Source: Chloroflexota bacterium (lineage in GTDB: Bacteria > Chloroflexota > Anaerolineae > UBA1429). Taken from it: a DNA stretch of 64,000 nt. The notes beneath the pieces were generated by a model that saw only the letters and a program-made list of their open reading frames with translations, made no database searches and was not told where the DNA came from. The DNA lies in contig JAIOAW010000009.1 of assembly GCA_019873625.1 (NCBI GenBank), positions 1-64,000 of the forward strand, in the 5' to 3' direction. The position numbers and the translations under genes were made by a program. How positions within the stretch are numbered: the stretch's first letter is position 1; the number at the start of each line of letters is the position of its first letter. This document shows, piece after piece, positions 1-64,000 of the stretch.

Positions 1-61
1 TCTTCCGACCAGCGCCTGCCAGGGGATATGATTCGGCACAACCCCATCGCAAAGGAGCCAT

Positions 62-1195
62 ATGCCCACCGTACAAGCCGAAACCCTGTATACCGGTACA
101 CAGGTGCTGCCAGGGGGCGCCCTCTCGTGGGAGGGGGCAAACCTCGCCGCCGTGGGCGAGCCGCCGGAGGCGCCCGCGGCGCACTATGCCGTGATCACGC
201 CGGCCCTGATTGATGCGCACGCCCATATCGGCCTCATCCGTAGCGGCGAGCCAGAGGACGAGGCCGAGGCCAACGAGCATATGGACGCGCTCCTGGCCCA
301 CGCCGATGTCCTCGATTCCATCCAGATGGACGATACGGGCTTTGCCGATTCCATCGAGGCAGGCGTCCTCTATTCCTGCGTGCTGCCGGGGAGCGGCAAC
401 ATCATCGGCGGAGATTCGGCGGTCATCCGCAACTATGGGGCAAATACGAACGCCGCACTCATCCGCCGCGCCGGCATCAAGGCGGCCTTTGGCTACAACC
501 CGATGAGCGTGCGCGAGTGGAAGGGCACCCGCCCCTACACGCGTATGGGCGCTTTGGCTATGCTCCGCGCCAAACTGCACGACGTGCGCGAAAAGATGGC
601 CAAACTAGCCGCCAAGCCCGATGCGGAAGTTACCTTCTCTGCCGATGAGGTCGTGTTGCGCAACCTCCTCGAACGCCAGCAGCGCCTACGCGTCCACGTC
701 CACAAGGCGGATGATGTGGCTGCCTTACTGCGCTTTGTGGATGAGTTCAATCTGGATATCACCGTCGAGCACACCTGCGACGTGCACGAGGAGGCCACCT
801 ACCGCGAACTCAAATCCCGGGGCATCCCTGTGGTGTATGGGCCGATGGATAGCCTAGCCTACAAAGTGGAACTCAAACACGAGAATTGGCGCAACCTGCG
901 CCATCTCCTCGCCTCGGGCGTTACCTTCGGGTTGATGACCGACCACCCCGTCATCCTTCAGCGCACGCTCCTTCTCACCTTGCGCTGGTTCCTGCGGGTG
1001 GGGTTGAATAAACAGCAAGCGCTGGAGATCATCACGCGCACCAACGCAGAGATTTTGGGCATCGCCGATCGCCTCGGCACGTTAGAGGCCGGCAAATGGG
1101 CCTCTTTCGTCTGCTGGAACGGCGACCCCTTCTCCTTAGAGAGTTACCCTGTCGCCGTGTACGCCGAAGGGCAGTTGATCTACCGCGCCGATTGA
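62..1195 (+). CDS. Amidohydrolase family protein (imidazolonepropionase-like)
   Basis: A 377-residue metal-dependent hydrolase of the amidohydrolase (TIM-barrel) superfamily. Visible ligands are the HxH pair His53/His55 in DAHAHIG after beta-strand 1, further His around 212-214 (VHVHKADD), His237 (VEHTCD) and Asp294 (MTDHP). The C-terminal part has the usual composite-domain ending (LGTLEAGKWASFVCWNGDP). The substrate cannot be named; such enzymes act on cyclic amides, imidazolones or dipeptides. AAAGGAG lies 5 nt before the ATG. The next gene starts 7 nt after the stop, so the two are probably co-transcribed. Confidence 0.85.
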   Translation: MPTVQAETLYTGTQVLPGGALSWEGANLAAVGEPPEAPAAHYAVITPALIDAHAHIGLIRSGEPEDEAEANEHMDALLAHADVLDSIQMDDTGFADSIEAGVLYSCVLPGSGNIIGGDSAVIRNYGANTNAALIRRAGIKAAFGYNPMSVREWKGTRPYTRMGALAMLRAKLHDVREKMAKLAAKPDAEVTFSADEVVLRNLLERQQRLRVHVHKADDVAALLRFVDEFNLDITVEHTCDVHEEATYRELKSRGIPVVYGPMDSLAYKVELKHENWRNLRHLLASGVTFGLMTDHPVILQRTLLLTLRWFLRVGLNKQQALEIITRTNAEILGIADRLGTLEAGKWASFVCWNGDPFSLESYPVAVYAEGQLIYRAD

Positions 1196-1202
1196 AAAGA
1201 CG

Positions 1203-2441
1203 ATGGAAACGCCGAGTTCTCGCTCTCAGCCGGCCCGAGGGCTTTTCGCCCTGATACGGCGCGTTGGCCAGGTCTTGGCCGATAGGCCCCCCTCTCACCA
1301 GAGGGTGTGGTCTATCGGCCTTCTCGTCCTCATCACGGGGGTCTCCTGGGCGCTCGTGGCCTGGCCGCTGGACTTTACCGACCTGTGGCGCTATTGGGAT
1401 GGCCCCCTCTATGCGACGGTCGCCAAGACGTTCTATCGCCCCGAGGCCGTGGCCGATAACCCCGTCCTCGTGGCCTATGGCATCGCGCCGATAGACCTCG
1501 CCCCCTTTCTCCTCGGTTACCCCCTCCTGACGCGCGCGCTCGCCCCCCTTTTCGGCTACGGAGCGAGTATGGTCTTTCTTTCGGTGCTCTTTTCGGCGGC
1601 AAGCGCCGTGCTCTTTTACCTCCTTTTGCAAGAGGCGCACCTCAGCGCGCGCCCCTTGTGGATGGGGTTTCTTTTCCCCTTCGTGCCCTACCGTTGGCTC
1701 ATCTACCGCTCGGTGGCGGCCACGGAGCCGATGTTCCTCGCGTGGACTTTGGGCGCCTTTTACTGCTACCAGAAACAGCGCCGTTGGGGCGCCCTCATCC
1801 TGGCGGCCTTGGCCTGCGTAACGCGCATCCAGGGAATCCTCCTCGTGCCCACCTTTCTCATCCTCGCCGCCCTGGATCGCTCCTTGCCCCCTTGGCAGAG
1901 GCTCAAGTGGGCCGCGCTGAGCCTTTTGGTCATCCCCTCGTGCCTTGGGGCGAACGTGGCCTGGCACACCCTCGTCTTTGGCACGCCTTTGGCCTATTTT
2001 GCGGCCAACTACCACATGCTGGGCCGTATCCCCTTCTGGCAGATGGTGCGCTACGCCCAGATGATGACCCAAGGCATCATCTCCATCGAGGGGTACTTGG
2101 GTTCACAACTGTATCTCATCCTGTATGCCATCAATCTCATCGGCCTGGCACGCCTGTGGCAGGCCGACCGCACGCGCGGCAAGATGCTCTTCGTCTATTC
2201 CCTGCTAGGTATGGGGTTCCTATCGCTCATCACGGCGGAGGACTTGGCGCGTTATATGCTCGCCATCGCGCCGTTCACGTGGCTCGTCGCCTTTGCGGAC
2301 CTGTGGGAAGATCGCCGTGTGGCTTGGGCCATGCCGCCCGTCATCCTTCTCACCTACCTCTACACGTGGAACCTCATCCCTCGCGGGGGGATTGATCCCC
2401 GCTTCGTGCCCGCGTTCATCGAGTGGTTGGCGCGGCCCTAA
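1203..2441 (+). CDS. Polytopic membrane protein, possible GT-C glycosyltransferase
   Basis: A 412-residue integral membrane protein with about ten hydrophobic segments after a basic cytoplasmic N-terminus. An early extracytoplasmic loop contains YWDGPLYATVAK, resembling the WDGxxY signature near the catalytic loop of PIG-V-like and other GT-C lipid-sugar-dependent mannosyltransferases. By analogy it could transfer a sugar from a polyprenyl donor on the outer membrane face; this is inference from topology and one motif. It follows the amidohydrolase by 7 nt, and its stop is followed by a multi-hairpin repeat. Confidence 0.6.
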   Translation: METPSSRSQPARGLFALIRRVGQVLADRPPSHQRVWSIGLLVLITGVSWALVAWPLDFTDLWRYWDGPLYATVAKTFYRPEAVADNPVLVAYGIAPIDLAPFLLGYPLLTRALAPLFGYGASMVFLSVLFSAASAVLFYLLLQEAHLSARPLWMGFLFPFVPYRWLIYRSVAATEPMFLAWTLGAFYCYQKQRRWGALILAALACVTRIQGILLVPTFLILAALDRSLPPWQRLKWAALSLLVIPSCLGANVAWHTLVFGTPLAYFAANYHMLGRIPFWQMVRYAQMMTQGIISIEGYLGSQLYLILYAINLIGLARLWQADRTRGKMLFVYSLLGMGFLSLITAEDLARYMLAIAPFTWLVAFADLWEDRRVAWAMPPVILLTYLYTWNLIPRGGIDPRFVPAFIEWLARP

Positions 2442-2477
2442 CTCGGCGCGGGCTGCGGAGGCAAGACCTCGATTCCG

Positions 2478-2585
2478 GAGCGCGGGCCTCCTAGCCCGCG
2501 GGCGCCGTGAGGCGCCTAATTCCATCTATGCGCCGCGTATAAGGGGCCCAGCGGCCCCTTCGCGAGGCAGGAGCCTCGCGCCCCT
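2478..2585. repeat. Intergenic multi-hairpin repeat, copy 1
   Basis: About 107 bp containing four successive inverted repeats: CGCGGGC/GCCCGCG, GGCGCC-GTGA-GGCGCC, AAGGGGCC-CAGC-GGCCCCTT and GCGAGGC-AGGA-GCCTCGC. A second copy at 8880-8986 is the same length and roughly 85% identical, with hairpin positions kept. It lies just after the stop of the membrane protein and before the promoter of the aldolase gene, so it may also act as a terminator or 3' end stabiliser. Confidence 0.8.
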
Positions 2586-2595
2586 ACACTAGGCA

Positions 2596-2626
2596 TTGGC
2601 CTCCGCTCCCCCTTGTGTGCTACAAT
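2596..2626 (+). promoter_or_regulatory. Possible promoter of the aldolase/dehydrogenase genes
   Basis: TTGGCC at 2596-2601 and TACAAT at 2621-2626 lie 19 bp apart, about 30 bp before the ATG at 2656. The -10 is good but the spacer is long, so this is tentative. Confidence 0.35.
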
Positions 2627-2655
2627 AGAATGGAACTCACTTCCGGAGGTTCCAG

Positions 2656-3540
2656 ATGAAAGAGATCAGGGGCATCGTCGTGCCCGTGGTAACGCCCTTT
2701 TACCGCGACGAATCGCTCAACGAGGCCGGCCTGCGCACCATCGTGGATTACCTTGTCGCCAACGGCGTGCATGGCCTCTTCCCTTGCGGCAGCCAGAGCG
2801 AATTCTGGGCGCTGACGATGGACGAAAAGAAGCGGGTGATGGATATCGTCCTCGAACAGAACGCCGGGCGCGCCTTTGTGATGCCCTCTACGGGGGCCAT
2901 CACCACACGCGAGAGCATCGAACTCTCGCGCTACGCCGAGCGTGCCGGGGCAGATGCCATCTCGGTCATCACGCCCTTTTTCATCCGCCCATCGAACGCC
3001 GAGTTGGTAGAGCACTACTTGCGCATTGCTGAATCCGTCTCCATCCCCGTCCTCGCCTACAACAACCCAGACCGCACAAGCGTCCACCTCCCACCCAGCG
3101 TGGTAGCCGAGATTGCCCGCCGCGCCCCCAACTTTATCGGCATCAAAGATTCGAGCGGCGACCTCACGAACACGATGGGCTACATCTCGGCTTGCCCGGC
3201 GGGGTTCCGCACCTTTATGGGGCGCGATACGCTCATCTATGCCGGCCTGGCCTACGGCTGTGTGGGCGCGGTGGCGGCCACGGCCAACGTGGCGCCCGAC
3301 CTCGTGGTGGGCATCTATGAGGCCTTTATGGCGGGCGACTATGCCTTGGCCCTCGAGCGCCAGCGCCAGTTGGAACCCCTGCGCCGCGCCTTTACCCTTG
3401 GCTCCTTCCCCGTGGTCGTCAAAGACGCGATGGAACTTATGGGCCTCCCGGCGGGGCCTTGCCGTGCGCCGATCCAATCCCTCCAGGGCAAGGCGCGCGA
3501 GGAATTGATCGCCATCCTCAAAGGGATGGGCAAACTCTAG
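2656..3540 (+). CDS. DapA/NanA-family aldolase (dihydrodipicolinate synthase-like)
   Basis: A 294-residue class I aldolase-type TIM barrel. The Schiff-base lysine is Lys164 in GIKDSSGDL and the catalytic tyrosine is Tyr135 in AYNNPDR. The usual GTTGE loop is replaced by GSQSE at 45-49, so it is more likely a pyruvate-dependent aldolase or a keto-acid dehydratase/lyase than a true lysine-pathway DapA. A strong GGAGG precedes the ATG. A 2-hydroxyacid dehydrogenase follows after 16 nt, suggesting a shared pathway in which the 2-keto product is reduced; that link is inference. Confidence 0.85.
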   Translation: MKEIRGIVVPVVTPFYRDESLNEAGLRTIVDYLVANGVHGLFPCGSQSEFWALTMDEKKRVMDIVLEQNAGRAFVMPSTGAITTRESIELSRYAERAGADAISVITPFFIRPSNAELVEHYLRIAESVSIPVLAYNNPDRTSVHLPPSVVAEIARRAPNFIGIKDSSGDLTNTMGYISACPAGFRTFMGRDTLIYAGLAYGCVGAVAATANVAPDLVVGIYEAFMAGDYALALERQRQLEPLRRAFTLGSFPVVVKDAMELMGLPAGPCRAPIQSLQGKAREELIAILKGMGKL

Positions 3541-3556
3541 GCCTAGGGAGGCGTGT

Positions 3557-4507
3557 ATGTTCCACTTTCTCCTGACGGAACCGATTCACGAGGCGGGCGT
3601 CAAGATTCTTGAGGCCGAAGGGCACGTGCGCCTGGCCCAAGGGACCGACGAGGCCTCCCTCATCGCGGAACTCCAGGATATTGACGGCGTCATCCTGCGG
3701 GCGCGCGGGCGTATGACGCGGCGCGTCCTCGAAAGCGCGCCGCGCCTCAAGGTCATCGGCCGGCACGGCGTGGGCGTGGATAACGTGGACCTGGAGGCGG
3801 CCACCGAACTGGGCATCCAGGTGGTCAACACGCCCCATGCCGTAACGGAGGGCGTCGTCGAGCACACCATCGGGCTGATGCTCGATGTGGCCAAACGGAT
3901 CACCTACGCCGACCGGCGGCTCCGCGCGGGAGATTGGGATGTGCGCTACCGCCTTTCGGGCCGCGAACTGCGCGGTCGCGCGCTTGGGGTCATCGGCTTT
4001 GGGCGCATCGGCCGCCGCGTGGCCCAGGCATGCCACTACGGGTTTGAGATGCCCATCCTCTATACGGACGTGGTGCCCGCGCCCGATTTGGAACAGGCGC
4101 TCGGCGCGCGGCGTGTGCCGCTGGATGACCTCCTGCGGGAGGCCGAGGTGATTACCGTCCACGTGCCGCTCCTCCCCGAGACGCACCATCTCTTGGGTGA
4201 GCGCGAGTTCCGCCTGATGCGCCGCGAGGCCCTTTTCATCAATTGTGCGCGCGGCCCTGTGGTGGATGAGCGCGCCCTCTACCGCGCCCTCGCCGAGGGC
4301 TGGATTGCCGGCGCGGGGATAGACGTCTTTGAGGAGGAGCCGACGCCGGCCGATAATCCTCTCCTCCAGTTGGAAAACATCGTCGTCACGCCGCACACGG
4401 CCACCGCCACGGAAGAAGCGCTCCTGAATATGGCCCTCGTGGCCAAAGACGTGGTGCGCGTGTTGAAAGGAGAAAAGCCGGAATATCCGGTGAACCACCT
4501 GCGTTGA
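3557..4507 (+). CDS. D-isomer-specific 2-hydroxyacid dehydrogenase
   Basis: A 316-residue NAD-dependent dehydrogenase of the phosphoglycerate/glycerate dehydrogenase family, interconverting a 2-keto acid and a D-2-hydroxy acid. The Rossmann motif is GVIGFGRIG at 144-152. The catalytic residues Arg232 (NCARGPVVDE), Glu261 (DVFEEEP) and His280 (VTPHTA) are all present. It has the short form without a regulatory ACT domain. GGAGG precedes the ATG, and the gene lies 16 nt after the DapA-like aldolase. The exact substrate is not determined. Confidence 0.88.
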   Translation: MFHFLLTEPIHEAGVKILEAEGHVRLAQGTDEASLIAELQDIDGVILRARGRMTRRVLESAPRLKVIGRHGVGVDNVDLEAATELGIQVVNTPHAVTEGVVEHTIGLMLDVAKRITYADRRLRAGDWDVRYRLSGRELRGRALGVIGFGRIGRRVAQACHYGFEMPILYTDVVPAPDLEQALGARRVPLDDLLREAEVITVHVPLLPETHHLLGEREFRLMRREALFINCARGPVVDERALYRALAEGWIAGAGIDVFEEEPTPADNPLLQLENIVVTPHTATATEEALLNMALVAKDVVRVLKGEKPEYPVNHLR

Positions 4508-4516
4508 GGACGTGCG

Positions 4517-5179
4517 ATGAGCGATCTGATTCAACTGACGTGCCCCACCTGCGGAGCAGGCCTCGCAGCCTTACCCGGCATGAGCACGATCAAGTGCTCT
4601 TATTGCGGCAACGAGTTTTCTGTGCATCAAACAGCGGGGGAAATGGTCCTTGAGGCCTTTGCACGCTGCCCCATCTGCCAGCGGAACGATCGCGTGGAAA
4701 AGGTATCCGGTATCGTCGCCAGGAACACGAATCCTTTAAGCGGTGGGCTTTCCACTACTGCGCTGGCACAAGCCCTGACACCTCCCAGCCTTGAGCCAAG
4801 CCCGCCAGCTCCGGACTCCCCGACATACAAGGCCGCTTTTCGGACGTACCGAAGGGCCAGAGGGTGGGGTATCGGCTTGTTGATTTTCAGTCTTCTATTC
4901 TCTTGCATTTTATTCGCCGTTAATCCTTTGGCCGGTTTTCTTATTATGATGATTACTGGATGGATTAGCATTTTTCTCATTGTGTGGAGTGCACGAAAAA
5001 CTTCAAAGTTGAAAAAGGGATTCGATATTCTGTGGGCAAAGTGGCGTGCTTCCGAAAAAGCGTGGAGGGTTGCCATGAATCGCTGGCAGAAGTTGTACTA
5101 TTGCAGCCGCGATGACGTGGTCTTTATCCCCGGGGAAGGGCGCGCCGTGCCCCCGAACCGCATGTCCGAACTCCTGTAA
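4517..5179 (+). CDS. Zinc-ribbon membrane protein, function unknown
   Basis: A 220-residue protein starting with a zinc ribbon (CPTCGAG...CSYCGNE, Cys pairs 15 residues apart). A lone CPIC pair sits near residue 52, then a Pro/Ser-rich linker, two adjacent hydrophobic segments near residues 115-153, and a basic C-terminal region rich in Lys/Trp. The gene is visibly AT-richer and uses more T/A-ending codons than its neighbours, especially from 4860 to 5060, which may mark recent acquisition. It begins 10 nt after the dehydrogenase. No function is proposed. Confidence 0.6.
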   Translation: MSDLIQLTCPTCGAGLAALPGMSTIKCSYCGNEFSVHQTAGEMVLEAFARCPICQRNDRVEKVSGIVARNTNPLSGGLSTTALAQALTPPSLEPSPPAPDSPTYKAAFRTYRRARGWGIGLLIFSLLFSCILFAVNPLAGFLIMMITGWISIFLIVWSARKTSKLKKGFDILWAKWRASEKAWRVAMNRWQKLYYCSRDDVVFIPGEGRAVPPNRMSELL

Positions 5180-5220
5180 AAGGAGTCCCAGCGCCGCCCC
5201 CCCATATAGAGGAGGTTATG

Positions 5221-6465
5221 ATGGCCGAAATCCGTCTGGTCAATGTCTCTAAAATCTATCGCCCGCGCGATTTAAAGATGTTCAACCCCGCGCGCGGCAC
5301 GCGTTTTGCGATGCGCGGCTATGCCGACCAGGCCTTTGTGGAACGCGCCGCTGCGGCAGAGGTGGCCGCCGGCAGCCAGGCCTCTGGGCCGATCCGCGCC
5401 CTGGACGGCGTGAACCTCACCATCCACAACGGCGAGACGATGGCCATCGTCGGCCCCTCTGGCTGCGGCAAGAGCACGCTCTTGCGCGTCGTCGCGGGGT
5501 TGGAGCCGCCCGATGAGGGCGACGTGTATTTTGACGACCGCCTGATGAACGACGTCCACGCCAAAGATCGCGGCGTGGGTATGGTCTTTCAATCCTACGC
5601 GCTGTACCCCCATATGAAAAGCGAAGGGAACCTCGCCTTCTTTTTCAAGGTGCGCAAGCGTCCGCCCGAAGAGATGATGGAGCGCATCCGCATCACCTCC
5701 GAAATTATGGGCATCGGCTTCGATATGCTCTTGGCGCGCAAACCGCCCACCCTTTCCGGCGGGCAGCAGCAGCGCGTGGCCATCGGCCGCTGCATCGTGC
5801 GCGATCCCTCGCTCTTTTTGTTCGACGAACCCCTCTCTAACCTGGACGCGAAATTGCGCGCCTCCACCCGCGTAGAGATCAAGCGCCTCCTAAGGCGGTT
5901 CGGCATCACGGCCATCTATGTGACGCACGATCAGACCGAGGCCATCACCCTAGGAGACCGCATCGCCGTGATGCGCGCCGGCAGAATCGAGCAAGTGGGC
6001 ACGTATGACGAGATCACTCAGAATCCCGTGAATGCCTTCGTGGCCGGGTTCCTGGGCCTGCCGCCGATGAACCTCCTCAGGGGGTGGGTCGTCTCCGCCG
6101 ATCGGCGCCTCGTCGAGAGTCCTCTGGGGCGCTTGCCCCTGCCACGGCCCCTTGCGACCCAAGTGCAGCCGGGGCAGAGGCTTATCTTGGGGTTTCGCAG
6201 CAGCGCCGCCTCCCTCGTGCCCCAAGGGGAACCCTTGCCAACGGGAGGATTGCTCCTCGAGGCCGAGGTCCTGAACTGCGAGCCGGATTTCGCCCGCCAT
6301 CTGCAAACGGTCAACCTCCAGGCTGGGGATATCCTTTTTGGCGTGCAGGCCCCCTTGGAGATGCACCTCAACACCGGCTACCGCGTAACGGTCGTCATCC
6401 CCGAAGGGGCTGCCTACTGGTTTGACGAAGAGACCGAGGCGCGCCTCCGTACGGCCGAGGAGTAA
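5221..6465 (+). CDS. MalK/UgpC-type ABC transporter ATP-binding protein
   Basis: An ATPase of the sugar-type (CUT1) ABC family, 414 residues from the second of two adjacent ATGs (the first is at 5218), chosen because AGGAGG lies 5 nt before it. Walker A GPSGCGKST is near 79-87, the Q-loop near 125, LSGGQ near 179, Walker B LFLFDEP near 199 and the switch His near 237, followed by a C-terminal OB/TOBE regulatory domain. Residues about 12-60 form an insertion between the first two beta strands that ordinary MalK lacks. No permease or binding protein is adjacent, so it may energise transporters encoded elsewhere. Confidence 0.85.
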   Translation: MAEIRLVNVSKIYRPRDLKMFNPARGTRFAMRGYADQAFVERAAAAEVAAGSQASGPIRALDGVNLTIHNGETMAIVGPSGCGKSTLLRVVAGLEPPDEGDVYFDDRLMNDVHAKDRGVGMVFQSYALYPHMKSEGNLAFFFKVRKRPPEEMMERIRITSEIMGIGFDMLLARKPPTLSGGQQQRVAIGRCIVRDPSLFLFDEPLSNLDAKLRASTRVEIKRLLRRFGITAIYVTHDQTEAITLGDRIAVMRAGRIEQVGTYDEITQNPVNAFVAGFLGLPPMNLLRGWVVSADRRLVESPLGRLPLPRPLATQVQPGQRLILGFRSSAASLVPQGEPLPTGGLLLEAEVLNCEPDFARHLQTVNLQAGDILFGVQAPLEMHLNTGYRVTVVIPEGAAYWFDEETEARLRTAEE

Positions 6466-6479
6466 GATCCAGGATGCAC

Positions 6480-6513
6480 AAAGGGCGCCCTGTTGGGCGC
6501 CCTTTGCGTTTTT
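6480..6513. terminator. Bidirectional Rho-independent terminator
   Basis: AAAGGGCGCC-CTGTT-GGGCGCCCTTT forms a long GC hairpin followed by a T-rich tract on the + strand. It sits between the convergent ATPase and aldehyde oxidoreductase genes, overlapping the latter's stop. Confidence 0.8.
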
Positions 6514-8266
6514 ACCCCTCTAACCGCGCTTTGGCATAGGCCAGGGCGCGCTGCATCGCCGCCTCGTCGAGCATCCCCAAGGGGGAAGGCGTCTCAAAGA
6601 TGCGCTTGGGCAAGCGCAGGTGCTCTACGTCGAACCCCTCGCGCACTTTGAAGGCATATTTGCGCCGGTAAATGCTCTCGCCGATTTGCGTGAGCGCCGC
6701 CGCATCGCGGGGGAAGCCGGCCACCTCCAGCGCGGCCTGGACGACCTCCGGCGTGTAAATGCCCCGTGCGAAGAAGCAAATGACGAGGCTCGAAAGGACC
6801 TGCCGCCACTGTTCCTCTTTCATCAAAGCGTCCACCAAGGTCTCCGGCGTGGGCGGAGGTGCCGTGGGTTTTTGGTCAATGCTATAGCCGGCGTTATCGA
6901 GGTGGCTGTGGCGCAAGCCGAGGAGCCACCCCAAATGCGCCGCCGGCCCGGTGTGGTAGCCGGGCATTTCGTTCCCGCCGAAGGCCAGGGCGAACTCCTG
7001 GCCACCGTACACCGAAGAGGCGTATTCCACGCCGCGCGCCAGGGCGCGGTAAAAGTCATTGGGCTGTTCGACGATGTTGCGCACCGCCAAGATATAAGTG
7101 GCCGAATCTCCCCAGGCCAGGTTCAGGCCAAGCGTCTCGCGCGTCGAGATGAGGCCCCGTTCGAGGGCCTCGGTCGCCCAGGCGAGCACCACGCCGGTGC
7201 TCATCGCATCCAGCCCCCAAGATTCCACCACATCGAGCAGGCGCAGGAACCCCGCCGGGTCGGTGATATTCAGCATCGTCCCCAGGGCATAGATCGGTTC
7301 ATAGTCGTAGGAGATCATCGTCGTCTTGTAAAAGTAAGGCTCGTTGACATAGGGCTCGCGCAGGGCGGCGATGTGAATGCACCCCACCGGGCAGTGCGCA
7401 CAGGCCAAACGGCGCCCCAAGTAGCCCTCCGCCAGCCCCTCGCCGCTGATAGGGCGCGGGTCATCGAGGCGCGTCTGTTGGAGGTTGCGCACCGGCAGGC
7501 CGCCTATCTCGTGAAGCGGCAAGACGTTCGAGGCCGTGCCCAGATCATGGTATTTTTTCATTAGGGGCGAGGCGATGGCCGCCTGGTAAACCTCATCGTA
7601 GATGCGCCGGTAAGCGCGCCGGTCGGCCACCGGCAACGAGTGCTTGCCGGCGATGACGACGGCCTTTAACTTCTTGCTGCCGAACACGGCCCCCAGCCCC
7701 AACCGCCCGAAGGTGCGGTAGGTTTCCGTCTTGACGCAGGCATAGGTTACGCGGTTCTCTCCCGCGCGGCCAATGCGTAGAATGGTGCGCACGCCCGCGC
7801 CCGATTCGTTCTCGCGGATGACCCGCGCCGCCGTGGTGGCGTGGCGCATCCCCCATAGAGTGGTCGCATCGCGGAATTTGACGCTGCCGTTGCTGATGAC
7901 CAAATACACGGGCAGAGAACTGGCCCCCTGGATGACGATGGCCCCATACCCCGCCTCACGAATGGCCACCGCCGTGCGCCCGCCGGCGTGGCTCTCTCCC
8001 AAGTTCCCCGTGTGCGGAGACTTGAACATAGCCACCGCCTTGGAGGCAAGGGGCATCAGGCCCACCAAAGGGCCTGTGGTGAGGATGATGGGCGCCTCTG
8101 GGGCGAAGGGATCCATCCCCGCCGGGCAGGTCTCGTGGAGGAGTTCGATGGCCACGCCGGCGCCGCCCAGGTGCTTCTCGAAAAGGTCCGGCCGCCGCTC
8201 GACGTGGAAGCGATTCCGCGAGAGGTCAATGTAGAGGACGTTCTGAAGCGGGTCGTCGGCGATCAT
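6512..8266 (-). CDS. Tungsten-type aldehyde:ferredoxin oxidoreductase
   Basis: A 584-residue member of the AOR family, which oxidises aldehydes to carboxylic acids at a tungsto- or molybdo-bis-pterin centre and passes electrons to a [4Fe-4S] cluster. The N-terminal AFOR domain carries GGRTAVAIREAGYGAIVIQG. Cluster ligands are CAHCPVGC near residues 287-294 plus a distal Cys near 496 (LVICFF). The start at 8266 is chosen because ATG overlaps the ferredoxin stop (ATGA) and GAGGAGA precedes it; a longer open frame to 8332 has no such support. The upstream polyferredoxin is the likely electron partner. The substrate is unknown. Confidence 0.88.
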   Translation of the reverse strand: MIADDPLQNVLYIDLSRNRFHVERRPDLFEKHLGGAGVAIELLHETCPAGMDPFAPEAPIILTTGPLVGLMPLASKAVAMFKSPHTGNLGESHAGGRTAVAIREAGYGAIVIQGASSLPVYLVISNGSVKFRDATTLWGMRHATTAARVIRENESGAGVRTILRIGRAGENRVTYACVKTETYRTFGRLGLGAVFGSKKLKAVVIAGKHSLPVADRRAYRRIYDEVYQAAIASPLMKKYHDLGTASNVLPLHEIGGLPVRNLQQTRLDDPRPISGEGLAEGYLGRRLACAHCPVGCIHIAALREPYVNEPYFYKTTMISYDYEPIYALGTMLNITDPAGFLRLLDVVESWGLDAMSTGVVLAWATEALERGLISTRETLGLNLAWGDSATYILAVRNIVEQPNDFYRALARGVEYASSVYGGQEFALAFGGNEMPGYHTGPAAHLGWLLGLRHSHLDNAGYSIDQKPTAPPPTPETLVDALMKEEQWRQVLSSLVICFFARGIYTPEVVQAALEVAGFPRDAAALTQIGESIYRRKYAFKVREGFDVEHLRLPKRIFETPSPLGMLDEAAMQRALAYAKARLEG

Positions 8267-8691
8267 TGGGCGGTCTCCTCTGCTAGGGCATGGTTTTCGG
8301 TAGGGATCATCGCGAGCACCCCGTGCGGGCAATAGTTCACGCAGTACCCGCAGTGGATGCAGATCATCGGTTTATTGATCTCCGCATCCCATTGAACGGC
8401 GCCCACCACACAGGCCGCGGCGCAGCGCCCACAGCCGATGCACCGATCCGGATAGAGGCGCACGCCCCCCTCCGGTTTCGGTTCCAGCGCCCGCGTCGGG
8501 CACACGCGCGCGCAAGGGGGATCTTGGCAGGCGCGGCAGACCACCACCTTGAAGCCGCGTTCCATCCCCCCGATAGAGGTTACAAAGATGCAACTTTCGG
8601 CCATGCCGCCCATCCCCGTGCGGCGAGAGCAGGCGAACATACACAGTTGGCAACCCACGCAGCGTTCGGAATCTACGACGGTTAAGCGCAT
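8263..8691 (-). CDS. Polyferredoxin, four [4Fe-4S] clusters (AOR electron-transfer subunit)
   Basis: A 142-residue protein with sixteen cluster cysteines in four groups: 11/14/17/21, 52/55/60/64, 84/87/90/94 and 111/114/117/121. The layout matches DmsB/HycB-like electron-transfer subunits and the small subunit paired with some bacterial tungsten AORs. It would receive electrons from the AOR encoded immediately downstream, whose start overlaps this stop by 4 nt. There is no signal peptide, so a cytoplasmic complex is expected. The promoter and a CRP-like palindrome lie 50-80 bp upstream. Confidence 0.88.
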   Translation of the reverse strand: MRLTVVDSERCVGCQLCMFACSRRTGMGGMAESCIFVTSIGGMERGFKVVVCRACQDPPCARVCPTRALEPKPEGGVRLYPDRCIGCGRCAAACVVGAVQWDAEINKPMICIHCGYCVNYCPHGVLAMIPTENHALAEETAQ

Positions 8692-8737
8692 CGCACTCTC
8701 CTATCTTGACGGGATGCCGCCTCGCGAAAAGGCGTGC

Positions 8738-8755
8738 TTGTGAATTTTATCACAA
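8738..8755. promoter_or_regulatory. CRP/FNR-family-like palindromic operator
   Basis: TTGTGA-ATTTTA-TCACAA is a perfect inverted repeat matching the textbook CRP half-sites TGTGA-N6-TCACA. It lies 47 bp upstream of the ferredoxin start and covers the predicted -10 of that promoter, a position that suggests repression on binding. Confidence 0.6.
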
Positions 8756-8771
8756 AATATCTGGGGTGCAA
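8744..8771 (-). promoter_or_regulatory. Promoter of the ferredoxin-AOR operon
   Basis: On the reverse strand TTGCAC (8771-8766), a 16-bp spacer and TAAAAT (8749-8744) form a sigma70-like promoter. The -10 is the core of the CRP-like palindrome. Confidence 0.5.
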
Positions 8772-8879
8772 AATGCGGCGTGTGCCCCGTTGCGAGGTAT
8801 TGGGTGACTATGTGCCCCAGGGGGAACCGTTCCACTTGGCCTTTTCGGAGAGGCAGGCGCCTCGCGCTCCATCTCTTTG

Positions 8880-8986
8880 GAGCGCGGGCCTCCCGGCCCA
8901 CGGGCGCCGCAAGGCGCCTAATTCCATCTCCACGCAGGGTATAAGGGGCCTGGCGACCCCTTCGCGAGGCAGACGCCTCGCGCTCC
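8880..8986. repeat. Intergenic multi-hairpin repeat, copy 2
   Basis: Collinear with the copy at 2478-2585. Four hairpins recur: GGGCC-TCCC-GGCCC, GGCGCC-GCAA-GGCGCC, AAGGGG...CCCCTT and GCGAGGC-AGAC-GCCTCGC. The second loop changes from GTGA to GCAA, both GNRA tetraloops. It immediately follows the end of purN and could serve as the 3' end of the purine transcript. Confidence 0.8.
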
Positions 8987-9000
8987 GAGAGGCACCTACC

Positions 9001-9600
9001 CTACTCGAGGCCCAGCACCTTCTTGATGGCCTCGATGTAGAGGACGTGCTCTACCTCGTGGATGCGCGCCTCGAGGGTTTCGAGCGTATCTTCGGGGTAG
9101 ATGGGCACCTCGCGTTGGACGATGACCGGCCCCACGTCCACGCCTTCATCGGGGGCATAGTGCACCATCACGCCGGTATGGGTGATCTCCCCACGGCGAT
9201 AGGCCTCGTAGGCCCGTTCGATGGCATGCGTCCCGGGGAACATCCCCGGCAAGGCGGGATGAATGTTGATCACGCGCCAGGGGTAATGCTTGAGAAAGGC
9301 CATCGTGAAGACGTGCATCCACCCCGCCAGGCAGACCAAATCCACCCGGTAAGGGGCGAGTTTCGCCGCCAAATCGGCATCGTATTCCTCGCGAGTGCGC
9401 CCCGCGTCTCGATAGGGTTTGAAGGGATGATAGAGGGTGGGGATGCCGTGCTTCTTGGCGCGCTGGAGGCCGTAGGCGGCGATGCGGTTTGAGACGACCA
9501 CCACCACCCGCGTATCGGGCAGGGCGCCGCTCTCGCAGGCATCTATAATCGCTTGCAGGTTCGTGCCCGTCCCCGAGATGAGCACCGCGAGCCGATTCAT
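9001..9600 (-). CDS. purN: Phosphoribosylglycinamide formyltransferase
   Basis: GAR transformylase, 199 residues, transfers a formyl group from 10-formyl-THF to glycinamide ribonucleotide in step 3 of purine synthesis. It shows the N-terminal phosphate-binding ISGTGTNLQAI, the catalytic Asn/His motif INIHPALPG, and HYAPDEGVDVGP carrying the catalytic Asp. Length is standard. Its ATG overlaps the purM stop (ATGA). It is the last gene of the purine run. Confidence 0.95.
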   Translation of the reverse strand: MNRLAVLISGTGTNLQAIIDACESGALPDTRVVVVVSNRIAAYGLQRAKKHGIPTLYHPFKPYRDAGRTREEYDADLAAKLAPYRVDLVCLAGWMHVFTMAFLKHYPWRVINIHPALPGMFPGTHAIERAYEAYRRGEITHTGVMVHYAPDEGVDVGPVIVQREVPIYPEDTLETLEARIHEVEHVLYIEAIKKVLGLE

Positions 9601-10631
9601 CGCAAGATCACTCGCTCCCCTTCTTGCTGGGGCACCACTTCGCCGATGAGGTAGGCCTCTTGGTTCACCGCGCGGAGGACTGCATCCGCCTCGGCTGGGG
9701 AGACCAAGACAATCATCCCAATGCCCATATTGAACACGCGGTACATCTCGTCGCGATCCACCTGGCCGACGCGTTCGATGAGCCGAAAGAGGGGCGGCAC
9801 CTCCCAGGCGGTGCGGTTCACTACGCAGGCCACACCCTCCGGCAAAATGCGGGGAATGTTATCTACGAACCCGCCCCCTGTGATGTGCACCAGACCTTTG
9901 ATGCGCGCCACAGGGCGAATGGCCCGCACGTGAGGCAAATAGGAGCGATGCGGTTCCACGAGGGCCTCGCCCAAGGTGCGCCCGAGTTCGGCGGTGTATG
10001 CGCCGAACGTCTCCGGCGGGAAGATGCGCCGCACGAGCGAAAAACCGTTCGTGTGGAGGCCGCTCGAGGGCAGGCCGATCAGCACATCGCCCGGCGCGAT
10101 GGACGAGCCATCAACGATCTCATCGCGTTCCACCGCGCCCACGATGGTGCCCGCGACGTCCATCTGCCCCGGCGCATAGACGCCGGGCATCTCGGCCGTC
10201 TCCCCGCCCAAAAGGGCACAGCCCGCCTCGCGGCAGGCCGCCGCCGCGCCGCTCACCACCGCGGCCACCACGGCGGGGTCAATGACGGAGGAGGCGTAAT
10301 AATCCAAGAAGAAAAGCGGCTCCGCGTTCTGCACAAGGATGTCGTTCACACAGTGGTTGACGATATCGCGCCCCAACGTTTCGTAACTCCGCAGGGCGCT
10401 CGCCACCATCGTCTTGGTGCCCACGCCATCCGTAGAGGCCACGAGCACTGGGCAGCGCATCCCCTGGAGTTTGCCCGCCTCGAACAGCCCCCCAAAGGCA
10501 CCAATGCCCCACAGCACCTCCGGCCCATAGGTGGAGCGCACGGCCTCGCGCATCAACTCCACGGCCTTGTTGCCGGCGTCAATATCCACGCCAGAGGCGG
10601 CATAAGCGCTGGGGCGTTTGGGTGGGTTCAT
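9597..10631 (-). CDS. purM: Phosphoribosylformylglycinamidine cyclo-ligase (AIR synthetase)
   Basis: A 344-residue ATP-dependent cyclase making aminoimidazole ribonucleotide (step 5). Family motifs are YAASGVDIDAGN at the N-terminus, the ATP/phosphate region VASTDGVGTKTMVA, CVNDILVQNAEPLFFLDYY, and GGETAEMPGVY. AGGAGG precedes the ATG, which overlaps the purD stop. It belongs to the purF-D-M-N segment. Confidence 0.95.
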   Translation of the reverse strand: MNPPKRPSAYAASGVDIDAGNKAVELMREAVRSTYGPEVLWGIGAFGGLFEAGKLQGMRCPVLVASTDGVGTKTMVASALRSYETLGRDIVNHCVNDILVQNAEPLFFLDYYASSVIDPAVVAAVVSGAAAACREAGCALLGGETAEMPGVYAPGQMDVAGTIVGAVERDEIVDGSSIAPGDVLIGLPSSGLHTNGFSLVRRIFPPETFGAYTAELGRTLGEALVEPHRSYLPHVRAIRPVARIKGLVHITGGGFVDNIPRILPEGVACVVNRTAWEVPPLFRLIERVGQVDRDEMYRVFNMGIGMIVLVSPAEADAVLRAVNQEAYLIGEVVPQQEGERVILR

Positions 10632-11938
10632 CGTTCTTGCGCCTCCTTAGGGGGCACGGGTTGCCCTTCGCGGAGCAGCCCTTTGGCCCCGATATCCGTA
10701 CGATACATTACGTCCGGCCAGTGGATAAGCCGCACCGCCTGGTAAGCCCGTTCGACGGCCCCGCGCAAGTCTTTGGCCCACGCCGTTACACCGAGCACGC
10801 GCCCCCCGGCCGTGAGCACGCGGTCGCGCTCGCGGCGCGTGCCCGCGTGAAAGATGACCACATCCTCCAAGTCGGCGGCCTCCTCCAGGCCGGTAATCTC
10901 GTACCCCGTTTGATATTGGTCGGGGTAGCCGCCGGAGGCCATCACCACGCAAACGCACGAGCGGTTGGCCCAACGGAGCGTCACCTCGTCCAGCCGGCCC
11001 TCTAAGCAGGCCTCGATGACCTCCACGAGATCATTTTCCAAAAGCGGCAAGATGGCCTGGGCCTCGGGGTCTCCAAACCGGCAATTGAACTCGAGTACCC
11101 GAAAATCGCCATCCGTAACCATCAGCCCGGCATAGAGCACCCCCACATAGGGCGTGCCCAAGCGGCGCATTCCCTCCATCGCCGGCTGAAGCACTTGGCG
11201 CTCGACGCGCTCGAGCATAGCCGCATCGAGGATGGGAGCGGGCGCATAGGAACCCATCCCCCCCGTGTTGGGGCCACGGTCGCCATCCCAGGCGGCCTTG
11301 TGATCCTGCGCCAGGATCATCGGCACGGCGCGCACCCCATCGGCAAAGGCGAGGACGGTAACCTCCTGCCCACGCAGGAATTCCTCGATGACCACCCGAT
11401 CTCCCGCGCGCCCAAAGACGCGCTGTTTCATAATGCGATAAAGCGCCTTGCGGGCCTCGGCATCCGTCTGGCAGACGATGGCCCCCTTACCCGCCGCGAG
11501 GCCATCTGCCTTGATGACGATAGGGGCAGGGTGCGCTTCCAGATAGCAGAGAGCGGCGTCATAATCGTCGAACGCGGCGGCCTCCGCCGTGGGGATGCCG
11601 TTCTCGCGCATAAAGGCCTTGCTAAAGACCTTGGAGGATTCGATTTGCGCCGCCTGGGCCGTGGGGCCAAAAGCGCGGATGCCCGCGGCCTGCAAGCGAT
11701 CTACCAACCCCAAGGCGAGGGGTACCTCCGGGCCGATCACCACCAAGTCAAACCGCCCCGAAACGGCGTGCGCCACCAGAGCGGGGATATCATCGGCCGC
11801 AATGGGGACGTTCGTCGCGATCTCGGCCGTGCCCCCGTTCCCAGGGGCCACGTGGATTTGCTTCACGCGTTTGGAGCGGCGGAGCGCCCAAGTCAACGCG
11901 TGCTCGCGCCCGCCGCTCCCGACCACGAGGACCTTCAA
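10628..11938 (-). CDS. purD: Phosphoribosylamine-glycine ligase (GAR synthetase)
   Basis: A 436-residue ATP-grasp ligase joining glycine to phosphoribosylamine (step 2). It starts with the typical MKVLVVGSGGREHAL and has the ATP-grasp segment PIVIKADGLAAGKGA and the metal-binding end VLEFNCRFGDPEAQ. The start is a TTG overlapping the purF stop (TTGA), supported by AGGAGG 6 nt upstream. Length fits the family. Confidence 0.95.
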   Translation of the reverse strand: MKVLVVGSGGREHALTWALRRSKRVKQIHVAPGNGGTAEIATNVPIAADDIPALVAHAVSGRFDLVVIGPEVPLALGLVDRLQAAGIRAFGPTAQAAQIESSKVFSKAFMRENGIPTAEAAAFDDYDAALCYLEAHPAPIVIKADGLAAGKGAIVCQTDAEARKALYRIMKQRVFGRAGDRVVIEEFLRGQEVTVLAFADGVRAVPMILAQDHKAAWDGDRGPNTGGMGSYAPAPILDAAMLERVERQVLQPAMEGMRRLGTPYVGVLYAGLMVTDGDFRVLEFNCRFGDPEAQAILPLLENDLVEVIEACLEGRLDEVTLRWANRSCVCVVMASGGYPDQYQTGYEITGLEEAADLEDVVIFHAGTRRERDRVLTAGGRVLGVTAWAKDLRGAVERAYQAVRLIHWPDVMYRTDIGAKGLLREGQPVPPKEAQER

Positions 11939-13383
11939 GATATCCTCCTCTCCGAAATGACCTCACAGCGAGGGGCGCTATCTCGCGCCAGGAACCCACC
12001 CGCCTTCTTCTCAAAAGGGTACACGCCTGTGAAGCAGGAGGTGCAATACTCCTCGATGGGCCGCCCTACGGCACGGATCAACCCCTCCAGGCTGAGGTAG
12101 CCGAGCGAATCGGCGCCGATTTCGCGGCGGATCTCCTCCACCGATAGGCGATGGGCGATCAACTCGTCATACGTGGCCATATCCACCCCCATAAAGCAGG
12201 GGTGCTTGATGGGCGGCGAGGAGATGCGCATATGGATTTCGCGCGCCCCAGCGCGGCGCAAGAGTTCCACGGTGGGGCGGCTCGTGTTGCCCCGGACGAT
12301 GGAATCATCCACCACCACCACGCGCTTGCCCCTCAACACTTGAGAAAGGGGATTGAACTTGAGCGCCACACCCGCCTTGCGCAAGCGGTCATCGGGCTGG
12401 ATGAAGGTTCGCCCGATGTAGCGGTTCTTGATCAGCCCCTCCGTATAGGGGATGCCCGCTTCTTGGGCGTAACCGATGGCCGCCGGCGTGGCCGAATCGG
12501 GCACGGACATCACGAGGTCCGCCTCCACAGGGTGCTCTCGGGCCAATTGTCTCCCTAATTCTTGGCGCACCTCGTGGATGAGTTGCCCATCGAGCACCGA
12601 ATCGGGCCGCGCGAAATAGATGTACTCAAAGATGCACAAACTGCGCTTGCCCGGCGGCGCGCCCTCGAGCATCTGCATCCCATCGTCGTTGATCATCACG
12701 ATCTTGCCGGGGGGCACTTCGGAAATATCCCGCGCGCCCACCGTCTGCAAGGCACAACTCTCGCTGGCGAGCACCCACCCGCCGTTGAGCCGCCCCATGC
12801 TCAGAGGGCGAAAGCCCCATGGGTCTCGCACGCCAAACAGCGTGTCGCGCGTGAGGATGGTGAGCGTGTAGGCGCCCTGCACCTTGGTCATCATATCGCG
12901 GATGCGCTCCAGCCACGTGTTCCCCTGGGCGCCCGCCAAGAGTTGGATCAAGATTTCCGTATCGCACCACGAGGTCAACCCCACGCCCCGGGCAAAGAGT
13001 TCCTGGCGCAGGTCGTCCGTATTCACCAGGTTGCCGTTATGGGCCAGGGCAATCGGCCCGAGCATAGATTCCAGCATAAAGGGCTGGGCGCTCAAACGGC
13101 GTGAGGAATCGGCCGTGGAATAGCGCGTATGGCCGATGGCGATATGCCCTTGCAGGGGGCGCAAATTATCCTCATTGAACACCTGCGAAACGAGGCCCAT
13201 CTCTTTATACAGGCTCATCCGCTGGCCATCGGAGACGGCAATCCCCGCGCTCTCTTGGCCGCGATGTTGGAGCGCAAACAGGCCAAAGAAGGTGATGCGC
13301 GCCACATCCTCGCCTCGCGCGAAAATCCCGAACACCCCACACGCCTCGTGCGGCCGATCGCATATCCTCAAGAGTTCTGCCAT
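11935..13383 (-). CDS. purF: Amidophosphoribosyltransferase
   Basis: A 482-residue enzyme for the first committed step, PRPP plus glutamine to phosphoribosylamine. The N-terminal Ntn glutaminase domain is preceded by a 14-residue propeptide, so Cys15 (EACGVFGIF) becomes the N-terminal nucleophile. The C-terminal phosphoribosyltransferase domain shows the PRPP loop VVVVDDSIVRGNTS. The propeptide and C-terminal YCTSCFTGVYP cysteines are typical of the Bacillus-type Fe-S-containing PurF. It has its own promoter just inside the end of purE. Confidence 0.95.
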   Translation of the reverse strand: MAELLRICDRPHEACGVFGIFARGEDVARITFFGLFALQHRGQESAGIAVSDGQRMSLYKEMGLVSQVFNEDNLRPLQGHIAIGHTRYSTADSSRRLSAQPFMLESMLGPIALAHNGNLVNTDDLRQELFARGVGLTSWCDTEILIQLLAGAQGNTWLERIRDMMTKVQGAYTLTILTRDTLFGVRDPWGFRPLSMGRLNGGWVLASESCALQTVGARDISEVPPGKIVMINDDGMQMLEGAPPGKRSLCIFEYIYFARPDSVLDGQLIHEVRQELGRQLAREHPVEADLVMSVPDSATPAAIGYAQEAGIPYTEGLIKNRYIGRTFIQPDDRLRKAGVALKFNPLSQVLRGKRVVVVDDSIVRGNTSRPTVELLRRAGAREIHMRISSPPIKHPCFMGVDMATYDELIAHRLSVEEIRREIGADSLGYLSLEGLIRAVGRPIEEYCTSCFTGVYPFEKKAGGFLARDSAPRCEVISERRIS

Positions 13384-13476
13384 CCCTCTCCACCTGCCGG
13401 ACGCTTGCCCGGCGAATACAAACCAAAGTAGCCCCGCATGCGCGCAACCACGGCACCGGGGTTATGACCAAATGAT

Positions 13477-13503
13477 ATTATACCTCACGCGGCGCTTTGT
13501 CAA
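13477..13503 (-). promoter_or_regulatory. Promoter of purF-purD-purM-purN
   Basis: On the reverse strand a perfect TTGACA (13503-13498) is followed 15 bp later by a perfect TATAAT (13482-13477). TAATAT shifted by 2 bp would give a 17-bp spacer. It overlaps the purE stop. The leader to purF contains an imperfect hairpin (GCCGG...CCGGC, about 13400-13418). Confidence 0.65.
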
Positions 13504-13979
13504 CGTTGCACGTCGGCATCATCGCGCAAGATTTGCGCGGTGAGGTCCTTTTGATAAGCCCCCACCTTGGCCCGCAGGTCGGCATCGCCCAAGGCCAGGA
13601 TTTTGGCGGCGGCCAAGGCGGCCGCCGCCGGATCGAGAATAACCATAGGTGCCACGCCGCTCGGCATACGCAGCGAAGAATAGATGTCGGCCCCACCAAA
13701 GGCCGAAGAGACCGGCGGGCAGGTAATCACCGGGAAAGGCGTGTTCGCATCGAGCATCCCCGCCAGCGCGTTGGAGCGCCCCGCCACAGCGATAAAGACG
13801 AGCGGCTCGCCCAAGGCCTGGTATTCGGCGATGACGTTCAGCAGGTGATGCACGCTCTTGTGCGCCGAGGCCACCCGCACCGCATAGGGGATGCCAAAGG
13901 CCTCCAACTGGGCGCGCATCGGGGCGATATGCTCGAGATCGCCTTTGGAACCCATCAGGATGATGACGCGGCCGGCCAT
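13500..13979 (-). CDS. purE: N5-carboxyaminoimidazole ribonucleotide mutase / AIR carboxylase
   Basis: A 159-residue PurE. The N-terminus RVIILMGSKGDLEHIAP is the substrate-phosphate loop, with ASAHKSVHHLL and AGRSNALAGMLDANTPFPVI following. The ATG at 13979 is chosen because GGGGAGGGAG lies 5 nt upstream; a GTG at 13997 overlaps the purC stop but lacks such a site. Length suits class I PurE, which normally needs PurK. No purK is in the window. Confidence 0.93.
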   Translation of the reverse strand: MAGRVIILMGSKGDLEHIAPMRAQLEAFGIPYAVRVASAHKSVHHLLNVIAEYQALGEPLVFIAVAGRSNALAGMLDANTPFPVITCPPVSSAFGGADIYSSLRMPSGVAPMVILDPAAAALAAAKILALGDADLRAKVGAYQKDLTAQILRDDADVQR

Positions 13980-13993
13980 TGTGCTCCCTCCCC

Positions 13994-14761
13994 TCACGCG
14001 TTCTCGACGAATTTGTCGGTCAACTCGGCCACCTGCGCATACTTGATGAGCACCTCGCGCAGGCCCTCTTCGGTAACCTCCGGGAGGTTGCGGTATACCT
14101 GCTTATCCAGCATACGGCTCTTGTCTCCGCCTGGCCAAATGCGCCAAGAGTCATTGTCAATCACATCGGCCACGAGGAGCGCGCCATCGGGCGCCCGGCC
14201 GAACTCAATTTTCAAGTCCACAAGGGTCACATCTTGCTTGGCCCAGGCCGCCTCCAGCACGGCGAACACGCGCCGCCCCACCTCGCGCATCGTCTCAATC
14301 TCTTGGGGGGTGGCCACGCCCATCTTGACGATTTCCTCATCCGTGACCAAGGGGTCATGGAGGGCATCGTCTTTATAAAAGAACTCCACCAAGGGCGGGT
14401 CAAAGCGGGTGCCCTCCGCCACGCCGGGGTTGCGCTTGAGGTAAGACCCCGTCGCGATGCGGCGCATCACCACCTCGAGGGGGATCATCTTGCAGCGGAT
14501 GACGAGGTTCACATCATCCCCCACCATCCCCACATAGTGGGTAGGGATGCCCTCCTGCTCCAAGAGGTAGAAGACGTTCGAGTTGGTGCGGCAGGCGAGT
14601 TTGCCCTTGCCGGGGAGGACGCTGCGCCGCGCGCCGTCGCCGGCGGTGAGGCCGTCTTTATGCACCATATAGACGAGGTCCGCCTTCTCCGGGTGGGCAT
14701 AGATGATTTTGGTCTTGCCCTCTGCCAACTTTTCGCCGAATACAACTTTGCCGTAAGCCAT
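13994..14761 (-). CDS. purC: Phosphoribosylaminoimidazole-succinocarboxamide synthase
   Basis: SAICAR synthetase, 255 residues, ligates aspartate to CAIR with ATP. Motifs seen are EKLAEGKTKIIY at the N-terminus, VVMRRIATGSYLKRNP and LVDLKIEFGR. The start at 14761 is preceded by AGGAGGG; the frame stays open further upstream but that stretch does not resemble the family. It is followed by purE. Confidence 0.95.
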   Translation of the reverse strand: MAYGKVVFGEKLAEGKTKIIYAHPEKADLVYMVHKDGLTAGDGARRSVLPGKGKLACRTNSNVFYLLEQEGIPTHYVGMVGDDVNLVIRCKMIPLEVVMRRIATGSYLKRNPGVAEGTRFDPPLVEFFYKDDALHDPLVTDEEIVKMGVATPQEIETMREVGRRVFAVLEAAWAKQDVTLVDLKIEFGRAPDGALLVADVIDNDSWRIWPGGDKSRMLDKQVYRNLPEVTEEGLREVLIKYAQVAELTDKFVENA

Positions 14762-14774
14762 CTCTAGAACCCTC

Positions 14775-16196
14775 CTATCTTCCTTCCACCCCGCCCGATG
14801 CGAGGTATTCCTCAATCTCATCCGCCAAAGCGCGTGCCCAATGAGGCGCCTCTCCCACCCCCGCGCCGGCGGCAAGGATGGCGCGGATGCGTTCGGGGGG
14901 CACATAGGCCGTCAGGCGCGTATCCCCCGCGAGGAGGTCTGCCAAAGGGTTCGCCTCCCCCCGCTGGATGGCCGCCCAAGCGGCCATACTCGCCTCACGC
15001 AGGCACTCGTGCATCTCTTGCCGGTCAGCCCCGGCCTTTACCAAGGCCATCAGGAGCGGTTCCGTGGCCGCAAAGGGGGCGTACGTGGCCAAATTGTGGG
15101 CGATGCCTTGTTCGCCCACGCGCAAGCCCGTTACCACGCGCCGCAAGCGGAGCAGAATCTCGTCCACGGCCAAAAAGGCCGCCGGCAGCACCTCGCGGCG
15201 GTTCGCGGAATCATCCAACGTGCGCTCGAGGGCAGATAGGGCGGCATTTTCCCAGGCGATGATGGGCAGCCCGGCCACGAACCGCGCCAGCGAGCAGATG
15301 CTCTCCGAGGTGATGGGGTTGCGCTTGAAGGGCATAGCCGAAGAGCCGACCTGCTGCGCGCCAAAGGGTTCGCTGAGTTCGCCGAACACAGGCGATTGCA
15401 GAAGGCGCACGTCGAACGCAAACTTGTGGGCCGATTGCGCCACCCCCGCGAGAAAGGTCAGCACCTGATAATCCATCTTCCGTGGGTAGGTTTGCGTGGT
15501 AACAGGGTAGGCCTCCAACCCCAAGCGGGCCATCACCTCGGCCTCCATTTGGGCGGGGGTCATCCCCGTGCCCTCCAGAAGTTGGGCATAAGAGGCCGCC
15601 GTGCCCACCGCCCCCTTGAACCCCTTGCCGCGCACCTGGGGCAAGAGGCGATCCAGAGCGCGCAGGTCTTCCCAAAAATCCTGGGCATACTGCGCCAAGC
15701 GGTAGCCCAGCGTCGTCGGCTCGGCGGGTTGGAGGTGGGTATAGGCCATCGCGGGGCGCTCGGCCTGGGCGCGCATCTGCTCCACGAACGCCCTCAAGAG
15801 CCGCACCAACCCCTCGCGGATGAGCCGCAAGGCCTCGCGCAGGCGGAGCGCGTCGGCGTTATCTTCCACATCCATACTCGTGGCGCCAAGGTGGATAATC
15901 CCCCCGCCGATGGGGCACTGCTCGGCAAAGGCACGGACTTCGGCCATCAGGTCATGCCGCAGGGCCTCTTCGATTTCTTGAGCGCGCTCCCAGTTGATCT
16001 CTTCCATATGGGCGCGCAGGTCGGCCACCTGCTCGGGCGCCACGAGGCCGGCGCGCGCCTGCACCTCGGCGAGCGCCACCCAAATGCGCCGCCAGAGTTT
16101 GCGTTTGTACACCTCTGACCAGATGGCGCGCATCGCCTCACTGCCATAGCGCCACGTAAAGGGCGAGATGAACGTCTCGTGGGTGTACGATGGCAT
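14775..16196 (-). CDS. purB: Adenylosuccinate lyase
   Basis: A 473-residue fumarase-superfamily lyase acting on SAICAR and on adenylosuccinate. It has the signature loop SSAMPFKRNPITSE with the mobile serine, IHLGATSMDVEDNA, and YTHLQPAEPTTLGYR. AGGGGGA precedes the ATG. It lies 13 nt upstream of purC and 22 nt downstream of purQ. Confidence 0.95.
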   Translation of the reverse strand: MPSYTHETFISPFTWRYGSEAMRAIWSEVYKRKLWRRIWVALAEVQARAGLVAPEQVADLRAHMEEINWERAQEIEEALRHDLMAEVRAFAEQCPIGGGIIHLGATSMDVEDNADALRLREALRLIREGLVRLLRAFVEQMRAQAERPAMAYTHLQPAEPTTLGYRLAQYAQDFWEDLRALDRLLPQVRGKGFKGAVGTAASYAQLLEGTGMTPAQMEAEVMARLGLEAYPVTTQTYPRKMDYQVLTFLAGVAQSAHKFAFDVRLLQSPVFGELSEPFGAQQVGSSAMPFKRNPITSESICSLARFVAGLPIIAWENAALSALERTLDDSANRREVLPAAFLAVDEILLRLRRVVTGLRVGEQGIAHNLATYAPFAATEPLLMALVKAGADRQEMHECLREASMAAWAAIQRGEANPLADLLAGDTRLTAYVPPERIRAILAAGAGVGEAPHWARALADEIEEYLASGGVEGR

Positions 16197-16218
16197 AAAA
16201 AGTTCCCCCTATGAACCG

Positions 16219-17037
16219 CTACACGAACCGCCTCGCGGCCTCGACGCCGTTGCGAAAGAGGATTAGCCCCAAGCCGCCCCGCTCGCCGCGCGTCCAGCGC
16301 GGGTGCTGCTGAGGGAAGACGTGATCCTCCGGATGGGGCATCAACCCAAACACATTCCCCTGCCGGTTGCACAGCCCGGCGATGTCATCCACCGAACCGT
16401 TGGGGTTGGCGGGGTAGCCCGCCTCCTCCCGCACGGTCACGGCGGCAGAGGGGTTACCCGCATCGCGCGGATCCTTAGGCGCCACATAGCGCAGTGCCAC
16501 CAGGCCTTCGCGCCACAGCATTTGGCGCGTGGCCTCATCGGGGAGCGCGAGCCGCCCCTCGCCATGGGCCACCGGGCAGAGGATATCCTCCTCCAACCCC
16601 TGCGTGAAAAGGCAGCGGCAGGAAGGTTCCGCGCGCAAGCGCACCCAACGGCATTCGAAAAGTCCGCGCCGGTTGAAGGTGAGCGTTACACGCTGCTTGG
16701 GCGGCGGCCCGGGCAAATAGCCTGCCTTGACCAACGTTTGGAACCCGTTGCAGATGCCCAGCACCGGCTTGCCCGCCTCCACAAAAGCATCCATCGCCTC
16801 GCGGAAGCGATGGTACAGGTCATTGGCCCACAGCCGCCCAGCGCCCAGGTCATCCCCATAGGAAAACCCGCCGGGGATGACGAGCATTTGGTAATCCTCC
16901 CAGCGCCGCTGCCCGGCCAGGAGTTGGTTGATGTGCACGATCTCCGGCTCTCCACCGGCCAATGTACAAGCCCAGGCCGCCTCGCGATCTCGATTGGTGC
17001 CGGGCGCGTGGAGGATGAGGATGCGCGGCGCCTTCAT
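16219..17037 (-). CDS. purQ: FGAM synthase, glutaminase subunit
   Basis: A class I glutamine amidotransferase of 272 residues supplying ammonia to PurL. The nucleophilic Cys is in VLGICNGFQTL, and the His/Glu pair is in LMPHPEDHV. It is about 45 residues longer than the Bacillus PurQ. The ATG at 17037 overlaps the purL stop (ATGA) and follows GGGAGGTGG; the open frame reaches 17055 without support. Confidence 0.93.
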   Translation of the reverse strand: MKAPRILILHAPGTNRDREAAWACTLAGGEPEIVHINQLLAGQRRWEDYQMLVIPGGFSYGDDLGAGRLWANDLYHRFREAMDAFVEAGKPVLGICNGFQTLVKAGYLPGPPPKQRVTLTFNRRGLFECRWVRLRAEPSCRCLFTQGLEEDILCPVAHGEGRLALPDEATRQMLWREGLVALRYVAPKDPRDAGNPSAAVTVREEAGYPANPNGSVDDIAGLCNRQGNVFGLMPHPEDHVFPQQHPRWTRGERGGLGLILFRNGVEAARRFV

Positions 17038-19955
17038 AATTCCACCTCCCCCCAAGGGATATGCCCTCGCCAGGCACGGCGCAAGGTTTCGACGGGCACC
17101 GCCAGGAGTTCGCCCTTTCGCTCGGTATGCACGCGCAACATCCGTTCCGAGCGCACCCAGCCGATGCGCCCAAAGGGCACGTTCGCCCCACGCAAGATGG
17201 CCTCAAAGGCCTCGGCATCCTGTTCGGCCACCTCCACCACGTAGCGCCCGTTCGACTCCGCAAACAGGATGTGCCGGTCATCCTCCGGCGCAGGGCCTTC
17301 CCAAGGCACCGCCCCCAGCCAAACCTCGGCGCCCCATCCCCCGCCGAGGGCCATCTCGGCCAGGGCTACGCCCAGCCCCCCCTCGGAGCAATCGTGGCAG
17401 GCACGCACCAGGCCGCGCCGCATCGCCTCGTGGAGCGCTCGCGCCGTGGCTGGCCCCGCGGGGGCCATTTGGGGCGGGTTGGGATAGGGCACGCCCAATA
17501 ACCGCTCGAAATAGGAGCCGCCCAGTTCTTGGCGCGTCCAGCCCAGGAGGTAAAGGGGGTTCCCCGGCGCCTTGAGGTCGGCCGTGCAGGCCTGGCGCAC
17601 ATCGTTCACCAGGGCGATGGCCGAAATCAACAGCGAGGGCGGGATGGCCACTTGCTTGCCCGTGAGGCGGTCGGTGTACTCGTTATTGAGGCTATCTTTG
17701 CCGGAGATAAACGGTGCCCCGTAATGAAGCGCGCCATCGTAACAGCCTTGGCAGGCGCGCACCAAAGCCCCCAGACGATCCGGCAGGGAGGGGTTGCCCC
17801 AACAGAAATTATCGAGAAGGGCTGTTCGCTCTGGATCGCCCCCGATGGAGACGACGTTGCGCACCGCCTCGTCAATGGCCGAGATGGCCATAGCGTAGGG
17901 GTCTATCTCCCCATAGGCAGGGTTGAACCCACAGCCGAGGGCTATCCCCCGCCAGGAATCGCGCACCTCGAGCGGTTTGATGACCGCCCCATCCGAAGGG
18001 CCATCATCCCAGCGCCCCGTGAAGGGCTTGATGACCGTGCCGCCCTGCACTTCGTGATCGTAGCGGCGCACCACATCCTCTTTGCTGCGCACGTTGGGGT
18101 GGGCGAGCATACGCACGAGGAGCATCCACGCATCCATCGGCCGTTCGGAGGGCGTTCCGCTGGGCCGTGCCGGCGGCTGCCACACCGCTTTGAGGTGGCG
18201 GCGGGGAATGCCCTCATGGAGGAACGCCATATCCATATCGGCCACCATCTGGTCATCGTAATAAAGGCGCAGCCGCCCATCGCCCGAAAAGGTGCCGATG
18301 ACGGTCATCTCCACCGAATAGCCCTGGCAAATGGCGCGCAAGCGCGCCTCATACTCCGGCGGCACAGCCAGCACCATGCGCTCCTGAGCCTCAGAGAGCC
18401 AAATCTCCCAGGGCTGAAGGCCGTGATATTTGAGCGGTACGCGCTCTAGATGCACCTCGGCGCCCACCTCGCGGCCCATCTCACTCACGGCGGAGGATAG
18501 CCCGCCCGCGCCGCAATCCGTAATGGCGTGGTAGAGCCGCTCATCGCGCGCCTGCAAGATGGCGTCGAGCATCATCTTTTCGGTGATGGGGTTGCCGATT
18601 TGCACGGCGCCGCTGGAGGTGATACCCGTCTCCTCGGTCAACTCGATGGATGAAAAGGTCGCGCCGTGCAGGCCATCTCGCCCGGTGCGCCCCCCTAGGA
18701 CGACGATGAGATCGCCCGCCTGCACCTGCCGAGGGTGCGCCCCGCGCGGCGCGATGCCCACACAGCCGCAATACACCAGCGGGTTTGCGGTGTAGCCGGG
18801 GTCAAAATAGATGGCCCCGTTCACGGTAGGGATGCCCATTTTGTTCCCGTAATCTTCGATGCCCTTGACCACCCCCTGATAGATGCGCCGGGGGTGGAGC
18901 ACCCCCGTGGGCAGTTCCTCGAGGGGCATATCGAGCGGGCCGAAGCACAGCACATCAGTATTGGCGATGGGCCGCGCCGAGACGCCGATAATATCCCGCA
19001 CCACGCCTCCCACGCCGGTGTTCGCGCCGCCAAACGGCTCAAGCGCCGAGGGGTGGTTATGCGTCTCCACCTTGAACGAGACCTCATAGCGCTCGTCGAA
19101 GGCCATAATGCCGGCGTTATCTACAAAGGCCGAAAGCACCCACGGCGCTCGAATGGCCTGCGTGGCCGCCCGGATGTAGGTGCGCAAGAGGCCGTCAATG
19201 GGCGTTGTACGGGGGCCATCGGGGCCATATTCCGTGTATTCGATGAGGCCCTTGAAGGTCTTGTGGACGCAGTGCTCGGACCAGGTCTGCGCCAGGCTTT
19301 CGAGTTCCACATCGGTGGGGTCTCGCCCCTCGCGCTGGAAATAGGCCTGGATGGCTTTCATCTCGGCGAGGTCCAGCGAGAGGAGGCGTTCACGCGAGAG
19401 GCGCAAGAGCGCCTCATCATCCATCTGCGTGAGGGGGATGCGCTCCGCGCGGGCCTCTGACTCGGGCGGTTCGATGCCCACGTGCGGCGTGAGGGGGCCG
19501 ATCTCATAGTACTGGATGACCTCGTTATAGAGCAGGCGCCGCGCGATCTCTTCGATTTCCGCGCGGCCAACCTCGCCATAAAGAAGGTAACTCTGCCCCG
19601 TGGCCGCCGCTCGCAAACCCTCCATCCCCAGCAGGCGCCCGCGCGCCATAATGTTGGCCGCGACGGTATCCGTCACGCCTGGGCGCAGGCCCACCTCTAC
19701 GCGCACCGCGCCAGGTGGCGTCTCTACCGGGTCCGAAGCGAGGCCGATGCGCGCCCCCTCGACGATGGGGTCCACGAGGAGTTCCTCGCATAGGCGCGCC
19801 ACATCCTCTTCGGTAAGGGCGCCTCGTAGAAAATAGAGCGCCCCGCGCTCCACCCGGCGGATTCCCGCGATGCCCAGGGCGGCGATATCTTCCAGCAGGC
19901 CATCCCCCTCGGTTAACTCTCGCGAGCGAACCTCCACGCGATAGATGCGATCCAC
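17034..19955 (-). CDS. purL: FGAM synthase PurS-PurL fusion (PurSL)
   Basis: A 973-residue synthetase subunit converting FGAR to FGAM. Residues 1 to about 155 hold two successive PurS-like ferredoxin-fold modules (IYRVEVRSRELTEGDG and VRVEVGLRPGVTDTVAAN). The catalytic core follows with WSEHCVHKTFKG, VETHNHPSALEPFGGANTG, GGRTGRDGLHGATFSS and CHDCSEGGLGVALAEMALG. PurS is usually a separate 80-residue subunit; here it is fused and apparently doubled. The GTG at 19955 is preferred over the TTG at 19970 because AGGGGGAG precedes it. Confidence 0.92.
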   Translation of the reverse strand: MDRIYRVEVRSRELTEGDGLLEDIAALGIAGIRRVERGALYFLRGALTEEDVARLCEELLVDPIVEGARIGLASDPVETPPGAVRVEVGLRPGVTDTVAANIMARGRLLGMEGLRAAATGQSYLLYGEVGRAEIEEIARRLLYNEVIQYYEIGPLTPHVGIEPPESEARAERIPLTQMDDEALLRLSRERLLSLDLAEMKAIQAYFQREGRDPTDVELESLAQTWSEHCVHKTFKGLIEYTEYGPDGPRTTPIDGLLRTYIRAATQAIRAPWVLSAFVDNAGIMAFDERYEVSFKVETHNHPSALEPFGGANTGVGGVVRDIIGVSARPIANTDVLCFGPLDMPLEELPTGVLHPRRIYQGVVKGIEDYGNKMGIPTVNGAIYFDPGYTANPLVYCGCVGIAPRGAHPRQVQAGDLIVVLGGRTGRDGLHGATFSSIELTEETGITSSGAVQIGNPITEKMMLDAILQARDERLYHAITDCGAGGLSSAVSEMGREVGAEVHLERVPLKYHGLQPWEIWLSEAQERMVLAVPPEYEARLRAICQGYSVEMTVIGTFSGDGRLRLYYDDQMVADMDMAFLHEGIPRRHLKAVWQPPARPSGTPSERPMDAWMLLVRMLAHPNVRSKEDVVRRYDHEVQGGTVIKPFTGRWDDGPSDGAVIKPLEVRDSWRGIALGCGFNPAYGEIDPYAMAISAIDEAVRNVVSIGGDPERTALLDNFCWGNPSLPDRLGALVRACQGCYDGALHYGAPFISGKDSLNNEYTDRLTGKQVAIPPSLLISAIALVNDVRQACTADLKAPGNPLYLLGWTRQELGGSYFERLLGVPYPNPPQMAPAGPATARALHEAMRRGLVRACHDCSEGGLGVALAEMALGGGWGAEVWLGAVPWEGPAPEDDRHILFAESNGRYVVEVAEQDAEAFEAILRGANVPFGRIGWVRSERMLRVHTERKGELLAVPVETLRRAWRGHIPWGEVEL

Positions 19956-19985
19956 CGCACTCCCCCTCAATATGGTCAGGTCATT

Positions 19986-21536
<1,551 letters not shown>

Positions 21537-21591
21537 TTATCCCCATAGCAAACGAAATCGGCCTGCCTTGAGAGCAGGCGCGATATTCGCT

Positions 21592-22881
21592 TCACACAGG
21601 CCACCTCAGCGCAACGAGATCGTTGCGCTCGGCCCCAACTGAGATGACATCAATGGGCACCCCCATCCATTCCGAAATACGCTGGCAATAAGCCCAAGCC
21701 TGCGGCGGCAGGTCCTCCACGCGGCGCGCCTTGCTGAGATCCTCATCTTCCCAGCCTTCCATCGTCTCATAAATGGGCGTGGCTTGCGCAAGGAGTTCTG
21801 TATCCAAGGGGTATTCCGTCGTCTCGGTGCCATCGGGCAGGCGGTAGGCCACGCAGAGTTTGATACGGCTCAGGCCGCTGAGCACATCCAGCCGAGTGAG
21901 CGCCAAACCCGTAAACCCGTTCAGCCGCGCCGCATAGCGCAGGCTCACCAGGTCAATCCACCCGCAGCGGCGTCGCCGGCCCGTGGTGGTGCCGTATTCG
22001 TGGCCCCGCTCGACGATCCAATCGCCGATGTCATCCTTCAATTCGGTGGGGAAAGGCCCCATCCCCACGCGCGAGGTATAGACCTTCACCACGCCCAACA
22101 CGGCCGAAACTTGCCTAGGGCTGATGCCCGATCCCTGGCAGGCGCCCCCCGCCGAGGGCGAGGAGGAGGTAACATAGGGGTATGTGCCGAAATCAATATC
22201 GAGCATCGTGGCCTGTGCGCCTTCTAGCAGCACGGTCTCTCCCCGTTGCAGGGCCTTTTGGATGAGGAGGCTCGTATCCTCCACATAGGGGGCTAGCCGT
22301 TCGGCGGCGGGCGCATACTTTTCCACGATTTCGTCGGCCGTCATCGGCTCGCGCCCAAAGATGCGCGTCAACTCGAGGTTTACGCGTTCGAGGGCCACCT
22401 CCAAGCGCGCCCGGAAGCGCGCAGGGTCTATGAGGTCCTGCATACGCAGGCCGCGCCGGGCTACCTTGTCGGTATAGGCGGGGCCAATGCCACGGCGCGT
22501 GGTGCCCAAGGCGTGCGCGCCGCGCAGTTCCTCCTCCGCCTCATCCAAGAGGATGTGATACGGCATCACGAGGTGCGCGTTGGGGCTGATGTGCAGGTTC
22601 TCCGTCGAGATGCCCAACGCCGCCAGGCGATCCAACTCCTCCACCAGGGCCGGGGGGTTGATGACCATCCCATGCGCCAAGACGGCGGCGACGTGAGGCC
22701 GAGTGATGCCCGAGGGCACTTGATGCAGACGAAGCACGGTGCTCCCAATGGTTACGGTGTGGCCGGCGTTATTCCCCCCTTGGTAGCGCACCACCATACT
22801 GGCGCGTTCGGCCAAGTGATCCACGATCTTCCCTTTGCCCTCGTCGCCCCACTGAGCGCCGATGACGACGATCGCTGGCAT
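21592..22881 (-). CDS. purA: Adenylosuccinate synthetase
   Basis: A 429-residue GTP-dependent ligase making adenylosuccinate from IMP and aspartate. The P-loop GAQWGDEGKGKIVD is near residues 8-21 and NNAGHTV follows; GRRRRCGWID and the C-terminal KLCVAYRLPDG are typical. AAAGGAG precedes the ATG. It is the first gene of the purine block and has a good promoter upstream. Confidence 0.96.
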   Translation of the reverse strand: MPAIVVIGAQWGDEGKGKIVDHLAERASMVVRYQGGNNAGHTVTIGSTVLRLHQVPSGITRPHVAAVLAHGMVINPPALVEELDRLAALGISTENLHISPNAHLVMPYHILLDEAEEELRGAHALGTTRRGIGPAYTDKVARRGLRMQDLIDPARFRARLEVALERVNLELTRIFGREPMTADEIVEKYAPAAERLAPYVEDTSLLIQKALQRGETVLLEGAQATMLDIDFGTYPYVTSSSPSAGGACQGSGISPRQVSAVLGVVKVYTSRVGMGPFPTELKDDIGDWIVERGHEYGTTTGRRRRCGWIDLVSLRYAARLNGFTGLALTRLDVLSGLSRIKLCVAYRLPDGTETTEYPLDTELLAQATPIYETMEGWEDEDLSKARRVEDLPPQAWAYCQRISEWMGVPIDVISVGAERNDLVALRWPV

Positions 22882-23203
22882 ATCGCTCCTTTAGGTTATG
22901 GCTCGTGAGTGAAAACGTAAAGCGCCCCCTTTTTCACCAAGGAGACGCCTATGTCCATCGCTGGGCTGACCCTATTATAACACCATTCCAGGCCTTGGCA
23001 ACTTATTCCAAGATCACGCCCTTTTTGAAAGAGAAAACCCTTCGAGGGGCCGCATACTGAGGCCTTTCCTACCCTCACATCCCTCAAAAACCCCGTTTTT
23101 ACGCACCCTAAACGGAATCGTCCTCGAAAGAGGAGTATACTAGTTACGATGGATGCACTCGTGGAGGGCATATGCCGTTCAGAACCCTTGGGGAGCCACC
23201 ATT
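22882..23203. other. 322-bp divergent intergenic region
   Basis: Contains the purA promoter and leader on the reverse strand. Toward the response regulator there is a TATACT (23136-23141) that could be a -10, preceded by a small hairpin TCCTC-GAAA-GAGGA at 23121-23134. No gene is supported; the open frames crossing it are not convincing. Confidence 0.6.
22974..23001 (-). promoter_or_regulatory. Promoter of the purA-led purine operon
   Basis: On the reverse strand TTGCCA (23001-22996), a 16-bp spacer and TATAAT (22979-22974). It gives a leader of about 85 nt. I see no purine-riboswitch core in that leader. Confidence 0.65.
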
Positions 23204-24271
23204 ATGGCAAAACGCGTCCTCATCGTAGATGATGAGCCGTCGCTTCTCTACTCGCTCGGCGAATTCTTTAGGCTGCATGGGTTTGAGGTCCAGACGGCCC
23301 CTAGCGGCGCCCAAGCCCTGCAGGCCCTGGTCGAGACGCCCCCCGACCTCATCATCTCGGATATCCTTATGGCCGAGATGGATGGGTTCGCCTTTCAACG
23401 CCGCGTGCAGGCGCTCACCGGGGCGAGCATCCCGTTCATCTTTCTCACCGCCAAGACGGACCTCGCCGACCGCCTGGCCGGCCTCAAGGGCGGCGCCGAT
23501 GACTATATCACCAAGCCCTTTGACCCGGAGGAATTGGTGATGCGCGCCGAGGCCGTGTTGCGGCGCGTCGAACAGACGCGCCTGGAGGAACAGCGCCTCC
23601 TCCAAACGGAACGATCGCGCCTCCTCGCCGAGGTGGCCGCCCAACTCCGCGCCCCCACCGAAGAGGTGGTGCAAAAACTTGGCCTGGCCCTCCAAGATCC
23701 CCGCCCTCTCGATAGCGCGGAAAGGCAACGCTACTTGCATGAGGCGCTCCAAGGGGCCGAAACCTTACACCAGCGCTTACAAGACCTCTCTTGGGCCACC
23801 GCCGGCCAGGAGCAAGAACCCCTCCAGAGGGTGCCCCAACGCCTGGCGCCGATTCTGCGCGGCGCGGCTGCGCGGGTAGCCCGTTTGGCCCAAGCGCGCG
23901 GCGTGGCCTTGAGCCTTTCCTGCGGGGGGTTGCTCACCGCCAATGTAGACGCCCCGGCCCTCACGCGCGCCCTGAGCGCCCTTCTCGAAAGCATCCTAGA
24001 GACCCTCCCCGTGGGCAAGGAGATCGGCCTCTCGGCGGTGCGCTCCACGGAGGGCGGCGTGGAAATTGCGATCTCCTTCCCCGGCCAGTTCGCCCCCTCG
24101 TGGGATGCCGATGCGGCAGAACCGCCGGCCCCTTTCAGCGCGTTGCATTTGGCGCGGCAGGTGGCCCAGGGGCATGGCGGGCGCCTCTCGGTGTACGGCG
24201 AGGGAGACCTCTCCCGCTACGTCGTGTGGATACCTGGACGCGTGGTGCGCCATGTGGCTCGCAGAAAGTGA
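23204..24271 (+). CDS. Response regulator with degenerate kinase-like C-terminus
   Basis: A 355-residue protein. Residues 1-120 are a CheY-like receiver (VLIVDDEPSLL, ISDILMAEMDG with the phospho-acceptor Asp, FLTAKTD, the Lys in YITKPFDPEEL). A helical segment rich in Glu/Arg/Gln follows. The C-terminal ~200 residues look like a histidine-kinase DHp/ATPase module that lacks the conserved His and the N and G boxes. No DNA-binding domain is present. The start at 23204 follows GGGGAG. The sensor kinase gene overlaps its 3' end by 20 nt. Confidence 0.8.
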   Translation: MAKRVLIVDDEPSLLYSLGEFFRLHGFEVQTAPSGAQALQALVETPPDLIISDILMAEMDGFAFQRRVQALTGASIPFIFLTAKTDLADRLAGLKGGADDYITKPFDPEELVMRAEAVLRRVEQTRLEEQRLLQTERSRLLAEVAAQLRAPTEEVVQKLGLALQDPRPLDSAERQRYLHEALQGAETLHQRLQDLSWATAGQEQEPLQRVPQRLAPILRGAAARVARLAQARGVALSLSCGGLLTANVDAPALTRALSALLESILETLPVGKEIGLSAVRSTEGGVEIAISFPGQFAPSWDADAAEPPAPFSALHLARQVAQGHGGRLSVYGEGDLSRYVVWIPGRVVRHVARRK

Positions 24272-25838
24272 TGCGCTCCCCAACGCCCATATCCGATTGT
24301 GGCGGCTCTTTATCGTCGGCCGCACGATCGTTACGGGCCTGCTCCTTTTCTTGCTCGGCCTTCTGAACGTTTTCTACATCCCCAAAAACTTTGTGCCGCT
24401 TTTCATCGTTTCGGCTGTCCAGTTCGTGATCAATGCGGCCTACTTTTACCTTTGGAAGCGGCGCGACTTGCCGCTTCTGGGCTACGTCTGCTTCACGGCG
24501 GAAATCGTCCTCATCACGCTCCAAGTGCTCAACTTTGGGGCCGATGGCTACGTGTTCGTTTTGGCCTATCTATGGCCCATCGTGATGGCGGGGCAACTCA
24601 TCGGGTCTGCGGCCATCCTTCCCTTTACCCTGCTCAGCACCCTCTCGTTTACGACGATTATCCTCCTCCAATATAACGGCATCGTGTACAACGAAAAGAT
24701 TCTGATGCCGAACGGCACCTCGCAGGCCCTGGTCCTCTCGCTCCCCTACCTCGTGTTCGCGGCGCTCCTCGTGTGGGTGTTGGCCCGCGAGGTTCAGCGC
24801 ACTTACGAACGCCTTGCGGAGCACAACCGCGCCCTTTTGGGGATGAACCGCCTCCTCTCGAGCATCTTGAAATCGATGAGCGAGGGGATGTTCCTCCTCG
24901 ATTTCGATGGGCAGGTCGCCCTTTGCAACCGCGCGGCCGGCGAACTCCTCGGCTTACAGGAAGGGAAGGCCCTGCCCCCTGCCTTGGCGGAGCACCTCCA
25001 GCCGGCCCTGGAGGCGCCTCAACGCCCCGAACGGGTCCAATTCTCTTACGAGGGGCGCGCCATCAGCCTAAGTTTGGTGAATATCCCCGCCAACGGGGCC
25101 AAGGAGCGCATCCTGGGCGTGGCGCGAGATGTAACCCGCGAGGCCGAATTGGAGCAGATGAAGTCAGATTTCTTGGCCTACGCCACGCACGAACTGCGGA
25201 CCCCCCTGAGCACCATCAAGACTCTCATCAGCCTCCTGCGCTACACCCCCCTCGATGCCAAGGCTCGCGAGTACCTCGACCTCCTGGAGGGCCAGGTCGA
25301 AAGGCAGCGGCGTATGGTGACGAACCTCCTCGATTTGGCGCGCCTCGAGGCAGGGCGTTATGAACTGCCCTTCGAAGAGGTGAGCCTGGCCCAGGTTTTG
25401 CATTCGGCCGTTCGGGGCCTCCGGCCCTTGGCAGAGGCGAAAGGCCTGCCGCTCGCCCTGAACACCGAGGCGCTCCCCGAGCGCCTCGTCGCCAACGCCT
25501 CGGGGTTGGAGCAGGTCTTTGTGAACCTCATCCACAACGCCATCCAATTCACCGACCAGGGCGGCGTTACAATTCGCGGTGGGCAAGATGCGGAGACGGT
25601 TTGGGTGGCCGTGGAAGATACCGGCATCGGAATGACGCCCGAGCAGCGCGCCCACCTTTTCACCAAATTCTACCCTATGCGCACGCAGGCCAAGCGGGGC
25701 GAGGGGACGGGCTTGGGGCTGGTCATCTCGCGGATGATCGTCGAGGCCCTTGGCGGGCGTATCGAGGTAGAGAGCACCCCGGGGAAAGGGAGCCGCTTCA
25801 CGGTGCACTTGCCGAGGCGCCTTCCCCCGCCGGCGTAA
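24252..25838 (+). CDS. Membrane sensor histidine kinase
   Basis: A 528-residue kinase. Roughly six hydrophobic segments fill residues 10-190, followed by a PAS-like domain (LLSSILKSMSEGMFLLDFDG onward). HisKA has the phospho-acceptor His near residue 313 (YATHELRTPLSTIK). The HATPase domain has N box NLIHNAIQFT, G1 VEDTGIGMTP and G2 GTGLGLVISRMIVEALGG. The start at 24252 gives a 20-nt overlap with the response regulator; the frame is open back to 24066, but that stretch is the regulator's shadow. The signal is unknown. Confidence 0.87.
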   Translation: MWLAESDALPNAHIRLWRLFIVGRTIVTGLLLFLLGLLNVFYIPKNFVPLFIVSAVQFVINAAYFYLWKRRDLPLLGYVCFTAEIVLITLQVLNFGADGYVFVLAYLWPIVMAGQLIGSAAILPFTLLSTLSFTTIILLQYNGIVYNEKILMPNGTSQALVLSLPYLVFAALLVWVLAREVQRTYERLAEHNRALLGMNRLLSSILKSMSEGMFLLDFDGQVALCNRAAGELLGLQEGKALPPALAEHLQPALEAPQRPERVQFSYEGRAISLSLVNIPANGAKERILGVARDVTREAELEQMKSDFLAYATHELRTPLSTIKTLISLLRYTPLDAKAREYLDLLEGQVERQRRMVTNLLDLARLEAGRYELPFEEVSLAQVLHSAVRGLRPLAEAKGLPLALNTEALPERLVANASGLEQVFVNLIHNAIQFTDQGGVTIRGGQDAETVWVAVEDTGIGMTPEQRAHLFTKFYPMRTQAKRGEGTGLGLVISRMIVEALGGRIEVESTPGKGSRFTVHLPRRLPPPA

Positions 25839-25844
25839 AGGCCC

Positions 25845-26612
25845 CTAGTGCAGAATCTTGCTCAGGAACTCGCGCGTACGCGGTTCTTTGGGCGAGTTGA
25901 ACAGTTCCTCAGGCGTCGAATCCTCGATGATGCGCGCGTCATCCATAAAGAGGATACGGTGCGCCGCGTTGCGAGCAAACCCCATCTCGTGAGAGACGAC
26001 CACCATCGTCATACCGTCTTGGGCCAATTGCAGCATCACGTCCAGCACCTCTTTGATCATCTCAGGGTCTAGGGCAGAGGTTGGCTCGTCAAAGAGCATA
26101 ATCTTGGGTTGCATCGCCAGCGCCCGCGCGATGGCCACACGCTGCTGCTGCCCTCCGGAGAGTTGGCCGGGGTAGGCCCGCGCCTTTTCGGGGATGCCCA
26201 CCTTACGCAAGAGGTCCATCGCGATATCCTCGGCCTCTTGCCGGCTGCGTTTGCGCACCACGCGTTGGGCCAGGGTGATGTTATCGAGCACGGAGAGATG
26301 CGGAAAGAGGTTGAACTGTTGAAAGACCATCCCAATCTCCATCCGCGCCCGGTTGATGTCCTTCGCCTCTGAAAGGGTTATGCCATCTACGATGATGGTG
26401 CCCGAATCGGGCACTTCGAGATAGTTGATGCAGCGTAGCATCGTAGATTTCCCCGATCCGCTCGGCCCGATGATAACGCACACCTGGCCCTTGGGGATAT
26501 CCAAGGAGATATCGTCCAGCGCGACGATGCGCCCGTGATGAAACGTCTTGCGCAGGTTTCGTATCTGGATGATGGGGGGGTCCGAATGCCCCGCAGATTG
26601 ATGATCACCCAT
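25845..26612 (-). CDS. Polar amino acid ABC transporter ATP-binding protein (GlnQ/HisP-like)
   Basis: A 255-residue ATPase. Walker A is [11 protein letters not shown], the signature [16 protein letters not shown], Walker [14 protein letters not shown], with a switch His in VVSHEMGFA. The hallmark of the polar amino acid family is [19 protein letters not shown]. The ATG at 26612 follows GGGAG; a GTG at 26654 would overlap the permease stop. It should energise the permease encoded just upstream and is the last gene of the double-transporter run. Confidence 0.9.
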
Positions 26613-26650
26613 AGGTCTTTCTCCCAGATCGTGAGGTTTGGCCCCACGCC

Positions 26651-28117
26651 TCACCGTTCAAACTTGCTCTTGGATTCAATGAACTCCACCGCGCGCGAGG
26701 AGAACAGCGTCAAGACAAGATAGCACAGCGCCACCATAATCCACGTATCAAAACTGAGAAAGGTGCGCGCCATATACTCCCGGCCGCGCCGCGTGAGGTC
26801 CGAAACGGCCAAAACGGAGACGAGCGAAGAATCTTTGAGGAGCGCCACGAACTCGTTCCCGATGGGCGGCAGGATGACGCGGATCGCTTGCGGCAAGATG
26901 ATATAGCGCATCGCCTGAAAATAGGTCATCCCCAACGAACGGGCCGCCTCCATCTGCCCCCGATGGATGGACGAAATGCCCGCGCGAAAGATCTCGGAGC
27001 CGTAAGCGCCGTAGCAGATGGTCAGCCCCAATACAGCGGCCGTAAAGGGGCTGAGGCGCAGGTCAATGAACCACTGCCCCCAGCCCTGCAAGGCTGGAGA
27101 AATCCCTTGGAGGGCGGCGCCGATCACATCAAACACCTGCGGCAGGGCGAACCAGATGAACAATAACTGCACCAGGAGCGGGATGCCCCGGATCAGTTCC
27201 ACGTAGAGCGAGGCGATGCCATAGATGAATTTGGAGTGGGCAATGCGCCCCAAGCCCCCCAAAAGGCTCACCAGCAGGATGAACCCAAAGGAGGTCGTTA
27301 CAATGCGCAGGGTGACGAGAATGCCATCTGCGATAAAGGTCCAAATCTCCCAATAGGGGTAGGGCCGAACGCGCGTAAGGAGCCACACGGCCAGCGCCAC
27401 GGCGAATACGAGCACCCACCAGTTGCTCACCGCGCGTTGCGTCTCTCGGCGCAGGCCCCAACTCCCTATAAGCAAGGCCAGCGCACCTGCCAAAGCGCCC
27501 CAGAAGCCAACCCGAGGCCACAGCGCCTTGCCGCCAAGGATGAGCAGCCAATCGCTAAAGTCAAACTGGTGCATCCAGGCGAGCAAAATGCCCCCCACCC
27601 CGAGCACCGCCAAACGGATAAGCCAAGGTATCCAACTCTCTGGCCAAGACCAGCCATCTCGCAAAAGGCGCCCCACAAAGGCCGCGCCCAAACAGGCCGC
27701 GATGAGCGGCATAAGGAGGCAGATCACAAAAGAGGCGTGCTGGCGGAGCGCCCCGCGTTCGGCTAGTATAGCGGCCAGCCAGCCGTAGCCCGAGGTGCGA
27801 TGTTCCTTCACCGGGGCCACGGTTACTTGGAGATCAGTGAGCGTCTTCTTGGCCAAAGGCGCCTTTTGGGCATAGTGCTGGCCCGCAATGAGGAGCGGGA
27901 AGCGGGCCGAACGCTGGGTGCCGCCCGAATAGGTCATCTGCGCGGCCGTAATCCGCCAGGTGAACATCGGCAGGGCAAACGAAAAAACCACGAGCGCCGC
28001 CCCGGCCAAGATCGCGAGCAAACGCCTATCGCGCCACACGACCACCCGCGAATTCAGGCGCAAGGGCGTTATGGCATCGGCAAACACCGTCTCTTCCTCC
28101 ACAACCTTTTGTTTCAT
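26651..28117 (-). CDS. Polar amino acid ABC transporter permease with long N-terminal extension
   Basis: A 488-residue membrane protein. The C-terminal ~230 residues are a HisM/GlnP-type permease ([32 protein letters not shown]) with the EAA loop [20 protein letters not shown] and [18 protein letters not shown]. The first ~250 residues are extra: one hydrophobic segment, an extracytoplasmic stretch of about 70 residues, and several more membrane segments. Ordinary members are 220-260 residues long. The start at 28117 is chosen for its family-like MKQK N-terminus. It follows livF after a hairpin. Confidence 0.85.
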
Positions 28118-28132
28118 CGCCACAAAACCTCG

Positions 28133-28158
28133 CGGGGCTTGTGGCCTCACAAGCCCCG
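28133..28158 (-). other. Strong intergenic hairpin before the second permease
   Basis: CGGGGCTTGTG and its exact complement, 11 bp, flank a 4-nt loop, 16 nt before the permease ATG and immediately next to the weak CGAGG ribosome site. It separates the LivF gene from the polar amino acid permease. It lacks a clean U-tract, so it may be an attenuator or mRNA-stability element. Confidence 0.6.
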
Positions 28159-28229
28159 CTGCTTGATCTGCGCCTTGTTTCGTTCTGTGAAAGGGGCCGC
28201 CTTGCCCCACAGCCTGCTATCCGCCCACC

Positions 28230-28937
28230 CTAGCCGCCCAGGTAGGCCCGCCGCACTTGAGGATTCTCCAAAAGTTCCGTGGCCGTCCCTTCGAGCACGA
28301 TGCGCCCCGTCTCCAGCACATAGCCACGGTGCGCAACGGAAAGCGCCATGGCTGCGTTCTGCTCCACCAAGAGGATGCTCGTCCCCTGGGCGTTGATGCG
28401 CCGGATGATCTCAAAGATCTCATCCACCAAGATGGGCGCAAGCCCCATAGACGGCTCGTCCAACAGGAGCAACTTGGGTTGAGACATCAGCCCCCGGCCC
28501 ATGGCGAGCATCTGCTGTTCGCCGCCGGAGAGAGTGCCCCCCAACTGCCGCCGCCGTTCCTGCAAGCGCGGAAAACTGGCGAACACCATCTCCATCGCCG
28601 CGGCGATGCCCGCCTTATCGCGGCGGGTATAGGCGCCCATCTCGAGGTTTTCCATCACGGTCAATTTCGAAAAGATCTGCCGCCCTTCCGGCACCTGCGA
28701 GATGCCCATCTTGACGATGCGTTCCGGAGGCGTGCGGATGATGCTCTGCCCCTGAAAGCGAATATCCCCCGCGATGGGGCGCAAGAGGCCCGAGATGGTG
28801 CGCAGGGTGGTGCTCTTGCCCGCGCCGTTCGCCCCGATGAGCGTTACGATTTCGCCCTCTTCGATGTGAAAGGTAATGCCTTGCAAAGCACGGATGGCCC
28901 CATAAGCGACGTGCAGGTCCTCAACTTCCAGCAACAT
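28230..28937 (-). CDS. livF: Branched-chain amino acid ABC transporter ATP-binding protein LivF
   Basis: A 235-residue ATPase of the LivF class. Walker A GANGAGKSTTLRTISGL, signature LSGGEQQMLAMGRGLM, Walker B LLLLDEPSMGLAP, and the LivF-typical SQVPEGRQIFSKLTVMENL. The start at 28937 (MLLEVEDLHVAYG) overlaps livG by 17 nt; the frame extends to 29039 but only as a livG shadow. It pairs with LivG under LivH/LivM. Confidence 0.93.
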   Translation of the reverse strand: MLLEVEDLHVAYGAIRALQGITFHIEEGEIVTLIGANGAGKSTTLRTISGLLRPIAGDIRFQGQSIIRTPPERIVKMGISQVPEGRQIFSKLTVMENLEMGAYTRRDKAGIAAAMEMVFASFPRLQERRRQLGGTLSGGEQQMLAMGRGLMSQPKLLLLDEPSMGLAPILVDEIFEIIRRINAQGTSILLVEQNAAMALSVAHRGYVLETGRIVLEGTATELLENPQVRRAYLGG

Positions 28938-29757
28938 GGAGCGCCATCCCCCTTCCTGCCCGGGTGCCCAGATAGGCCTCGATGACCCGTTCGTTATTCT
29001 GGATGTCGCGCGGCGTGCCCCGCGCGATGACCTGGCCAAAATCCATCACAGTGATCCACTCGCAAATGCCCATCACCACACGCATCTGGTGCTCGATGAG
29101 CAGAATGGTCAATTTGAACGTATCGCGGATAAAGTGGATGAGTTCCATCAGCGTATCCGTCTCGGCGGGGTTCATCCCGGCCGCCGGCTCATCGAGCAAT
29201 AGGAGGCGGGGCTGAGTGGCCAAGGCGCGCGCGATCTCCAGCCGGCGCTGTTCGCCGTAGGGCAAGTTCTTGGCCAACTCTAACTGGCGGTTGTGCAGGC
29301 CGAACACGGCCAAGAAATCTTGGGCGCGCTCCGTGAGGATGCGTTCCTGGCGCGAAAAGCGCCCCAAGCGCGAAATCGCCTCCACCAGGCCGTAGCCCGC
29401 ATGGGTGTGGTAGGCAATGCGCACGTTATCGAGCACCGTCAAGTTCTGAAAGAGGCGGATGTTTTGGAAGGTGCGCGCAATGCCCCGGCGGGTGATGAGG
29501 TGCGGCGGCATCCCCACAAGGTCGGTGCCATCGAAATAGATGGCGCCTTCCGTAGGGGCATACACGCCGGTAATCATATTGAACACCGTCGTCTTGCCGG
29601 CGCCGTTGGGGCCGATAAGCCCGTAAAGGCCCCCCTCGGGCACGGCGATATCAAAGTGAGAGACGGCCCTCAGCCCGCCAAACACCTTGGAAAGGTTTTG
29701 GATGTCGAGCAAGCGGTTCGAGTAAGCAGCCTCAGGGGGAAGCAGTTGATCGTCCAT
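28921..29757 (-). CDS. livG: Branched-chain amino acid ABC transporter ATP-binding protein LivG
   Basis: A 278-residue ATPase. Walker A GPNGAGKTTVFNMITG, the LivG-type ARTFQNIRLFQNLTVLDNV, signature PYGEQRRLEIARALA, Walker B LLLLDEPAAGMNP and the C-terminal LivG extension ending near EAYLGT. It has an additional N-terminal segment of about 14 residues. It starts 1 nt after the livM stop. Confidence 0.93.
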   Translation of the reverse strand: MDDQLLPPEAAYSNRLLDIQNLSKVFGGLRAVSHFDIAVPEGGLYGLIGPNGAGKTTVFNMITGVYAPTEGAIYFDGTDLVGMPPHLITRRGIARTFQNIRLFQNLTVLDNVRIAYHTHAGYGLVEAISRLGRFSRQERILTERAQDFLAVFGLHNRQLELAKNLPYGEQRRLEIARALATQPRLLLLDEPAAGMNPAETDTLMELIHFIRDTFKLTILLIEHQMRVVMGICEWITVMDFGQVIARGTPRDIQNNERVIEAYLGTRAGRGMALHVAGS

Positions 29758-29758
29758 A

Positions 29759-31090
29759 CTAACTTTCCTTCTCGGCGGCTGGCTGTTGGCGCACCACGGT
29801 GCGGTCGGGCACGGGAATCTCCCGCGCGGGGGGCAGGGGCGCTCGGAACCAACCCCACTCCGAGGTGCCCAAAAGCCCCTGCTGGCGCAAAAGCATAATC
29901 AAAAGGAGGAAAATAGGGTAAATCACAAAGCGCCAATCTTCGAACCCTTGCGGCAGGATGACGCGCAGCCCCTCGATGATAAAGGTAAAGAGGAAGGCCG
30001 CCACGAGCGTGCCCGTCATACTCCCCAACCCGCCAAAAACGATGATGATCAACGGGTCAAACCCCTTGACCATATTGAACGTGCTGGGGTGCAAAAAGCC
30101 ATACAAGTGGGCATACAGCCCCCCGGCCAGCCCGGCAAAGAACCCGCCAAAGGTAAAGGCCAACGTCTTGAGTTGGTTCACATCCACACCCATCGTCTTG
30201 GCCGCGATTTCATCCTCGCGTACGGAGATCATCGCCCGGCCGTGGCTGGAGCGCACCAGGTTCCGCATCACGATGACCGAAAAGACGAGCGCGCCAAAGG
30301 CCCAGGGCCAACTCGTCCAGCGGGGGATGCCCACCATCCCGCGCGCCCCCTTCATCGTGGGGATGACCATATCCGAGTTTTGCAGGGCCGTGTACATCAT
30401 CACGGCAAAGCCCAGGGTCGCGATGCCAAAATAGTCCGAACCCAACCGCAAGAGGGGCAACCCCACGAGGTAGGAGAGGAGCGCCGCCATCGTGCCGCCG
30501 TTCAAGAGCGCCAGGAAAAGGATCACTTGCTCCATCACGGGCTTGGGCGTTATGGCCACGAGCCGCCCCAACCCTTGCACGAGGAGCAGGTGCAAACCGT
30601 AGGAGGCCCCCGCCCCTATGGCGAGGCCAGCGGCAGCCAAAATCAGGAGCACGATCGCCGAGATGATGCCAATCTCACCGGGTTTGAGGGCTTCACTCAA
30701 CGCATCGCGCATCTTGCGGCGCAGGGCGCCCAGGCGCATACGCCCAATGACGAAAAAGGCCAAGAGCAGCCCGATTTGCACGGCGACGATCCAAGAGAGG
30801 GCGCCCACCGGATTGCCGCTCCACTTGGTGAGATAATCCTTGGTGATGAGCGCCGAGCCATAGGCCCCCACGGCATAGAACCCGATATGCCCGAGCGAGA
30901 ACTGCCCGTTGAAGCCATAAATGAGGTTCAGCCCCAAGGATGAAATGGCCATCACGGCGGCCAACTGGGCCACCTGGTACCAATACGGCGAGATTTTGCC
31001 CTGGGCACGCGCATAGGCGACGCCGATATATAAAATCGCCGCCACGAGAACCGTCGGGATCCAGGAAGGGATGCTGAACTTGCGGCGCAT
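29759..31090 (-). CDS. livM: Branched-chain amino acid ABC transporter permease LivM
   Basis: A 443-residue polytopic permease with the LivM hallmarks LNLIYGFNGQFSLGHIGFYAVGAYGSA and MGVDVNQLKTLAFTFGGFFAGLAGGLY. It is about 100 residues longer than many LivM proteins because of an insertion around residues 95-200 with two more hydrophobic segments. AGGAGG precedes the ATG. It forms the membrane pair with LivH encoded 14 nt upstream. Confidence 0.92.
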   Translation of the reverse strand: MRRKFSIPSWIPTVLVAAILYIGVAYARAQGKISPYWYQVAQLAAVMAISSLGLNLIYGFNGQFSLGHIGFYAVGAYGSALITKDYLTKWSGNPVGALSWIVAVQIGLLLAFFVIGRMRLGALRRKMRDALSEALKPGEIGIISAIVLLILAAAGLAIGAGASYGLHLLLVQGLGRLVAITPKPVMEQVILFLALLNGGTMAALLSYLVGLPLLRLGSDYFGIATLGFAVMMYTALQNSDMVIPTMKGARGMVGIPRWTSWPWAFGALVFSVIVMRNLVRSSHGRAMISVREDEIAAKTMGVDVNQLKTLAFTFGGFFAGLAGGLYAHLYGFLHPSTFNMVKGFDPLIIIVFGGLGSMTGTLVAAFLFTFIIEGLRVILPQGFEDWRFVIYPIFLLLIMLLRQQGLLGTSEWGWFRAPLPPAREIPVPDRTVVRQQPAAEKES

Positions 31091-31104
31091 TTTGCCTTTT
31101 CCTC

Positions 31105-32121
31105 CTAGACCTTCTCGACCTCAGGCTCGCCGAAAATGCCGGTGGGTTTGACCAAAAAGACGATAATGAGGACCAAAAAGGCAAAGAGATCGCGCAAACG
31201 AGACCCCATCGGCACGAAACTGACCACCAAAACGTCCACCATGCCCATCAAGAGCGACCCCACAAAGGCACCCATAATGTTGCCGATGCCCCCCAACACG
31301 GCGGCCACAAAGGCCTTCAACCCGGGCATAATGCCCATAAAGGTTACGATTTGGGGGAAGGCAATGGCATAGAGCACCCCTCCTGCTCCAGCCAGGGCCG
31401 CGCCCAAGGCAAAGGTGAAGGAGATCACCCCATCTACATTGATGCCCATCAAACGGGCCGTGGGTTTATCCAAGGCGGTGGCGCGCATCGCCTTGCCCAT
31501 CCGCGTATTGTAGACGATGTAGCGAAGGATCAAGAGGAGAAGGACCGTCGTGATCACGATGATGACGGTGATGTTGGAAATCAAAATGCCCTTGATATTC
31601 CACACGACGACCTTGAAGGGCCGCTGATAGGTGATATAGTCCGCGCTGAACACCCACTTGAGCGCGGTAAAGTATTCCAAAAAGAAGGAGACGCCGATGG
31701 CCGTAATGAGCGCCGCGATGCGAGGGGCATTCCGCAGGGGCTTGTAAGCCACTCGCTCGATGACGACATTCAGAAGGACGCAGACGAACATCGCCAGGAG
31801 GATGGCCGGAAAGAACCCCCATTTATACTGCGTGATGGCATAGAAACTTGTGAACGCGCCCACCATAAAGATATCGCCGTGGGCAAAGTTGATGAGGCGC
31901 ACGATGCCGTAGACCATCGTGTAGCCCAGGGCAATCAGGGCGTAGACGAACCCCAAGCGCAAGCCATCTAGCACGGCCTGCAAAAAGAAAACAGGCCCTT
32001 GCAGGCGGACGAGTGCCACCACGCCCCATAGGATGCCCACCCCCAGCGCGATGTACACTGCCCAGGCTACCGCCCGCAACAAGACCTTGGGTGATGCGAG
32101 CGATCGTGTTATGCTCGTCAT
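31105..32121 (-). CDS. livH: Branched-chain amino acid ABC transporter permease LivH
   Basis: A 338-residue permease with LivH signatures GLRLGFVYALIALGYTMVYGIVRLINFAHGD split over the first core helices, RATALDKPTARLMGINVDG, and KAFVAAVLGGIGNIMGAFVGS. Eight or more membrane segments are visible, after an extra N-terminal segment. GGAGGAGAGG precedes the ATG. It lies 186 bp after the triple binding protein, separated by two hairpins. Confidence 0.93.
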   Translation of the reverse strand: MTSITRSLASPKVLLRAVAWAVYIALGVGILWGVVALVRLQGPVFFLQAVLDGLRLGFVYALIALGYTMVYGIVRLINFAHGDIFMVGAFTSFYAITQYKWGFFPAILLAMFVCVLLNVVIERVAYKPLRNAPRIAALITAIGVSFFLEYFTALKWVFSADYITYQRPFKVVVWNIKGILISNITVIIVITTVLLLLILRYIVYNTRMGKAMRATALDKPTARLMGINVDGVISFTFALGAALAGAGGVLYAIAFPQIVTFMGIMPGLKAFVAAVLGGIGNIMGAFVGSLLMGMVDVLVVSFVPMGSRLRDLFAFLVLIIVFLVKPTGIFGEPEVEKV

Positions 32122-32198
32122 GCCTGGTCCTCTCCTCCCCCCAGATTCGGCTTACCAGGCACCCTCTGTCGGAGCCTCTCGCCGCGAGAAACCCTCCT

Positions 32199-32290
32199 TA
32201 CGCGGCCGCTTGCGGCCGCAGGTGCCAGCAGCGCATCCACCGCGAAACTTTTTACGCAAATGGGGAGGGCAGAGGGATTCTGCCCTCCCC
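32199..32290 (-). terminator. Hairpin pair between binding-protein gene and livH
   Basis: GGGGAGGGCAGA pairs perfectly with TCTGCCCTCCCC (32262-32290, loop 5 nt), 17 bp after the binding-protein stop. A second hairpin GCGGCCGC-TT-GCGGCCGC lies at about 32201-32218. A stable 3' stem without a strong U-run is typical of leaky terminators that let binding-protein mRNA exceed permease mRNA. Confidence 0.6.
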
Positions 32291-32307
32291 CAAAGTTCCG
32301 AAACGCC

Positions 32308-35300
32308 TTATTTCGGTGCGACGAACTTGTAGAAGGTGGGCTTGCCGCCCTCGATCTTCACGATGGCCGCTTTCTTTACCGGGTTGTGCTGCGCATCGTA
32401 CGTGATCTGCCCAGACACCCCCTCATACTTGATCGCCGCCATCTTGTCCTTCACCACCGCCGGATCGTCTACCCCGGCCTCCGAGATGGATTGCAGCAGG
32501 ATCTTGGCCGCGTCATACGCCAACGTCGCCAACGCATCCGGCACCACCCCGTACTTGGCCTGGTACGCCTTCACAAAGTTCTGCACCACCGGCCGCGGAT
32601 CCGCCGGCGAGTAGTGGTTCGAGAAGTAACCCCCCTCAAAGAGGTCAAACCGCAACTCCGGCGAATCCCATCCATCCCCACCTAATAGCGTCGCCTTGAT
32701 CCCCTTCTCCTTCACTTGCGCCGCAATTAGGTTGTTCTTCGCATAGTAGTCCGGCAGGAACAATACGTCTACGTTCGCCGCCGCAACCTTCCCCAACACC
32801 GCCGAAAAGTCCGTGTCATCCTTCGTGTAGGCCTCGAACACCGGCACCGTGCCGCCCATCGCCTCGAACGACCCCTTGAAGTACTCCGCTAACCCCTTCA
32901 CATAGTCGTTCCCAACGTCGTACAGCACCGCCGCCGTCTTCGCCCCCAAGTCGTCCTTCGCAAAACTCGCCATCACCTCCCCTTGGAACGGGTCCAGGAA
33001 GCACGCCCGAAATACATACTGCTTCGTGCTCCCATCTTCGTTCACCGTCACCGCAGGGTTCGTCGAGGTCGGCGAAATCTGCAATACCCCGTTCGCCTCC
33101 GCTATCTGCGAAATCGGAATCGAAGCGCTCGAACACACTTCCCCAATGATGTACTTCACACCATCTTCAAAGATCACTTTGTTCGCCGCGTTCGCCGCCT
33201 CTTGCGCATCGCACTTTGAATCCGCCAGGACGACCTCAATCTGCCATCCCGCCGCCTTCGCCTCCTCAATCGCCATCAAGGCCCCGTCTCGCGTGGATTC
33301 CCCAAACGTCTTCACATCCCCGCTCAACGGCACCACGATCGCTACCTTCACCGGAAAGCCAGGCGCAGGCGCTACTGCAGGCATCGCAGCGGCTTCCTCT
33401 TCACCGGCGCCCTTGGGTGCGACGAACTTGTAGAAGGTGGGCTTGCCGCCCTCGATCTTCACGATGGCCGCTTTCTTTACCGGGTTGTGCTGCGCATCAT
33501 ACGTGATCTGCCCAGACACCCCTTCGTACTTGATCGCCGCCATCTTGTCCTTCACCACCGCCGGATCGTCTACCCCGGCCTCCGAGATGGATTGCAGCAG
33601 GATCTTGGCCGCGTCATACGCCAACGTCGCCAACGCATCCGGCACCACCCCGTACTTGGCCTGGTACGCCTTCACAAAGTTCTGCACCACCGGCCGCGGA
33701 TCCGCCGGCGAGTAGTGGTTCGAGAAGTAACCCCCCTCAAAGAGGTCAAACCGCAACTCCGGCGAATCCCATCCATCCCCACCTAATAGCGTCGCCTTGA
33801 TCCCCTTCTCCTTCACTTGCGCCGCAATTAGGTTGTTCTTCGCATAGTAGTCCGGCAGGAACAATACGTCTACGTTCGCCGCCGCAACCTTCCCCAACAC
33901 CGCCGAAAAGTCCGTGTCATCCTTCGTGTAGGCCTCGAACACCGGCACCGTGCCGCCCATCGCCTCGAACGACCCCTTGAAGTACTCCGCTAACCCCTTC
34001 ACATAGTCGTTCCCAACGTCGTACAGCACCGCCGCCGTCTTCGCCCCCAAGTCGTCCTTCGCAAAACTCGCCATCACCTCCCCTTGGAACGGGTCCAGGA
34101 AGCACGCCCGAAATACATACTGCTTCGTGCTCCCATCTTCGTTCACCGTCACCGCAGGGTTCGTCGAGGTCGGCGAAATCTGCAATACCCCGTTCGCCTC
34201 CGCTATCTGCGAAATCGGAATCGAAGCGCTCGAACACACTTCCCCAATGATGTACTTTACACCATCTTCAAAGATCACTTTGTTCGCCGCGTTCGCCGCC
34301 TCTTGCGCATCGCACTTTGAATCCGCCAGGACGACCTCAATCTGCCATCCCGCCGCCTTCGCTTCCTCAATCGCCATCAAGGCCCCGTCTCGCGTGGATT
34401 CCCCAAACGTCTTCACATCCCCGCTCAACGGCACCACGATCGCTATCTTCACCGGAAAGCCAGGCGCAGGCGCTACCGCAGAAGGCGCCGCGGCCACAGG
34501 GGCAACCCCCTTGCCCGAAATCCACTTGGCGTAGATTTGGTCATAGGTGCCATCGGCCTTGACCTTCTTGAGGCCCTCGTTGAAGGCCTTGAGGAGTTCC
34601 TGATTTTCGCCTTTGCGCACCACCAAGCCGTACCATTCGTCGGTAAACGGCTCGCCCACGATCTTGAGTTTGCCCTTGAACTGCTCCGAGGCGAGGGCGT
34701 AGTCGGCCGCGACGGGGGTATCCACCACCACGGCGTCGAGGTTGCCGCTCACGAGGTCGAGCAGGGCGAGGTCAATCGTATCGTACTCTTTGAGCGTAAC
34801 GCCCTGCATCTCTTGCACGGCGAGGGCGCCCGTGGTGCCGATCTGCGCGCCCACCGTCTTACCGGGTAGGTCTTTGTGGCTCTGGATGGCCGTCTCATCG
34901 GCGCGCACCACCACGGCCTGGCCGGCGTTGATGTACGGATCGGAGAAATCGTACTTGGCCTTGCGCTCCTCCGTAATGGTGACGGAAGAGAGGATAGCGT
35001 CATAATCGCCGCTCTCCAGGCCGGCAAAAATGCCATCCCAGGCCGTATTCTTGAACTCGACCTCGAACCCCATCGCTTTGGCGATGGCGTTCATCAGGTC
35101 AATATCAAAGCCGACGATGTTTTTGTTCTCGTCCACGAATTCCATAGGCGGGAACGCCGCATCGGTGGCAATGACGTATTTCGCTTTCGCCGCCGGCTGC
35201 TGAGGTGCTGCGGTCGGTTGAGCCGCCTGAGTGGGCTGAGCTGCCGCCGTGGTAGGGGTAGGCTGAGGCGTGCCCGCGGGCGGTTTAGCACAACCGCTCA

Positions 35301-35355
35301 AGATCATCGCAACTGCCAAGACAATGGCAAGAACGGAAGCCAATTTGGGCTTCAT
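32308..35355 (-). CDS. Triple substrate-binding lipoprotein: GlnH-like domain plus two LivJ-like domains
   Basis: A 1015-residue lipoprotein. The signal peptide ends in lipobox LSGC with Cys22. A Pro/Thr/Gln/Ala-rich stalk follows (23-57), then a type 2 periplasmic-binding fold for polar amino acids at about 58-283 (YVIATDAAFPPMEFVDE; YDAILSSVTITEERKAKYDF). A Pro/Ala linker leads to two type 1 LivJ-like domains at about 293-646 and 660-1013 (VAIVVPLSGDVKTFGESTRD). The two LivJ domains differ by apparently one residue. The gene heads an operon with LivHMGF and a polar amino acid permease/ATPase, so one lipoprotein may feed both translocators. Ala codons in the LivJ part are mostly GCG, unlike the GCC-rich neighbours. 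GAGGAGGAG precedes the ATG. Confidence 0.9.
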   Translation of the reverse strand: MKPKLASVLAIVLAVAMILSGCAKPPAGTPQPTPTTAAAQPTQAAQPTAAPQQPAAKAKYVIATDAAFPPMEFVDENKNIVGFDIDLMNAIAKAMGFEVEFKNTAWDGIFAGLESGDYDAILSSVTITEERKAKYDFSDPYINAGQAVVVRADETAIQSHKDLPGKTVGAQIGTTGALAVQEMQGVTLKEYDTIDLALLDLVSGNLDAVVVDTPVAADYALASEQFKGKLKIVGEPFTDEWYGLVVRKGENQELLKAFNEGLKKVKADGTYDQIYAKWISGKGVAPVAAAPSAVAPAPGFPVKIAIVVPLSGDVKTFGESTRDGALMAIEEAKAAGWQIEVVLADSKCDAQEAANAANKVIFEDGVKYIIGEVCSSASIPISQIAEANGVLQISPTSTNPAVTVNEDGSTKQYVFRACFLDPFQGEVMASFAKDDLGAKTAAVLYDVGNDYVKGLAEYFKGSFEAMGGTVPVFEAYTKDDTDFSAVLGKVAAANVDVLFLPDYYAKNNLIAAQVKEKGIKATLLGGDGWDSPELRFDLFEGGYFSNHYSPADPRPVVQNFVKAYQAKYGVVPDALATLAYDAAKILLQSISEAGVDDPAVVKDKMAAIKYEGVSGQITYDAQHNPVKKAAIVKIEGGKPTFYKFVAPKGAGEEEAAAMPAVAPAPGFPVKVAIVVPLSGDVKTFGESTRDGALMAIEEAKAAGWQIEVVLADSKCDAQEAANAANKVIFEDGVKYIIGEVCSSASIPISQIAEANGVLQISPTSTNPAVTVNEDGSTKQYVFRACFLDPFQGEVMASFAKDDLGAKTAAVLYDVGNDYVKGLAEYFKGSFEAMGGTVPVFEAYTKDDTDFSAVLGKVAAANVDVLFLPDYYAKNNLIAAQVKEKGIKATLLGGDGWDSPELRFDLFEGGYFSNHYSPADPRPVVQNFVKAYQAKYGVVPDALATLAYDAAKILLQSISEAGVDDPAVVKDKMAAIKYEGVSGQITYDAQHNPVKKAAIVKIEGGKPTFYKFVAPK
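32315..33375 (-). repeat. Near-identical internal tandem duplication, C-terminal copy
   Basis: About 1061 bp that matches 33416-34476 at a constant offset of 1101 bp, with six base differences by eye. It encodes the second LivJ-like domain. Confidence 0.95.
33416..34476 (-). repeat. Near-identical internal tandem duplication, N-terminal copy
   Basis: Partner of 32315-33375. Differences include GTA/ATA near 33499, two changes near 33523-33526, and single changes near 34258, 34362 and 34447. The only visible amino acid change is Val/Ile near the domain start. The 40-bp spacer encodes the Glu/Ala/Pro linker. Confidence 0.95.
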
Positions 35356-35528
35356 GGCATACTCCTCCTCAAGTGTTGTCGGAAGCAGATTTTCTATCTG
35401 CCTGTCGCCATACTTCGGGGCTGGCAACCCCCTTTTCCCTCGCATAGGGGTCGAGCGCCATTGCTTGTTCAGTTCACGTCTCTTGGGCCGAGCATCTCCT
35501 CCCCAAAGGCTTTGTAAACGTATACGCT

Positions 35529-35551
35529 ATTATAGCATAAAAAAGGGGCGC
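35529..35551 (-). promoter_or_regulatory. Promoter of the double-transporter operon
   Basis: On the reverse strand TATAAT (35534-35529), with TCTTGC 17 bp upstream as the best -35. It lies directly after the T-run of the degV terminator. The leader to the ATG at 35355 is about 165 nt and contains a GCAGAT-TTTCT-ATCTGC hairpin near 35383-35400; no known riboswitch was recognised. Confidence 0.5.
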
Positions 35552-35588
35552 GCAAGAAATACTCCTCGCCAAGGGACGCACGCGCCCC
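35539..35588 (-). terminator. Rho-independent terminator of degV
   Basis: Reverse strand: GGGGCGCG (35588-35581) pairs with CGCGCCCC (35552-35545) across a 28-nt loop, followed by TTTTTT (35544-35539). The gene-proximal edge is 19 bp past the degV stop. Confidence 0.6.
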
Positions 35589-35606
35589 TCGGCGAGCATG
35601 CGATAC

Positions 35607-36440
35607 TCACTGCAACAGGTAGAGCAAACCGATGGTATCTGGCCCGCAATGGCTTGAAATGACGCAGCCCGCCCCGGTGATGAGCACTTCATCCGGCGCG
35701 GCGATGCGCTCTACCTCGCGCGCCAGGTACTCGGCATCCGCCTCGCAGCCCGAATGGGTGACGAACACCCGATGCCGATTGAGACGGGGCAAGTTCGCCT
35801 CCAAATCAGCGAGGAGCGATTCGAGTGCCTTGCGTCGCGAGCCTCGCCATTTGGCCCGCACGCCCATCGTCCCATCGGGTAGTACCTGGATGGCCGGGCG
35901 AATCTGCAGCAGGCTCCCCACAAGCGATTGCAGCGCTGTGCAGCGCCCCCCCAGGTAAAGGTAGCGCATCGTCTCCACCACAAAGGTCGTCCATACCTTG
36001 GGGACGGCTTGCAAGACCCGGCTCTCGATTTCGTCGAGGCCCAGGCCCTGGTTCCGCGCCTCCGCCGCGAGCAAAACAAGAAGGCCGATCCCCGTCGAGA
36101 GGTTGAGCGAATCCACCACGCGCACGCGCTCCGGCCCCACGGCCTCTGCCGCGAGGCGCGCGTGATCCGTCCCGCTCGACAGGCGCGACGAGATGCCGAT
36201 GTAGAGGATCGGCTCCTCGCCCCGAAAGGCCTCCATAAATTCCGCCACCGAGGGTGCAGCCGTCTTGGGCAGTTCTCCGCGTTCCTCCACCAGGGCGAAC
36301 AAGCGCTGGCGGTCTATATCCACGCCATCGCGGTAACTCGTGCCATCCAGCGTTACAAAATAAGGGATCACCTCGATGCCGTAGGCGGCGGTGAGTTCCG
36401 GCGTCAGGTCGGCTGTGCTATCGGTGATGATGCGAACCAT
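35607..36440 (-). CDS. DegV family fatty-acid-binding protein
   Basis: A 277-residue DegV/FakB-fold protein. Members bind a fatty acid and, as FakB, present it to the kinase FakA. The N-terminus MVRIITDSTADLTPELTAAY and GIEVIPYFVTLDGTSYRDG are typical, as is the phosphate/lipid loop YIGISSRLSSGTDHA. Length is normal. AGGAAACAG precedes the ATG. No fakA/dak gene is in view, so its lipid kinase partner would be elsewhere. Confidence 0.92.
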   Translation of the reverse strand: MVRIITDSTADLTPELTAAYGIEVIPYFVTLDGTSYRDGVDIDRQRLFALVEERGELPKTAAPSVAEFMEAFRGEEPILYIGISSRLSSGTDHARLAAEAVGPERVRVVDSLNLSTGIGLLVLLAAEARNQGLGLDEIESRVLQAVPKVWTTFVVETMRYLYLGGRCTALQSLVGSLLQIRPAIQVLPDGTMGVRAKWRGSRRKALESLLADLEANLPRLNRHRVFVTHSGCEADAEYLAREVERIAAPDEVLITGAGCVISSHCGPDTIGLLYLLQ

Positions 36441-36552
36441 TCTGTTTCCTCGCCCAAAGGGATGCGCCGCATTCTATCCGCCGGCGCCCTGCTTGTCAAA
36501 GGGCGAGGACATACCCCCTGGACCAAGGATCAGCACACCGGCCCTGTGCCCC

Positions 36553-37563
36553 CTACCCCACGGTCTGGGCGAGAAACTCTAACAAGAGCGGCAAGACGGC
36601 CGGCGTGATATCGGGCGCCACGAGCATCATCCCGTGGGCCTCCCCGGCATAGCGCCACGAACGATAGTTCTCCCCTTGCGCCTCTTGGCAGACCTTCGCC
36701 GAGGGGACGTCCTTTTCGGCATAAAAGCACCAGGCCGGCTTGGGGGGAGTCTCTTTCCCCAACCGCGAGACGACCTCGGCATAGGGAACCGTCAAATAAT
36801 CCCCCGGCGAGAGCGAAAAGGCCCCCTGGCAACTGTTGGGGAACTCTTCGTTGAGCGCAGCACAGGCATCGGCTGCGCCATCTGCGCCGATGCTCGCGCC
36901 CACCGCGACCAAACGCTGGGGATCAACCCCCTCCAAGCCCCGCGCGGTGCGCATAGCAGCCTTGGCATCCAAGAGCCAGGCGCCCCGCTCAAACCGGCGG
37001 CAGCCCCCCTCGCACCCCCGAAACGTGAAGGTGAACACGGCGTAGGAGCGGCCTTCGGGCATAGGCGGGAACCAGTTCCCATCGAGCCAAGGTGCCTTAC
37101 TGGAGGGCGAGGCCACCCCTGCCAAGCCGCGATTTTGCAGCCACGGCGCGATGGCCTCCCAGTCGTGGGCATCTCCGGGCGCCCAGTGCATCAATACCAC
37201 CATAGGCGCGCCCGCCCTTTGGGCGGGGTAATAGGTGCCCTCCAAGGCCTGCCCATCCTCGGCCTTGAACGAGACCTTTCGCGGCTCCGGCAAGAGCGCA
37301 CTCTCAGGCGTAGGCGCTGCCGTCGGCGGCACAGGGGTAGGCGACGGGGGTATGGGCGTCATCGTCGCCGCTGGCGGCAGGGGCGTTCTTGTGGCCGTAG
37401 GTGGCGCTTGCGTCGGCATGGCCGTCGGCGAAGGCGCCGCAGGCGCCGTTGCCGTAGGCGCGGAAGGCGCGGCTTTCGGCCCTTGTGCGCCGCAGGCCGC
37501 TAGGGTCCACACGAGCACGAGGGCGATCGCGCTCTTCCAGAAATTTCGCCAAATGAGCATCAT
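36553..37563 (-). CDS. Lipoprotein alpha/beta hydrolase
   Basis: A 336-residue protein with a signal peptide ending in lipobox LAAC (Cys24) and a Pro/Thr/Ala-rich stalk of about 65 residues. An alpha/beta-hydrolase domain follows. The likely nucleophile is the Ser in VGASIGADG, the oxyanion region VVLMHWAPGDAHDW, and the C-terminal His in AGEAHGMML. An extracellular esterase or dienelactone-hydrolase-like role is possible; no substrate can be named. Two ATGs are adjacent (37563, 37560) after AGAGGG. It follows the RbsD-like gene by 21 nt. Confidence 0.75.
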   Translation of the reverse strand: MMLIWRNFWKSAIALVLVWTLAACGAQGPKAAPSAPTATAPAAPSPTAMPTQAPPTATRTPLPPAATMTPIPPSPTPVPPTAAPTPESALLPEPRKVSFKAEDGQALEGTYYPAQRAGAPMVVLMHWAPGDAHDWEAIAPWLQNRGLAGVASPSSKAPWLDGNWFPPMPEGRSYAVFTFTFRGCEGGCRRFERGAWLLDAKAAMRTARGLEGVDPQRLVAVGASIGADGAADACAALNEEFPNSCQGAFSLSPGDYLTVPYAEVVSRLGKETPPKPAWCFYAEKDVPSAKVCQEAQGENYRSWRYAGEAHGMMLVAPDITPAVLPLLLEFLAQTVG

Positions 37564-37584
37564 CCCTCTTTTCTGGCCGAGGGG

Positions 37585-38004
37585 TCATCCCTCTGGCCAA
37601 ACGACACCGATCGTCAGGAGGATATTCGCATAGACGCGCTGCTCCCCCGTGGCGATGACGAGCGTTACATTGGGCGAACGGGCCGCCTCATAAAAGGCAA
37701 ACCGCTCGAGGGGCTGAAGGGGCACATCTAAAATGGCGCGGAAGGCTTCGAAAATGGCCGGCTCAGGGCCAGCGCTGGGCATCATCACGTGAGCCGCCTC
37801 GATGGGCACCGTCTCGGCGATGACGGCCAGCACCTCGTCCACCGGGGCGAAACCCCGCGTGAGGTTAAGGTAAACGCGTTGAGCGGCGGGGTTGGCCCCC
37901 GTAGAAAAGGGATAGTTCCCATCGGCGATGAGCACCTGAGAGCCATGCCCTGCCGCCCCGAGCGCGGCCAAAATCTCCGGATGGGTGCAACGTCCTTTGA
38001 GCAT
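37585..38004 (-). CDS. RbsD/FucU family sugar mutarotase
   Basis: A 139-residue RbsD/FucU fold protein, catalysing anomer interconversion of ribose or fucose. The N-terminus MLKGRCTHPEILAALGAAGHG with the catalytic-region His and VLIADGNYPFS fit the family, as does the C-terminal ATGEQRVYANILLTIGV. AAGGAGG precedes the ATG. FucU is more likely than RbsD by the THPEIL motif; no sugar transporter is adjacent. Confidence 0.88.
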   Translation of the reverse strand: MLKGRCTHPEILAALGAAGHGSQVLIADGNYPFSTGANPAAQRVYLNLTRGFAPVDEVLAVIAETVPIEAAHVMMPSAGPEPAIFEAFRAILDVPLQPLERFAFYEAARSPNVTLVIATGEQRVYANILLTIGVVWPEG

Positions 38005-38205
38005 TGATCCTCCTTATCTTTCGAACCCCGCACGCGATGGCACGACCCGCCCGCCAGATGGGGCATTAGCCCCATTGTAAAAGGGGCGCCCAGGATATGT
38101 CAAGGGGCAAAGCATCCTTGCGCCAATTGTTTGGGGGTGGCGCCCTTTGGGTATACAATAGCCATACCATCGAGGCCCTGACCGCCTAGCGAAGGAGAAC
38201 TCGCT

Positions 38206-38841
38206 ATGTCCCATATCCGCACATCCCTCGCGCTCATTCCCGTCGTCGCCATCCTGCTCGTGCTGGCGGGGTGCATCCCTCAGCCCACGCCTACGGCCGT
38301 GCCCACGCCCACGGTGGTGCGCCCGGTGGCCTCGCCCACGCCTTTACCGGCCGCCAAGCCCACATCGCCCGCCCAGGCAAACTCCACCCCTGCGGCGCCC
38401 ACGCCCACTCCGTTCCCACCGCCGCGCGTCGGCGCCCCAGCGCCCGATTTCACGCTGACAAGCCTGGATGGGAAACCGGTCTCTCTGAGCGATTTTCGCG
38501 GCAAGAGGGTCATCTTGAACTTTTTTGCCACGTGGTGCCCCCACTGCCGGGCGGAGACGCCTACGCTCGTCTCTTACTATAACGATATGGCCAATCAAAA
38601 TATCGTCATCGTGGCCGTGAACTTGGGCGAGGGGAAGGACAAAGTGGCGGCCTATCAAAAAGAGTTCAACGTAACCTTCCCGCTCTTATTGGATGATACC
38701 GGCGAAGTGGGCCGGATGTACTATGTGAGCAGCATTCCGCTCAATATCTTTATTGATGCGCAAGGGGTCATCCGTTCGGGCTATGTGGGTGAGATTGACC
38801 GCGACACCTTGCAAAAGAATATAGACGGCCTCCCCCAGTAG
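38206..38841 (+). CDS. TlpA-like thiol-disulfide oxidoreductase lipoprotein
   Basis: A 211-residue protein. The signal peptide ends at LAGC (Cys23), a Pro/Thr-rich stalk spans about 24-75, and a thioredoxin-fold AhpC/TlpA domain follows. The redox motif is WCPHC in FFATWCPHCRAETP, and the cis-Pro is in SSIPLNIFID. It would act on the outer face, for example in cytochrome or cysteine-protein maturation. GAAGGAG precedes the ATG; a TATACAAT at 38152-38159 may be the -10. Confidence 0.88.
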   Translation: MSHIRTSLALIPVVAILLVLAGCIPQPTPTAVPTPTVVRPVASPTPLPAAKPTSPAQANSTPAAPTPTPFPPPRVGAPAPDFTLTSLDGKPVSLSDFRGKRVILNFFATWCPHCRAETPTLVSYYNDMANQNIVIVAVNLGEGKDKVAAYQKEFNVTFPLLLDDTGEVGRMYYVSSIPLNIFIDAQGVIRSGYVGEIDRDTLQKNIDGLPQ

Positions 38842-38868
38842 CCCGCCCACGAAACACGGCAGAAAGAC

Positions 38869-39519
38869 GTGCAAGAAGGCCTTTCTTCGCGGCTGAGGGT
38901 TGGGGCCGCGCGGCTGACGCGCTGGGTTACGTATTTTATGCGCTGGTTTAGCGCGCACTGGCTGGCCCTGGCCAACTTGGCCGTCTTTTTGTACATAGCC
39001 TTCCCGATGTTGGCGCCCATCCTGATGAAGGTGGGAGACGCGCGCGCCGGGCGGCTCTTGTACACCCTGTTTTCTCCGCTGTGCCACCAACTCCCCGAAC
39101 GCTCCTTCTTCCTCTTTGGCCAGCGCGCCGCGTATTCGTATGCTGAATTGGCCCAGTTTCTCGGAGGGGAGGTGCCGCGGCGGTACATCGGCGATGCCGT
39201 GCTCGGCTACAAGGTCGCCATTTGTCAACGCGACGTGGCCATCTATGGTGCGATGTTCCTCGCCGGTTTAGCCTTCGGTGCGTTGCGCCGGCGCCTCAAA
39301 CCACTGCCCTTGCGGGCCTTTCTTCTCCTTCTCTTGCCTTTGGCGGTGGATGGCACGGGGCAACTCGTGGGCCTGTGGGAAAGCACGCCGTTGAGCCGCC
39401 TCCTCACCGGGGGCCTCTTTGGCGCGGCGCTCGTCTGGCTCGCCTACCCCCACCTGGAAGTGGGCATGGCCGAGGTGCACCAGGCGGCAGGGGAGATCAT
39501 CTCCAGTTGGGGCAAGTGA
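38869..39519 (+). CDS. DUF2085 family membrane protein
   Basis: A 216-residue membrane protein with four or five hydrophobic segments. The DUF2085 hallmarks CHQLPERSFFLFG and CQRDVAIYGAMF are present, with the second family CxRC appearing here as CQRD. The function of the family is unknown. The GTG at 38869 has a weak ribosome site; an ATG at 38938 is an alternative start. It follows the TlpA-like gene by 27 nt. Confidence 0.75.
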   Translation: MQEGLSSRLRVGAARLTRWVTYFMRWFSAHWLALANLAVFLYIAFPMLAPILMKVGDARAGRLLYTLFSPLCHQLPERSFFLFGQRAAYSYAELAQFLGGEVPRRYIGDAVLGYKVAICQRDVAIYGAMFLAGLAFGALRRRLKPLPLRAFLLLLLPLAVDGTGQLVGLWESTPLSRLLTGGLFGAALVWLAYPHLEVGMAEVHQAAGEIISSWGK

Positions 39520-39529
39520 GTCGCCCCAT

Positions 39530-39558
39530 TTGCCGCTCCCCCCAGCCCGCCTTATAAT
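39530..39558 (+). promoter_or_regulatory. Promoter of trmI
   Basis: TTGCCG (39530-39535), a 17-bp spacer and TATAAT (39553-39558), placing transcription start roughly 25-30 nt before the ATG at 39592. Confidence 0.6.
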
Positions 39559-39591
39559 CCCGCACAGGGCCACTGCGGGCTGGCCCATTTA

Positions 39592-40425
39592 ATGACCCTT
39601 TTGGTGAGGCGTGCCGTGCGGCTTGCCCAAGAGAACGATCGCGTCCTCCTCATCTCCGGCAAAGGGAAACGATATTTCGTGACCCTGCGCGCCGGAGACC
39701 GCTTCCATACGAACGTGGGGTCCATCTCCCATAACGACCTCATCGGCAAACCCTATGGGCGCGTCGTCCGGTCGCACATAGGGCACCCCTTTGTGCTCCT
39801 GCGCCCTTCGCTTTACGATGAATTGATGGGCCTCAAGCGCGTTTCGCAGATTATCTACCCCAAAGAGTTGGGCCTCATCCTCTTTCATCTCGACGTGCGT
39901 TGCGGTTCGCGCGTCATCGAGGCAGGCACGGGCAGTGGCGCCCTGACCATGGCCCTGGCCAACGCGGTGATGCCTTATGGGCGCGTCTATTCCTACGAAT
40001 CGCGCGAGGAGATGCTTCGCGTGGCCCGGCGGAACCTCGAGGAGGTCGGCCTGGAGGAGTATGTCGAGTTCCACGAGCGCGATATCGCCGAGGGGTTCGA
40101 CGAAACGGACGTGGACGCCGTCTTCCTCGATGTGCGCGAGCCGTGGGATTACCTCCCGCAAGTATGCCAAGCCCTGATGGATGGAGGCTTTTTCGGCACG
40201 CTCGTCCCCACGACGAACCAAGTCTCGGCCCTTCTCTACGAATTGGAGCGCTACCCCTTTTACGACACGCGCGTGATGGAAGTCCTCCTCCGCGAATACA
40301 AGCCGGTGCCCGGCCGCCTGCGCCCGCAGGACGTGATGGTGGGGCACACGGGGTATTTGATTTTTTCGCGCAAAGTCGCGAGCGACGCCGAACTTCCTGC
40401 CCCCGAAGAGGGAAGCGAGGATTAG
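39592..40425 (+). CDS. trmI: tRNA (adenine-58-N1)-methyltransferase TrmI
   Basis: A 277-residue SAM-dependent enzyme making m1A58 in the tRNA T-loop, a modification that stabilises tRNA in thermophiles. The N-terminal OB-like domain is followed by RPSLYDELMGLKRVSQIIYPKE split around residue 70, the SAM motif VIEAGTGSGALTMALA, and FLDVREPWDYLPQ. No strong ribosome site precedes the ATG and the leader is short. It is followed after 1 nt by the IMPACT-family gene. Confidence 0.9.
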   Translation: MTLLVRRAVRLAQENDRVLLISGKGKRYFVTLRAGDRFHTNVGSISHNDLIGKPYGRVVRSHIGHPFVLLRPSLYDELMGLKRVSQIIYPKELGLILFHLDVRCGSRVIEAGTGSGALTMALANAVMPYGRVYSYESREEMLRVARRNLEEVGLEEYVEFHERDIAEGFDETDVDAVFLDVREPWDYLPQVCQALMDGGFFGTLVPTTNQVSALLYELERYPFYDTRVMEVLLREYKPVPGRLRPQDVMVGHTGYLIFSRKVASDAELPAPEEGSED

Positions 40426-40426
40426 C

Positions 40427-41086
40427 ATGGAGGGCGCCCGTCCTGTTCGTTACACCTACCCGGCCGGCACCGCGCAGGGCGAAATCGTCATCAAGAACTC
40501 GGTGTTCATCGGCACGGTGGGCCATGCCCCCACGGTGGAGGCCGCCCAAGCCTTCATCGCCCAGGTGCGCGCCACCTATCCCGATGCGCACCATCACGCC
40601 TGGGCCTACCTCATCTATGGGGGGCCGCAGGGCTTATTCGGGTTTTCCGATGACGGCGAACCGGGCGGCACAGCGGGCCGGCCTATGCTCGCCGTCCTCC
40701 AAGGGAGCGGGATCGTGGAAATCGTGGCGGTGGGGACGCGCTATTTTGGGGGCATCAAACTGGGTACAGGGGGGTTGGTGCGCGCTTACAGCCAATGCCT
40801 CCGCGAGGCGCTCCAATCGCTCCCCGTGGCGGAATGCCTTTTGCACCGCATCGTGCGGTTTGAGGTAGATTACGCCCTCTACGGCGCGCTTCGGCACCAC
40901 CTCCCTGCCTTCGGCGTGTACGTGGAGGAGGCCCTCTTTGGCGCCAAGGTTGTGCTCACCCTCGCCGTGCCGTTCGACCGCGCCGAGGCCCTGGAAGCGA
41001 TGCTCCGGGAGATGACGAACGGCGCCGTCATCCTGCGATCGTGCGTCATCGGCGAGCGATATGCCGCCCCGCTCTTGGAGAGGTGA
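40427..41086 (+). CDS. IMPACT/YigZ family protein
   Basis: A 219-residue protein of the YigZ/IMPACT family. The N-terminal ribosomal-S5-like domain has SVFIGTVGHAPTVEAAQAFI, AWAYLIYG, FSDDGEPGGTAGRPML and RYFGGIKLGTGGLVRAYS. A C-terminal ferredoxin-like domain (DUF1949) follows. Some members are linked to translation control or peptidase activity, but the bacterial role is unsettled. It starts 1 nt after trmI. Confidence 0.9.
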   Translation: MEGARPVRYTYPAGTAQGEIVIKNSVFIGTVGHAPTVEAAQAFIAQVRATYPDAHHHAWAYLIYGGPQGLFGFSDDGEPGGTAGRPMLAVLQGSGIVEIVAVGTRYFGGIKLGTGGLVRAYSQCLREALQSLPVAECLLHRIVRFEVDYALYGALRHHLPAFGVYVEEALFGAKVVLTLAVPFDRAEALEAMLREMTNGAVILRSCVIGERYAAPLLER

Positions 41087-41089
41087 GCG

Positions 41090-42082
41090 ATGACCCTAAG
41101 GCGCTGGATGGGGAAGACGGCGGGTTTGACCTTGCTCCTCATAGCCATCATCCTTGCAGCGGCCTCTTGCCGGCCGAGCAGCCCCCAAACCTCACCCCTC
41201 GCCATCGGTCATCAAGATACGCCCGAACAGCGGCTCCTGGCCGAACTCACCGCCCTCTTGCTTGAGGATAAAGGGTTTAAGGTGACGCTCAAAGGGGGAT
41301 TCGAGGGGCCAACCTTGCGCAAAGCCCTCCTCGCCGGCACGGTAGATATTGCCTGGGATTATACCGGCGTCGTGTGGCGCGAGTACCTGGGGCACGATGT
41401 GCCCATCACAAACGCGGAGGAACTCTATGAGCGCCTCCGTGCGGAAGATTTGCCCGCCGGCATCACTTGGCTCCCGCCCGCGCCGTGCCAACGGCGCGCC
41501 GGCGTCGTCATTCGGGCAGACCTCGCGCAAAGCAAAGGGTTGGGCACGCTGGATACATTCGCCACCTACGCCCGTTCGAAAGATGCCTCGCTCTCTCTGT
41601 GCACCACCGAAAGCCTGGCCTATTTTGCTGGGGGATTGCGCGGCTTTGCCGCCGTGTACGGCTGGGATCCTTCGCCCGGACGTGTGCGCATCCTGCCGGA
41701 GGAAGAGATCGCCTCGGCCCTGGAAAAGGGCCTCTGCCAGGCGGCGCTGGCGCCCGATGCCTACGCCTTAGCCGATGGGCATAGAACAGTCGTCTTGGAG
41801 GATAATCGCGCGTTCTTTCACGCCTCGAACTTGGCCGTGGCCGTGCGCACGGCCCGCCTCACCGCCTACCCAGCGCTCGAAAGGCCCTTGAGCGACCTGA
41901 GCCAGGCCCTGACCCAAGAGGCGATGTCTTCGATGCAGAGCGAGATGGCGCGCGGCGCCAAACCTCGCACCCTCGCCCGGCGCTTTTTGCGAGAGGCGGG
42001 GTTGGTGGGCCGGCCCAAGGTGCCGCCCACGCCTACGCCGACGCGCACGTCGCCCTATGCTACACTGACGCCCCTTCCGTAG
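41090..42082 (+). CDS. OpuAC/ProX-like substrate-binding protein
   Basis: A 330-residue protein of the glycine-betaine/choline-type (OpuAC) binding fold. An N-terminal hydrophobic segment ends in AAASC, a plausible lipobox. LLAELTALLLEDKGFKV, LRKALLAGTVDIAWDYTGVVW and DLSQALTQEAMSSMQ match ProX/OsmF-like proteins. The C-terminus is a short Pro/Thr stretch. No permease or ATPase gene is nearby, so it is an orphan. It begins 3 nt after the IMPACT gene with GAGAGGTGAG upstream. Confidence 0.82.
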   Translation: MTLRRWMGKTAGLTLLLIAIILAAASCRPSSPQTSPLAIGHQDTPEQRLLAELTALLLEDKGFKVTLKGGFEGPTLRKALLAGTVDIAWDYTGVVWREYLGHDVPITNAEELYERLRAEDLPAGITWLPPAPCQRRAGVVIRADLAQSKGLGTLDTFATYARSKDASLSLCTTESLAYFAGGLRGFAAVYGWDPSPGRVRILPEEEIASALEKGLCQAALAPDAYALADGHRTVVLEDNRAFFHASNLAVAVRTARLTAYPALERPLSDLSQALTQEAMSSMQSEMARGAKPRTLARRFLREAGLVGRPKVPPTPTPTRTSPYATLTPLP

Positions 42083-42096
42083 AAAGGATGGCCCCA

Positions 42097-44121
42097 ATGC
42101 CCATCGCCTTAGGGATTGATACCGGCGGAACCTATACCGATGCCGTCCTTTTGGATTACCAAGCGGGGGAGGTCATCGCCGCCGCCAAAGCGCTCACCAC
42201 GCGGCACGACCTCTCCATCGGCATCGAAGAGGCGATGGCGCGCGTCATCCGCCAGGCGGGGGAAATCGGCCTCGTCTCCCTCTCGACGACCCTGGCCACA
42301 AATGCCCTCGTGGAGGGCAAGGGCGCGCCCGTGTGCGCCTTGCTCATCGGCTATGAAGAACACACGCCGGTTGATTGGGTGCGCGAACTGAACACCGACC
42401 GAATCGTCTTTCTCAACGGGGGCCATACGACGGCGGGCGAAGAGGTCGCCTCGTTTGACGAACGCGCCGCCCGCCGGGCCATCGCCGAGCATGCCCCGCA
42501 CGTGGCGGCCTTTGCCATCTCGGGCTATTTTGCCCCGCGCAACCCCGCCCATGAACTCGCTGCCAAACGCCTGGTGCAGGCGATGACGGGCCTGCCCTGC
42601 ACGTGCGGCCACGAGTTGACCCATCGCCTGAACGCCCTGCGCCGCGCCACCACGGTGGCCCTCAACGCCAGCCTCATCCCCCTCGTGTGCGACCTCATCG
42701 CCGCCGTAGAGCGTTCGATGGCGCGGTTTGGCATTCACGCACCACTGATGGTGGTCAAAGGGGATGGTTCCCTGATGAGCGCCGAGGTCGCCAAAGAGCG
42801 CCCCATTGAGACGATCCTCTCCGGCCCGGCGGCGAGCGTGGTGGGGGCGCAGCACCTTGCCGCCAGCCCCTACGCCGTGGTGGTGGATATGGGCGGCACC
42901 ACGACGGATATCGCCCTGGTACGGCACGGCCGGCCGGCCCTCAACCCTCGGGGGGCCACCGTAGGCCGCTGGCAGACGATGGTCGAAGCGGTGGATGTGC
43001 AAACCGTGGGCCTGGGCGGAGACAGCCGCGTTTGGCTCTCAGAAGATCACACCTTGCAGATCGGCCCGCGCCGCGTCGTGCCCATCTCGCTCCTGGCGGC
43101 CTCGTACCCGGGCATCGCAGAACGCTTGGCCGCGCAACGCGGTGCCCGCCCCGACCCAGCGCAGGGCGAGTTCTTTATCGCGGTGCGCGGGGCTTGGGCA
43201 CCAGATGGCGAGACGCCCCCCTTCGAAAAAGAACTCCAACGGCGCCTGCTGGAAGGGCCTTTGACCCTCGGCGATATCCATGCCCTGATGCGCTATCCCC
43301 AACTCTATGCCAAGTACCTTGAGCGCCTGGAACGGGAGGGCCTCATCTTGCGCTCGGGGCTAACGCCGACGGACGCGGCGCACGTCCTGGGCCTTTACAC
43401 CGCCTGGGATCCCGCCCCTGCGCGGCTGGCCGCCGAACTCCTGGCCCAGCGCCTGGGGTGGGATGTGGAAACCCTCTGCCGCCAGGTGGTGGCGCGCACG
43501 GCCGCCCGCATTGCCCACGAGGTGGTGCGCAAACTCGTGCGGGAGGCCCTGCCGGAGGACGATCTCTCCCCCGCAGATGCCTGGCTCCTGAGCAGGGCGC
43601 TCGCGCCGAGTGCGGAGGACGCCCTCGCTTGCCAATTGACGCTCAAGCCGACCCTCACGGCCATCGGCGCGCCGGTGGGCACCTACTTTCCGGAGGTGGC
43701 GCGCCTTCTGAACGCGCGTTTGGAAATCCCGCCGCATGCCGAGGTGGCCAACGCCATCGGGGCCGTGGTGGGGAGCGTGGTTTGCCGTTTGCACATCCCC
43801 ATCTTGCCGGATGAAGAAGGGCGCGTGCACGTCCATCTCCCCAACCGCACGGCCCAATTTGCTGACCTAGAACGGGCCGCAGCCTATGCCGAAGCGCTTG
43901 GCCGCCAACTGGCCCTGGAACAGGCCCTCCGGGCAGGGGCCGAGAACCCGCAAATAACCGTCTCGCGCGAGGATCATCGCGCGCCCATCAGCCGGGGCGG
44001 CGCCGACGAACTCTGGGTGCGCACGGTCATCGAGATCACCGCCACAGGGCGCCCGCGCCTTGGCCAACCCACGCCGGGGGGCGAGGCAGCCGCCCCAACA
44101 TCGCAAGGAGAGGCCGTATGA
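42097..44121 (+). CDS. Hydantoinase/oxoprolinase family protein (HyuA-like)
   Basis: A 674-residue protein of the ASKHA-fold hydantoinase A/oxoprolinase family, which opens cyclic amides or carboxylates ketones with ATP. The N-terminal nucleotide-binding motif is GIDTGGTYTDAVLLD and the second DMGGTTTDIALV. The ATG at 42097 is preferred to 42088 because AAAGGA lies 9 nt before it. No HyuB subunit gene follows; instead a radical SAM gene overlaps the stop (ATGA). The partner and substrate are unknown. Confidence 0.8.
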   Translation: MPIALGIDTGGTYTDAVLLDYQAGEVIAAAKALTTRHDLSIGIEEAMARVIRQAGEIGLVSLSTTLATNALVEGKGAPVCALLIGYEEHTPVDWVRELNTDRIVFLNGGHTTAGEEVASFDERAARRAIAEHAPHVAAFAISGYFAPRNPAHELAAKRLVQAMTGLPCTCGHELTHRLNALRRATTVALNASLIPLVCDLIAAVERSMARFGIHAPLMVVKGDGSLMSAEVAKERPIETILSGPAASVVGAQHLAASPYAVVVDMGGTTTDIALVRHGRPALNPRGATVGRWQTMVEAVDVQTVGLGGDSRVWLSEDHTLQIGPRRVVPISLLAASYPGIAERLAAQRGARPDPAQGEFFIAVRGAWAPDGETPPFEKELQRRLLEGPLTLGDIHALMRYPQLYAKYLERLEREGLILRSGLTPTDAAHVLGLYTAWDPAPARLAAELLAQRLGWDVETLCRQVVARTAARIAHEVVRKLVREALPEDDLSPADAWLLSRALAPSAEDALACQLTLKPTLTAIGAPVGTYFPEVARLLNARLEIPPHAEVANAIGAVVGSVVCRLHIPILPDEEGRVHVHLPNRTAQFADLERAAAYAEALGRQLALEQALRAGAENPQITVSREDHRAPISRGGADELWVRTVIEITATGRPRLGQPTPGGEAAAPTSQGEAV

Positions 44122-45170
44122 ACTGGCGGGCCGCGCTGGCCTCGGTCTCTATCTCAGCCCGCTCCTGGGCGCGCTACCAAGGCGCGTTGAGGGCCATCCA
44201 ATGGCTGGGGGGATACAGCCCCTTCCCGCTGCACCTCGATCTCGTCCTCACCTGGCGGTGCAACCTGGCCTGCCCGATGTGCAACCTCCGCCAGGAGGAC
44301 CACGTGCGCGCCTTTGCGCCCTTCCGGGGGCGCGAACTGGGCACGGCGGATTGGTGCCGCCTGTTGGAGGACGTCAAGCGCTCCTTTCCCCTCCGGCCGA
44401 ACATCAACCTCCTCGGCGGCGAGCCGACCCTCTGCGCGGGGTATCTCGAGATCGCCGCGCACGCCAAGCGGATGGGCTTCCGCTGCACATTCGTAACAAA
44501 CGGTACCACGCTCGCGCGAGATGCGGAACGCCTTGTGGAAATCGGCGTGGACGTCATCACCCTATCTCTCGATGGCGACGAGGCCACGCACGACCGCATT
44601 CGCGGGGCGGGGGTCTATCGTCGGGCGATAGAGGGCCTCCGCCGCGTGCAAGAGGCGCAGCGCGCCTCCGGCCTCAACCGGCCGCGCCTATTTATGGCCA
44701 CGGCCATCAGCGGCGCCAACTATGCCCGGTTGAGCGCCCAGGTGGAACTCGCCCACGCCCTGGGCCTTGAGGCGCTCACCTTCTTGCACCTCCAGTTTCC
44801 GGATTCCGACTTGAGTACCCACGGCATTGACGTGCCACGCCTTTTGGAAGAGATGGCGCGCGCCCAAGAGCGCGCCCGCGCCCTGGGCCTGCCCACCCAT
44901 TTTTACCCCTACCTCAAGGCTGAGCAGGTGCCCATCTATTACCTGGAACCGGCCGACCGCTTAGGGCGGAACTGCCTTTCGCCCTGGCTGCGTATGAGCA
45001 TCTTGCCGGAGGGCACGGTGGTGGCCTGCGAAAATCACGTCATCGGCGTGTGGGAGAGGGAACCTCTGCGGGCCATCTGGAATGGCCCACGGATGCGCGC
45101 CTTCCGCCAGCGGCTCGCCCGAGAGGGGACGATGCCCTCCTGCGGGCGCTGCTGCCGACGTTTGTTCTAG
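44118..45170 (+). CDS. Radical SAM/SPASM protein 1
   Basis: A 350-residue radical SAM enzyme. The cluster motif is WRCNLACPMC (CxxxCxxC) near residue 52, followed by the SAM motif region LLGGEPTLC. A C-terminal SPASM-like auxiliary domain shows CLSPW, TVVACENH, AIWNG and CGRCCRRL, enough Cys for an auxiliary cluster. It overlaps the HyuA-like gene by 4 nt and a second radical SAM gene follows 11 nt after its stop. The substrate is unknown; peptide or small-molecule modification is typical of SPASM enzymes. Confidence 0.87.
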   Translation: MNWRAALASVSISARSWARYQGALRAIQWLGGYSPFPLHLDLVLTWRCNLACPMCNLRQEDHVRAFAPFRGRELGTADWCRLLEDVKRSFPLRPNINLLGGEPTLCAGYLEIAAHAKRMGFRCTFVTNGTTLARDAERLVEIGVDVITLSLDGDEATHDRIRGAGVYRRAIEGLRRVQEAQRASGLNRPRLFMATAISGANYARLSAQVELAHALGLEALTFLHLQFPDSDLSTHGIDVPRLLEEMARAQERARALGLPTHFYPYLKAEQVPIYYLEPADRLGRNCLSPWLRMSILPEGTVVACENHVIGVWEREPLRAIWNGPRMRAFRQRLAREGTMPSCGRCCRRLF

Positions 45171-45181
45171 GAGGTTCCGGA

Positions 45182-46240
45182 GTGAAAAGGCTCTTGGCGA
45201 GGCTGCGGCGTTTGGGCTGGCGCAACGGCTGGAGGCTCATCCGCTATCACCTTCGCCCACTGCGCTATAGCACACCGCGCAAGGTGTGGAATGTGGCGCG
45301 CGTCAAAATCCAACGCTGGCTGCGCACCGAACGCGTCTGGGGTATGCCCTACCGCTATTACCTCGACCCCATTAACGTCTGCAACTTGCGTTGCCCCCTG
45401 TGCCCCACGGGGTTAGGCATCCTAGGTAGGCCCAGGGGGCGCTTCGACTTAGCGGCCTTTTGCCGCATCATAGATGAGATCGCCCCCTACGCTTATACCG
45501 TGGAACTCTATAACTGGGGCGAGCCTTTCTTACACCCGGATATCGTCGAGATGATCCGCTACGCCCACAGTCGGCGCATCGCGGTGCGGCTGAGCAGCAA
45601 TATGAACTCCTTTTCGCCCGAGTTGGCCCAGGCCACGGTGGAAGCGGGGTTGGATCGCCTCATCGTCTCGCTGGATGGGAGCACGCAGGAATCCTATGCC
45701 CGCTACCGGCGCGGCGGAGATTTGGCCCGCGTGCGCGCGAACGTGCGCCTCTTGGTGGAGGCGAAACGCCGCGCCCACTCGGAGACACCCTTTATCCTGG
45801 CGCGTATGCTCGTGATGCGCCACAACGAACACGAGATCGGGGCCGTCCGCACCCTGGCCGAGGCACTGGGCGCCGATGCCTTTTCCATCGCACCTATCTT
45901 TGTGGATACAACGGATGCCAGCCAGGTGGCCGAGTGGCTGCCCGCCGAACGCGCCTTGAGCGCCTATGAGGGCGCGCCCGCCCTGGCCAACCGCTGGGCC
46001 TGCGCCGAACTCTGGGAGGCGATGACCATCAACTGGGATGGCGGCCTTTCGCCTTGCTGTTGGGTGCACCAAAAGTCCACCGATCTCGGCAATGCCTTCG
46101 AACGGCCCCTCCGCGAACTGTGGAACGGGCCGGCCTACCGGAGCGCGCGGCGGGCCTTTGCCCGCGGTGGCCCCAAACCGCCCCTCGTCGAGACGGTGTG
46201 CAACCGCTGTCGAGGGCAGCCGTTGTATCTGAAAGAATGA
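45182..46240 (+). CDS. Radical SAM/SPASM protein 2
   Basis: A 352-residue radical SAM enzyme distinct from the preceding one. The cluster motif is CNLRCPLC near residue 65 (INVCNLRCPLCPTG), with LYNWGEPFLHPD as the GGE-like motif. The C-terminal SPASM-type Cys set is CAELWEAM, SPCCWVH and CNRCRG, with ELWNGPAYRSARR. The GTG start at 45182 follows AGGAGG; the open frame to 45050 overlaps the upstream gene. A glycosyltransferase gene follows 12 nt later. Confidence 0.87.
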   Translation: MKRLLARLRRLGWRNGWRLIRYHLRPLRYSTPRKVWNVARVKIQRWLRTERVWGMPYRYYLDPINVCNLRCPLCPTGLGILGRPRGRFDLAAFCRIIDEIAPYAYTVELYNWGEPFLHPDIVEMIRYAHSRRIAVRLSSNMNSFSPELAQATVEAGLDRLIVSLDGSTQESYARYRRGGDLARVRANVRLLVEAKRRAHSETPFILARMLVMRHNEHEIGAVRTLAEALGADAFSIAPIFVDTTDASQVAEWLPAERALSAYEGAPALANRWACAELWEAMTINWDGGLSPCCWVHQKSTDLGNAFERPLRELWNGPAYRSARRAFARGGPKPPLVETVCNRCRGQPLYLKE

Positions 46241-46252
46241 GGTGCGGCCCGG

Positions 46253-47413
46253 ATGCGCATCTGCCTTTACGGGACTTATGACCCCTCCTACGTGCGTAAT
46301 GCCGTCCTCCAACGCGCCTTGGAGGGGCAGGGCATCGAGGTGCTCGCATGCCGCACCGATTGCTGGCCCCCCCACGAGATGCGCCTCCACGCCCTCCAGC
46401 ATGGGCGGGGAAGGGCGCGGCACGCCTGGCAGTGGCTAGGCGCTCAAGGGCGGCTCTTGCGCCAGCACAGGCGCCTCCCTCCCTATGATGCCCTCCTCGT
46501 CTGCTACCCCGGCCACTTGGATGTGTTCCTGGCGCGGCTCCTGGCCTGGTGGAGGCGACGTCCGCTCCTCTTTGACGCCTTTCTCTCCCTTTATGAGACG
46601 GCGGTGGAGGATCGGCGGCTCGTCTCGCGGCGCAGCCTCCTCGGCCAGGCCTTTTGGGCCATAGATTGGCTTGCCCTCCACCTGGCCGACCATATCCTGA
46701 CGGATACGCCGGCCGACGCGGCCTATTTCGCGCGCACGTTTGGGGTTCCCCTTGAGCGCATCACGCCCATTTGGGTGGGGGCCGATGAAACCGTCTATGC
46801 GTCCCGCGAGGCGGCCTTGCCCCCCGAACGGCCAGAGGGCTTGCGCGTCCTCTATTTTGGCCAGTTCATCCCCCTTCACGGCGTGGAGATCATCCTGCGG
46901 GCCGCTGCACTCCTCAAGGGGCGCCCCATCCACTTTGAGTTCATCGGCAGTGGGCAAACCTATGCGGCGATGCGCGCTTTGGCCGAGGAACTCGGCCTGA
47001 ACAACCTCACCTGGGGGCCGGCCTGGCTAGAGCCGAACGACCTGGCCGAACGCATCGCCCGGGCGGACGTCTGTTTGGGGATTTTCGGAACCTCCGAAAA
47101 GGCGGCTCGGGTCATCCCCACCAAGGCCTACATCGCCCTGGCGATGGGCAAGGCCCTCGTGACGATGGATTCGCCGGCCGCTCGGGAGGTCTTTTCGCAC
47201 GGCCAAGATGCCTACCTCTGCGAGCGGGGGTCCCCCCAGAGCCTGGCAGAGGCCCTCACCGCCCTCCTTGAAGACCCCGGCCTTTTACGGCGCCTGCAAC
47301 AAAACGGGCGCGCCTTATACGCGCGCCGTTTCAGCCAAGAGGCCATTGGGCAGGCCCTGCGGACCTGCCTTGAGGGCTTGCTCGCAGCCCCTAACCGCCG
47401 ATCGCCACGGTAA
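46253..47413 (+). CDS. Glycosyltransferase family 4-like protein
   Basis: A 386-residue GT-B-fold glycosyltransferase. The N-terminal domain starts MRICLYGTYDPSYVRNAV. The C-terminal nucleotide-sugar domain carries RVLYFGQFIPLHGVEIILRAA, FEFIGSGQTY and VIPTKAYIALAMGKALVT, with the acidic pair of family 4 replaced by a variant. It is probably co-transcribed with the radical SAM genes. Its end overlaps the convergent lipoprotein gene by 23 nt. Donor and acceptor are unknown. Confidence 0.85.
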   Translation: MRICLYGTYDPSYVRNAVLQRALEGQGIEVLACRTDCWPPHEMRLHALQHGRGRARHAWQWLGAQGRLLRQHRRLPPYDALLVCYPGHLDVFLARLLAWWRRRPLLFDAFLSLYETAVEDRRLVSRRSLLGQAFWAIDWLALHLADHILTDTPADAAYFARTFGVPLERITPIWVGADETVYASREAALPPERPEGLRVLYFGQFIPLHGVEIILRAAALLKGRPIHFEFIGSGQTYAAMRALAEELGLNNLTWGPAWLEPNDLAERIARADVCLGIFGTSEKAARVIPTKAYIALAMGKALVTMDSPAAREVFSHGQDAYLCERGSPQSLAEALTALLEDPGLLRRLQQNGRALYARRFSQEAIGQALRTCLEGLLAAPNRRSPR

Positions 47414-48011
47414 CCGTCCCCACATCGGTGATCGCCCCGGGCTTGATCTCGATGACCGTGTTTTCCTGCGTGGCCACGTCGAGCACGGGGATGAGCCGCA
47501 AGGGGTGTTTGATGACCAGCGCGTACATCCCAGGGGGCACATTCGTAAAGAGGAAGCGCCCCTCATCATCCGTCATCGCCATCGGGGCGTTGTTCTCATC
47601 TACCCTCGCCAGGCCCGTCCAGGCGCCCTCGGCGTTCTTGAGGAGCGAGGCCAGATAGAGCGGATACCCGGCGAGCGGGTAGGTGCCCACATTCGCCTGT
47701 GAGTTCAGGATGATCCCCGTCACATTGCCCTTGCCAGGGGCAGGCGTAACGTGCGGGTTGATGGGCGTCTGCACAGGGGTCGGTTCTGGCGTGCTCTGCG
47801 GGCCGGGGTAGGCCTGCGTCAGCACGGGCGTATAGGTGGCCGCCGGCGGGGTGAAGGGGCTTGGCTCCGGGTAGGCCGTGGGCTGGGCGATGGGCGGTGT
47901 CGTCGCCGTCGCCGAGGGCTGGGGAGAGGGCGAGGCCGGCGCCTTGCTGCAGCCAAGGAGCACCCCCCCTACCAAGGCCAACGCAATCAGGATGAAGCGC
48001 ATCGTAGGCAT
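47391..48011 (-). CDS. Lipoprotein with carboxypeptidase-regulatory-like domain
   Basis: A 206-residue protein. The signal peptide ends at LLGC (Cys21). A long Pro/Thr/Ser-rich stalk covers about 22-92. A beta-sandwich of the carboxypeptidase-regulatory/Cna-B type follows (VTGIILNSQANVG, MTDDEGRFLFTNVPPGMYALVI). Such domains are structural or adhesive. AAGGAG precedes the first of two ATGs. It overlaps the convergent glycosyltransferase end by 23 nt. Confidence 0.75.
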   Translation of the reverse strand: MPTMRFILIALALVGGVLLGCSKAPASPSPQPSATATTPPIAQPTAYPEPSPFTPPAATYTPVLTQAYPGPQSTPEPTPVQTPINPHVTPAPGKGNVTGIILNSQANVGTYPLAGYPLYLASLLKNAEGAWTGLARVDENNAPMAMTDDEGRFLFTNVPPGMYALVIKHPLRLIPVLDVATQENTVIEIKPGAITDVGTVTVAIGG

Positions 48012-48083
48012 CGTCCACTCCTTACCGAGGTAAAAGGCAAAAACCGTCCGGCCCCCGTCCCTTCACTGCCCTTGTAAGAAAAG

Positions 48084-48176
48084 CGGGAGTGGATGGGAGT
48101 CGAACCCACCAGGGCCACTTGCGCACCCCTCAACGGTTTTGAAGACCGCGGAGCCCACCGGGACTCATCCACCCCC
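48084..48176 (-). tRNA. selC: tRNA-Sec (selenocysteine, anticodon UCA)
   Basis: Read on the reverse strand, 93 nt with an 8-bp acceptor stem (GGGGGTGG/CCACTCCC), a 6-bp D-stem (GAGTCC/GGGCTC with a 4-nt loop), an anticodon arm with loop CTTCAAA giving UCA, a long variable arm, and a T-arm with loop TTCGACT on a 5-bp stem. Together this gives the 8+5 form typical of bacterial tRNA-Sec. The discriminator is G and CCA is not encoded. It reads UGA as selenocysteine with SelB. A T-rich stretch follows. Confidence 0.95.
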
Positions 48177-48340
48177 GTGCACTGAAACTATACCCTTTTT
48201 GGCCAAAGGCGTCAACCGTCCCTTTCGGGGTGTCCATCGAACCCCGGGGGCGCGCGGCAGGAACCTCGCGGCGCGGGCCAAGGGGGCCGCGCTTCGCGTA
48301 CGCACATCCAAGGCGGAACGGGGGCTTCCCCAAGCGTATT

Positions 48341-49528
48341 TCAATCTCCCCGCCGGCCGCGGCGGCCGGCCAGCGAGGCGCGCGTGATGGCCTCCGGCCC
48401 AAAGCGGCGGCGGATTTCATCCAAGGCGCGGTTCAGGCGGATGCGCCGCTTATCCACATCGGCAAAGAGGTCGAGTTGGTAACCGCCCCCTTCCAAAAGG
48501 CCGCCCACCGCCAGGCCCAAAAGGCGCAAGCGCTCCCCAGGCCGCCAATGTTTTTGGAAGAGGGCCGCGGCGTGGGCGTGGATGACTTGCGCCTGATCGG
48601 TAGGCTGGGGCAATTTTACCTGCCGAGTGATGGTGCGAAAATCCGGGTAGCGAAGTTTTATCCGCACCTCTTGGGCCACCATATGCCGTTCCCGCAAGCG
48701 CGCCGCCAGGTCCTCGCTCATCCCCAAAAGGGTGCGCCCTAAAGCCTCCGGGTCGCCGAGATCCTGGGCAAAGGTGCGCTCTTGGCTGATGGAATGCCTC
48801 TCCCGGTGGCCAGCGATGGGCGAGGCATCTTGCCCCAAGGCGGCGGTATGCAGGGCGCGCCCCGCCTTGCCCAGCATCCGCTCGAGAGATTCGACATCCC
48901 AGGCGGCCAAATCGCCGATGGTCTGGATGCCCAGGCGCCGCAAGCGCGCCCCGGTTACCTTGCCCACGCCCCACAGGCGCTCGATGGGGAGAGGCGCGAG
49001 GAAACTCGCTTCCGTCCCCGTCGGCACAAAGACCAACCCTTGGGGCTTGCCGAGGTCGCAGGCGATTTTGGCGACGAGTTTGTTAGAGGCGATCCCCAAC
49101 GAAACGGGCAAAGAGACCTCATCCCTCACGCGGCGCTGGATGAGGCGCCCGATCTCCACAGGGGGCCCCCACAGGCGTTCGCAGCCCGTCACGTCGAGAA
49201 AGGCCTCGTCTATCGAGATTTGTTCGACGGCAGGGGTGATCTCGTGGAGGATGGCCATCACCGCGGCAGACCGTTTGGCATATTCCTCAAAGTGGTGCGG
49301 GAGGACGATCAGATCGGGGCAGAGCCGCAAGGCCTGGGCCACCGGCATCGCCGAACGGATGCCGTAAGCGCGCGCCGCATAGGAGGCCGAAGCCACCACG
49401 CCGCGCGAACCGGGCGCGCCGCCCACCACGAGGGGTTTGCCGCGCAATTCGGGGTTCAAGAGTTCCTCAACCGAGGCGAAAAAGGCATCCAGGTCAACGT
49501 GGATAATCCACCGTTGGGGTTCTGCCAT
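48341..49528 (-). CDS. dinB: DNA polymerase IV (Y family)
   Basis: A 395-residue translesion polymerase. The catalytic motifs are HVDLDAFFASVEE (Asp10, Asp12 region) and SIDEAFLDVTGCE with the DE pair. The YAARAYGIRSAMPV region, helix-hairpin-helix IERLWGVGKVTGARLRRLGI and the C-terminal little-finger domain follow. GAAAGGGG precedes the ATG. The stop is 165 bp from tRNA-Sec. Confidence 0.94.
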   Translation of the reverse strand: MAEPQRWIIHVDLDAFFASVEELLNPELRGKPLVVGGAPGSRGVVASASYAARAYGIRSAMPVAQALRLCPDLIVLPHHFEEYAKRSAAVMAILHEITPAVEQISIDEAFLDVTGCERLWGPPVEIGRLIQRRVRDEVSLPVSLGIASNKLVAKIACDLGKPQGLVFVPTGTEASFLAPLPIERLWGVGKVTGARLRRLGIQTIGDLAAWDVESLERMLGKAGRALHTAALGQDASPIAGHRERHSISQERTFAQDLGDPEALGRTLLGMSEDLAARLRERHMVAQEVRIKLRYPDFRTITRQVKLPQPTDQAQVIHAHAAALFQKHWRPGERLRLLGLAVGGLLEGGGYQLDLFADVDKRRIRLNRALDEIRRRFGPEAITRASLAGRRGRRGD

Positions 49529-49552
49529 ATCGCCCCTTTCTCACCGCAGGGC

Positions 49553-50890
49553 CTAGTTTGGCCCCGCACTCCCTTCCTGGGCTGAGGCCAGCGGTTCCAC
49601 CTTCATCTTGAGGGCCAATTGCGAAAAGGCCGCATCAGGGGCCTGGCGGAAGGGCGTATAGACGCAATCCGTCACGGTAACCACCAGGCGCAGGTGATCT
49701 CCCTCCAAGGTGAGCGTCGTACCGGGCTGGGCCACCACCACCTCGCCCCGACGGCTCAAGCGCGCCAGGCGCGCCTCATCCTCATAGGCAAAGGGGCTGG
49801 CCAACACTTTGGTTACCGTGCGGTTGCCCTGCGTCTCGAACAGCCACACCTCAAAGGCATCCACCCGTTGGGGCAATTCGCCGCTGAGGAGATCGCTCAC
49901 CACCACGCCGCACTGCCCCACGAACTCGCGCTCCGGAGATTCGATGGTGAACGCGTAGTAAAAGTCGTCATCGCCCAGGTGATATTCCGTGGCGAATTCG
50001 TTCCACGCCTGGCCAAGCCTTGCCCGCGTGAGCGATTTGAGGGGGCGCGCCTCAAGCGATTCCTCCTGCGGCGCCGGCCCCTGGAGGGGCACCACCGTCT
50101 CCTCCAAGGGAATCTCCTCGACTTCCTCCTCTTCGCCTTCGGCCTCTTCGAAATCGAGGGGTTCTTCCTCCTCTTCCGCCTCTAGGATATCGGGCGCAAA
50201 AGGAGCGGCCAACGGCGCTTCAGGGGCCGCGGGGGTGCGCGTTGCCCCCTCAGGCACAGCGCGCTTATGGCGCGGGAGCCTTTCCCAAACGGCATACCAA
50301 GCCCCCTTATGCTCTTTAGGCGGGGCGGGGCGAGCGCCGAGCAGGGCCTGACTCGGCGAGGCCACCGACCGCGCCGGGGCCATCATCCGCCGGCTCTTGC
50401 GGAGGACGAGCCACAAAATCCCCGCCAACCCCGCGAGCACTAGGACGGTGCCTACCCCCCACAGGAGATAGGGTTTGCCGGGCCAGGGCTGCTTGGCCGC
50501 GGGCGCAGGGGGGGACGGCAGTTGGACGATTTCGGCCAAGCGGCGTAGGCGCAACGCCGCGGCCGCATCGCCCTTGGCCTCTTGCTCAGCGGCCGTTTGT
50601 TCCACGAGGGCGGCAACATCCTGCCAATCCGTATTGTCGTCGGTCAATTCATAGAGGCGCTCTCCGGCCAAATGCGCATCGCCGTTCACGGCCAAAGAGT
50701 CGGCCACCATCAGAACGTACGCCTTCTGGTGCTCCGGGCGCAGGTCGCACGGGTCCGTATTCACCCAACGCACGGGCCACACCAGCCAGCCCAGCATCAG
50801 GCCGATGAGGATGCCGCCCACCGCCGCCGCGCCGATCCAGAGCGCCAAACGCCACCCGCTGGGCCTGCTGCGCAGGTCATATGTCGCCAT
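49553..50890 (-). CDS. Membrane protein with acidic cytoplasmic region, unknown function
   Basis: A 445-residue protein. A hydrophobic segment at about 16-40 and another at about 150-172 bracket an outer helical domain (AVNGDAHLAGERLYELTDDN; AEQEAKGDAAAALRLRRLAE). After the second segment comes a Pro/Ala-rich, then strongly acidic stretch (EEEEEPLDFEEAEGEEEEVEE). A globular C-terminal domain of about 150 residues follows (YYAFTIESPEREFVGQCGVVV). No family was recognised. It lies between dinB and the M24 peptidase, same strand. Confidence 0.7.
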   Translation of the reverse strand: MATYDLRSRPSGWRLALWIGAAAVGGILIGLMLGWLVWPVRWVNTDPCDLRPEHQKAYVLMVADSLAVNGDAHLAGERLYELTDDNTDWQDVAALVEQTAAEQEAKGDAAAALRLRRLAEIVQLPSPPAPAAKQPWPGKPYLLWGVGTVLVLAGLAGILWLVLRKSRRMMAPARSVASPSQALLGARPAPPKEHKGAWYAVWERLPRHKRAVPEGATRTPAAPEAPLAAPFAPDILEAEEEEEPLDFEEAEGEEEEVEEIPLEETVVPLQGPAPQEESLEARPLKSLTRARLGQAWNEFATEYHLGDDDFYYAFTIESPEREFVGQCGVVVSDLLSGELPQRVDAFEVWLFETQGNRTVTKVLASPFAYEDEARLARLSRRGEVVVAQPGTTLTLEGDHLRLVVTVTDCVYTPFRQAPDAAFSQLALKMKVEPLASAQEGSAGPN

Positions 50891-50992
50891 TCCCCTTCAC
50901 CTCATCCCCTTCGAGGTCGGGCCTGAAAGCCCGGGGCCAATCATCGGGCGCATTCTATCATACGCGCAAGGTGCCCGCAAGCGCTTTAGCCT

Positions 50993-52072
50993 TTAATCGC
51001 GCGGCCAAGGGATGACGGGCACCTTGGGAGACTGGGTCAAGATGCGGCAGCCATCCTCCGTTACGAGGACCATATCCTCAATGCGCACGCCGCCCCAGCC
51101 CGGCAGGTAGATGCCCGGCTCGATCGTTACGACGTGCCCTTCGGCGAGCGTGTCCTCGGAGAGGCGCCCTGCGCTGGGGCCTTCGTGGATTTCTAGCCCC
51201 ACGCCATGGCCCAGGCCGTGGCCGAATTTCTCGCCATAGCCGGCCTGCTCGATGACCTGCCGCGCCACGCCATCCAGCGCCGCGCCCGCTAGGCCAGGCC
51301 GCACGGCGGCCTCGGCAGCCTGTTGCGCCTCCAGCACTGTATGCCAGATGGTCAGGTATTCCTCGCTGGCCTCTCCCAGGCAGAAGGAGCGCGTGAGGTC
51401 GGAGCAATAGCCCCGCACCATCGCCCCCATATCAATGACCAAGGGATCGCCGATACCCACAGGGCGATCGGAGGGTACCGCGTGAGACATCGCGCCGTTT
51501 GGCCCCGAGCCAACGATGGCCGCAAACGAGAGTTTCTCCGCGCCGTGCGTGCGCATATGCACTTCGAGTTCCCAGGCGATCTCGCGCTCCGTCTTGCCGG
51601 GGCGCAGCCACTCCATAAGATGGACCATCGCCTCATCGGCAATGCGCACGGCCTCGATGATGGCCTCCATCTCTTGCGCATCCTTCACCATACGCAGAGA
51701 TTCAACGATATTCTTGGTGGGCACCCACTCCACAGAGGGCATCTCGCGCTGCCATTCCTGATAGGTATCCACCGTTACGACGTGGCTCTCGAACCCTACG
51801 CGGCGCAGGCCCAGCCGGCTCACCTGTTCGGCAAGGGTTTTGACCACTGGCCCCGTTACTTCCACCAGCGTGAAATCGGGGGCCTGCATCTTGACCTGCT
51901 CATAATAGCGAAAGTCAGTCGCGAGCAAGGCCTCCTCGGGGGTGATGATGAGCACCCCGGCGCTCCCCGTGAACCCGCTCAGATAGCGGCGGTTTTCTGC
52001 CTTGGCGATGAATAGCGCATCCAACCCCTGAGAGGCGAGCGCCGTGCGCACTCGCTCCACACGCTCTTTCAT
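50993..52072 (-). CDS. M24B metallopeptidase (Xaa-Pro aminopeptidase/dipeptidase)
   Basis: A 359-residue pita-bread-fold peptidase cleaving X-Pro bonds with a dinuclear metal centre. The creatinase-like N-domain has ENRRYLSGFTGSAGVLII. The metal ligands are in IDMGAMVRGYCSD (two Asp), GHGLGHGVGLEIHEGP (His), VVTIEPGIYLP (Glu) and GVRIEDMVLV (Glu). AAAAGGAG precedes the ATG, located at the end of the upstream selenoprotein gene 3 nt away. Confidence 0.92.
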   Translation of the reverse strand: MKERVERVRTALASQGLDALFIAKAENRRYLSGFTGSAGVLIITPEEALLATDFRYYEQVKMQAPDFTLVEVTGPVVKTLAEQVSRLGLRRVGFESHVVTVDTYQEWQREMPSVEWVPTKNIVESLRMVKDAQEMEAIIEAVRIADEAMVHLMEWLRPGKTEREIAWELEVHMRTHGAEKLSFAAIVGSGPNGAMSHAVPSDRPVGIGDPLVIDMGAMVRGYCSDLTRSFCLGEASEEYLTIWHTVLEAQQAAEAAVRPGLAGAALDGVARQVIEQAGYGEKFGHGLGHGVGLEIHEGPSAGRLSEDTLAEGHVVTIEPGIYLPGWGGVRIEDMVLVTEDGCRILTQSPKVPVIPWPRD

Positions 52073-52075
52073 AAT

Positions 52076-52546
52076 CTACTCCTTTTCTCGAACGTTTTCG
52101 CGCGCTGGCGAGGCGCCGTGCTCGATTTCCTCCTCGATGAGCGGCACCAGCATCTCGACGGCCGCCTCCACCACGGGCAAACAGCCGATGACCTCATCGC
52201 GGGCCACATCGCGGATGGGCTGGCAGAGGGTGCTCCCATAGCGCGCGACGAACCCCTCGCGCAGCCGAGAGATCAGCGCCTTCAAGCGATCGTCCTTCTC
52301 GGCGCTGGAGGTGCGCCCCCACAGGGCGCCCAAGATGAGGATGCTCCCGCTTAGGGCGCCGCACAGTTCTTGGCGGCAGCCCACCACACCCCCACCGAAA
52401 GGATTGCTGACGCGTAAGAGGACCTCCGGCAAGGGCGCCAAATAATGCTCGCCCACGGCGAGCACCACGGCCTCCGATCAATAGAACTTGGCGCGGTAAG
52501 CCTCCCGCGCCCGGGCAAGGATTTTCTCCAACGGCGATGATGACAT
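52076..52546 (-). CDS. C-GCAxxG-C-C family selenoprotein (Sec23 encoded by TGA)
   Basis: A 156-residue redox protein with selenocysteine at codon 23 (TGA at 52480-52478, context FYU-SEAVV). The rest fits the C-GCAxxG-C-C family: FGGG at 50-53, CGALSG at 62-67 (Cys62), Cys108 in TLCQPI, Cys122 in IGCLPV; Cys57 is extra. Sec occupies the family's first conserved Cys. The ATG at 52546 has GAAGGAGA 7 nt upstream. The reading frame is open on both sides of the TGA, and a stem-loop follows it. The next downstream GTG (52468) has no family N-terminus. It lies 15 nt after galK and 3 nt before the peptidase, an apparent operon. The family's redox role is not established. Confidence 0.9.
52446..52464 (-). 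promoter_or_regulatory. Bacterial SECIS element
   Basis: Just after the TGA on the reverse strand, TGCTCGCC-GTG-GGCGAGCA forms an 8-bp perfect stem with a 3-nt loop starting with G, extendable by G-U pairs. The apical loop begins 22 nt after the TGA, inside the 16-37 nt window for bacterial SECIS elements. Confidence 0.75.
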
Positions 52547-52561
52547 CCACGGTCTCCTTCC

Positions 52562-53941
52562 CTAAAGGGTGGTTGAAAAAATGCGCCCAGCGCCGGGCGC
52601 GGAACGGCAGATAAAGGCCTCGGCCTCCAGCCCCGTCCGAGCACGGTAGGCCTCTTTGACAAAGTGTTCGAAATCGGCCACAGCCCCCGCCTCGACGAGG
52701 GCCACGATGCATCCCCCCCATCCTGCCCCCGTGATGCGCGCCCCCAAACAGCCCGGCGCGGCCTGCGCCGCCTCAACAAGCGCCTCGATGGCGGGCGTGC
52801 TGATTTCGTAATCATCTCGCGCGCTGGCGTGGGCCGCAGAAATCAACGCGCCAAAGGTCGCGGTATCTCTTCGTTGCAGGGCGCGGACGCTCTCCAACAC
52901 GCGCCGGTTCTCATACCACACGTGGCGGCACCTCCGCCGCACGAAAAAGACGTCCGTCTCGGGGTCGCGCCCAGCCTCCAAAATCGCCACGGGGTCAATC
53001 CCTTGGGCGCGCAAGGCCTCCGCCGTGATGACCTCCGGCAGGAGCGGCTCGAGGTCTTCCCAAGGGATGTCGCCCACATCGCGCAGATGCGTGATGTGCG
53101 GGTAGGCACGCTGAAGGAGCCTGACGCCGATGCGCCCTTCGGCCACGCGCCGGTTAAAGAGCGGCCCCGTGTTCAGGTGTTTGGTGCGGCTATCCACCAC
53201 CACGACGCGATACCCCGGCGGGATGGGCACCTGCTCATAGTAATATTCGCCGCTCGGCGTTCGGGGGCGGCAATCCAAGAACAGGGCATGGTCGCGCTGA
53301 GCCAAAATGGAGATGAACTGATCCATAATCCCGCCGCGCGTGCCCACATACCACTCCGCGCGGCCGCAGGCATCGGCTAGGCGTGGGCCGCTCAGGGGGA
53401 GCCTGTTGAGGGCGACCAACGCCATCGCCACGGCTACGGTGAGGGCCGATGAGGAAGAAAGCCCCGAGCCGCGCGGCACCCCCCAAGGCGGGCGGCCATC
53501 CACCAACCCATCGAACCCTTTGAGAGTTGGCCCCCACTCGCGGGCCAAGAGTTGCGCCGCGCCCTGGGCATAATTCGCCCAATCTCCGGCGGGGCGCGGC
53601 GGAATATCGGGGCCGATTTGAAAAACACGCGCCTCAAAGGCCGTTTCGACGTTCTGTAAGCGCACCAGGCCGTCTTCCCTCGGGCGCACCAAAAGGAGGA
53701 TATCCTTATCCAGGGCCATAGGCATCACATAGCCGTGGTTGTAATCCGTGTGCTCGCCGATGAGGTTCACCCGCCCCGGCGCCCGAAAGACGTCCACCGG
53801 CCCTGGGCCGTAGAGCCGCTCAAACAGGCCGAGCGCCTCTCCCAAACGCCGCGCTTGCCCCTCGAGGAACGGCTCGGAGGCCGCGCCATACACCTCCGCA
53901 AGGCGCATCATCGTCGTCTGTATACTGGCCGCATTCGACAA
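52562..53941 (-). CDS. galK: Galactokinase
   Basis: A 459-residue GHMP kinase phosphorylating galactose at C1. Motifs are the galactokinase signature GRVNLIGEHTDYNHGYV, the ATP-binding GSGLSSSSALTVAVA and the C-terminal GARITGAGWGGCIVAL. It is longer than most GalK (about 390 residues), with an N-terminal extension of about 35 residues. The TTG start at 53941 is chosen because AAGGAG lies 7 nt upstream; no other Leloir genes are in view. Confidence 0.93.
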   Translation of the reverse strand: MSNAASIQTTMMRLAEVYGAASEPFLEGQARRLGEALGLFERLYGPGPVDVFRAPGRVNLIGEHTDYNHGYVMPMALDKDILLLVRPREDGLVRLQNVETAFEARVFQIGPDIPPRPAGDWANYAQGAAQLLAREWGPTLKGFDGLVDGRPPWGVPRGSGLSSSSALTVAVAMALVALNRLPLSGPRLADACGRAEWYVGTRGGIMDQFISILAQRDHALFLDCRPRTPSGEYYYEQVPIPPGYRVVVVDSRTKHLNTGPLFNRRVAEGRIGVRLLQRAYPHITHLRDVGDIPWEDLEPLLPEVITAEALRAQGIDPVAILEAGRDPETDVFFVRRRCRHVWYENRRVLESVRALQRRDTATFGALISAAHASARDDYEISTPAIEALVEAAQAAPGCLGARITGAGWGGCIVALVEAGAVADFEHFVKEAYRARTGLEAEAFICRSAPGAGRIFSTTL

Positions 53942-53965
53942 TGGGGAACTCCTTGTGCCAGGGGC

Positions 53966-53994
53966 TTGGCCTGCCCCCTGACCTGGTATATAAT
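53966..53994 (+). promoter_or_regulatory. Promoter of the glycosyltransferase 2 gene
   Basis: TTGGCC (53966-53971), a 17-bp spacer and TATAAT (53989-53994). The leader to the ATG at 54127 is about 125 nt. Confidence 0.6.
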
Positions 53995-54126
53995 CTCACA
54001 CCGTAACGGCTATTTTCCCTTCCGGCCGGGCCAACGCGGTTGATTATACGCAGAGCGCGCCCTCTTCACAACCCCTTGTGCGTGGCTGGAACACCCTTAC
54101 CCTCCGCAGCCAAGATCGAGGAGGCT

Positions 54127-55008
54127 ATGGCAGATCACGATATCGAAATCAGCGTCGTCATCCCCGCGTATAACGAGGAGAAAGCGCTCGGCTTTGTATT
54201 GGATGGGATTTTGCGGGCGATGCAGCCCCTGGGCAGGCCGTATGAAATCCTCGTGGTGGATGACGGCTCGACGGACGGCACCTGCGCCGTCTGTGCGCGG
54301 TACCCCGAGGTGCGGCTCATCCGGCACCCGCAGAACCTCGGCACCGGCGCGGCGCGCACCACGGGCGTGCGCGAGGCGCGGGGCCACATCATCGTGATGA
54401 TTGACGCCGACGGCACCTACCCCACCGAGGCCATCCCCCAGATGCTGGAGGCCATCGCCACCTGCGATATGGTTATCGGCGCGCGCGACCGGGAGATGGG
54501 CACGTGGCGGCTCCTCCGCTCCTTTGCCAAAGAGTTCATCCGCCTGCTCGCCTCCTATCTCTTTCGCGTCAGAATCCCCGACCTCAACTCGGGCCTGCGC
54601 GTGATGAAGCGTGACAAAGTGCTCGAGTTCACGCACATCCTGCCCGAAACGCACTCCTGGGTGAGCACGATTACGATGGCCTTCTTGGGGAGCGGCTACC
54701 GCGTCCGCTGGGTGCCCATTTCCTACCACAAGCGCATCGGCAAATCGTCCTTCCACCCCATTCGGGATACGTACAACTATATTACGCTCGTGGTGCGCGC
54801 CGTGATGTATTTCAACCCCCTGCGCGTGTTCTTGCCCCTGAGCCTTTTGCTCCTTGGGGTGGGGTTCGGCAAGGCCATCTATGACATCTTTGCTTACCAT
54901 TTCCATTTCGCTCCCTCCACCGTGATGGTGGTGCTCACGGGCATCCAGATTGGCGCTATGGGCTTGCTCGCCGACCTCATCGTGAAAAAGACGTCTATCA
55001 AGCGTTAG
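54127..55008 (+). CDS. Glycosyltransferase family 2 (dolichyl/polyprenyl-phosphate sugar synthase-like)
   Basis: A 293-residue GT-A enzyme. It has ISVVIPAYNEEKALG, VVDDGSTDGTCA and the DxD-type MIDADGTYP, then two C-terminal hydrophobic segments (about 225-290) that anchor it. This resembles polyprenyl-phosphate mannose/glucose synthases, which supply membrane-linked sugars. The start at 54127 follows GAGGAGG; the open frame to 54040 lacks one. Confidence 0.87.
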   Translation: MADHDIEISVVIPAYNEEKALGFVLDGILRAMQPLGRPYEILVVDDGSTDGTCAVCARYPEVRLIRHPQNLGTGAARTTGVREARGHIIVMIDADGTYPTEAIPQMLEAIATCDMVIGARDREMGTWRLLRSFAKEFIRLLASYLFRVRIPDLNSGLRVMKRDKVLEFTHILPETHSWVSTITMAFLGSGYRVRWVPISYHKRIGKSSFHPIRDTYNYITLVVRAVMYFNPLRVFLPLSLLLLGVGFGKAIYDIFAYHFHFAPSTVMVVLTGIQIGAMGLLADLIVKKTSIKR

Positions 55009-55034
55009 GTGCCGCTCAAAGGGGAGGTTTGTAG

Positions 55035-56462
55035 ATGAAGGTCCTTTTCGTCGCGCCGCCTTTGCCGATGGCCAATACGCCGGCCCAGCCCTTGGGGTTC
55101 GGGTACCTTGCCGCCATCTTGCGGCGCGAAGGGTTCCGCGATGTGGCCATTCTGGATGCCTGTTCGTTGAACCTCTCGGTGGATGAGACGGTGCGAGCCA
55201 TCCGCGAGCAGGCGCCCGATGTGCTCGGCCTCACCACGATGACTCCCTCCGTGAAGAACGCCCTCAAGATCGCCGCAGCGGCCAAGGCAGCCCTGCCCAA
55301 GGTGCGCATCGCCGTGGGCGGGGTGCACGCCACGGTCTGCCCCGACGAGGTGATTTCCCACCCTGCCGTGGACGTGGTGGTGCGCAACGAGGGCGAGTTT
55401 TCCTTCTTGGAGATGATGCGCCGCTGGCAGGAGAACGAACCCCTCGAGGGAATCTTGGGCACCACGCAAAAGATAGACGGCCAGATCGTACACTATCCCC
55501 AAGCCCCGCGCATACTCAACTTGGACGACCTTCCCTTCCCCGCGCGCGACCTGATGACGCCTATGCATATCTACAAGGCGGGCCTATCCTTCCCGCCGCA
55601 CATCCGCATCCGCACGATGTTCTACAGCGCCCGCGGCTGCCCGAATAACTGCGCCTTTTGCTCCACCGCCGCCGTATGGGGCGGCCACCGCTGTGTGATG
55701 CGCAGCGCCGAGAATATGCTGGATGAGATTCAGGAGGTTGTGGAGCGGTTCGGGATTTATGGGTTCGAATTTGCCGACGAGCACACCACGGTGCGGCGCG
55801 ATCGGCTGGAGGCCTTTTGCGAGGGCATCCACAAGCGCAAATTGGAAAAGATCCGTTGGGTGTGCTCCTCCACCGTAAAACAAATAGATTACGAAATGGC
55901 GCGGATGATGAAGGAAGCCGGCTGCTCGATGGTGATGATGGGCGTGGAATCCGGCTCGCCCGAAATCTTGAAAACGCTCAACAAACCCATCCAAGTTGAA
56001 GAGGTCATCCAGGCCTTTGACGCGACGCGCCGCGCGGGCCTGCGGCGCTGCGCCTGCTTTATGATCGGCGCCCCCGGCGAGACGGAACGCACGGTGGACG
56101 AATCCATCGCCCTGGCGCGGCGCATCCGCCCAGAACGCATCTCCCTCAACATCGTTACACCCTACCCGGGCACGGCCTTTTTCGAGCAGTATGTGGATAA
56201 GAGCGCGCCGCTCGACTGGGACCGCGCCTTCAGTTCCGACCCAGACCACCCCGAGCGCGCCGTGATCTTTTACAACATCAGCGGCCTGCCCGATGAGGAA
56301 CTCCAGCGCTTGTGGACCAAGTTCCGCCGCCATACGGAACTCTCGCTCGAGAACCTGCTGAACTTTCGTATGAACATTAACCGGCTGACCAACGCACGCA
56401 ATTGGCGGCACCGCTGGCATAACCTGGTGGCCGCCGTGCGCATCCTGGCGAGCCGCCGCTAA
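55035..56462 (+). CDS. B12-binding radical SAM protein
   Basis: A 475-residue enzyme with an N-terminal cobalamin-binding Rossmann domain (residues about 1-140, LGLTTMTPSVKNALKIA, GGVHATVCPDEVI) and a radical SAM core with GCPNNCAFCS near residue 202. The region VRRAGL... and PYPGTAF fit the P-methyltransferase/hopanoid-type class. It probably methylates or rearranges a lipid or sugar intermediate. GGGGAGG precedes the ATG. Its stop overlaps the convergent glycosyltransferase stop by 4 nt. Confidence 0.88.
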   Translation: MKVLFVAPPLPMANTPAQPLGFGYLAAILRREGFRDVAILDACSLNLSVDETVRAIREQAPDVLGLTTMTPSVKNALKIAAAAKAALPKVRIAVGGVHATVCPDEVISHPAVDVVVRNEGEFSFLEMMRRWQENEPLEGILGTTQKIDGQIVHYPQAPRILNLDDLPFPARDLMTPMHIYKAGLSFPPHIRIRTMFYSARGCPNNCAFCSTAAVWGGHRCVMRSAENMLDEIQEVVERFGIYGFEFADEHTTVRRDRLEAFCEGIHKRKLEKIRWVCSSTVKQIDYEMARMMKEAGCSMVMMGVESGSPEILKTLNKPIQVEEVIQAFDATRRAGLRRCACFMIGAPGETERTVDESIALARRIRPERISLNIVTPYPGTAFFEQYVDKSAPLDWDRAFSSDPDHPERAVIFYNISGLPDEELQRLWTKFRRHTELSLENLLNFRMNINRLTNARNWRHRWHNLVAAVRILASRR

Positions 56463-57616
56463 CGCAGCGAGGCGAGCGACTCGTACAGGCGGAGGTAGGC
56501 GGCGATCATCGCGCGTTGGTCGTAGCGTTGGCGCGCCCAGGTTTGGCCCTCCTGGGCCAGGCGGAGCCTCTCCGCCTCGTTGGCGAGGAGATGGTTCACG
56601 GCCTCGGCCAGGGCGTGCGCATCGCGTGGGGGCACGGTGAGCGCACCGGGGCCGGCCGTCTCGACGCTGGCCCCTGGAGCGCGAGTCGTGATGACGGGGG
56701 TGCCGCAGGCCAGGGCCTCGGCCAAGGGGAGGCCGAACCCCTCGAGGAGGGTGGGGAAGACGAACACATCTGCCAAACTGTAATAGAGGGGCAGTTCCTC
56801 GTCGGGGGCGTAGCCCACCTCCGTCACACGGGAAGCCTGTGCGCCCAGGGCCTCATAAAAGCGGCGGCGGTAGTCCGGCTCCCAGCGGCCCACGATGACG
56901 AGGTGCGCCTCCGGCGCGATGTGGGCCATCGCTTGGGCGAGGTAGATAAGGCCCTTGCGCGGCGTGCCGAACCCCACATAAAGGAGCACGCGCTGGCCCT
57001 CTAGCCCCAAGCGGGCGCGCAGGGCGGAGGCGTCTTTTCGGGAAAAGCGGGCCAGGTCGAGGCCCGTGGGGATGACGGTTACCCGTTCGGGGCGCACGTG
57101 CCCCTCGCTGATGAAGGCCTCGGCGGCGGCTTGGCTCATCGCCGTGAAATGGCTGGCCCGCCGAATCGAGGGGATCTCGGCCCAGCGGCGCGCGGCGCGA
57201 TAGTAGAGGCTGCGGAACATCAGGTCACGCCAAGTTGCGTGATAAGGGAGGCCGCCATCGCTCGTCAACCGTTGGCGAAAGGATTGGTTGAGCATCGCGA
57301 TGAACGGCCCGCGAAAGCGCCAAGCAAAATGGACGTCCAGAAAATGGATGATGTCAAAGGGCTGTTCGGCGTGAAGGCGCGCGATGAGCGGCCCGGCCTG
57401 CCAAGCGTAGCCGATCCAATCGCCGCGCGCGGGGGCTGTGCGATACACTTGGACCCCCGCGATGACTTCGCTTGGCGCGAGGCCCTTGGCCCCACGCGTC
57501 ACGATGGTGACGTGATGCCCGGCCGCGGCCAGGCCGTTCGCCAGGGTCTCTCCAAAGGCCCCCAGGCCCGAAGTGCGCAGGGGCGTGTAATCCAAATTGG
57601 CCAGGCAAATCCTCAC
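56459..57616 (-). CDS. Glycosyltransferase family 4/1
   Basis: A 385-residue GT-B enzyme. The N-terminal domain reads MRICLANLDYTPLRTSGLGAFGETLANGL. The C-terminal domain has LLYVGFGTPRKGLIYLAQAMA, VIVGRWEPDY and the donor-binding VFVFPTLLEGFGLPLAEALACGTPVIT with the E-x7-E motif. The GTG start at 57616 follows AAGGAGGG. It is divergent from the next glycosyltransferase gene by about 43 bp. Confidence 0.9.
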   Translation of the reverse strand: MRICLANLDYTPLRTSGLGAFGETLANGLAAAGHHVTIVTRGAKGLAPSEVIAGVQVYRTAPARGDWIGYAWQAGPLIARLHAEQPFDIIHFLDVHFAWRFRGPFIAMLNQSFRQRLTSDGGLPYHATWRDLMFRSLYYRAARRWAEIPSIRRASHFTAMSQAAAEAFISEGHVRPERVTVIPTGLDLARFSRKDASALRARLGLEGQRVLLYVGFGTPRKGLIYLAQAMAHIAPEAHLVIVGRWEPDYRRRFYEALGAQASRVTEVGYAPDEELPLYYSLADVFVFPTLLEGFGLPLAEALACGTPVITTRAPGASVETAGPGALTVPPRDAHALAEAVNHLLANEAERLRLAQEGQTWARQRYDQRAMIAAYLRLYESLASLR

Positions 57617-57659
57617 AGGCCCTCCTTGAGGTACGCCGCATTATAGAACGGGGTACATT

Positions 57660-58568
57660 ATGGCCGCAACCGGGGCTTGGGCGCCTTCTGTCGTGGCGTG
57701 CGTGCTGAATTATAAACTCCCTGATGTGACGGCCCAATGCGTCGCCTCGCTCTTGGCAAGCGACTATGGCCATCTGCACATCGTCATCATAGATAACGGT
57801 TCGCGCGACGGCTCTGCCGAGGCCCTGCGGGCGCGCTTCCCGCAGGTGGCCATCCTTGAGAGCGACCGGAACCTCTTTTTCGCGGGAGGGATGAACCTAG
57901 GCTTGCGCCACGCCCTGGCCATCGGCGCGGACTATGCTTTGGCGATGAATAACGACACCCTCGTGGCGCCGGATATGGTGAGGCGCCTGGTGGAGGCTGC
58001 CGAAACCCTCTCCCAGGCCGGCATCGTGGCGCCCGTCATCCGCCGCCCCGATGGGCGCCTGTGGGCGGCGGGCAGCCGCGAGCGGAGGCTCTGGCCCTTC
58101 CCCCAGGATATCGCCCGCAGCAAGATGGATTTATCGGGCCAACCGTTCCGTGTGGATTATGTAACGGGCTGCGGTATGCTCATCCGCCGCGACGTCTTGG
58201 AGGCCATCGGCCTTTTCGATGAGGATTACGCGATGTATTATGAAGACGCGGATTTCTGCGCGCGGGCGCGCAGGGCTGGTTATACCATCTGGGTGGAACC
58301 CTCCGCGGAGATGATCCATCTCGTCTCCGCGAGCGCCAAGCGCCAGGCGCCCCAAAGCGCCTATGCCCACACGCGCTACCGGGTGCGCTTTTATCGAGAG
58401 CATCGCCATCCCCTCTGGCGGGCCGGTTTGGGCCTCTTGGCCCTGCAAGAGGGGGCAAGGGCTGTAAAGGAGGGGCTGGCAGGCCAGAGCGAGGTGGCCT
58501 TGGCGCGCCTGCGGGGGTTGAGGGATGGCTTCGGCGATGACCTTGCGCGGGAGGGAACGGAAGGATGA
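57660..58568 (+). CDS. Glycosyltransferase family 2 (rhamnosyltransferase-like)
   Basis: A 302-residue GT-A protein. Sequence features are VVACVLNYKLPDVTAQCVASLL, IVIIDNGSRDGSAEALRA, ALAMNNDTLVAPDM with the DxD-like NDT, and FDEDYAMYYEDADFCARARRAGY near residue 185. It resembles the WbbL/RfbF group. It opens a three-gene set with 4-nt overlaps. The ribosome site is weak. Confidence 0.88.
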   Translation: MAATGAWAPSVVACVLNYKLPDVTAQCVASLLASDYGHLHIVIIDNGSRDGSAEALRARFPQVAILESDRNLFFAGGMNLGLRHALAIGADYALAMNNDTLVAPDMVRRLVEAAETLSQAGIVAPVIRRPDGRLWAAGSRERRLWPFPQDIARSKMDLSGQPFRVDYVTGCGMLIRRDVLEAIGLFDEDYAMYYEDADFCARARRAGYTIWVEPSAEMIHLVSASAKRQAPQSAYAHTRYRVRFYREHRHPLWRAGLGLLALQEGARAVKEGLAGQSEVALARLRGLRDGFGDDLAREGTEG

Positions 58569-59308
58569 TCGAGATCTTTCGAGACCCCGTCAAGACGCCC
58601 CAAGAAAGCCAGGCGGCGTACGACACCCTCTATGCCCGCCACTTTACGGGCGTGCGCACGGGCCAGGTGCCTTCGCGCTACCTGTGGCTTTTGAGCCTCC
58701 TCAAGGCGCATCGCGGCGCGCGCTTGCTCGACGTCTCCAGCGGGAACGGTTATATGCTCAAGGCGGCGGTGGAACACGGCCTCTGGGCCGTGGGGTTGGA
58801 ACTCTCTCCCGTGGGCATCCGCGAGTCGCGCGAACGCGCCCCCCAGGCGCCCGTCTTGTGCGGCGATGCGGAGCGCCTCCCTTTTGCCGATGGGACTTTT
58901 GATTTCGTCACGAACATCGGCTCGCTGGAACATTACCTGCACCCTCACCTGAGCGTGGCGGAGATGGCGCGCGTCCTCAAACCCGGCGGGTTAGCGCTCA
59001 TCCTCGTGCCGAACGCTTATAGCCTGGTAGGGAATGTGAAGTACGTCTGGCGGCATGGGGACGTGTTTATGGACGAGCAACCCGTCCAGCGCTATGCCAC
59101 GCGAGGGGCTTGGGCGCGCCTGCTCGAGGCGAATGGCCTACACGTGGAGCGCGTCATCGGCTACGAACGGGAACTCCCGCGCACCTGGGCTGATTTCAAA
59201 TGGCTGGCTATGCGCCCCCTCAAACTGTTGCGCGCCCTCCTCGCGCCCTTGATGCCCGTCAACCTGGCAGATAGCCTTATCTTTTTCTGCAGGCCCCACG
59301 CGCGATGA
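58565..59308 (+). CDS. SAM-dependent methyltransferase
   Basis: A 247-residue class I methyltransferase. Motif I is RLLDVSSGNGYMLKAAVE. Then LSPVGIRESRERAPQAPVLCGDAERLPFADGTFDFVT and the post-motif HPHLSVAEMARVLKPGGLALILVPN follow. It overlaps the upstream glycosyltransferase by ATGA, preceded by GGAAGG, and the downstream membrane gene by another 4 nt. The acceptor may be a glycolipid or sugar. Confidence 0.88.
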   Translation: MIEIFRDPVKTPQESQAAYDTLYARHFTGVRTGQVPSRYLWLLSLLKAHRGARLLDVSSGNGYMLKAAVEHGLWAVGLELSPVGIRESRERAPQAPVLCGDAERLPFADGTFDFVTNIGSLEHYLHPHLSVAEMARVLKPGGLALILVPNAYSLVGNVKYVWRHGDVFMDEQPVQRYATRGAWARLLEANGLHVERVIGYERELPRTWADFKWLAMRPLKLLRALLAPLMPVNLADSLIFFCRPHAR

Positions 59309-60264
59309 CGGCAAAGGACGATCGCAGTGCCCCCGCCGCTTCCTGGCTCGTACGCACCCTGGCGCGAAGGCCCTCGCGGCCGCTCGTCTGGATCGTCCTA
59401 CTTGCCTCGCTTGCGCTCTTGGGGTATGGCCTGGTGGGCAACTGGCGCGAGTTGAGGGCCTATTCCTGGCGCATTGAGGGGTGGCCTTTGGCCGCCGCCT
59501 GGGTCCTTTTCGCCCTCACGCTGGGGATGGTGATCTTTATCTGGCGGCGCATCTTGCACACGCTCGGAGGAAGTAGCACCTGGCGGCAAGATGCGCGCAT
59601 CTACTGTGCAGCGAACCTTGCCCAACGCCTCCCTACACCCATCTGGTTCTTGGCCGGCCGCGTGCTGATGACGAGCGAGATCGGCATCCCCAAGCGCATC
59701 TCCTCCCTGGCCGTGCTCCTGGAATGGGTGGCCGGCTTTGTGGGGGGCCTCGTCGCGATCTTGGCGCTATTGCCCTTTGAGCAGGCCGGCGGCTTGATGC
59801 CCCGCTATGCCGGGGGCCTCTTGCTCATCGCCGTGCCCTGCCTCATCCTCGTGCTTCAGCCGCGCACCCTGGTCCGCCTGGCGCGTTGGGCGGCGGCCCG
59901 CCTGGGGCACGCCCAGGAGGCGCTCCCCGAGGTCTCCTATCGGCATATGCTCCAATGGGTAGGCCTATGGGTGGCGCCTTGGCTCATCTCCGGCGCGATG
60001 TTCTGCTTTCTGGCGCGGGCCGTCTATGCGCCGGCCTGGGCGCATTGGCCCAGCCTGATACTCATCTGGGTAGCGGGGGGCGTGGTGAGCCGCGTCTCGG
60101 CCTTTGTGCCCGGGGGGCTGCTCTTGCGCGAATTCACCATTGCTATGATGCTTTCGGCGCTTATGCCGATGTCCATCGCAGTGGTCATCGCCCTCGTGAC
60201 ACGGCTGTGGGTGGCTGCGAACGACCTGTTCTGGTTCTTGGCCACGGCGCGGCTCGTCTCGTGA
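59305..60264 (+). CDS. Lysylphosphatidylglycerol synthase/UPF0104-like membrane protein
   Basis: A 319-residue integral membrane protein with about eight hydrophobic segments. The order and the motifs CAANLAQRLPTPIW, RVLMTSEIGIPKR and FVPGGLLLREFTIAMML match the LPG-synthase TM region (UPF0104) found in polysaccharide loci and AglD-like proteins. A flippase or lipid-sugar role is possible. It is the last of the 57660-60264 gene set, with 4-nt overlaps. Confidence 0.83.
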   Translation: MTAKDDRSAPAASWLVRTLARRPSRPLVWIVLLASLALLGYGLVGNWRELRAYSWRIEGWPLAAAWVLFALTLGMVIFIWRRILHTLGGSSTWRQDARIYCAANLAQRLPTPIWFLAGRVLMTSEIGIPKRISSLAVLLEWVAGFVGGLVAILALLPFEQAGGLMPRYAGGLLLIAVPCLILVLQPRTLVRLARWAAARLGHAQEALPEVSYRHMLQWVGLWVAPWLISGAMFCFLARAVYAPAWAHWPSLILIWVAGGVVSRVSAFVPGGLLLREFTIAMMLSALMPMSIAVVIALVTRLWVAANDLFWFLATARLVS

Positions 60265-60267
60265 GGG

Positions 60268-60537
60268 TTAGTCTTTGCGCGCCTTGCGCCATTCTTCGAT
60301 CTTTTCGCGCGGCGTGATGGAGGCCAAGCGCTCCTCTTGCTGGCGCTGGTAGGCCACCTCTTGGGGATCGGGGCCGGACGGCCCACCCCAAGAGAAGGAG
60401 GAGACGACGCGCATCGTCTCCGCGCTGGAGCAAGAGGGGCAAAGGGGTGGGGTCTCTTCGTCCGCACTGACGACGACGCGAGAGAGCCGCGAGAAACGAT
60501 GGCCGCACGTCTTGCAACGATATTCGTAGATCGGCAT
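60268..60537 (-). CDS. FmdB-family zinc-ribbon protein
   Basis: An 89-residue protein beginning MPIYEYRCKTCGHRF with a second CPSC pair near residues 33-36, the FmdB/regulatory zinc-ribbon pattern. The C-terminus is charged and basic. It may regulate gene expression in amide metabolism by analogy with FmdB, but the role is unproven. It is divergent from the alcohol dehydrogenase. Confidence 0.85.
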   Translation of the reverse strand: MPIYEYRCKTCGHRFSRLSRVVVSADEETPPLCPSCSSAETMRVVSSFSWGGPSGPDPQEVAYQRQQEERLASITPREKIEEWRKARKD

Positions 60538-60565
60538 CGGTTCATCACCTCTCTGGCATCCTTGC

Positions 60566-60581
60566 TGCTATAATCATAGCA
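60566..60581. promoter_or_regulatory. Palindromic -10 region between FmdB and alcohol dehydrogenase
   Basis: TGCTATAATCATAGCA is near-symmetric. It contains TATAAT (60569-60574) for the + strand gene and TATGAT on the - strand for FmdB, so both promoters may share this site. No good -35 is visible. Confidence 0.4.
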
Positions 60582-60625
60582 ACTTTTGCCGTATAACCCA
60601 AAAGGGCACACAAAGGAGGCCTTGA

Positions 60626-61633
60626 ATGAAAGCAGCGGTCTTTTATGGTCCAGGCGATGTGCGCCTGGAGGAACGCCCCGAACCCATCCCCGGGCCGGGA
60701 GAAGTGGTGGTGCGCGTGCGCGCCTGCGGCATCTGCGGCACCGATCGCCACATCTACCACGGCGAGTTCGAGACGGTGCCCCCCGTCATCATCGGCCATG
60801 AATTGGCCGGCGAAGTGTACGCCCTCGGCGAAGGCGTGAACGACTTGGCCGTGGGCCAGCCCGTCGCCGTGGACCCCAACATCTACTGCGGCACCTGCCG
60901 CGCCTGCCGGCGGGGCAAAGTGCAGATGTGCGCCAACTTGCAGGCCATCGGGGTAACGCGCGACGGCGGGTTTGCCGAACTCTGCCTTGCGCCGCGCGCC
61001 CAATGCTATCCCCTTCCCCAAGGGGTTAGCATGCTCGAGGGGGCCATGGTAGAACCCCTCGCCTGCTGCGTACACGGTATGGACCTCGCCGGCATCGTGC
61101 CGGGAGATAGGGTGGCCGTCATCGGGGGCGGGGCCATCGGGCAGATGCTCGCGCAACTCGCCCGCTTGAGCGGCGCGGCCTACGTCCTCGTGAGCGACCC
61201 CTTGCCCGAACGCCGCGAGATGGCCCTCCGCCTGGGCGCCGATGCCGCCATAGACCCTACTCACGAAGACCCGATCGCCCCTGGCGGGCCGCTGGAAGGC
61301 GGCGCCGATGTGGTCATCGAGGCCGTGGGGTCGCGGCCCACCACGGCGCAGGCCATCGCCTGGGCCACAGCGGGCGGCACCATCCTCTGGTTCGGCGTTA
61401 CGCCGCCGGGGGAACGCATCGAAGTGGAGCCGAACTTGGTCTTTCAAAAAGAACTGACCATCCGTGGGGCGCGCATCAACCCCCATACGCATGCTCGCGC
61501 GGTGGCCCTCCTGGGGGCGCGGCGCATCCAGGTGGCCCCGCTCATCACCCGCGAGGTTAATCTCGAAGACCTGCCGCAGGTGCTCGCCAGCCCTGCCAGG
61601 CGAGATATCAAGACGGTGGTGTGCCCCGGATGA
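60626..61633 (+). CDS. Zinc-dependent alcohol dehydrogenase
   Basis: A 335-residue MDR-family dehydrogenase. The catalytic zinc ligands are CGICGTDRH near 37 and GHELAGEVY near 58, the structural zinc CGTCRACRRGKVQMC near 91-105, and NAD binding VAVIGGGAIGQMLAQLA. It resembles sorbitol/threonine dehydrogenases acting on sugar alcohols or amino alcohols. AAAGGAGG precedes the ATG. It overlaps the HAD gene by 4 nt. Confidence 0.9.
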   Translation: MKAAVFYGPGDVRLEERPEPIPGPGEVVVRVRACGICGTDRHIYHGEFETVPPVIIGHELAGEVYALGEGVNDLAVGQPVAVDPNIYCGTCRACRRGKVQMCANLQAIGVTRDGGFAELCLAPRAQCYPLPQGVSMLEGAMVEPLACCVHGMDLAGIVPGDRVAVIGGGAIGQMLAQLARLSGAAYVLVSDPLPERREMALRLGADAAIDPTHEDPIAPGGPLEGGADVVIEAVGSRPTTAQAIAWATAGGTILWFGVTPPGERIEVEPNLVFQKELTIRGARINPHTHARAVALLGARRIQVAPLITREVNLEDLPQVLASPARRDIKTVVCPG

Positions 61634-62352
61634 TCCGCGTCGTCCTCCTCGACCTCTTTGGCACCGTGGTGGCCTATGGAGACATCATAACGGGCACGCG
61701 CCTGGCCTGGGAGGGCATTTACCGTGTGCTCTCGCGGCTAGGGGCGCGGGTGCCCTTTGAGGAATTCGCCCGGGAATGGCAGGCCCAGTTCCTGACGCCC
61801 CTTCAGCCAGGCGAGCACACAGGCGAGACGCCCTTCATCAGCAAACTTGTGCGCCTTTTCCGCTCGTATGGCGCGCCGCCTGACCTCGACGCGGCACGCG
61901 AAGCGGTCCTTGCGGCCCTTGCTGGCTGGGATGCGCATACTCTTCTTCCTGAGGATACTCTACCCACTCTCTGTACTCTCCGCGAGCGCGGCTATGGCGT
62001 GGCGCTTGTAACGAACTTTGACCACCCGCCGTACGTGTATGACCTTTTGCGCGAACGGGGCCTAGAGGAGCAGTTCGATGCGATCATCGTCTCCGGCGAG
62101 GTGGGGGTGGATAAACCCGCCCCACAGATCTTTCATCTCGCCCTCCAGGCGTTCAGATGCACGCCGGAAGAGGCCCTCTTTGTGGGAGATAGCCTCGAGG
62201 CCGATATTACCGGCGCCCAGGCCGTGGGCTGCCGGGCCATCCTCATAGATCGGCGCGGCCTGCACAAGGATTTCCCCGGCCCCCGCATCGAACGCCTCGA
62301 TGAACTCTGGCGCTACCTCGCACCGCAAGAAGAAGCGGGGCGCCCTATATAG
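61630..62352 (+). CDS. HAD superfamily hydrolase
   Basis: A 240-residue HAD phosphatase. The nucleophile Asp is in LLDLFGTVV, motif II in VALVTNFDHP, the Lys in GVDKPAPQIF, and the acidic motif IV in VGDSLEADITGAQAVG. The start at 61630 overlaps the alcohol dehydrogenase stop (ATGA). It likely removes phosphate from a sugar phosphate made or used near the dehydrogenase; the substrate is unknown. Confidence 0.88.
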   Translation: MIRVVLLDLFGTVVAYGDIITGTRLAWEGIYRVLSRLGARVPFEEFAREWQAQFLTPLQPGEHTGETPFISKLVRLFRSYGAPPDLDAAREAVLAALAGWDAHTLLPEDTLPTLCTLRERGYGVALVTNFDHPPYVYDLLRERGLEEQFDAIIVSGEVGVDKPAPQIFHLALQAFRCTPEEALFVGDSLEADITGAQAVGCRAILIDRRGLHKDFPGPRIERLDELWRYLAPQEEAGRPI

Positions 62353-62366
62353 GGCACCCCGCTTTG
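62335..62366. terminator. Terminator between HAD hydrolase and phosphofructokinase
   Basis: GCGGGG-C-GCCCTATATAGGGC-A-CCCCGC is a stem with one internal C/A mismatch followed by TTTG. It sits between two convergent genes. Confidence 0.7.
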
Positions 62367-62385
62367 CCTCAGCAAGGCCACGCGC

Positions 62386-63669
62386 CTAACGGTAGGCCTG
62401 CGGGACGTACGGCCGGAGGCGCTTTTCCGCAAAGATCGGCTTGAGGCGCGCAAAGCGCGGTAAACCGTTCACCAAGGGGACGCTCGGCCAATCCTCGCCG
62501 ATGAGCGGCCGGGCATAGGCCACGAACTCGTCCGTAACATCTGTGCGGTCGGGTGTGATCCAGGCCTTGGGGAAGGTGCGCTCCGAGTTGGCCACAAGTT
62601 CGAGGGGCACCTTGTCATAGCGCACGTGGTAGATAGGCCCTGGGTCGCGCAGAATGGTCGCCATATAGCCCGATTCGCCCCGCGCCGCCAAGAGCGCCGC
62701 TTGCTGGCCCACGGCATAGGCCTCGGCAATATCCACCGTGGAGGCCTGGATCATATCGTGCCGCTGATGCGTGCCCGAGACGTTCTGCCGGGCGCTGCCC
62801 CGCGCCGCTAGCCCCACGCGGTTGAGATAGTTCACCAAAATCTGGGCCACGGTCGTCTCGCTCGCCGAAAACTGGGTGTGGCCAAAGGCATCGCGCGTCT
62901 CGCCGATATCGCCGAGTTTCAGCCCTTCGCTCACCACCACCAGGGCGCGCCCTCGCGCGCGCAGCATATCGTTCACGCGGTCGGCCACTTCTGGGAGCGT
63001 AATGCCCGATTCGGCCAAAAAGATGAGGAGCGGCATCTCGCGGTGCGGGTCTGCCAGGCGCGCCGCCGCCGGGATGAACCCGATGCGCCGGCCCATCGCC
63101 TGCATCACGAGCACCGGGTCGGAGGGGCAGGAACCCCGGTTTTCTTCCTCGGCGCCGAGCACCATATTCGCCCAATAGCGGGCCACGCTGCCATAGCCGG
63201 GGGTATGGTCAATCAGGCGGAATTCAGAATCGCCCACATCGTTATCAATCGTCTTGGGGATGCCCACGGCCACGAGGTCCAACCCGCGTTCGGCGGCCAG
63301 TTTCGCCACTTTGTGGGCCGTATCCATCGAATCGTTCCCGCCGTTATAGAGGAAATAGCCCACGTTGTGCGCCTTGAACACCTCGATGATACGCTCGTAA
63401 TCCTCCTGGGCATCATCGCGCAGTTTGTACCGGCAGGTGCCGATGGCGCCGGCGGCCGGCGTGGTGCGCAGGAGGCTGATCTCCTCCGCCGGCTGGACCG
63501 AAAGGTCGAGCAGTTCTTCTTGCAGGATGCCCTCGATCCCGTGGTAGCCGGCATAGATGGTGCCAAACCCGCCCAATTCGCGGAAGGTCTCTACCACGCC
63601 GCAGAGCGAACTATTGATGACGGGCGACGGCCCGCCCGATTGGGCCACGACGATATTTCGCGGTGTCAT
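62386..63669 (-). CDS. 6-phosphofructokinase, probably PPi-dependent
   Basis: A 427-residue PfkA-family enzyme. The N-terminal VVAQSGGPSPVINSSLCG binds phosphate, GGNDSMDTAHKVAK replaces the ATP-type GGDGS loop, and PKTIDND, TPGYGSVARY and MQAMGRRIGFI complete the active site. The Asp in the GGND segment is the usual sign of pyrophosphate use. Length is intermediate between bacterial ATP-Pfk and long PPi-Pfk. The ribosome site is GAGGGAAA. Confidence 0.85.
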   Translation of the reverse strand: MTPRNIVVAQSGGPSPVINSSLCGVVETFRELGGFGTIYAGYHGIEGILQEELLDLSVQPAEEISLLRTTPAAGAIGTCRYKLRDDAQEDYERIIEVFKAHNVGYFLYNGGNDSMDTAHKVAKLAAERGLDLVAVGIPKTIDNDVGDSEFRLIDHTPGYGSVARYWANMVLGAEEENRGSCPSDPVLVMQAMGRRIGFIPAAARLADPHREMPLLIFLAESGITLPEVADRVNDMLRARGRALVVVSEGLKLGDIGETRDAFGHTQFSASETTVAQILVNYLNRVGLAARGSARQNVSGTHQRHDMIQASTVDIAEAYAVGQQAALLAARGESGYMATILRDPGPIYHVRYDKVPLELVANSERTFPKAWITPDRTDVTDEFVAYARPLIGEDWPSVPLVNGLPRFARLKPIFAEKRLRPYVPQAYR

Positions 63670-63698
63670 CTTTTTCCCTCGCTAATCTATGTTCAGGC

Positions 63699-64000
63699 CT
63701 ACCAATCCGTGTGGAACACGCCCTCTTTATCAATGCGCCGGTAGGTGTGCGCGCCAAAGTAATCGCGCTGGGCCTGCGTGAGGTTGGCCGGCAGGCGCTC
63801 TGTGCGATAGGCATCGAAATAGGCCAGGCTGGCGCTAAAGGCCAAACAAGGGATGCCCAACCCCACAGCCGCCTGCACCACGCGGCGCAGGGCGCCCTGC
63901 CGTTTGAGGATCTCCTCTTTGAAGAAGGGGTCCAAGAGCAGGTTCGTCAAATCGGGGTTGCGCGTGTAGGCCGCCGTGATGTCGTTCAAAAAGCGCGCCC
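63699..64000 (-). CDS. gnd: 6-phosphogluconate dehydrogenase, C-terminal part (runs off window)
   Basis: The last 100 or so residues of 6PGDH. Seen are FLNDITAAYTRNPDLTNLL, GIPCLAFSASLAYFDAYR, LPANLTQAQRDYFGAHTY and the terminal FHTDW. These are the substrate-binding tail of the decarboxylating dehydrogenase of the pentose phosphate pathway. The frame is open to the window edge, so the start is outside. It precedes the phosphofructokinase on the same strand, 29 bp away. Confidence 0.93.
   Translation of the reverse strand, partial: ARFLNDITAAYTRNPDLTNLLLDPFFKEEILKRQGALRRVVQAAVGLGIPCLAFSASLAYFDAYRTERLPANLTQAQRDYFGAHTYRRIDKEGVFHTDW

Follow-up and report, generated by a model that had tools for sequence, protein, structure and literature searches.

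Two intergenic stretches of a Chloroflexota contig share a run of four hairpins, and they raise the question of whether the repeat is a structured RNA or a DNA element that is copied about the genome. The window, that is, the whole stretch of DNA analyzed, consists of 64,000 nucleotides of an Anaerolineae genome (assembly GCA_019873625.1, contig JAIOAW010000009.1). The assembly, here called G000, comprises 2.76 Mb in 47 contigs and is 97.6% complete. The first-pass annotation had left the choice between a genome-wide structured RNA and a REP-like family. As described below, the window copies are probably mobile palindromic repeats of the kind copied by REP transposases.

The two copies in the window

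The annotated repeat pair is present, and the two stretches are 85% identical over 108 nt. The best limits (Table 1) define direct repeats of 108 nt and lie one base 5′ of those first given, since the GGAG tag is then whole. In a blastn search of the genome, copy 2 is the top match to copy 1 after copy 1 itself (E 5.6e-29). Both copies have the same four hairpins in the same order.

Table 1. Repeat elements and their hairpins in the window
Feature	Positions	Strand	Remarks
Long-form element, copy 1 (GGAG ... CCCC)	2477-2584	+	35 bp after stop of ORF 1203-2441 (+), 71 bp before ORF 2656-3540 (+)
Hairpin 1, copy 1, type A REP	2482-2499	+	Tag GGAG 2477-2480, stem GCGGGC/GCCCGC
Hairpin 2, copy 1, long form only	2501-2516	+	GGCGCC-GTGA-GGCGCC
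Hairpin 3, copy 1, long form only	2541-2560	+	AAGGGGCC-CAGC-GGCCCCTT
Hairpin 4 and foot, copy 1, type B REP	2561-2584	-	Minus strand: tag GGGG (GGAG in most copies), then CGCGAGGC-TCCT-GCCTCGCG
Long-form element, copy 2	8879-8986	+	14 bp after stop of purN-like ORF 9001-9600 (-)
Hairpin 1, copy 2	8884-8901	+	One C-A mismatch
Hairpin 2, copy 2	8903-8918	+	Loop GCAA
Hairpin 3, copy 2	8943-8962	+	One mismatch
Hairpin 4 and foot, copy 2, type B REP	8963-8986	-	Tag GGAG on minus strand
Probable decayed short-form element, directly beside copy 2	8823-8870	+	Weak: 19.2 bits, E 0.11; hairpin 4 half clear by eye
Possible decayed element beside tRNA-Sec gene	48247-48295	-	Weak model match, 26.8 bits, E 0.0032

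The loops had been described as GNRA tetraloops. This holds for hairpin 2, which has GTGA and GCAA in the window and a GNRA loop in nine of the ten aligned long copies (GAAC in the tenth), but not for hairpins 1, 3 and 4 of the window copies, where the loops of copy 1 and copy 2 are TCCT/TCCC, CAGC/TGGC and AGGA/AGAC. Changes in the stems are tolerated, as was claimed, but several of the differences between the two copies break pairs. They include C-A at columns 7-22 in copy 2 and at columns 12-17 in copy 1, and GACC in place of GGCC in hairpin 3 of copy 2. Both copies fold better than the average of 200 shuffles (z -3.83 for copy 1 and -2.62 for copy 2). In neither copy does the minimum-energy fold consist of the four hairpins side by side, since hairpins 1 and 4 are inverted relatives of one another and pair together as well. 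Their loops are complementary for the same reason; a kissing interaction between them was dropped on inspection, since many of the listed copies have mixed loops (TCCC with AGGA, TCCT with GGGA).

Elsewhere in the window, next to the weak match at 48247-48295, lies a tRNA-Sec gene (48085-48176, minus strand, 78.4 bits in Rfam). The window also has a direct repeat of 300 nt, at 32312-32611 and 33413-33712, the two copies of which are 99% identical and 1101 bp apart.

The short unit and its dispersal

The earlier suggestion of a REP-like, genome-wide family is borne out by many further copies, which are extragenic and laid out as inverted pairs, and by a relative from the same bacterial family that carries a cognate gene for a REP-associated tyrosine transposase (RAYT). 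Copy 1 has 76 blastn matches in the genome (E <= 1). Many of these span only positions 1-40 or 67-107, because the usual unit is a short form of 47-50 nt made up of GGAGCGCGGGCCTCCYGGCCCGC, one to a few bases, and GCGAGGCRGGAGCCTCGCGCTCC. On the opposite strand the second half reads GGAGCGCGAGGCTCCYGCCTCGC, and the unit is therefore two GGAG-tagged hairpins with unlike stems, set face to face. The two inverted REPs are type A, GCGGGCC-TCCY-GGCCCGC, and type B, GCGAGGC-TCCY-GCCTCGC; their loops are of the same sense, and the feet of the unit are able to pair. The pattern GGAGCGCNNGCNTC occurs 84 times in the genome, compared to 10 times for the backward control. Nearly all copies carry the GGAG tag, with a single GTAG copy (L041), and many of the short copies are identical or nearly so.

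The long form seen in the window is rarer and probably derived. Hairpin 2, a spacer and hairpin 3 lie between the halves as a segment of 55-75 nt. The fetched stretches contain 73 paired elements, 62 of them short (47-50 nt) and 11 over 61 nt, of which ten are long forms; the remaining one, C1:5418, is a chance joining. The insert of the long form has 12 matches in the genome; in 3 of the 14 other genomes of the family it has partial matches only, all of them weak (E 0.003 or worse).

The search with a covariance model that had been proposed for this family was made with a model of the short form with closing feet (R1), the alignment of which includes two sequences from a relative in the same family, G004. 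There were 105 matches in G000, with 98 distinct starts and 96 places after neighbors were merged. Since long copies can be counted twice by R1, the genome is estimated to hold about 90 elements. The model also had 22 matches in G004, 16 in G006, where the set is more degenerate, 2 in G007 and none in the other 11 genomes of the family.

Most stems of the family are invariant. In the short-form alignment of 33 sequences, two of them from G004, 96.2% of the cells in stems are paired and the feet GGAGC/GCTCC pair in 92.1%. Two-sided changes were seen in 3 of 19 pairs (6 cells) and covariation is slightly above that of shuffles; the two-sided change in pair 11-18 stems from the two added G004 rows. 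The long-form alignment consists of ten copies, without five further inserts (C20 twice, C38, C22, C40), some of which are cut or damaged, and without the decayed C13 copy. Its covariation term is unfavorable (+1.01 kcal/mol), and a two-sided change is seen in 1 of the 28 predicted pairs. In 7 of 66 scored copies of hairpin 4 the stem is intact but the loop is of reversed sense (e.g. TCTC, TCCC or TCCT for RGGA), as it is in 1 of 66 of hairpin 1 (GGGA). Such loops in unchanged stems, in a minority of copies, fit a flipping or inversion of the palindrome at the level of DNA.

Gene context was obtained with a simple home-made codon-usage gene caller trained on the window. By this measure 72 of the 73 elements are outside called genes: tandem gaps hold 30 (14 in the direction of the genes, 16 in the opposite one), divergent gaps 19 and convergent gaps 9, and 14 are at contig ends; 1 is inside a called gene. 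Both window copies do follow coding regions, as first noted, at 35 and 14 bp past the stop, but 3′ ends are not the only places where the family occurs. Some elements form arrays with a spacing of 102-113 bp (C4, C19, C12). R1 detects an element at the purN locus of the window's genome but none at those of ten relatives; nine of these loci are informative downstream, the tenth (L203) being cut by a contig end. No conserved duplicated flank was evident in 72 scored flanks, which had only mild composition preferences; the relatives belong to other genera and are too distant to supply an empty site. Twelve contig ends have elements within 250 bp, at 18 of the 96 places compared to 0.8 expected, and the elements account for part of the breaks in the assembly.

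Another family of palindromes, CCCTCTCCC...GGGAGAGGG, in many cases with AGGGTGAGGGCC after it, occurs within 150 bp of 50 of the 73 elements (e.g. L003, L004, L022, L031). The 64-kb window holds three such 9-mers in all. The elements and this second family form a mosaic of two repeat families.

REP transposase genes and related systems

No match to PF01797/Y1_Tnp, NF047646 or a RAYT protein was found in the 97.6% complete assembly of the window's genome. The RAYT gene may be unassembled there, because contigs break at the elements, and the excess of elements at contig ends suggests that a short repeat-flanked gene is what such an assembly would lose. True loss of the gene is the main alternative. 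In G004 a RAYT ORF of 206 amino acids is present (L173:1294-1914; NF047646 106 bits, cut-off 80). Its clade has the N-terminus KGW.SRGYLPHYD. Three unlike pairs, GGGGCGCGGGTCTCTGACCCGC ... GCGAGGGAGGACCCTCGCGCCAC, surround the gene; two of them went into the R1 alignment, and the stem types and their order are those of the window's family. Each pair consists of a GGGGCGCGGGTC-hairpin and then a GCGAGGG-hairpin with the foot GCGCCAC/GCGCCCC. They differ from the window's family in a linker 10-13 nt longer, in the tag (GGGG or GTGG) and in one or two pairs of the stems. We infer that the elements are mobile and depend on a RAYT, and that G000 has or once had a RAYT of the G004 clade, since lost or left unassembled.

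More widely, NF047646 has matches in 53 of 80 relatives (E <= 1e-5), 27 of them above the cut-off, and 13 of 14 other genomes with the REP core have a Y1_Tnp match. The same core surrounds RAYT genes of Alphaproteobacteria, with six hairpins at L097 (Hyphomonadaceae isolate SJ474) and four at L103 (Alphaproteobacteria isolate CP_BE_RX_12). The ORFs at these two loci match NF047646 REP_Tyr_transpos above the cut-off (93.7 and 83.5 bits). The SJ474 genome has 45 REP-core matches, five of them within about 0.9 kb around the RAYT gene.

The hairpins at 30 RAYT loci of relatives number 51 for GTAG, 22 for GGAG and 15 for GTGG, compared to 0.5, 1.0 and 2.4 expected from shuffles. At least two GGAG hairpins were found at 9 of 30 RAYT loci in the set chosen for the REP core, a count biased upward because the genomes were picked for holding it, at 6 of 30 loci of relatives not so chosen, and at none of 10 purN control loci. 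A RAYT tree was made with 43 sequences, 17 of the 60 loci being left out for want of an ORF that passed the motif filter. The GG and GT labels each need three changes on this tree (shuffled means 7.4 and 7.5), and none of 500 shuffles was as low; the GG count has 22 labeled rows, including one duplicate gene (L107 = L167). The G004 RAYT groups with those of L182, L102, L116, L097 and L100 at a weak, open fork (support 80/93); this fork falls within a group of 18 with good support (98/95), to which a GTAG group belongs as well. On this tree, then, the GGAG tags do not form a single clade.

Other tagged hairpins were seen at RAYT genes of relatives. In two members of the same family (L177 in G001, L180 in G009) the genes are flanked by different GGAG-tagged REPs, GGAGTGCGCAGGC-TTGCCTGCGC and GGAGTGCGGCAG...CTGCCGC, with unlike-stem pairs at L177. 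The RAYT locus L185 (G056) has a dense array of 19 GTAG hairpins on both strands, spaced about 43 bp apart.

Among known systems, REPINs and BIMEs, such as the REP doublets of Pseudomonas and the Y and Z2 pairs of E. coli, are close in form. These too are inverted pairs of tagged hairpins, intergenic (in about 90 copies here) and found in tandem arrays with spacers (102-113 bp here), and the available text on E. coli describes two REP types in one pair (PMC6006769). The window's family differs in having GGAG for GT[AG]G, in the lack of a RAYT match in its own assembly and in the two extra middle hairpins of the long form. The GTAG and CGTC REP superfamilies resemble it as short GC-rich palindromes with an unpaired end tag, dimers with tags outside, and mostly extragenic placement (PMC3733652, in the part available). 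The foot of the hairpin here carries GGAG, not GTAG or GT[AG]G, and no CGTC tag was found. The degenerate tags described in the same available text are GYAG, GYRG, GTRG, GTMG and GTGG, not GGAG, and REPs of these superfamilies are said to favor tandem and convergent gaps (PMC3733652). The fit to that placement is imperfect, because divergent gaps are also frequent in the window's family. Class 3 TnpA-Y1 repeats of Planctomycetes and Acidobacteria also have an atypical tag and are high-copy hairpins beside Y1 genes, but their tag or foot, as given in the available text, is CnGA rather than GGAG (PMC6006769). The RAYTs found here match NF047646. Because the tag is not GTAG and the assembly of the window's genome lacks the cognate gene, the family is placed outside the named REP superfamilies. 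Described REPs carry GT[AG]G, and the GGAG tag is a new departure from it. In the open-licence literature, nothing was found that joins GGAG to REP elements and a tyrosine transposase, and the core GGAGCGCGG gave unrelated titles among the papers listed. No match to the element was found in a plasmid collection searched in distant mode.

Identity of the element and its core in other phyla

Taken together, these findings point to a REPIN-like non-autonomous mobile DNA element, in which two unlike GGAG-tagged REPs in inverted orientation have been spread by a RAYT to about 90 intergenic copies; we give this reading a probability of roughly 0.85. The elements have two inverted REP hairpins with a short spacer and the tags outside, occur in high copy number, and are extragenic as judged with the home-made gene caller. 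A cognate RAYT gene is present in G004 and was not found in G000. Observed directly are the family, its architecture, its dispersal and the association of this architecture with a RAYT gene in G004. By analogy with characterized REP systems, each REP would fold as a hairpin in single-stranded DNA. The RAYT, an HUH tyrosine transposase, would recognize the hairpin and its tag, and cut and rejoin the strand, and by this means the pair could spread to other intergenic places. The element itself is most likely a passive pair of DNA hairpins. This reading accounts for an intergenic repeat that recurs and that, from the raw sequence, could be mistaken for a new RNA.

That it is such an RNA, acting in cis or in trans as a 3′-UTR element, an attenuator or a set of RNA-stability hairpins with GNRA tetraloops, now appears quite improbable. 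The window copies fold stably and both follow genes, nine of ten hairpin 2 loops keep GNRA, and the short-form stems are 96.2% paired with covariation slightly above shuffles. GNRA-type loops stabilize hairpins of single-stranded DNA as well, and so do not single out RNA. A cis-regulatory RNA would keep a fixed orientation to the gene it regulates, but the elements are divided among 14 sense, 16 antisense, 19 divergent and 9 convergent placements. This use of tandem, divergent and convergent gaps on either strand, together with the absence of the element at the purN loci of relatives, argues against a strand-specific structured RNA. Most stems are invariant, the two-sided change in pair 11-18 comes from the two G004 rows, and the covariation term of the long form is unfavorable. 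When Rfam was searched with the whole window, as had been suggested, tRNA-Sec alone was above threshold, and a lax threshold gave only chance-level miRNA and viral matches. No intrinsic terminator (hairpin and T run) was found at copy 1; one lies beside copy 2, on the plus strand at 8856-8868, but outside the 108-nt unit, and in 6 of the 73 elements TTTT lies no more than 10 nt from an end. In their placement the elements behave like extragenic DNA repeats dispersed in the genome, and not like an RNA bound to a single strand or gene. Transcribed copies may have effects as RNA, by analogy with other REPs for which, in the available text, action as RNA has been proposed (PMC3733652).

Two other explanations accept a DNA repeat and differ in how it is kept or moved. 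The copies could be a frozen, vertically inherited population, retained as sites for host proteins such as gyrase or a nucleoid protein and no longer moving. The lack of a RAYT in the G000 assembly and the more degenerate set in G006 agree with this, but the many identical or nearly identical short copies suggest recent copying, and the gene may simply be missing where contigs end at elements; we regard such a relic as unlikely. The feet GGAGC/GCTCC, paired in 92.1% of cells, resemble terminal inverted repeats, as expected of a classical MITE with short ends GGAGCGC...GCGCTCC moved by a DDE transposase. Each half, however, is a complete hairpin, which recurs singly in other phyla (the Acidobacteria loci L051-L091), no conserved duplicated flank is evident in 72 scored flanks, and the cognate gene beside the same architecture in G004 is a Y1/HUH gene. 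A MITE is thus scarcely credible.

The most interesting part is the occurrence of the REP core in several phyla. One exact 23-nt pattern of the core is shared by the window's genome and records with the names Verrucomicrobia, Fimbriimonadaceae, Holophagae, Thermoanaerobaculales, Alphaproteobacteria and Opitutaceae. The core is present in 43 stretches, the record names of which also include Reyranella, Hyphomonadaceae and Vineibacter. REPs are usually described, in the available text of PMC6006769, as species-specific and GT[AG]G-tagged. We tentatively put at slightly under even odds the existence of a GGAG-tagged REP superfamily, served by one trans-phylum RAYT clade with a fixed DNA specificity and diversified into single REPs, like pairs, unlike pairs and the four-hairpin long form. 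If so, REP sequence would track the RAYT clade, not the species. With its GGAG tag and its place beside RAYT genes, the trans-phylum core makes it possible to test directly whether the transposases of distant hosts read tag and loop alike. At L051-L091, from Holophagae and Thermoanaerobaculales of the Acidobacteria, the core is mostly single, has no inverted partner and is followed by a different conserved 3′ tail (ATCGTG or AACGG).

Follow-up and report, generated by a model that had tools for sequence, protein, structure and literature searches.

A C-GCAxxG-C-C family gene with an in-frame TGA probably read as selenocysteine in an Anaerolineae genome, and apparent Sec-to-Cys replacement among its relatives

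The window, that is the whole 64,000-nucleotide stretch of contig JAIOAW010000009.1 analysed here, contains a gene (Table 1) that we regard, with very little doubt, as encoding a selenoprotein of the C-GCAxxG-C-C family, in which SelB and an RNA hairpin would direct selenocysteine (Sec) to residue 23, with a likely redox role for the protein and with Sec as the probable ancestral state in the Anaerolineae subfamily. The decoding of the UGA at codon 23 as Sec is proposed with high confidence from the Sec machinery of the genome, the downstream hairpin and the conservation of the codon among relatives. During translation, SelB with Sec-tRNA-Sec would recognise the hairpin 21 nt past the UGA, and Sec would be inserted at residue 23 in place of termination.

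A 156-residue frame opens at the ATG at 52546 and, when translated with TGA as U, is interrupted solely by the TGA at codon 23. Standard ORF calling starts at the GTG at 52468, 3' of the TGA, and yields a 130-aa frame. That such a call begins past the TGA and misses the first redox residue had been described in the original prediction; its coordinates, its frame, the TGA at 52480-52478, the ATG and the AAGGAG ribosome site likewise all match the sequence.

Table 1. Features of the selenoprotein gene, of its neighbours and of Sec-decoding genes in the same genome. Positions are those of the window unless a contig is named.
Feature	Position	Strand	Details
C-GCAxxG-C-C family selenoprotein gene	52076..52546	(-)	156 aa, predicted Sec at residue 23; conserved C62, C108, C122
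In-frame TGA, probably read as selenocysteine	52478..52480	(-)	codon 23; same codon TGA or TGC/TGT in relatives
Shine-Dalgarno-like AAGGAG	52554..52559	(-)	7 nt before ATG; seen in sequence
Bacterial-type SECIS hairpin	52442..52468	(-)	12-bp stem, loop GUG at 52454-52456, 21 nt after UGA
galK, galactokinase	52562..53941	(-)	TIGR00131 286 bits, cut-off 226.65; ends 15 nt before selenoprotein ATG
M24 metallopeptidase (prolidase-like)	50993..52072	(-)	PF00557 4.4e-72, PF01321 9.8e-33; starts 3 nt after selenoprotein stop
selC, tRNA-Sec, anticodon TCA	48083..48176	(-)	ARAGORN; RF01852 78.4 bits, gathering score 47
selD	L020:1501-2520, genome contig C14	(-)	in-frame UGA in AAGUGGKRA

The read-through protein scored 72.2 bits against PF09719 (E = 5.1e-20, cut-off 27) and 63.6 bits against TIGR01909, named 'C-GCAxxG-C-C family (seleno)protein' (cut-off 47.4). 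Both cut-offs are exceeded, in agreement with the class assigned from the sequence at the outset, and the TIGR01909 name confirms the earlier remark that NCBI already knows this class as a '(seleno)protein'. In the whole genome, the 52076-52546 gene is the only match to the family. The four family Cys positions correspond to U23, C62, C108 and C122, the CGAxxG motif being C62-G63-A64-L-S-G67 (CGALSG). These four positions are invariant in an alignment of 15 sequences (U written as C), all of which match TIGR01909; E25 is also invariant and H22 is conserved in at least 90%. The alignment with family members bears out the proposal that Sec occupies the first conserved Cys of the family. PF09719 is already on the list of selenoprotein families, where the C-GCAxxG-C-C selenoprotein is given as forms 1 and 2 (PMC13188914), and it is counted as one family elsewhere (PMC9312934), so the window gene adds a further member to an already known selenoprotein family.

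What the window gene shares with TIGR01909/PF09719 is the set of four Cys positions, the first of them occupied by Sec, the CGAxxG motif and scores above both cut-offs; by contrast with these families at large, it represents a subfamily from Anaerolineae that usually has Sec and in which, within one family, the gene is linked to galK and M24. Two narrower assignments were rejected. The DVU_1555 family C-GCAxxG-C-C protein profile (NF045669) belongs to the same wider family and covers residues 19-139, but with 40.9 bits its cut-off of 103 was not reached, and the Desulfovibrionales relatives found carry Cys, not Sec. The N-terminal half of the HUGP/GUXX-star fusion selenoprotein (NF045501) is matched by residues 6-109, but the score of 23.9 bits is far below the cut-off of 325, and the second domain of that fusion is absent.

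The AlphaFold2 model of the protein is all-alpha (pLDDT 92.5, pTM 0.88), with predicted helices at residues 23-35, 63-76, 108-115 and 123-142. Each of Sec23, Cys62, Cys108 and Cys122 begins a helix or adjoins the beginning of one, and thiols and selenols placed in this way tend to have a lowered pKa. Searches of the PDB returned no solved relative by sequence and no useful match by fold (best E 1.9, TM 0.26). Most of the known Sec sites are redox centres, and Pfam describes PF09719 as 'putative redox-active'. Because of the conserved Cys and Sec residues and of the family name, the gene product is somewhat more readily seen as a small redox protein than as anything else, in which the Sec23 selenolate would act as the nucleophile, to be resolved by at least one of the three Cys. 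A less likely role is the handling of a metal or metallocofactor, with binding or transfer through Sec and the three Cys and not redox catalysis. This role is kept because some neighbours of the gene outside the window's family are metal-related, namely DUF364/DUF4213 (putative heavy-metal chelation), FeS_assembly_P, MobB with an Fe-S motif, Nitro_FeMo-Co domains and ParA ATPases with ferredoxin motifs; however, the neighbours differ among lineages with no single recurring partner, and those in the window's own family are galK and M24.

Regarding the genomic context of the putative redox selenoprotein, the gaps of 15 nt and 3 nt among galK, the selenoprotein gene and the M24 gene make the three look like one operon. 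This arrangement had been thought unusual, but other members of the family share it. Of the 11 other same-family genomes with the gene, 10 have galK as its immediate upstream neighbour, for Sec and Cys genes alike, and 7 have M24 as its immediate downstream neighbour (in G013 a contig end interrupts the region). Since different neighbours surround the gene in the other families of the class, the galK-(U/C)-M24 arrangement is lineage-specific and says little about function; with no partner recurring outside the window's family, the neighbourhood was discarded as a functional clue. Several genomes of the family conserve, behind the M24 gene, a gene for a 445-aa protein without a Pfam match (49553-50890, minus strand, in the window); in some, dinB comes next. 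Two adjoining ORFs with CxxxCxxC motifs, resembling radical SAM proteins, are present at 44118-46240 on the plus strand.

The state of codon 23 was compared among relatives. In the first set of relatives, TGA was found at exactly this codon in nearly all Anaerolineae-type genes of the subfamily, and four genomes of the same family as the window genome (G003, G010, G013 and G014) have TGC or TGT there. A scan of named genomes found TGA in Anaerolineae and a few others, and Cys in Desulfovibrionales, Zixibacteria, KSB1 and others. A class-wide alignment search gave 48 matches above 115 bits, of which 8 are stop-free (the four genomes just named together with G066, G136, G181 and G258); the remaining 40, window gene included, hold TGA, the position of which was read directly in those genes whose sequence was fetched. 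Two Clostridiales MAGs (L124, L139) and a Ca. Zipacnadia MAG (L107), none of them Chloroflexota, also have TGA at this codon. According to the original prediction, the absence of any homologue with Cys aligned at codon 23 would have counted against it; such homologues exist, with TGC or TGT at this very codon. It is very improbable that the UGA is a genuine stop, with a shorter protein made from the GTG at 52468 and the upstream codons representing a leader or decay: the 130-aa frame returned by standard ORF calling would suit this explanation, but the residues flanking the TGA align with those of relatives, the Cys relatives read straight through, and the ATG at 52546 is preceded by AAGGAG at 7 nt and by the end of galK at 15 nt.

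Decoding of this UGA as Sec is matched by the gene content of the genome, in which selA (565 bits), selB (307 bits, or 337.5 with its neighbouring match), selC and selD (336 bits) are all present and make up the full Sec trait. The in-frame UGA of selD lies within the motif AAGUGGKRA, which makes it a second selenoprotein gene; we take this UGA to agree with the known Sec site of SelD. The case for UGA as Sec is decisive beyond chance because TGA is found in dozens of relatives and TGC or TGT in others, and because the whole Sec machinery is there. Decoding of the UGA as another amino acid, through a reassigned code or a UGA-reading tRNA-Cys, would fit the Cys found at position 23 in relatives but is even less credible than a stop, given that the tRNA with the TCA anticodon scores 78.4 bits with the tRNA-Sec model, that selA, selB and selD are present and that the other in-frame UGA found falls in the catalytic motif of SelD. 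On the strand of the selenoprotein gene, the tRNA-Sec gene follows it at a distance of about 4 kb. A functional link from this closeness was rejected, as the relatives checked have their best tRNA-Sec match on another contig, and it is probably a coincidence.

The hairpin that had been noticed at SECIS distance downstream of the TGA is real. Bacterial SECIS elements are limited to a loop of 3-9 nt with a G in the first two positions, a stem of 4-16 bp, a spacing of 16-37 nt and an MFE of at most -7.5 (PMC13188914), and the hairpin, with a 3-nt loop (GUG), a stem of 12 bp, a spacing of 21 nt and a folding energy of -17.5 kcal/mol, satisfies every one of these constraints. The two strands of the window hold 1,471 TGA triplets; a hairpin that agrees with the model at -7.5 kcal/mol or better follows 11.6% of them, and one as good as that of the selenoprotein gene follows 0.27%. 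Across 39 Sec genes, a 9-bp core is paired in 90.3% of cells compared to 32-50% when it is slid, and four pairs show changes on both sides. The covariation score of the same 39 genes is 0.222 for a shuffled mean of 0.154, with 0 of 500 shuffles as high, a shuffle control that is inflated by the relatedness of these genes.

It should be noted that the hairpin lies inside the coding sequence, where the conserved residues A-V-G-E/D-H partly force its pairing. When compared to synonymous-codon shuffles, the Sec genes have 7.66 pairs against 5.99 and a mean folding energy z of -1.12, whereas the Cys genes have 3.79 pairs against 3.76 (z +0.26); taken one by one, most genes show no significant excess over such shuffles. 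Since the Sec genes pair beyond synonymous re-coding and the Cys genes do not, RNA-level selection is indicated for part of the hairpin, which thus appears to be partly imposed by the protein sequence and partly selected as RNA. Some more distant Sec genes (G061, G130, G143, G148, L124 and L139) have no such hairpin at the same position. A SECIS 'fossil' in the Cys genes was considered and rejected, as their pairing is not above that of synonymous shuffles (7 pairs in G003, p 0.36; 7 pairs in L103, p 0.08). An Rfam search of the surroundings of the gene identified neither a SECIS element nor any other family, all matches being below threshold and attributable to chance.

A maximum-likelihood tree of the Sec and Cys genes was built with the Sec/Cys column masked; it is drawn from a single short protein, and its root and some deep branches are weak. 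Three Cys groups are nested in the Sec clade: g4 and g11 of the window's family f1 (100/99), g61 of family f42 (100/99) and g126 of family f50 (100/90). The starred branches of the tree require at least four changes, one of which separates the Cys outgroup from the Sec clade. We therefore consider it probable that the Anaerolineae subfamily was ancestrally Sec and then underwent three Sec-to-Cys changes, one in each of these families.

The Cys genomes were also inspected for Sec-decoding genes. A strong tRNA-Sec match (64-72 bits) is kept in G003, G010 and G014 of f1 and in G066 of f42, and no strong match was obtained in G013 (77% complete) and G136 (88% complete). SelD with UGA is found in all four f1 Cys genomes and in G136, the other Cys genome of f42; SelB is above the cut-off in the four f1 genomes and was not found above it in G136. 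No tRNA-Sec match above threshold was detected in G181 and G258, which carry Cys and are 95-97% complete. The retention of Sec-decoding genes by Cys genomes of f1 and f42 suggests that a loss of Sec decoding was not what compelled the change in these families.

Sec-to-Cys events were found in four families only, mostly formate dehydrogenase (FdhA) and SelD (PMC1794560), and the same pattern, mostly formate dehydrogenase and SelD, is repeated elsewhere (PMC13188914). The changes proposed here resemble these cases in that Sec would likewise have given way to Cys in organisms still decoding Sec; they differ in that they concern the C-GCAxxG-C-C family and apparently occurred three times within one class.

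As standard ORF calling truncates the gene, annotations of many Chloroflexota genomes would miss its putative redox residue and true start. Of more interest than the annotation itself is a by-product, the apparently repeated change from Sec to Cys: if true, Sec-to-Cys reversion, reported mostly for formate dehydrogenase and SelD in the literature consulted, would extend to the C-GCAxxG-C-C family, and the Sec and Cys orthologues found in the same galK-M24 setting would constitute a natural experiment on what Sec buys.
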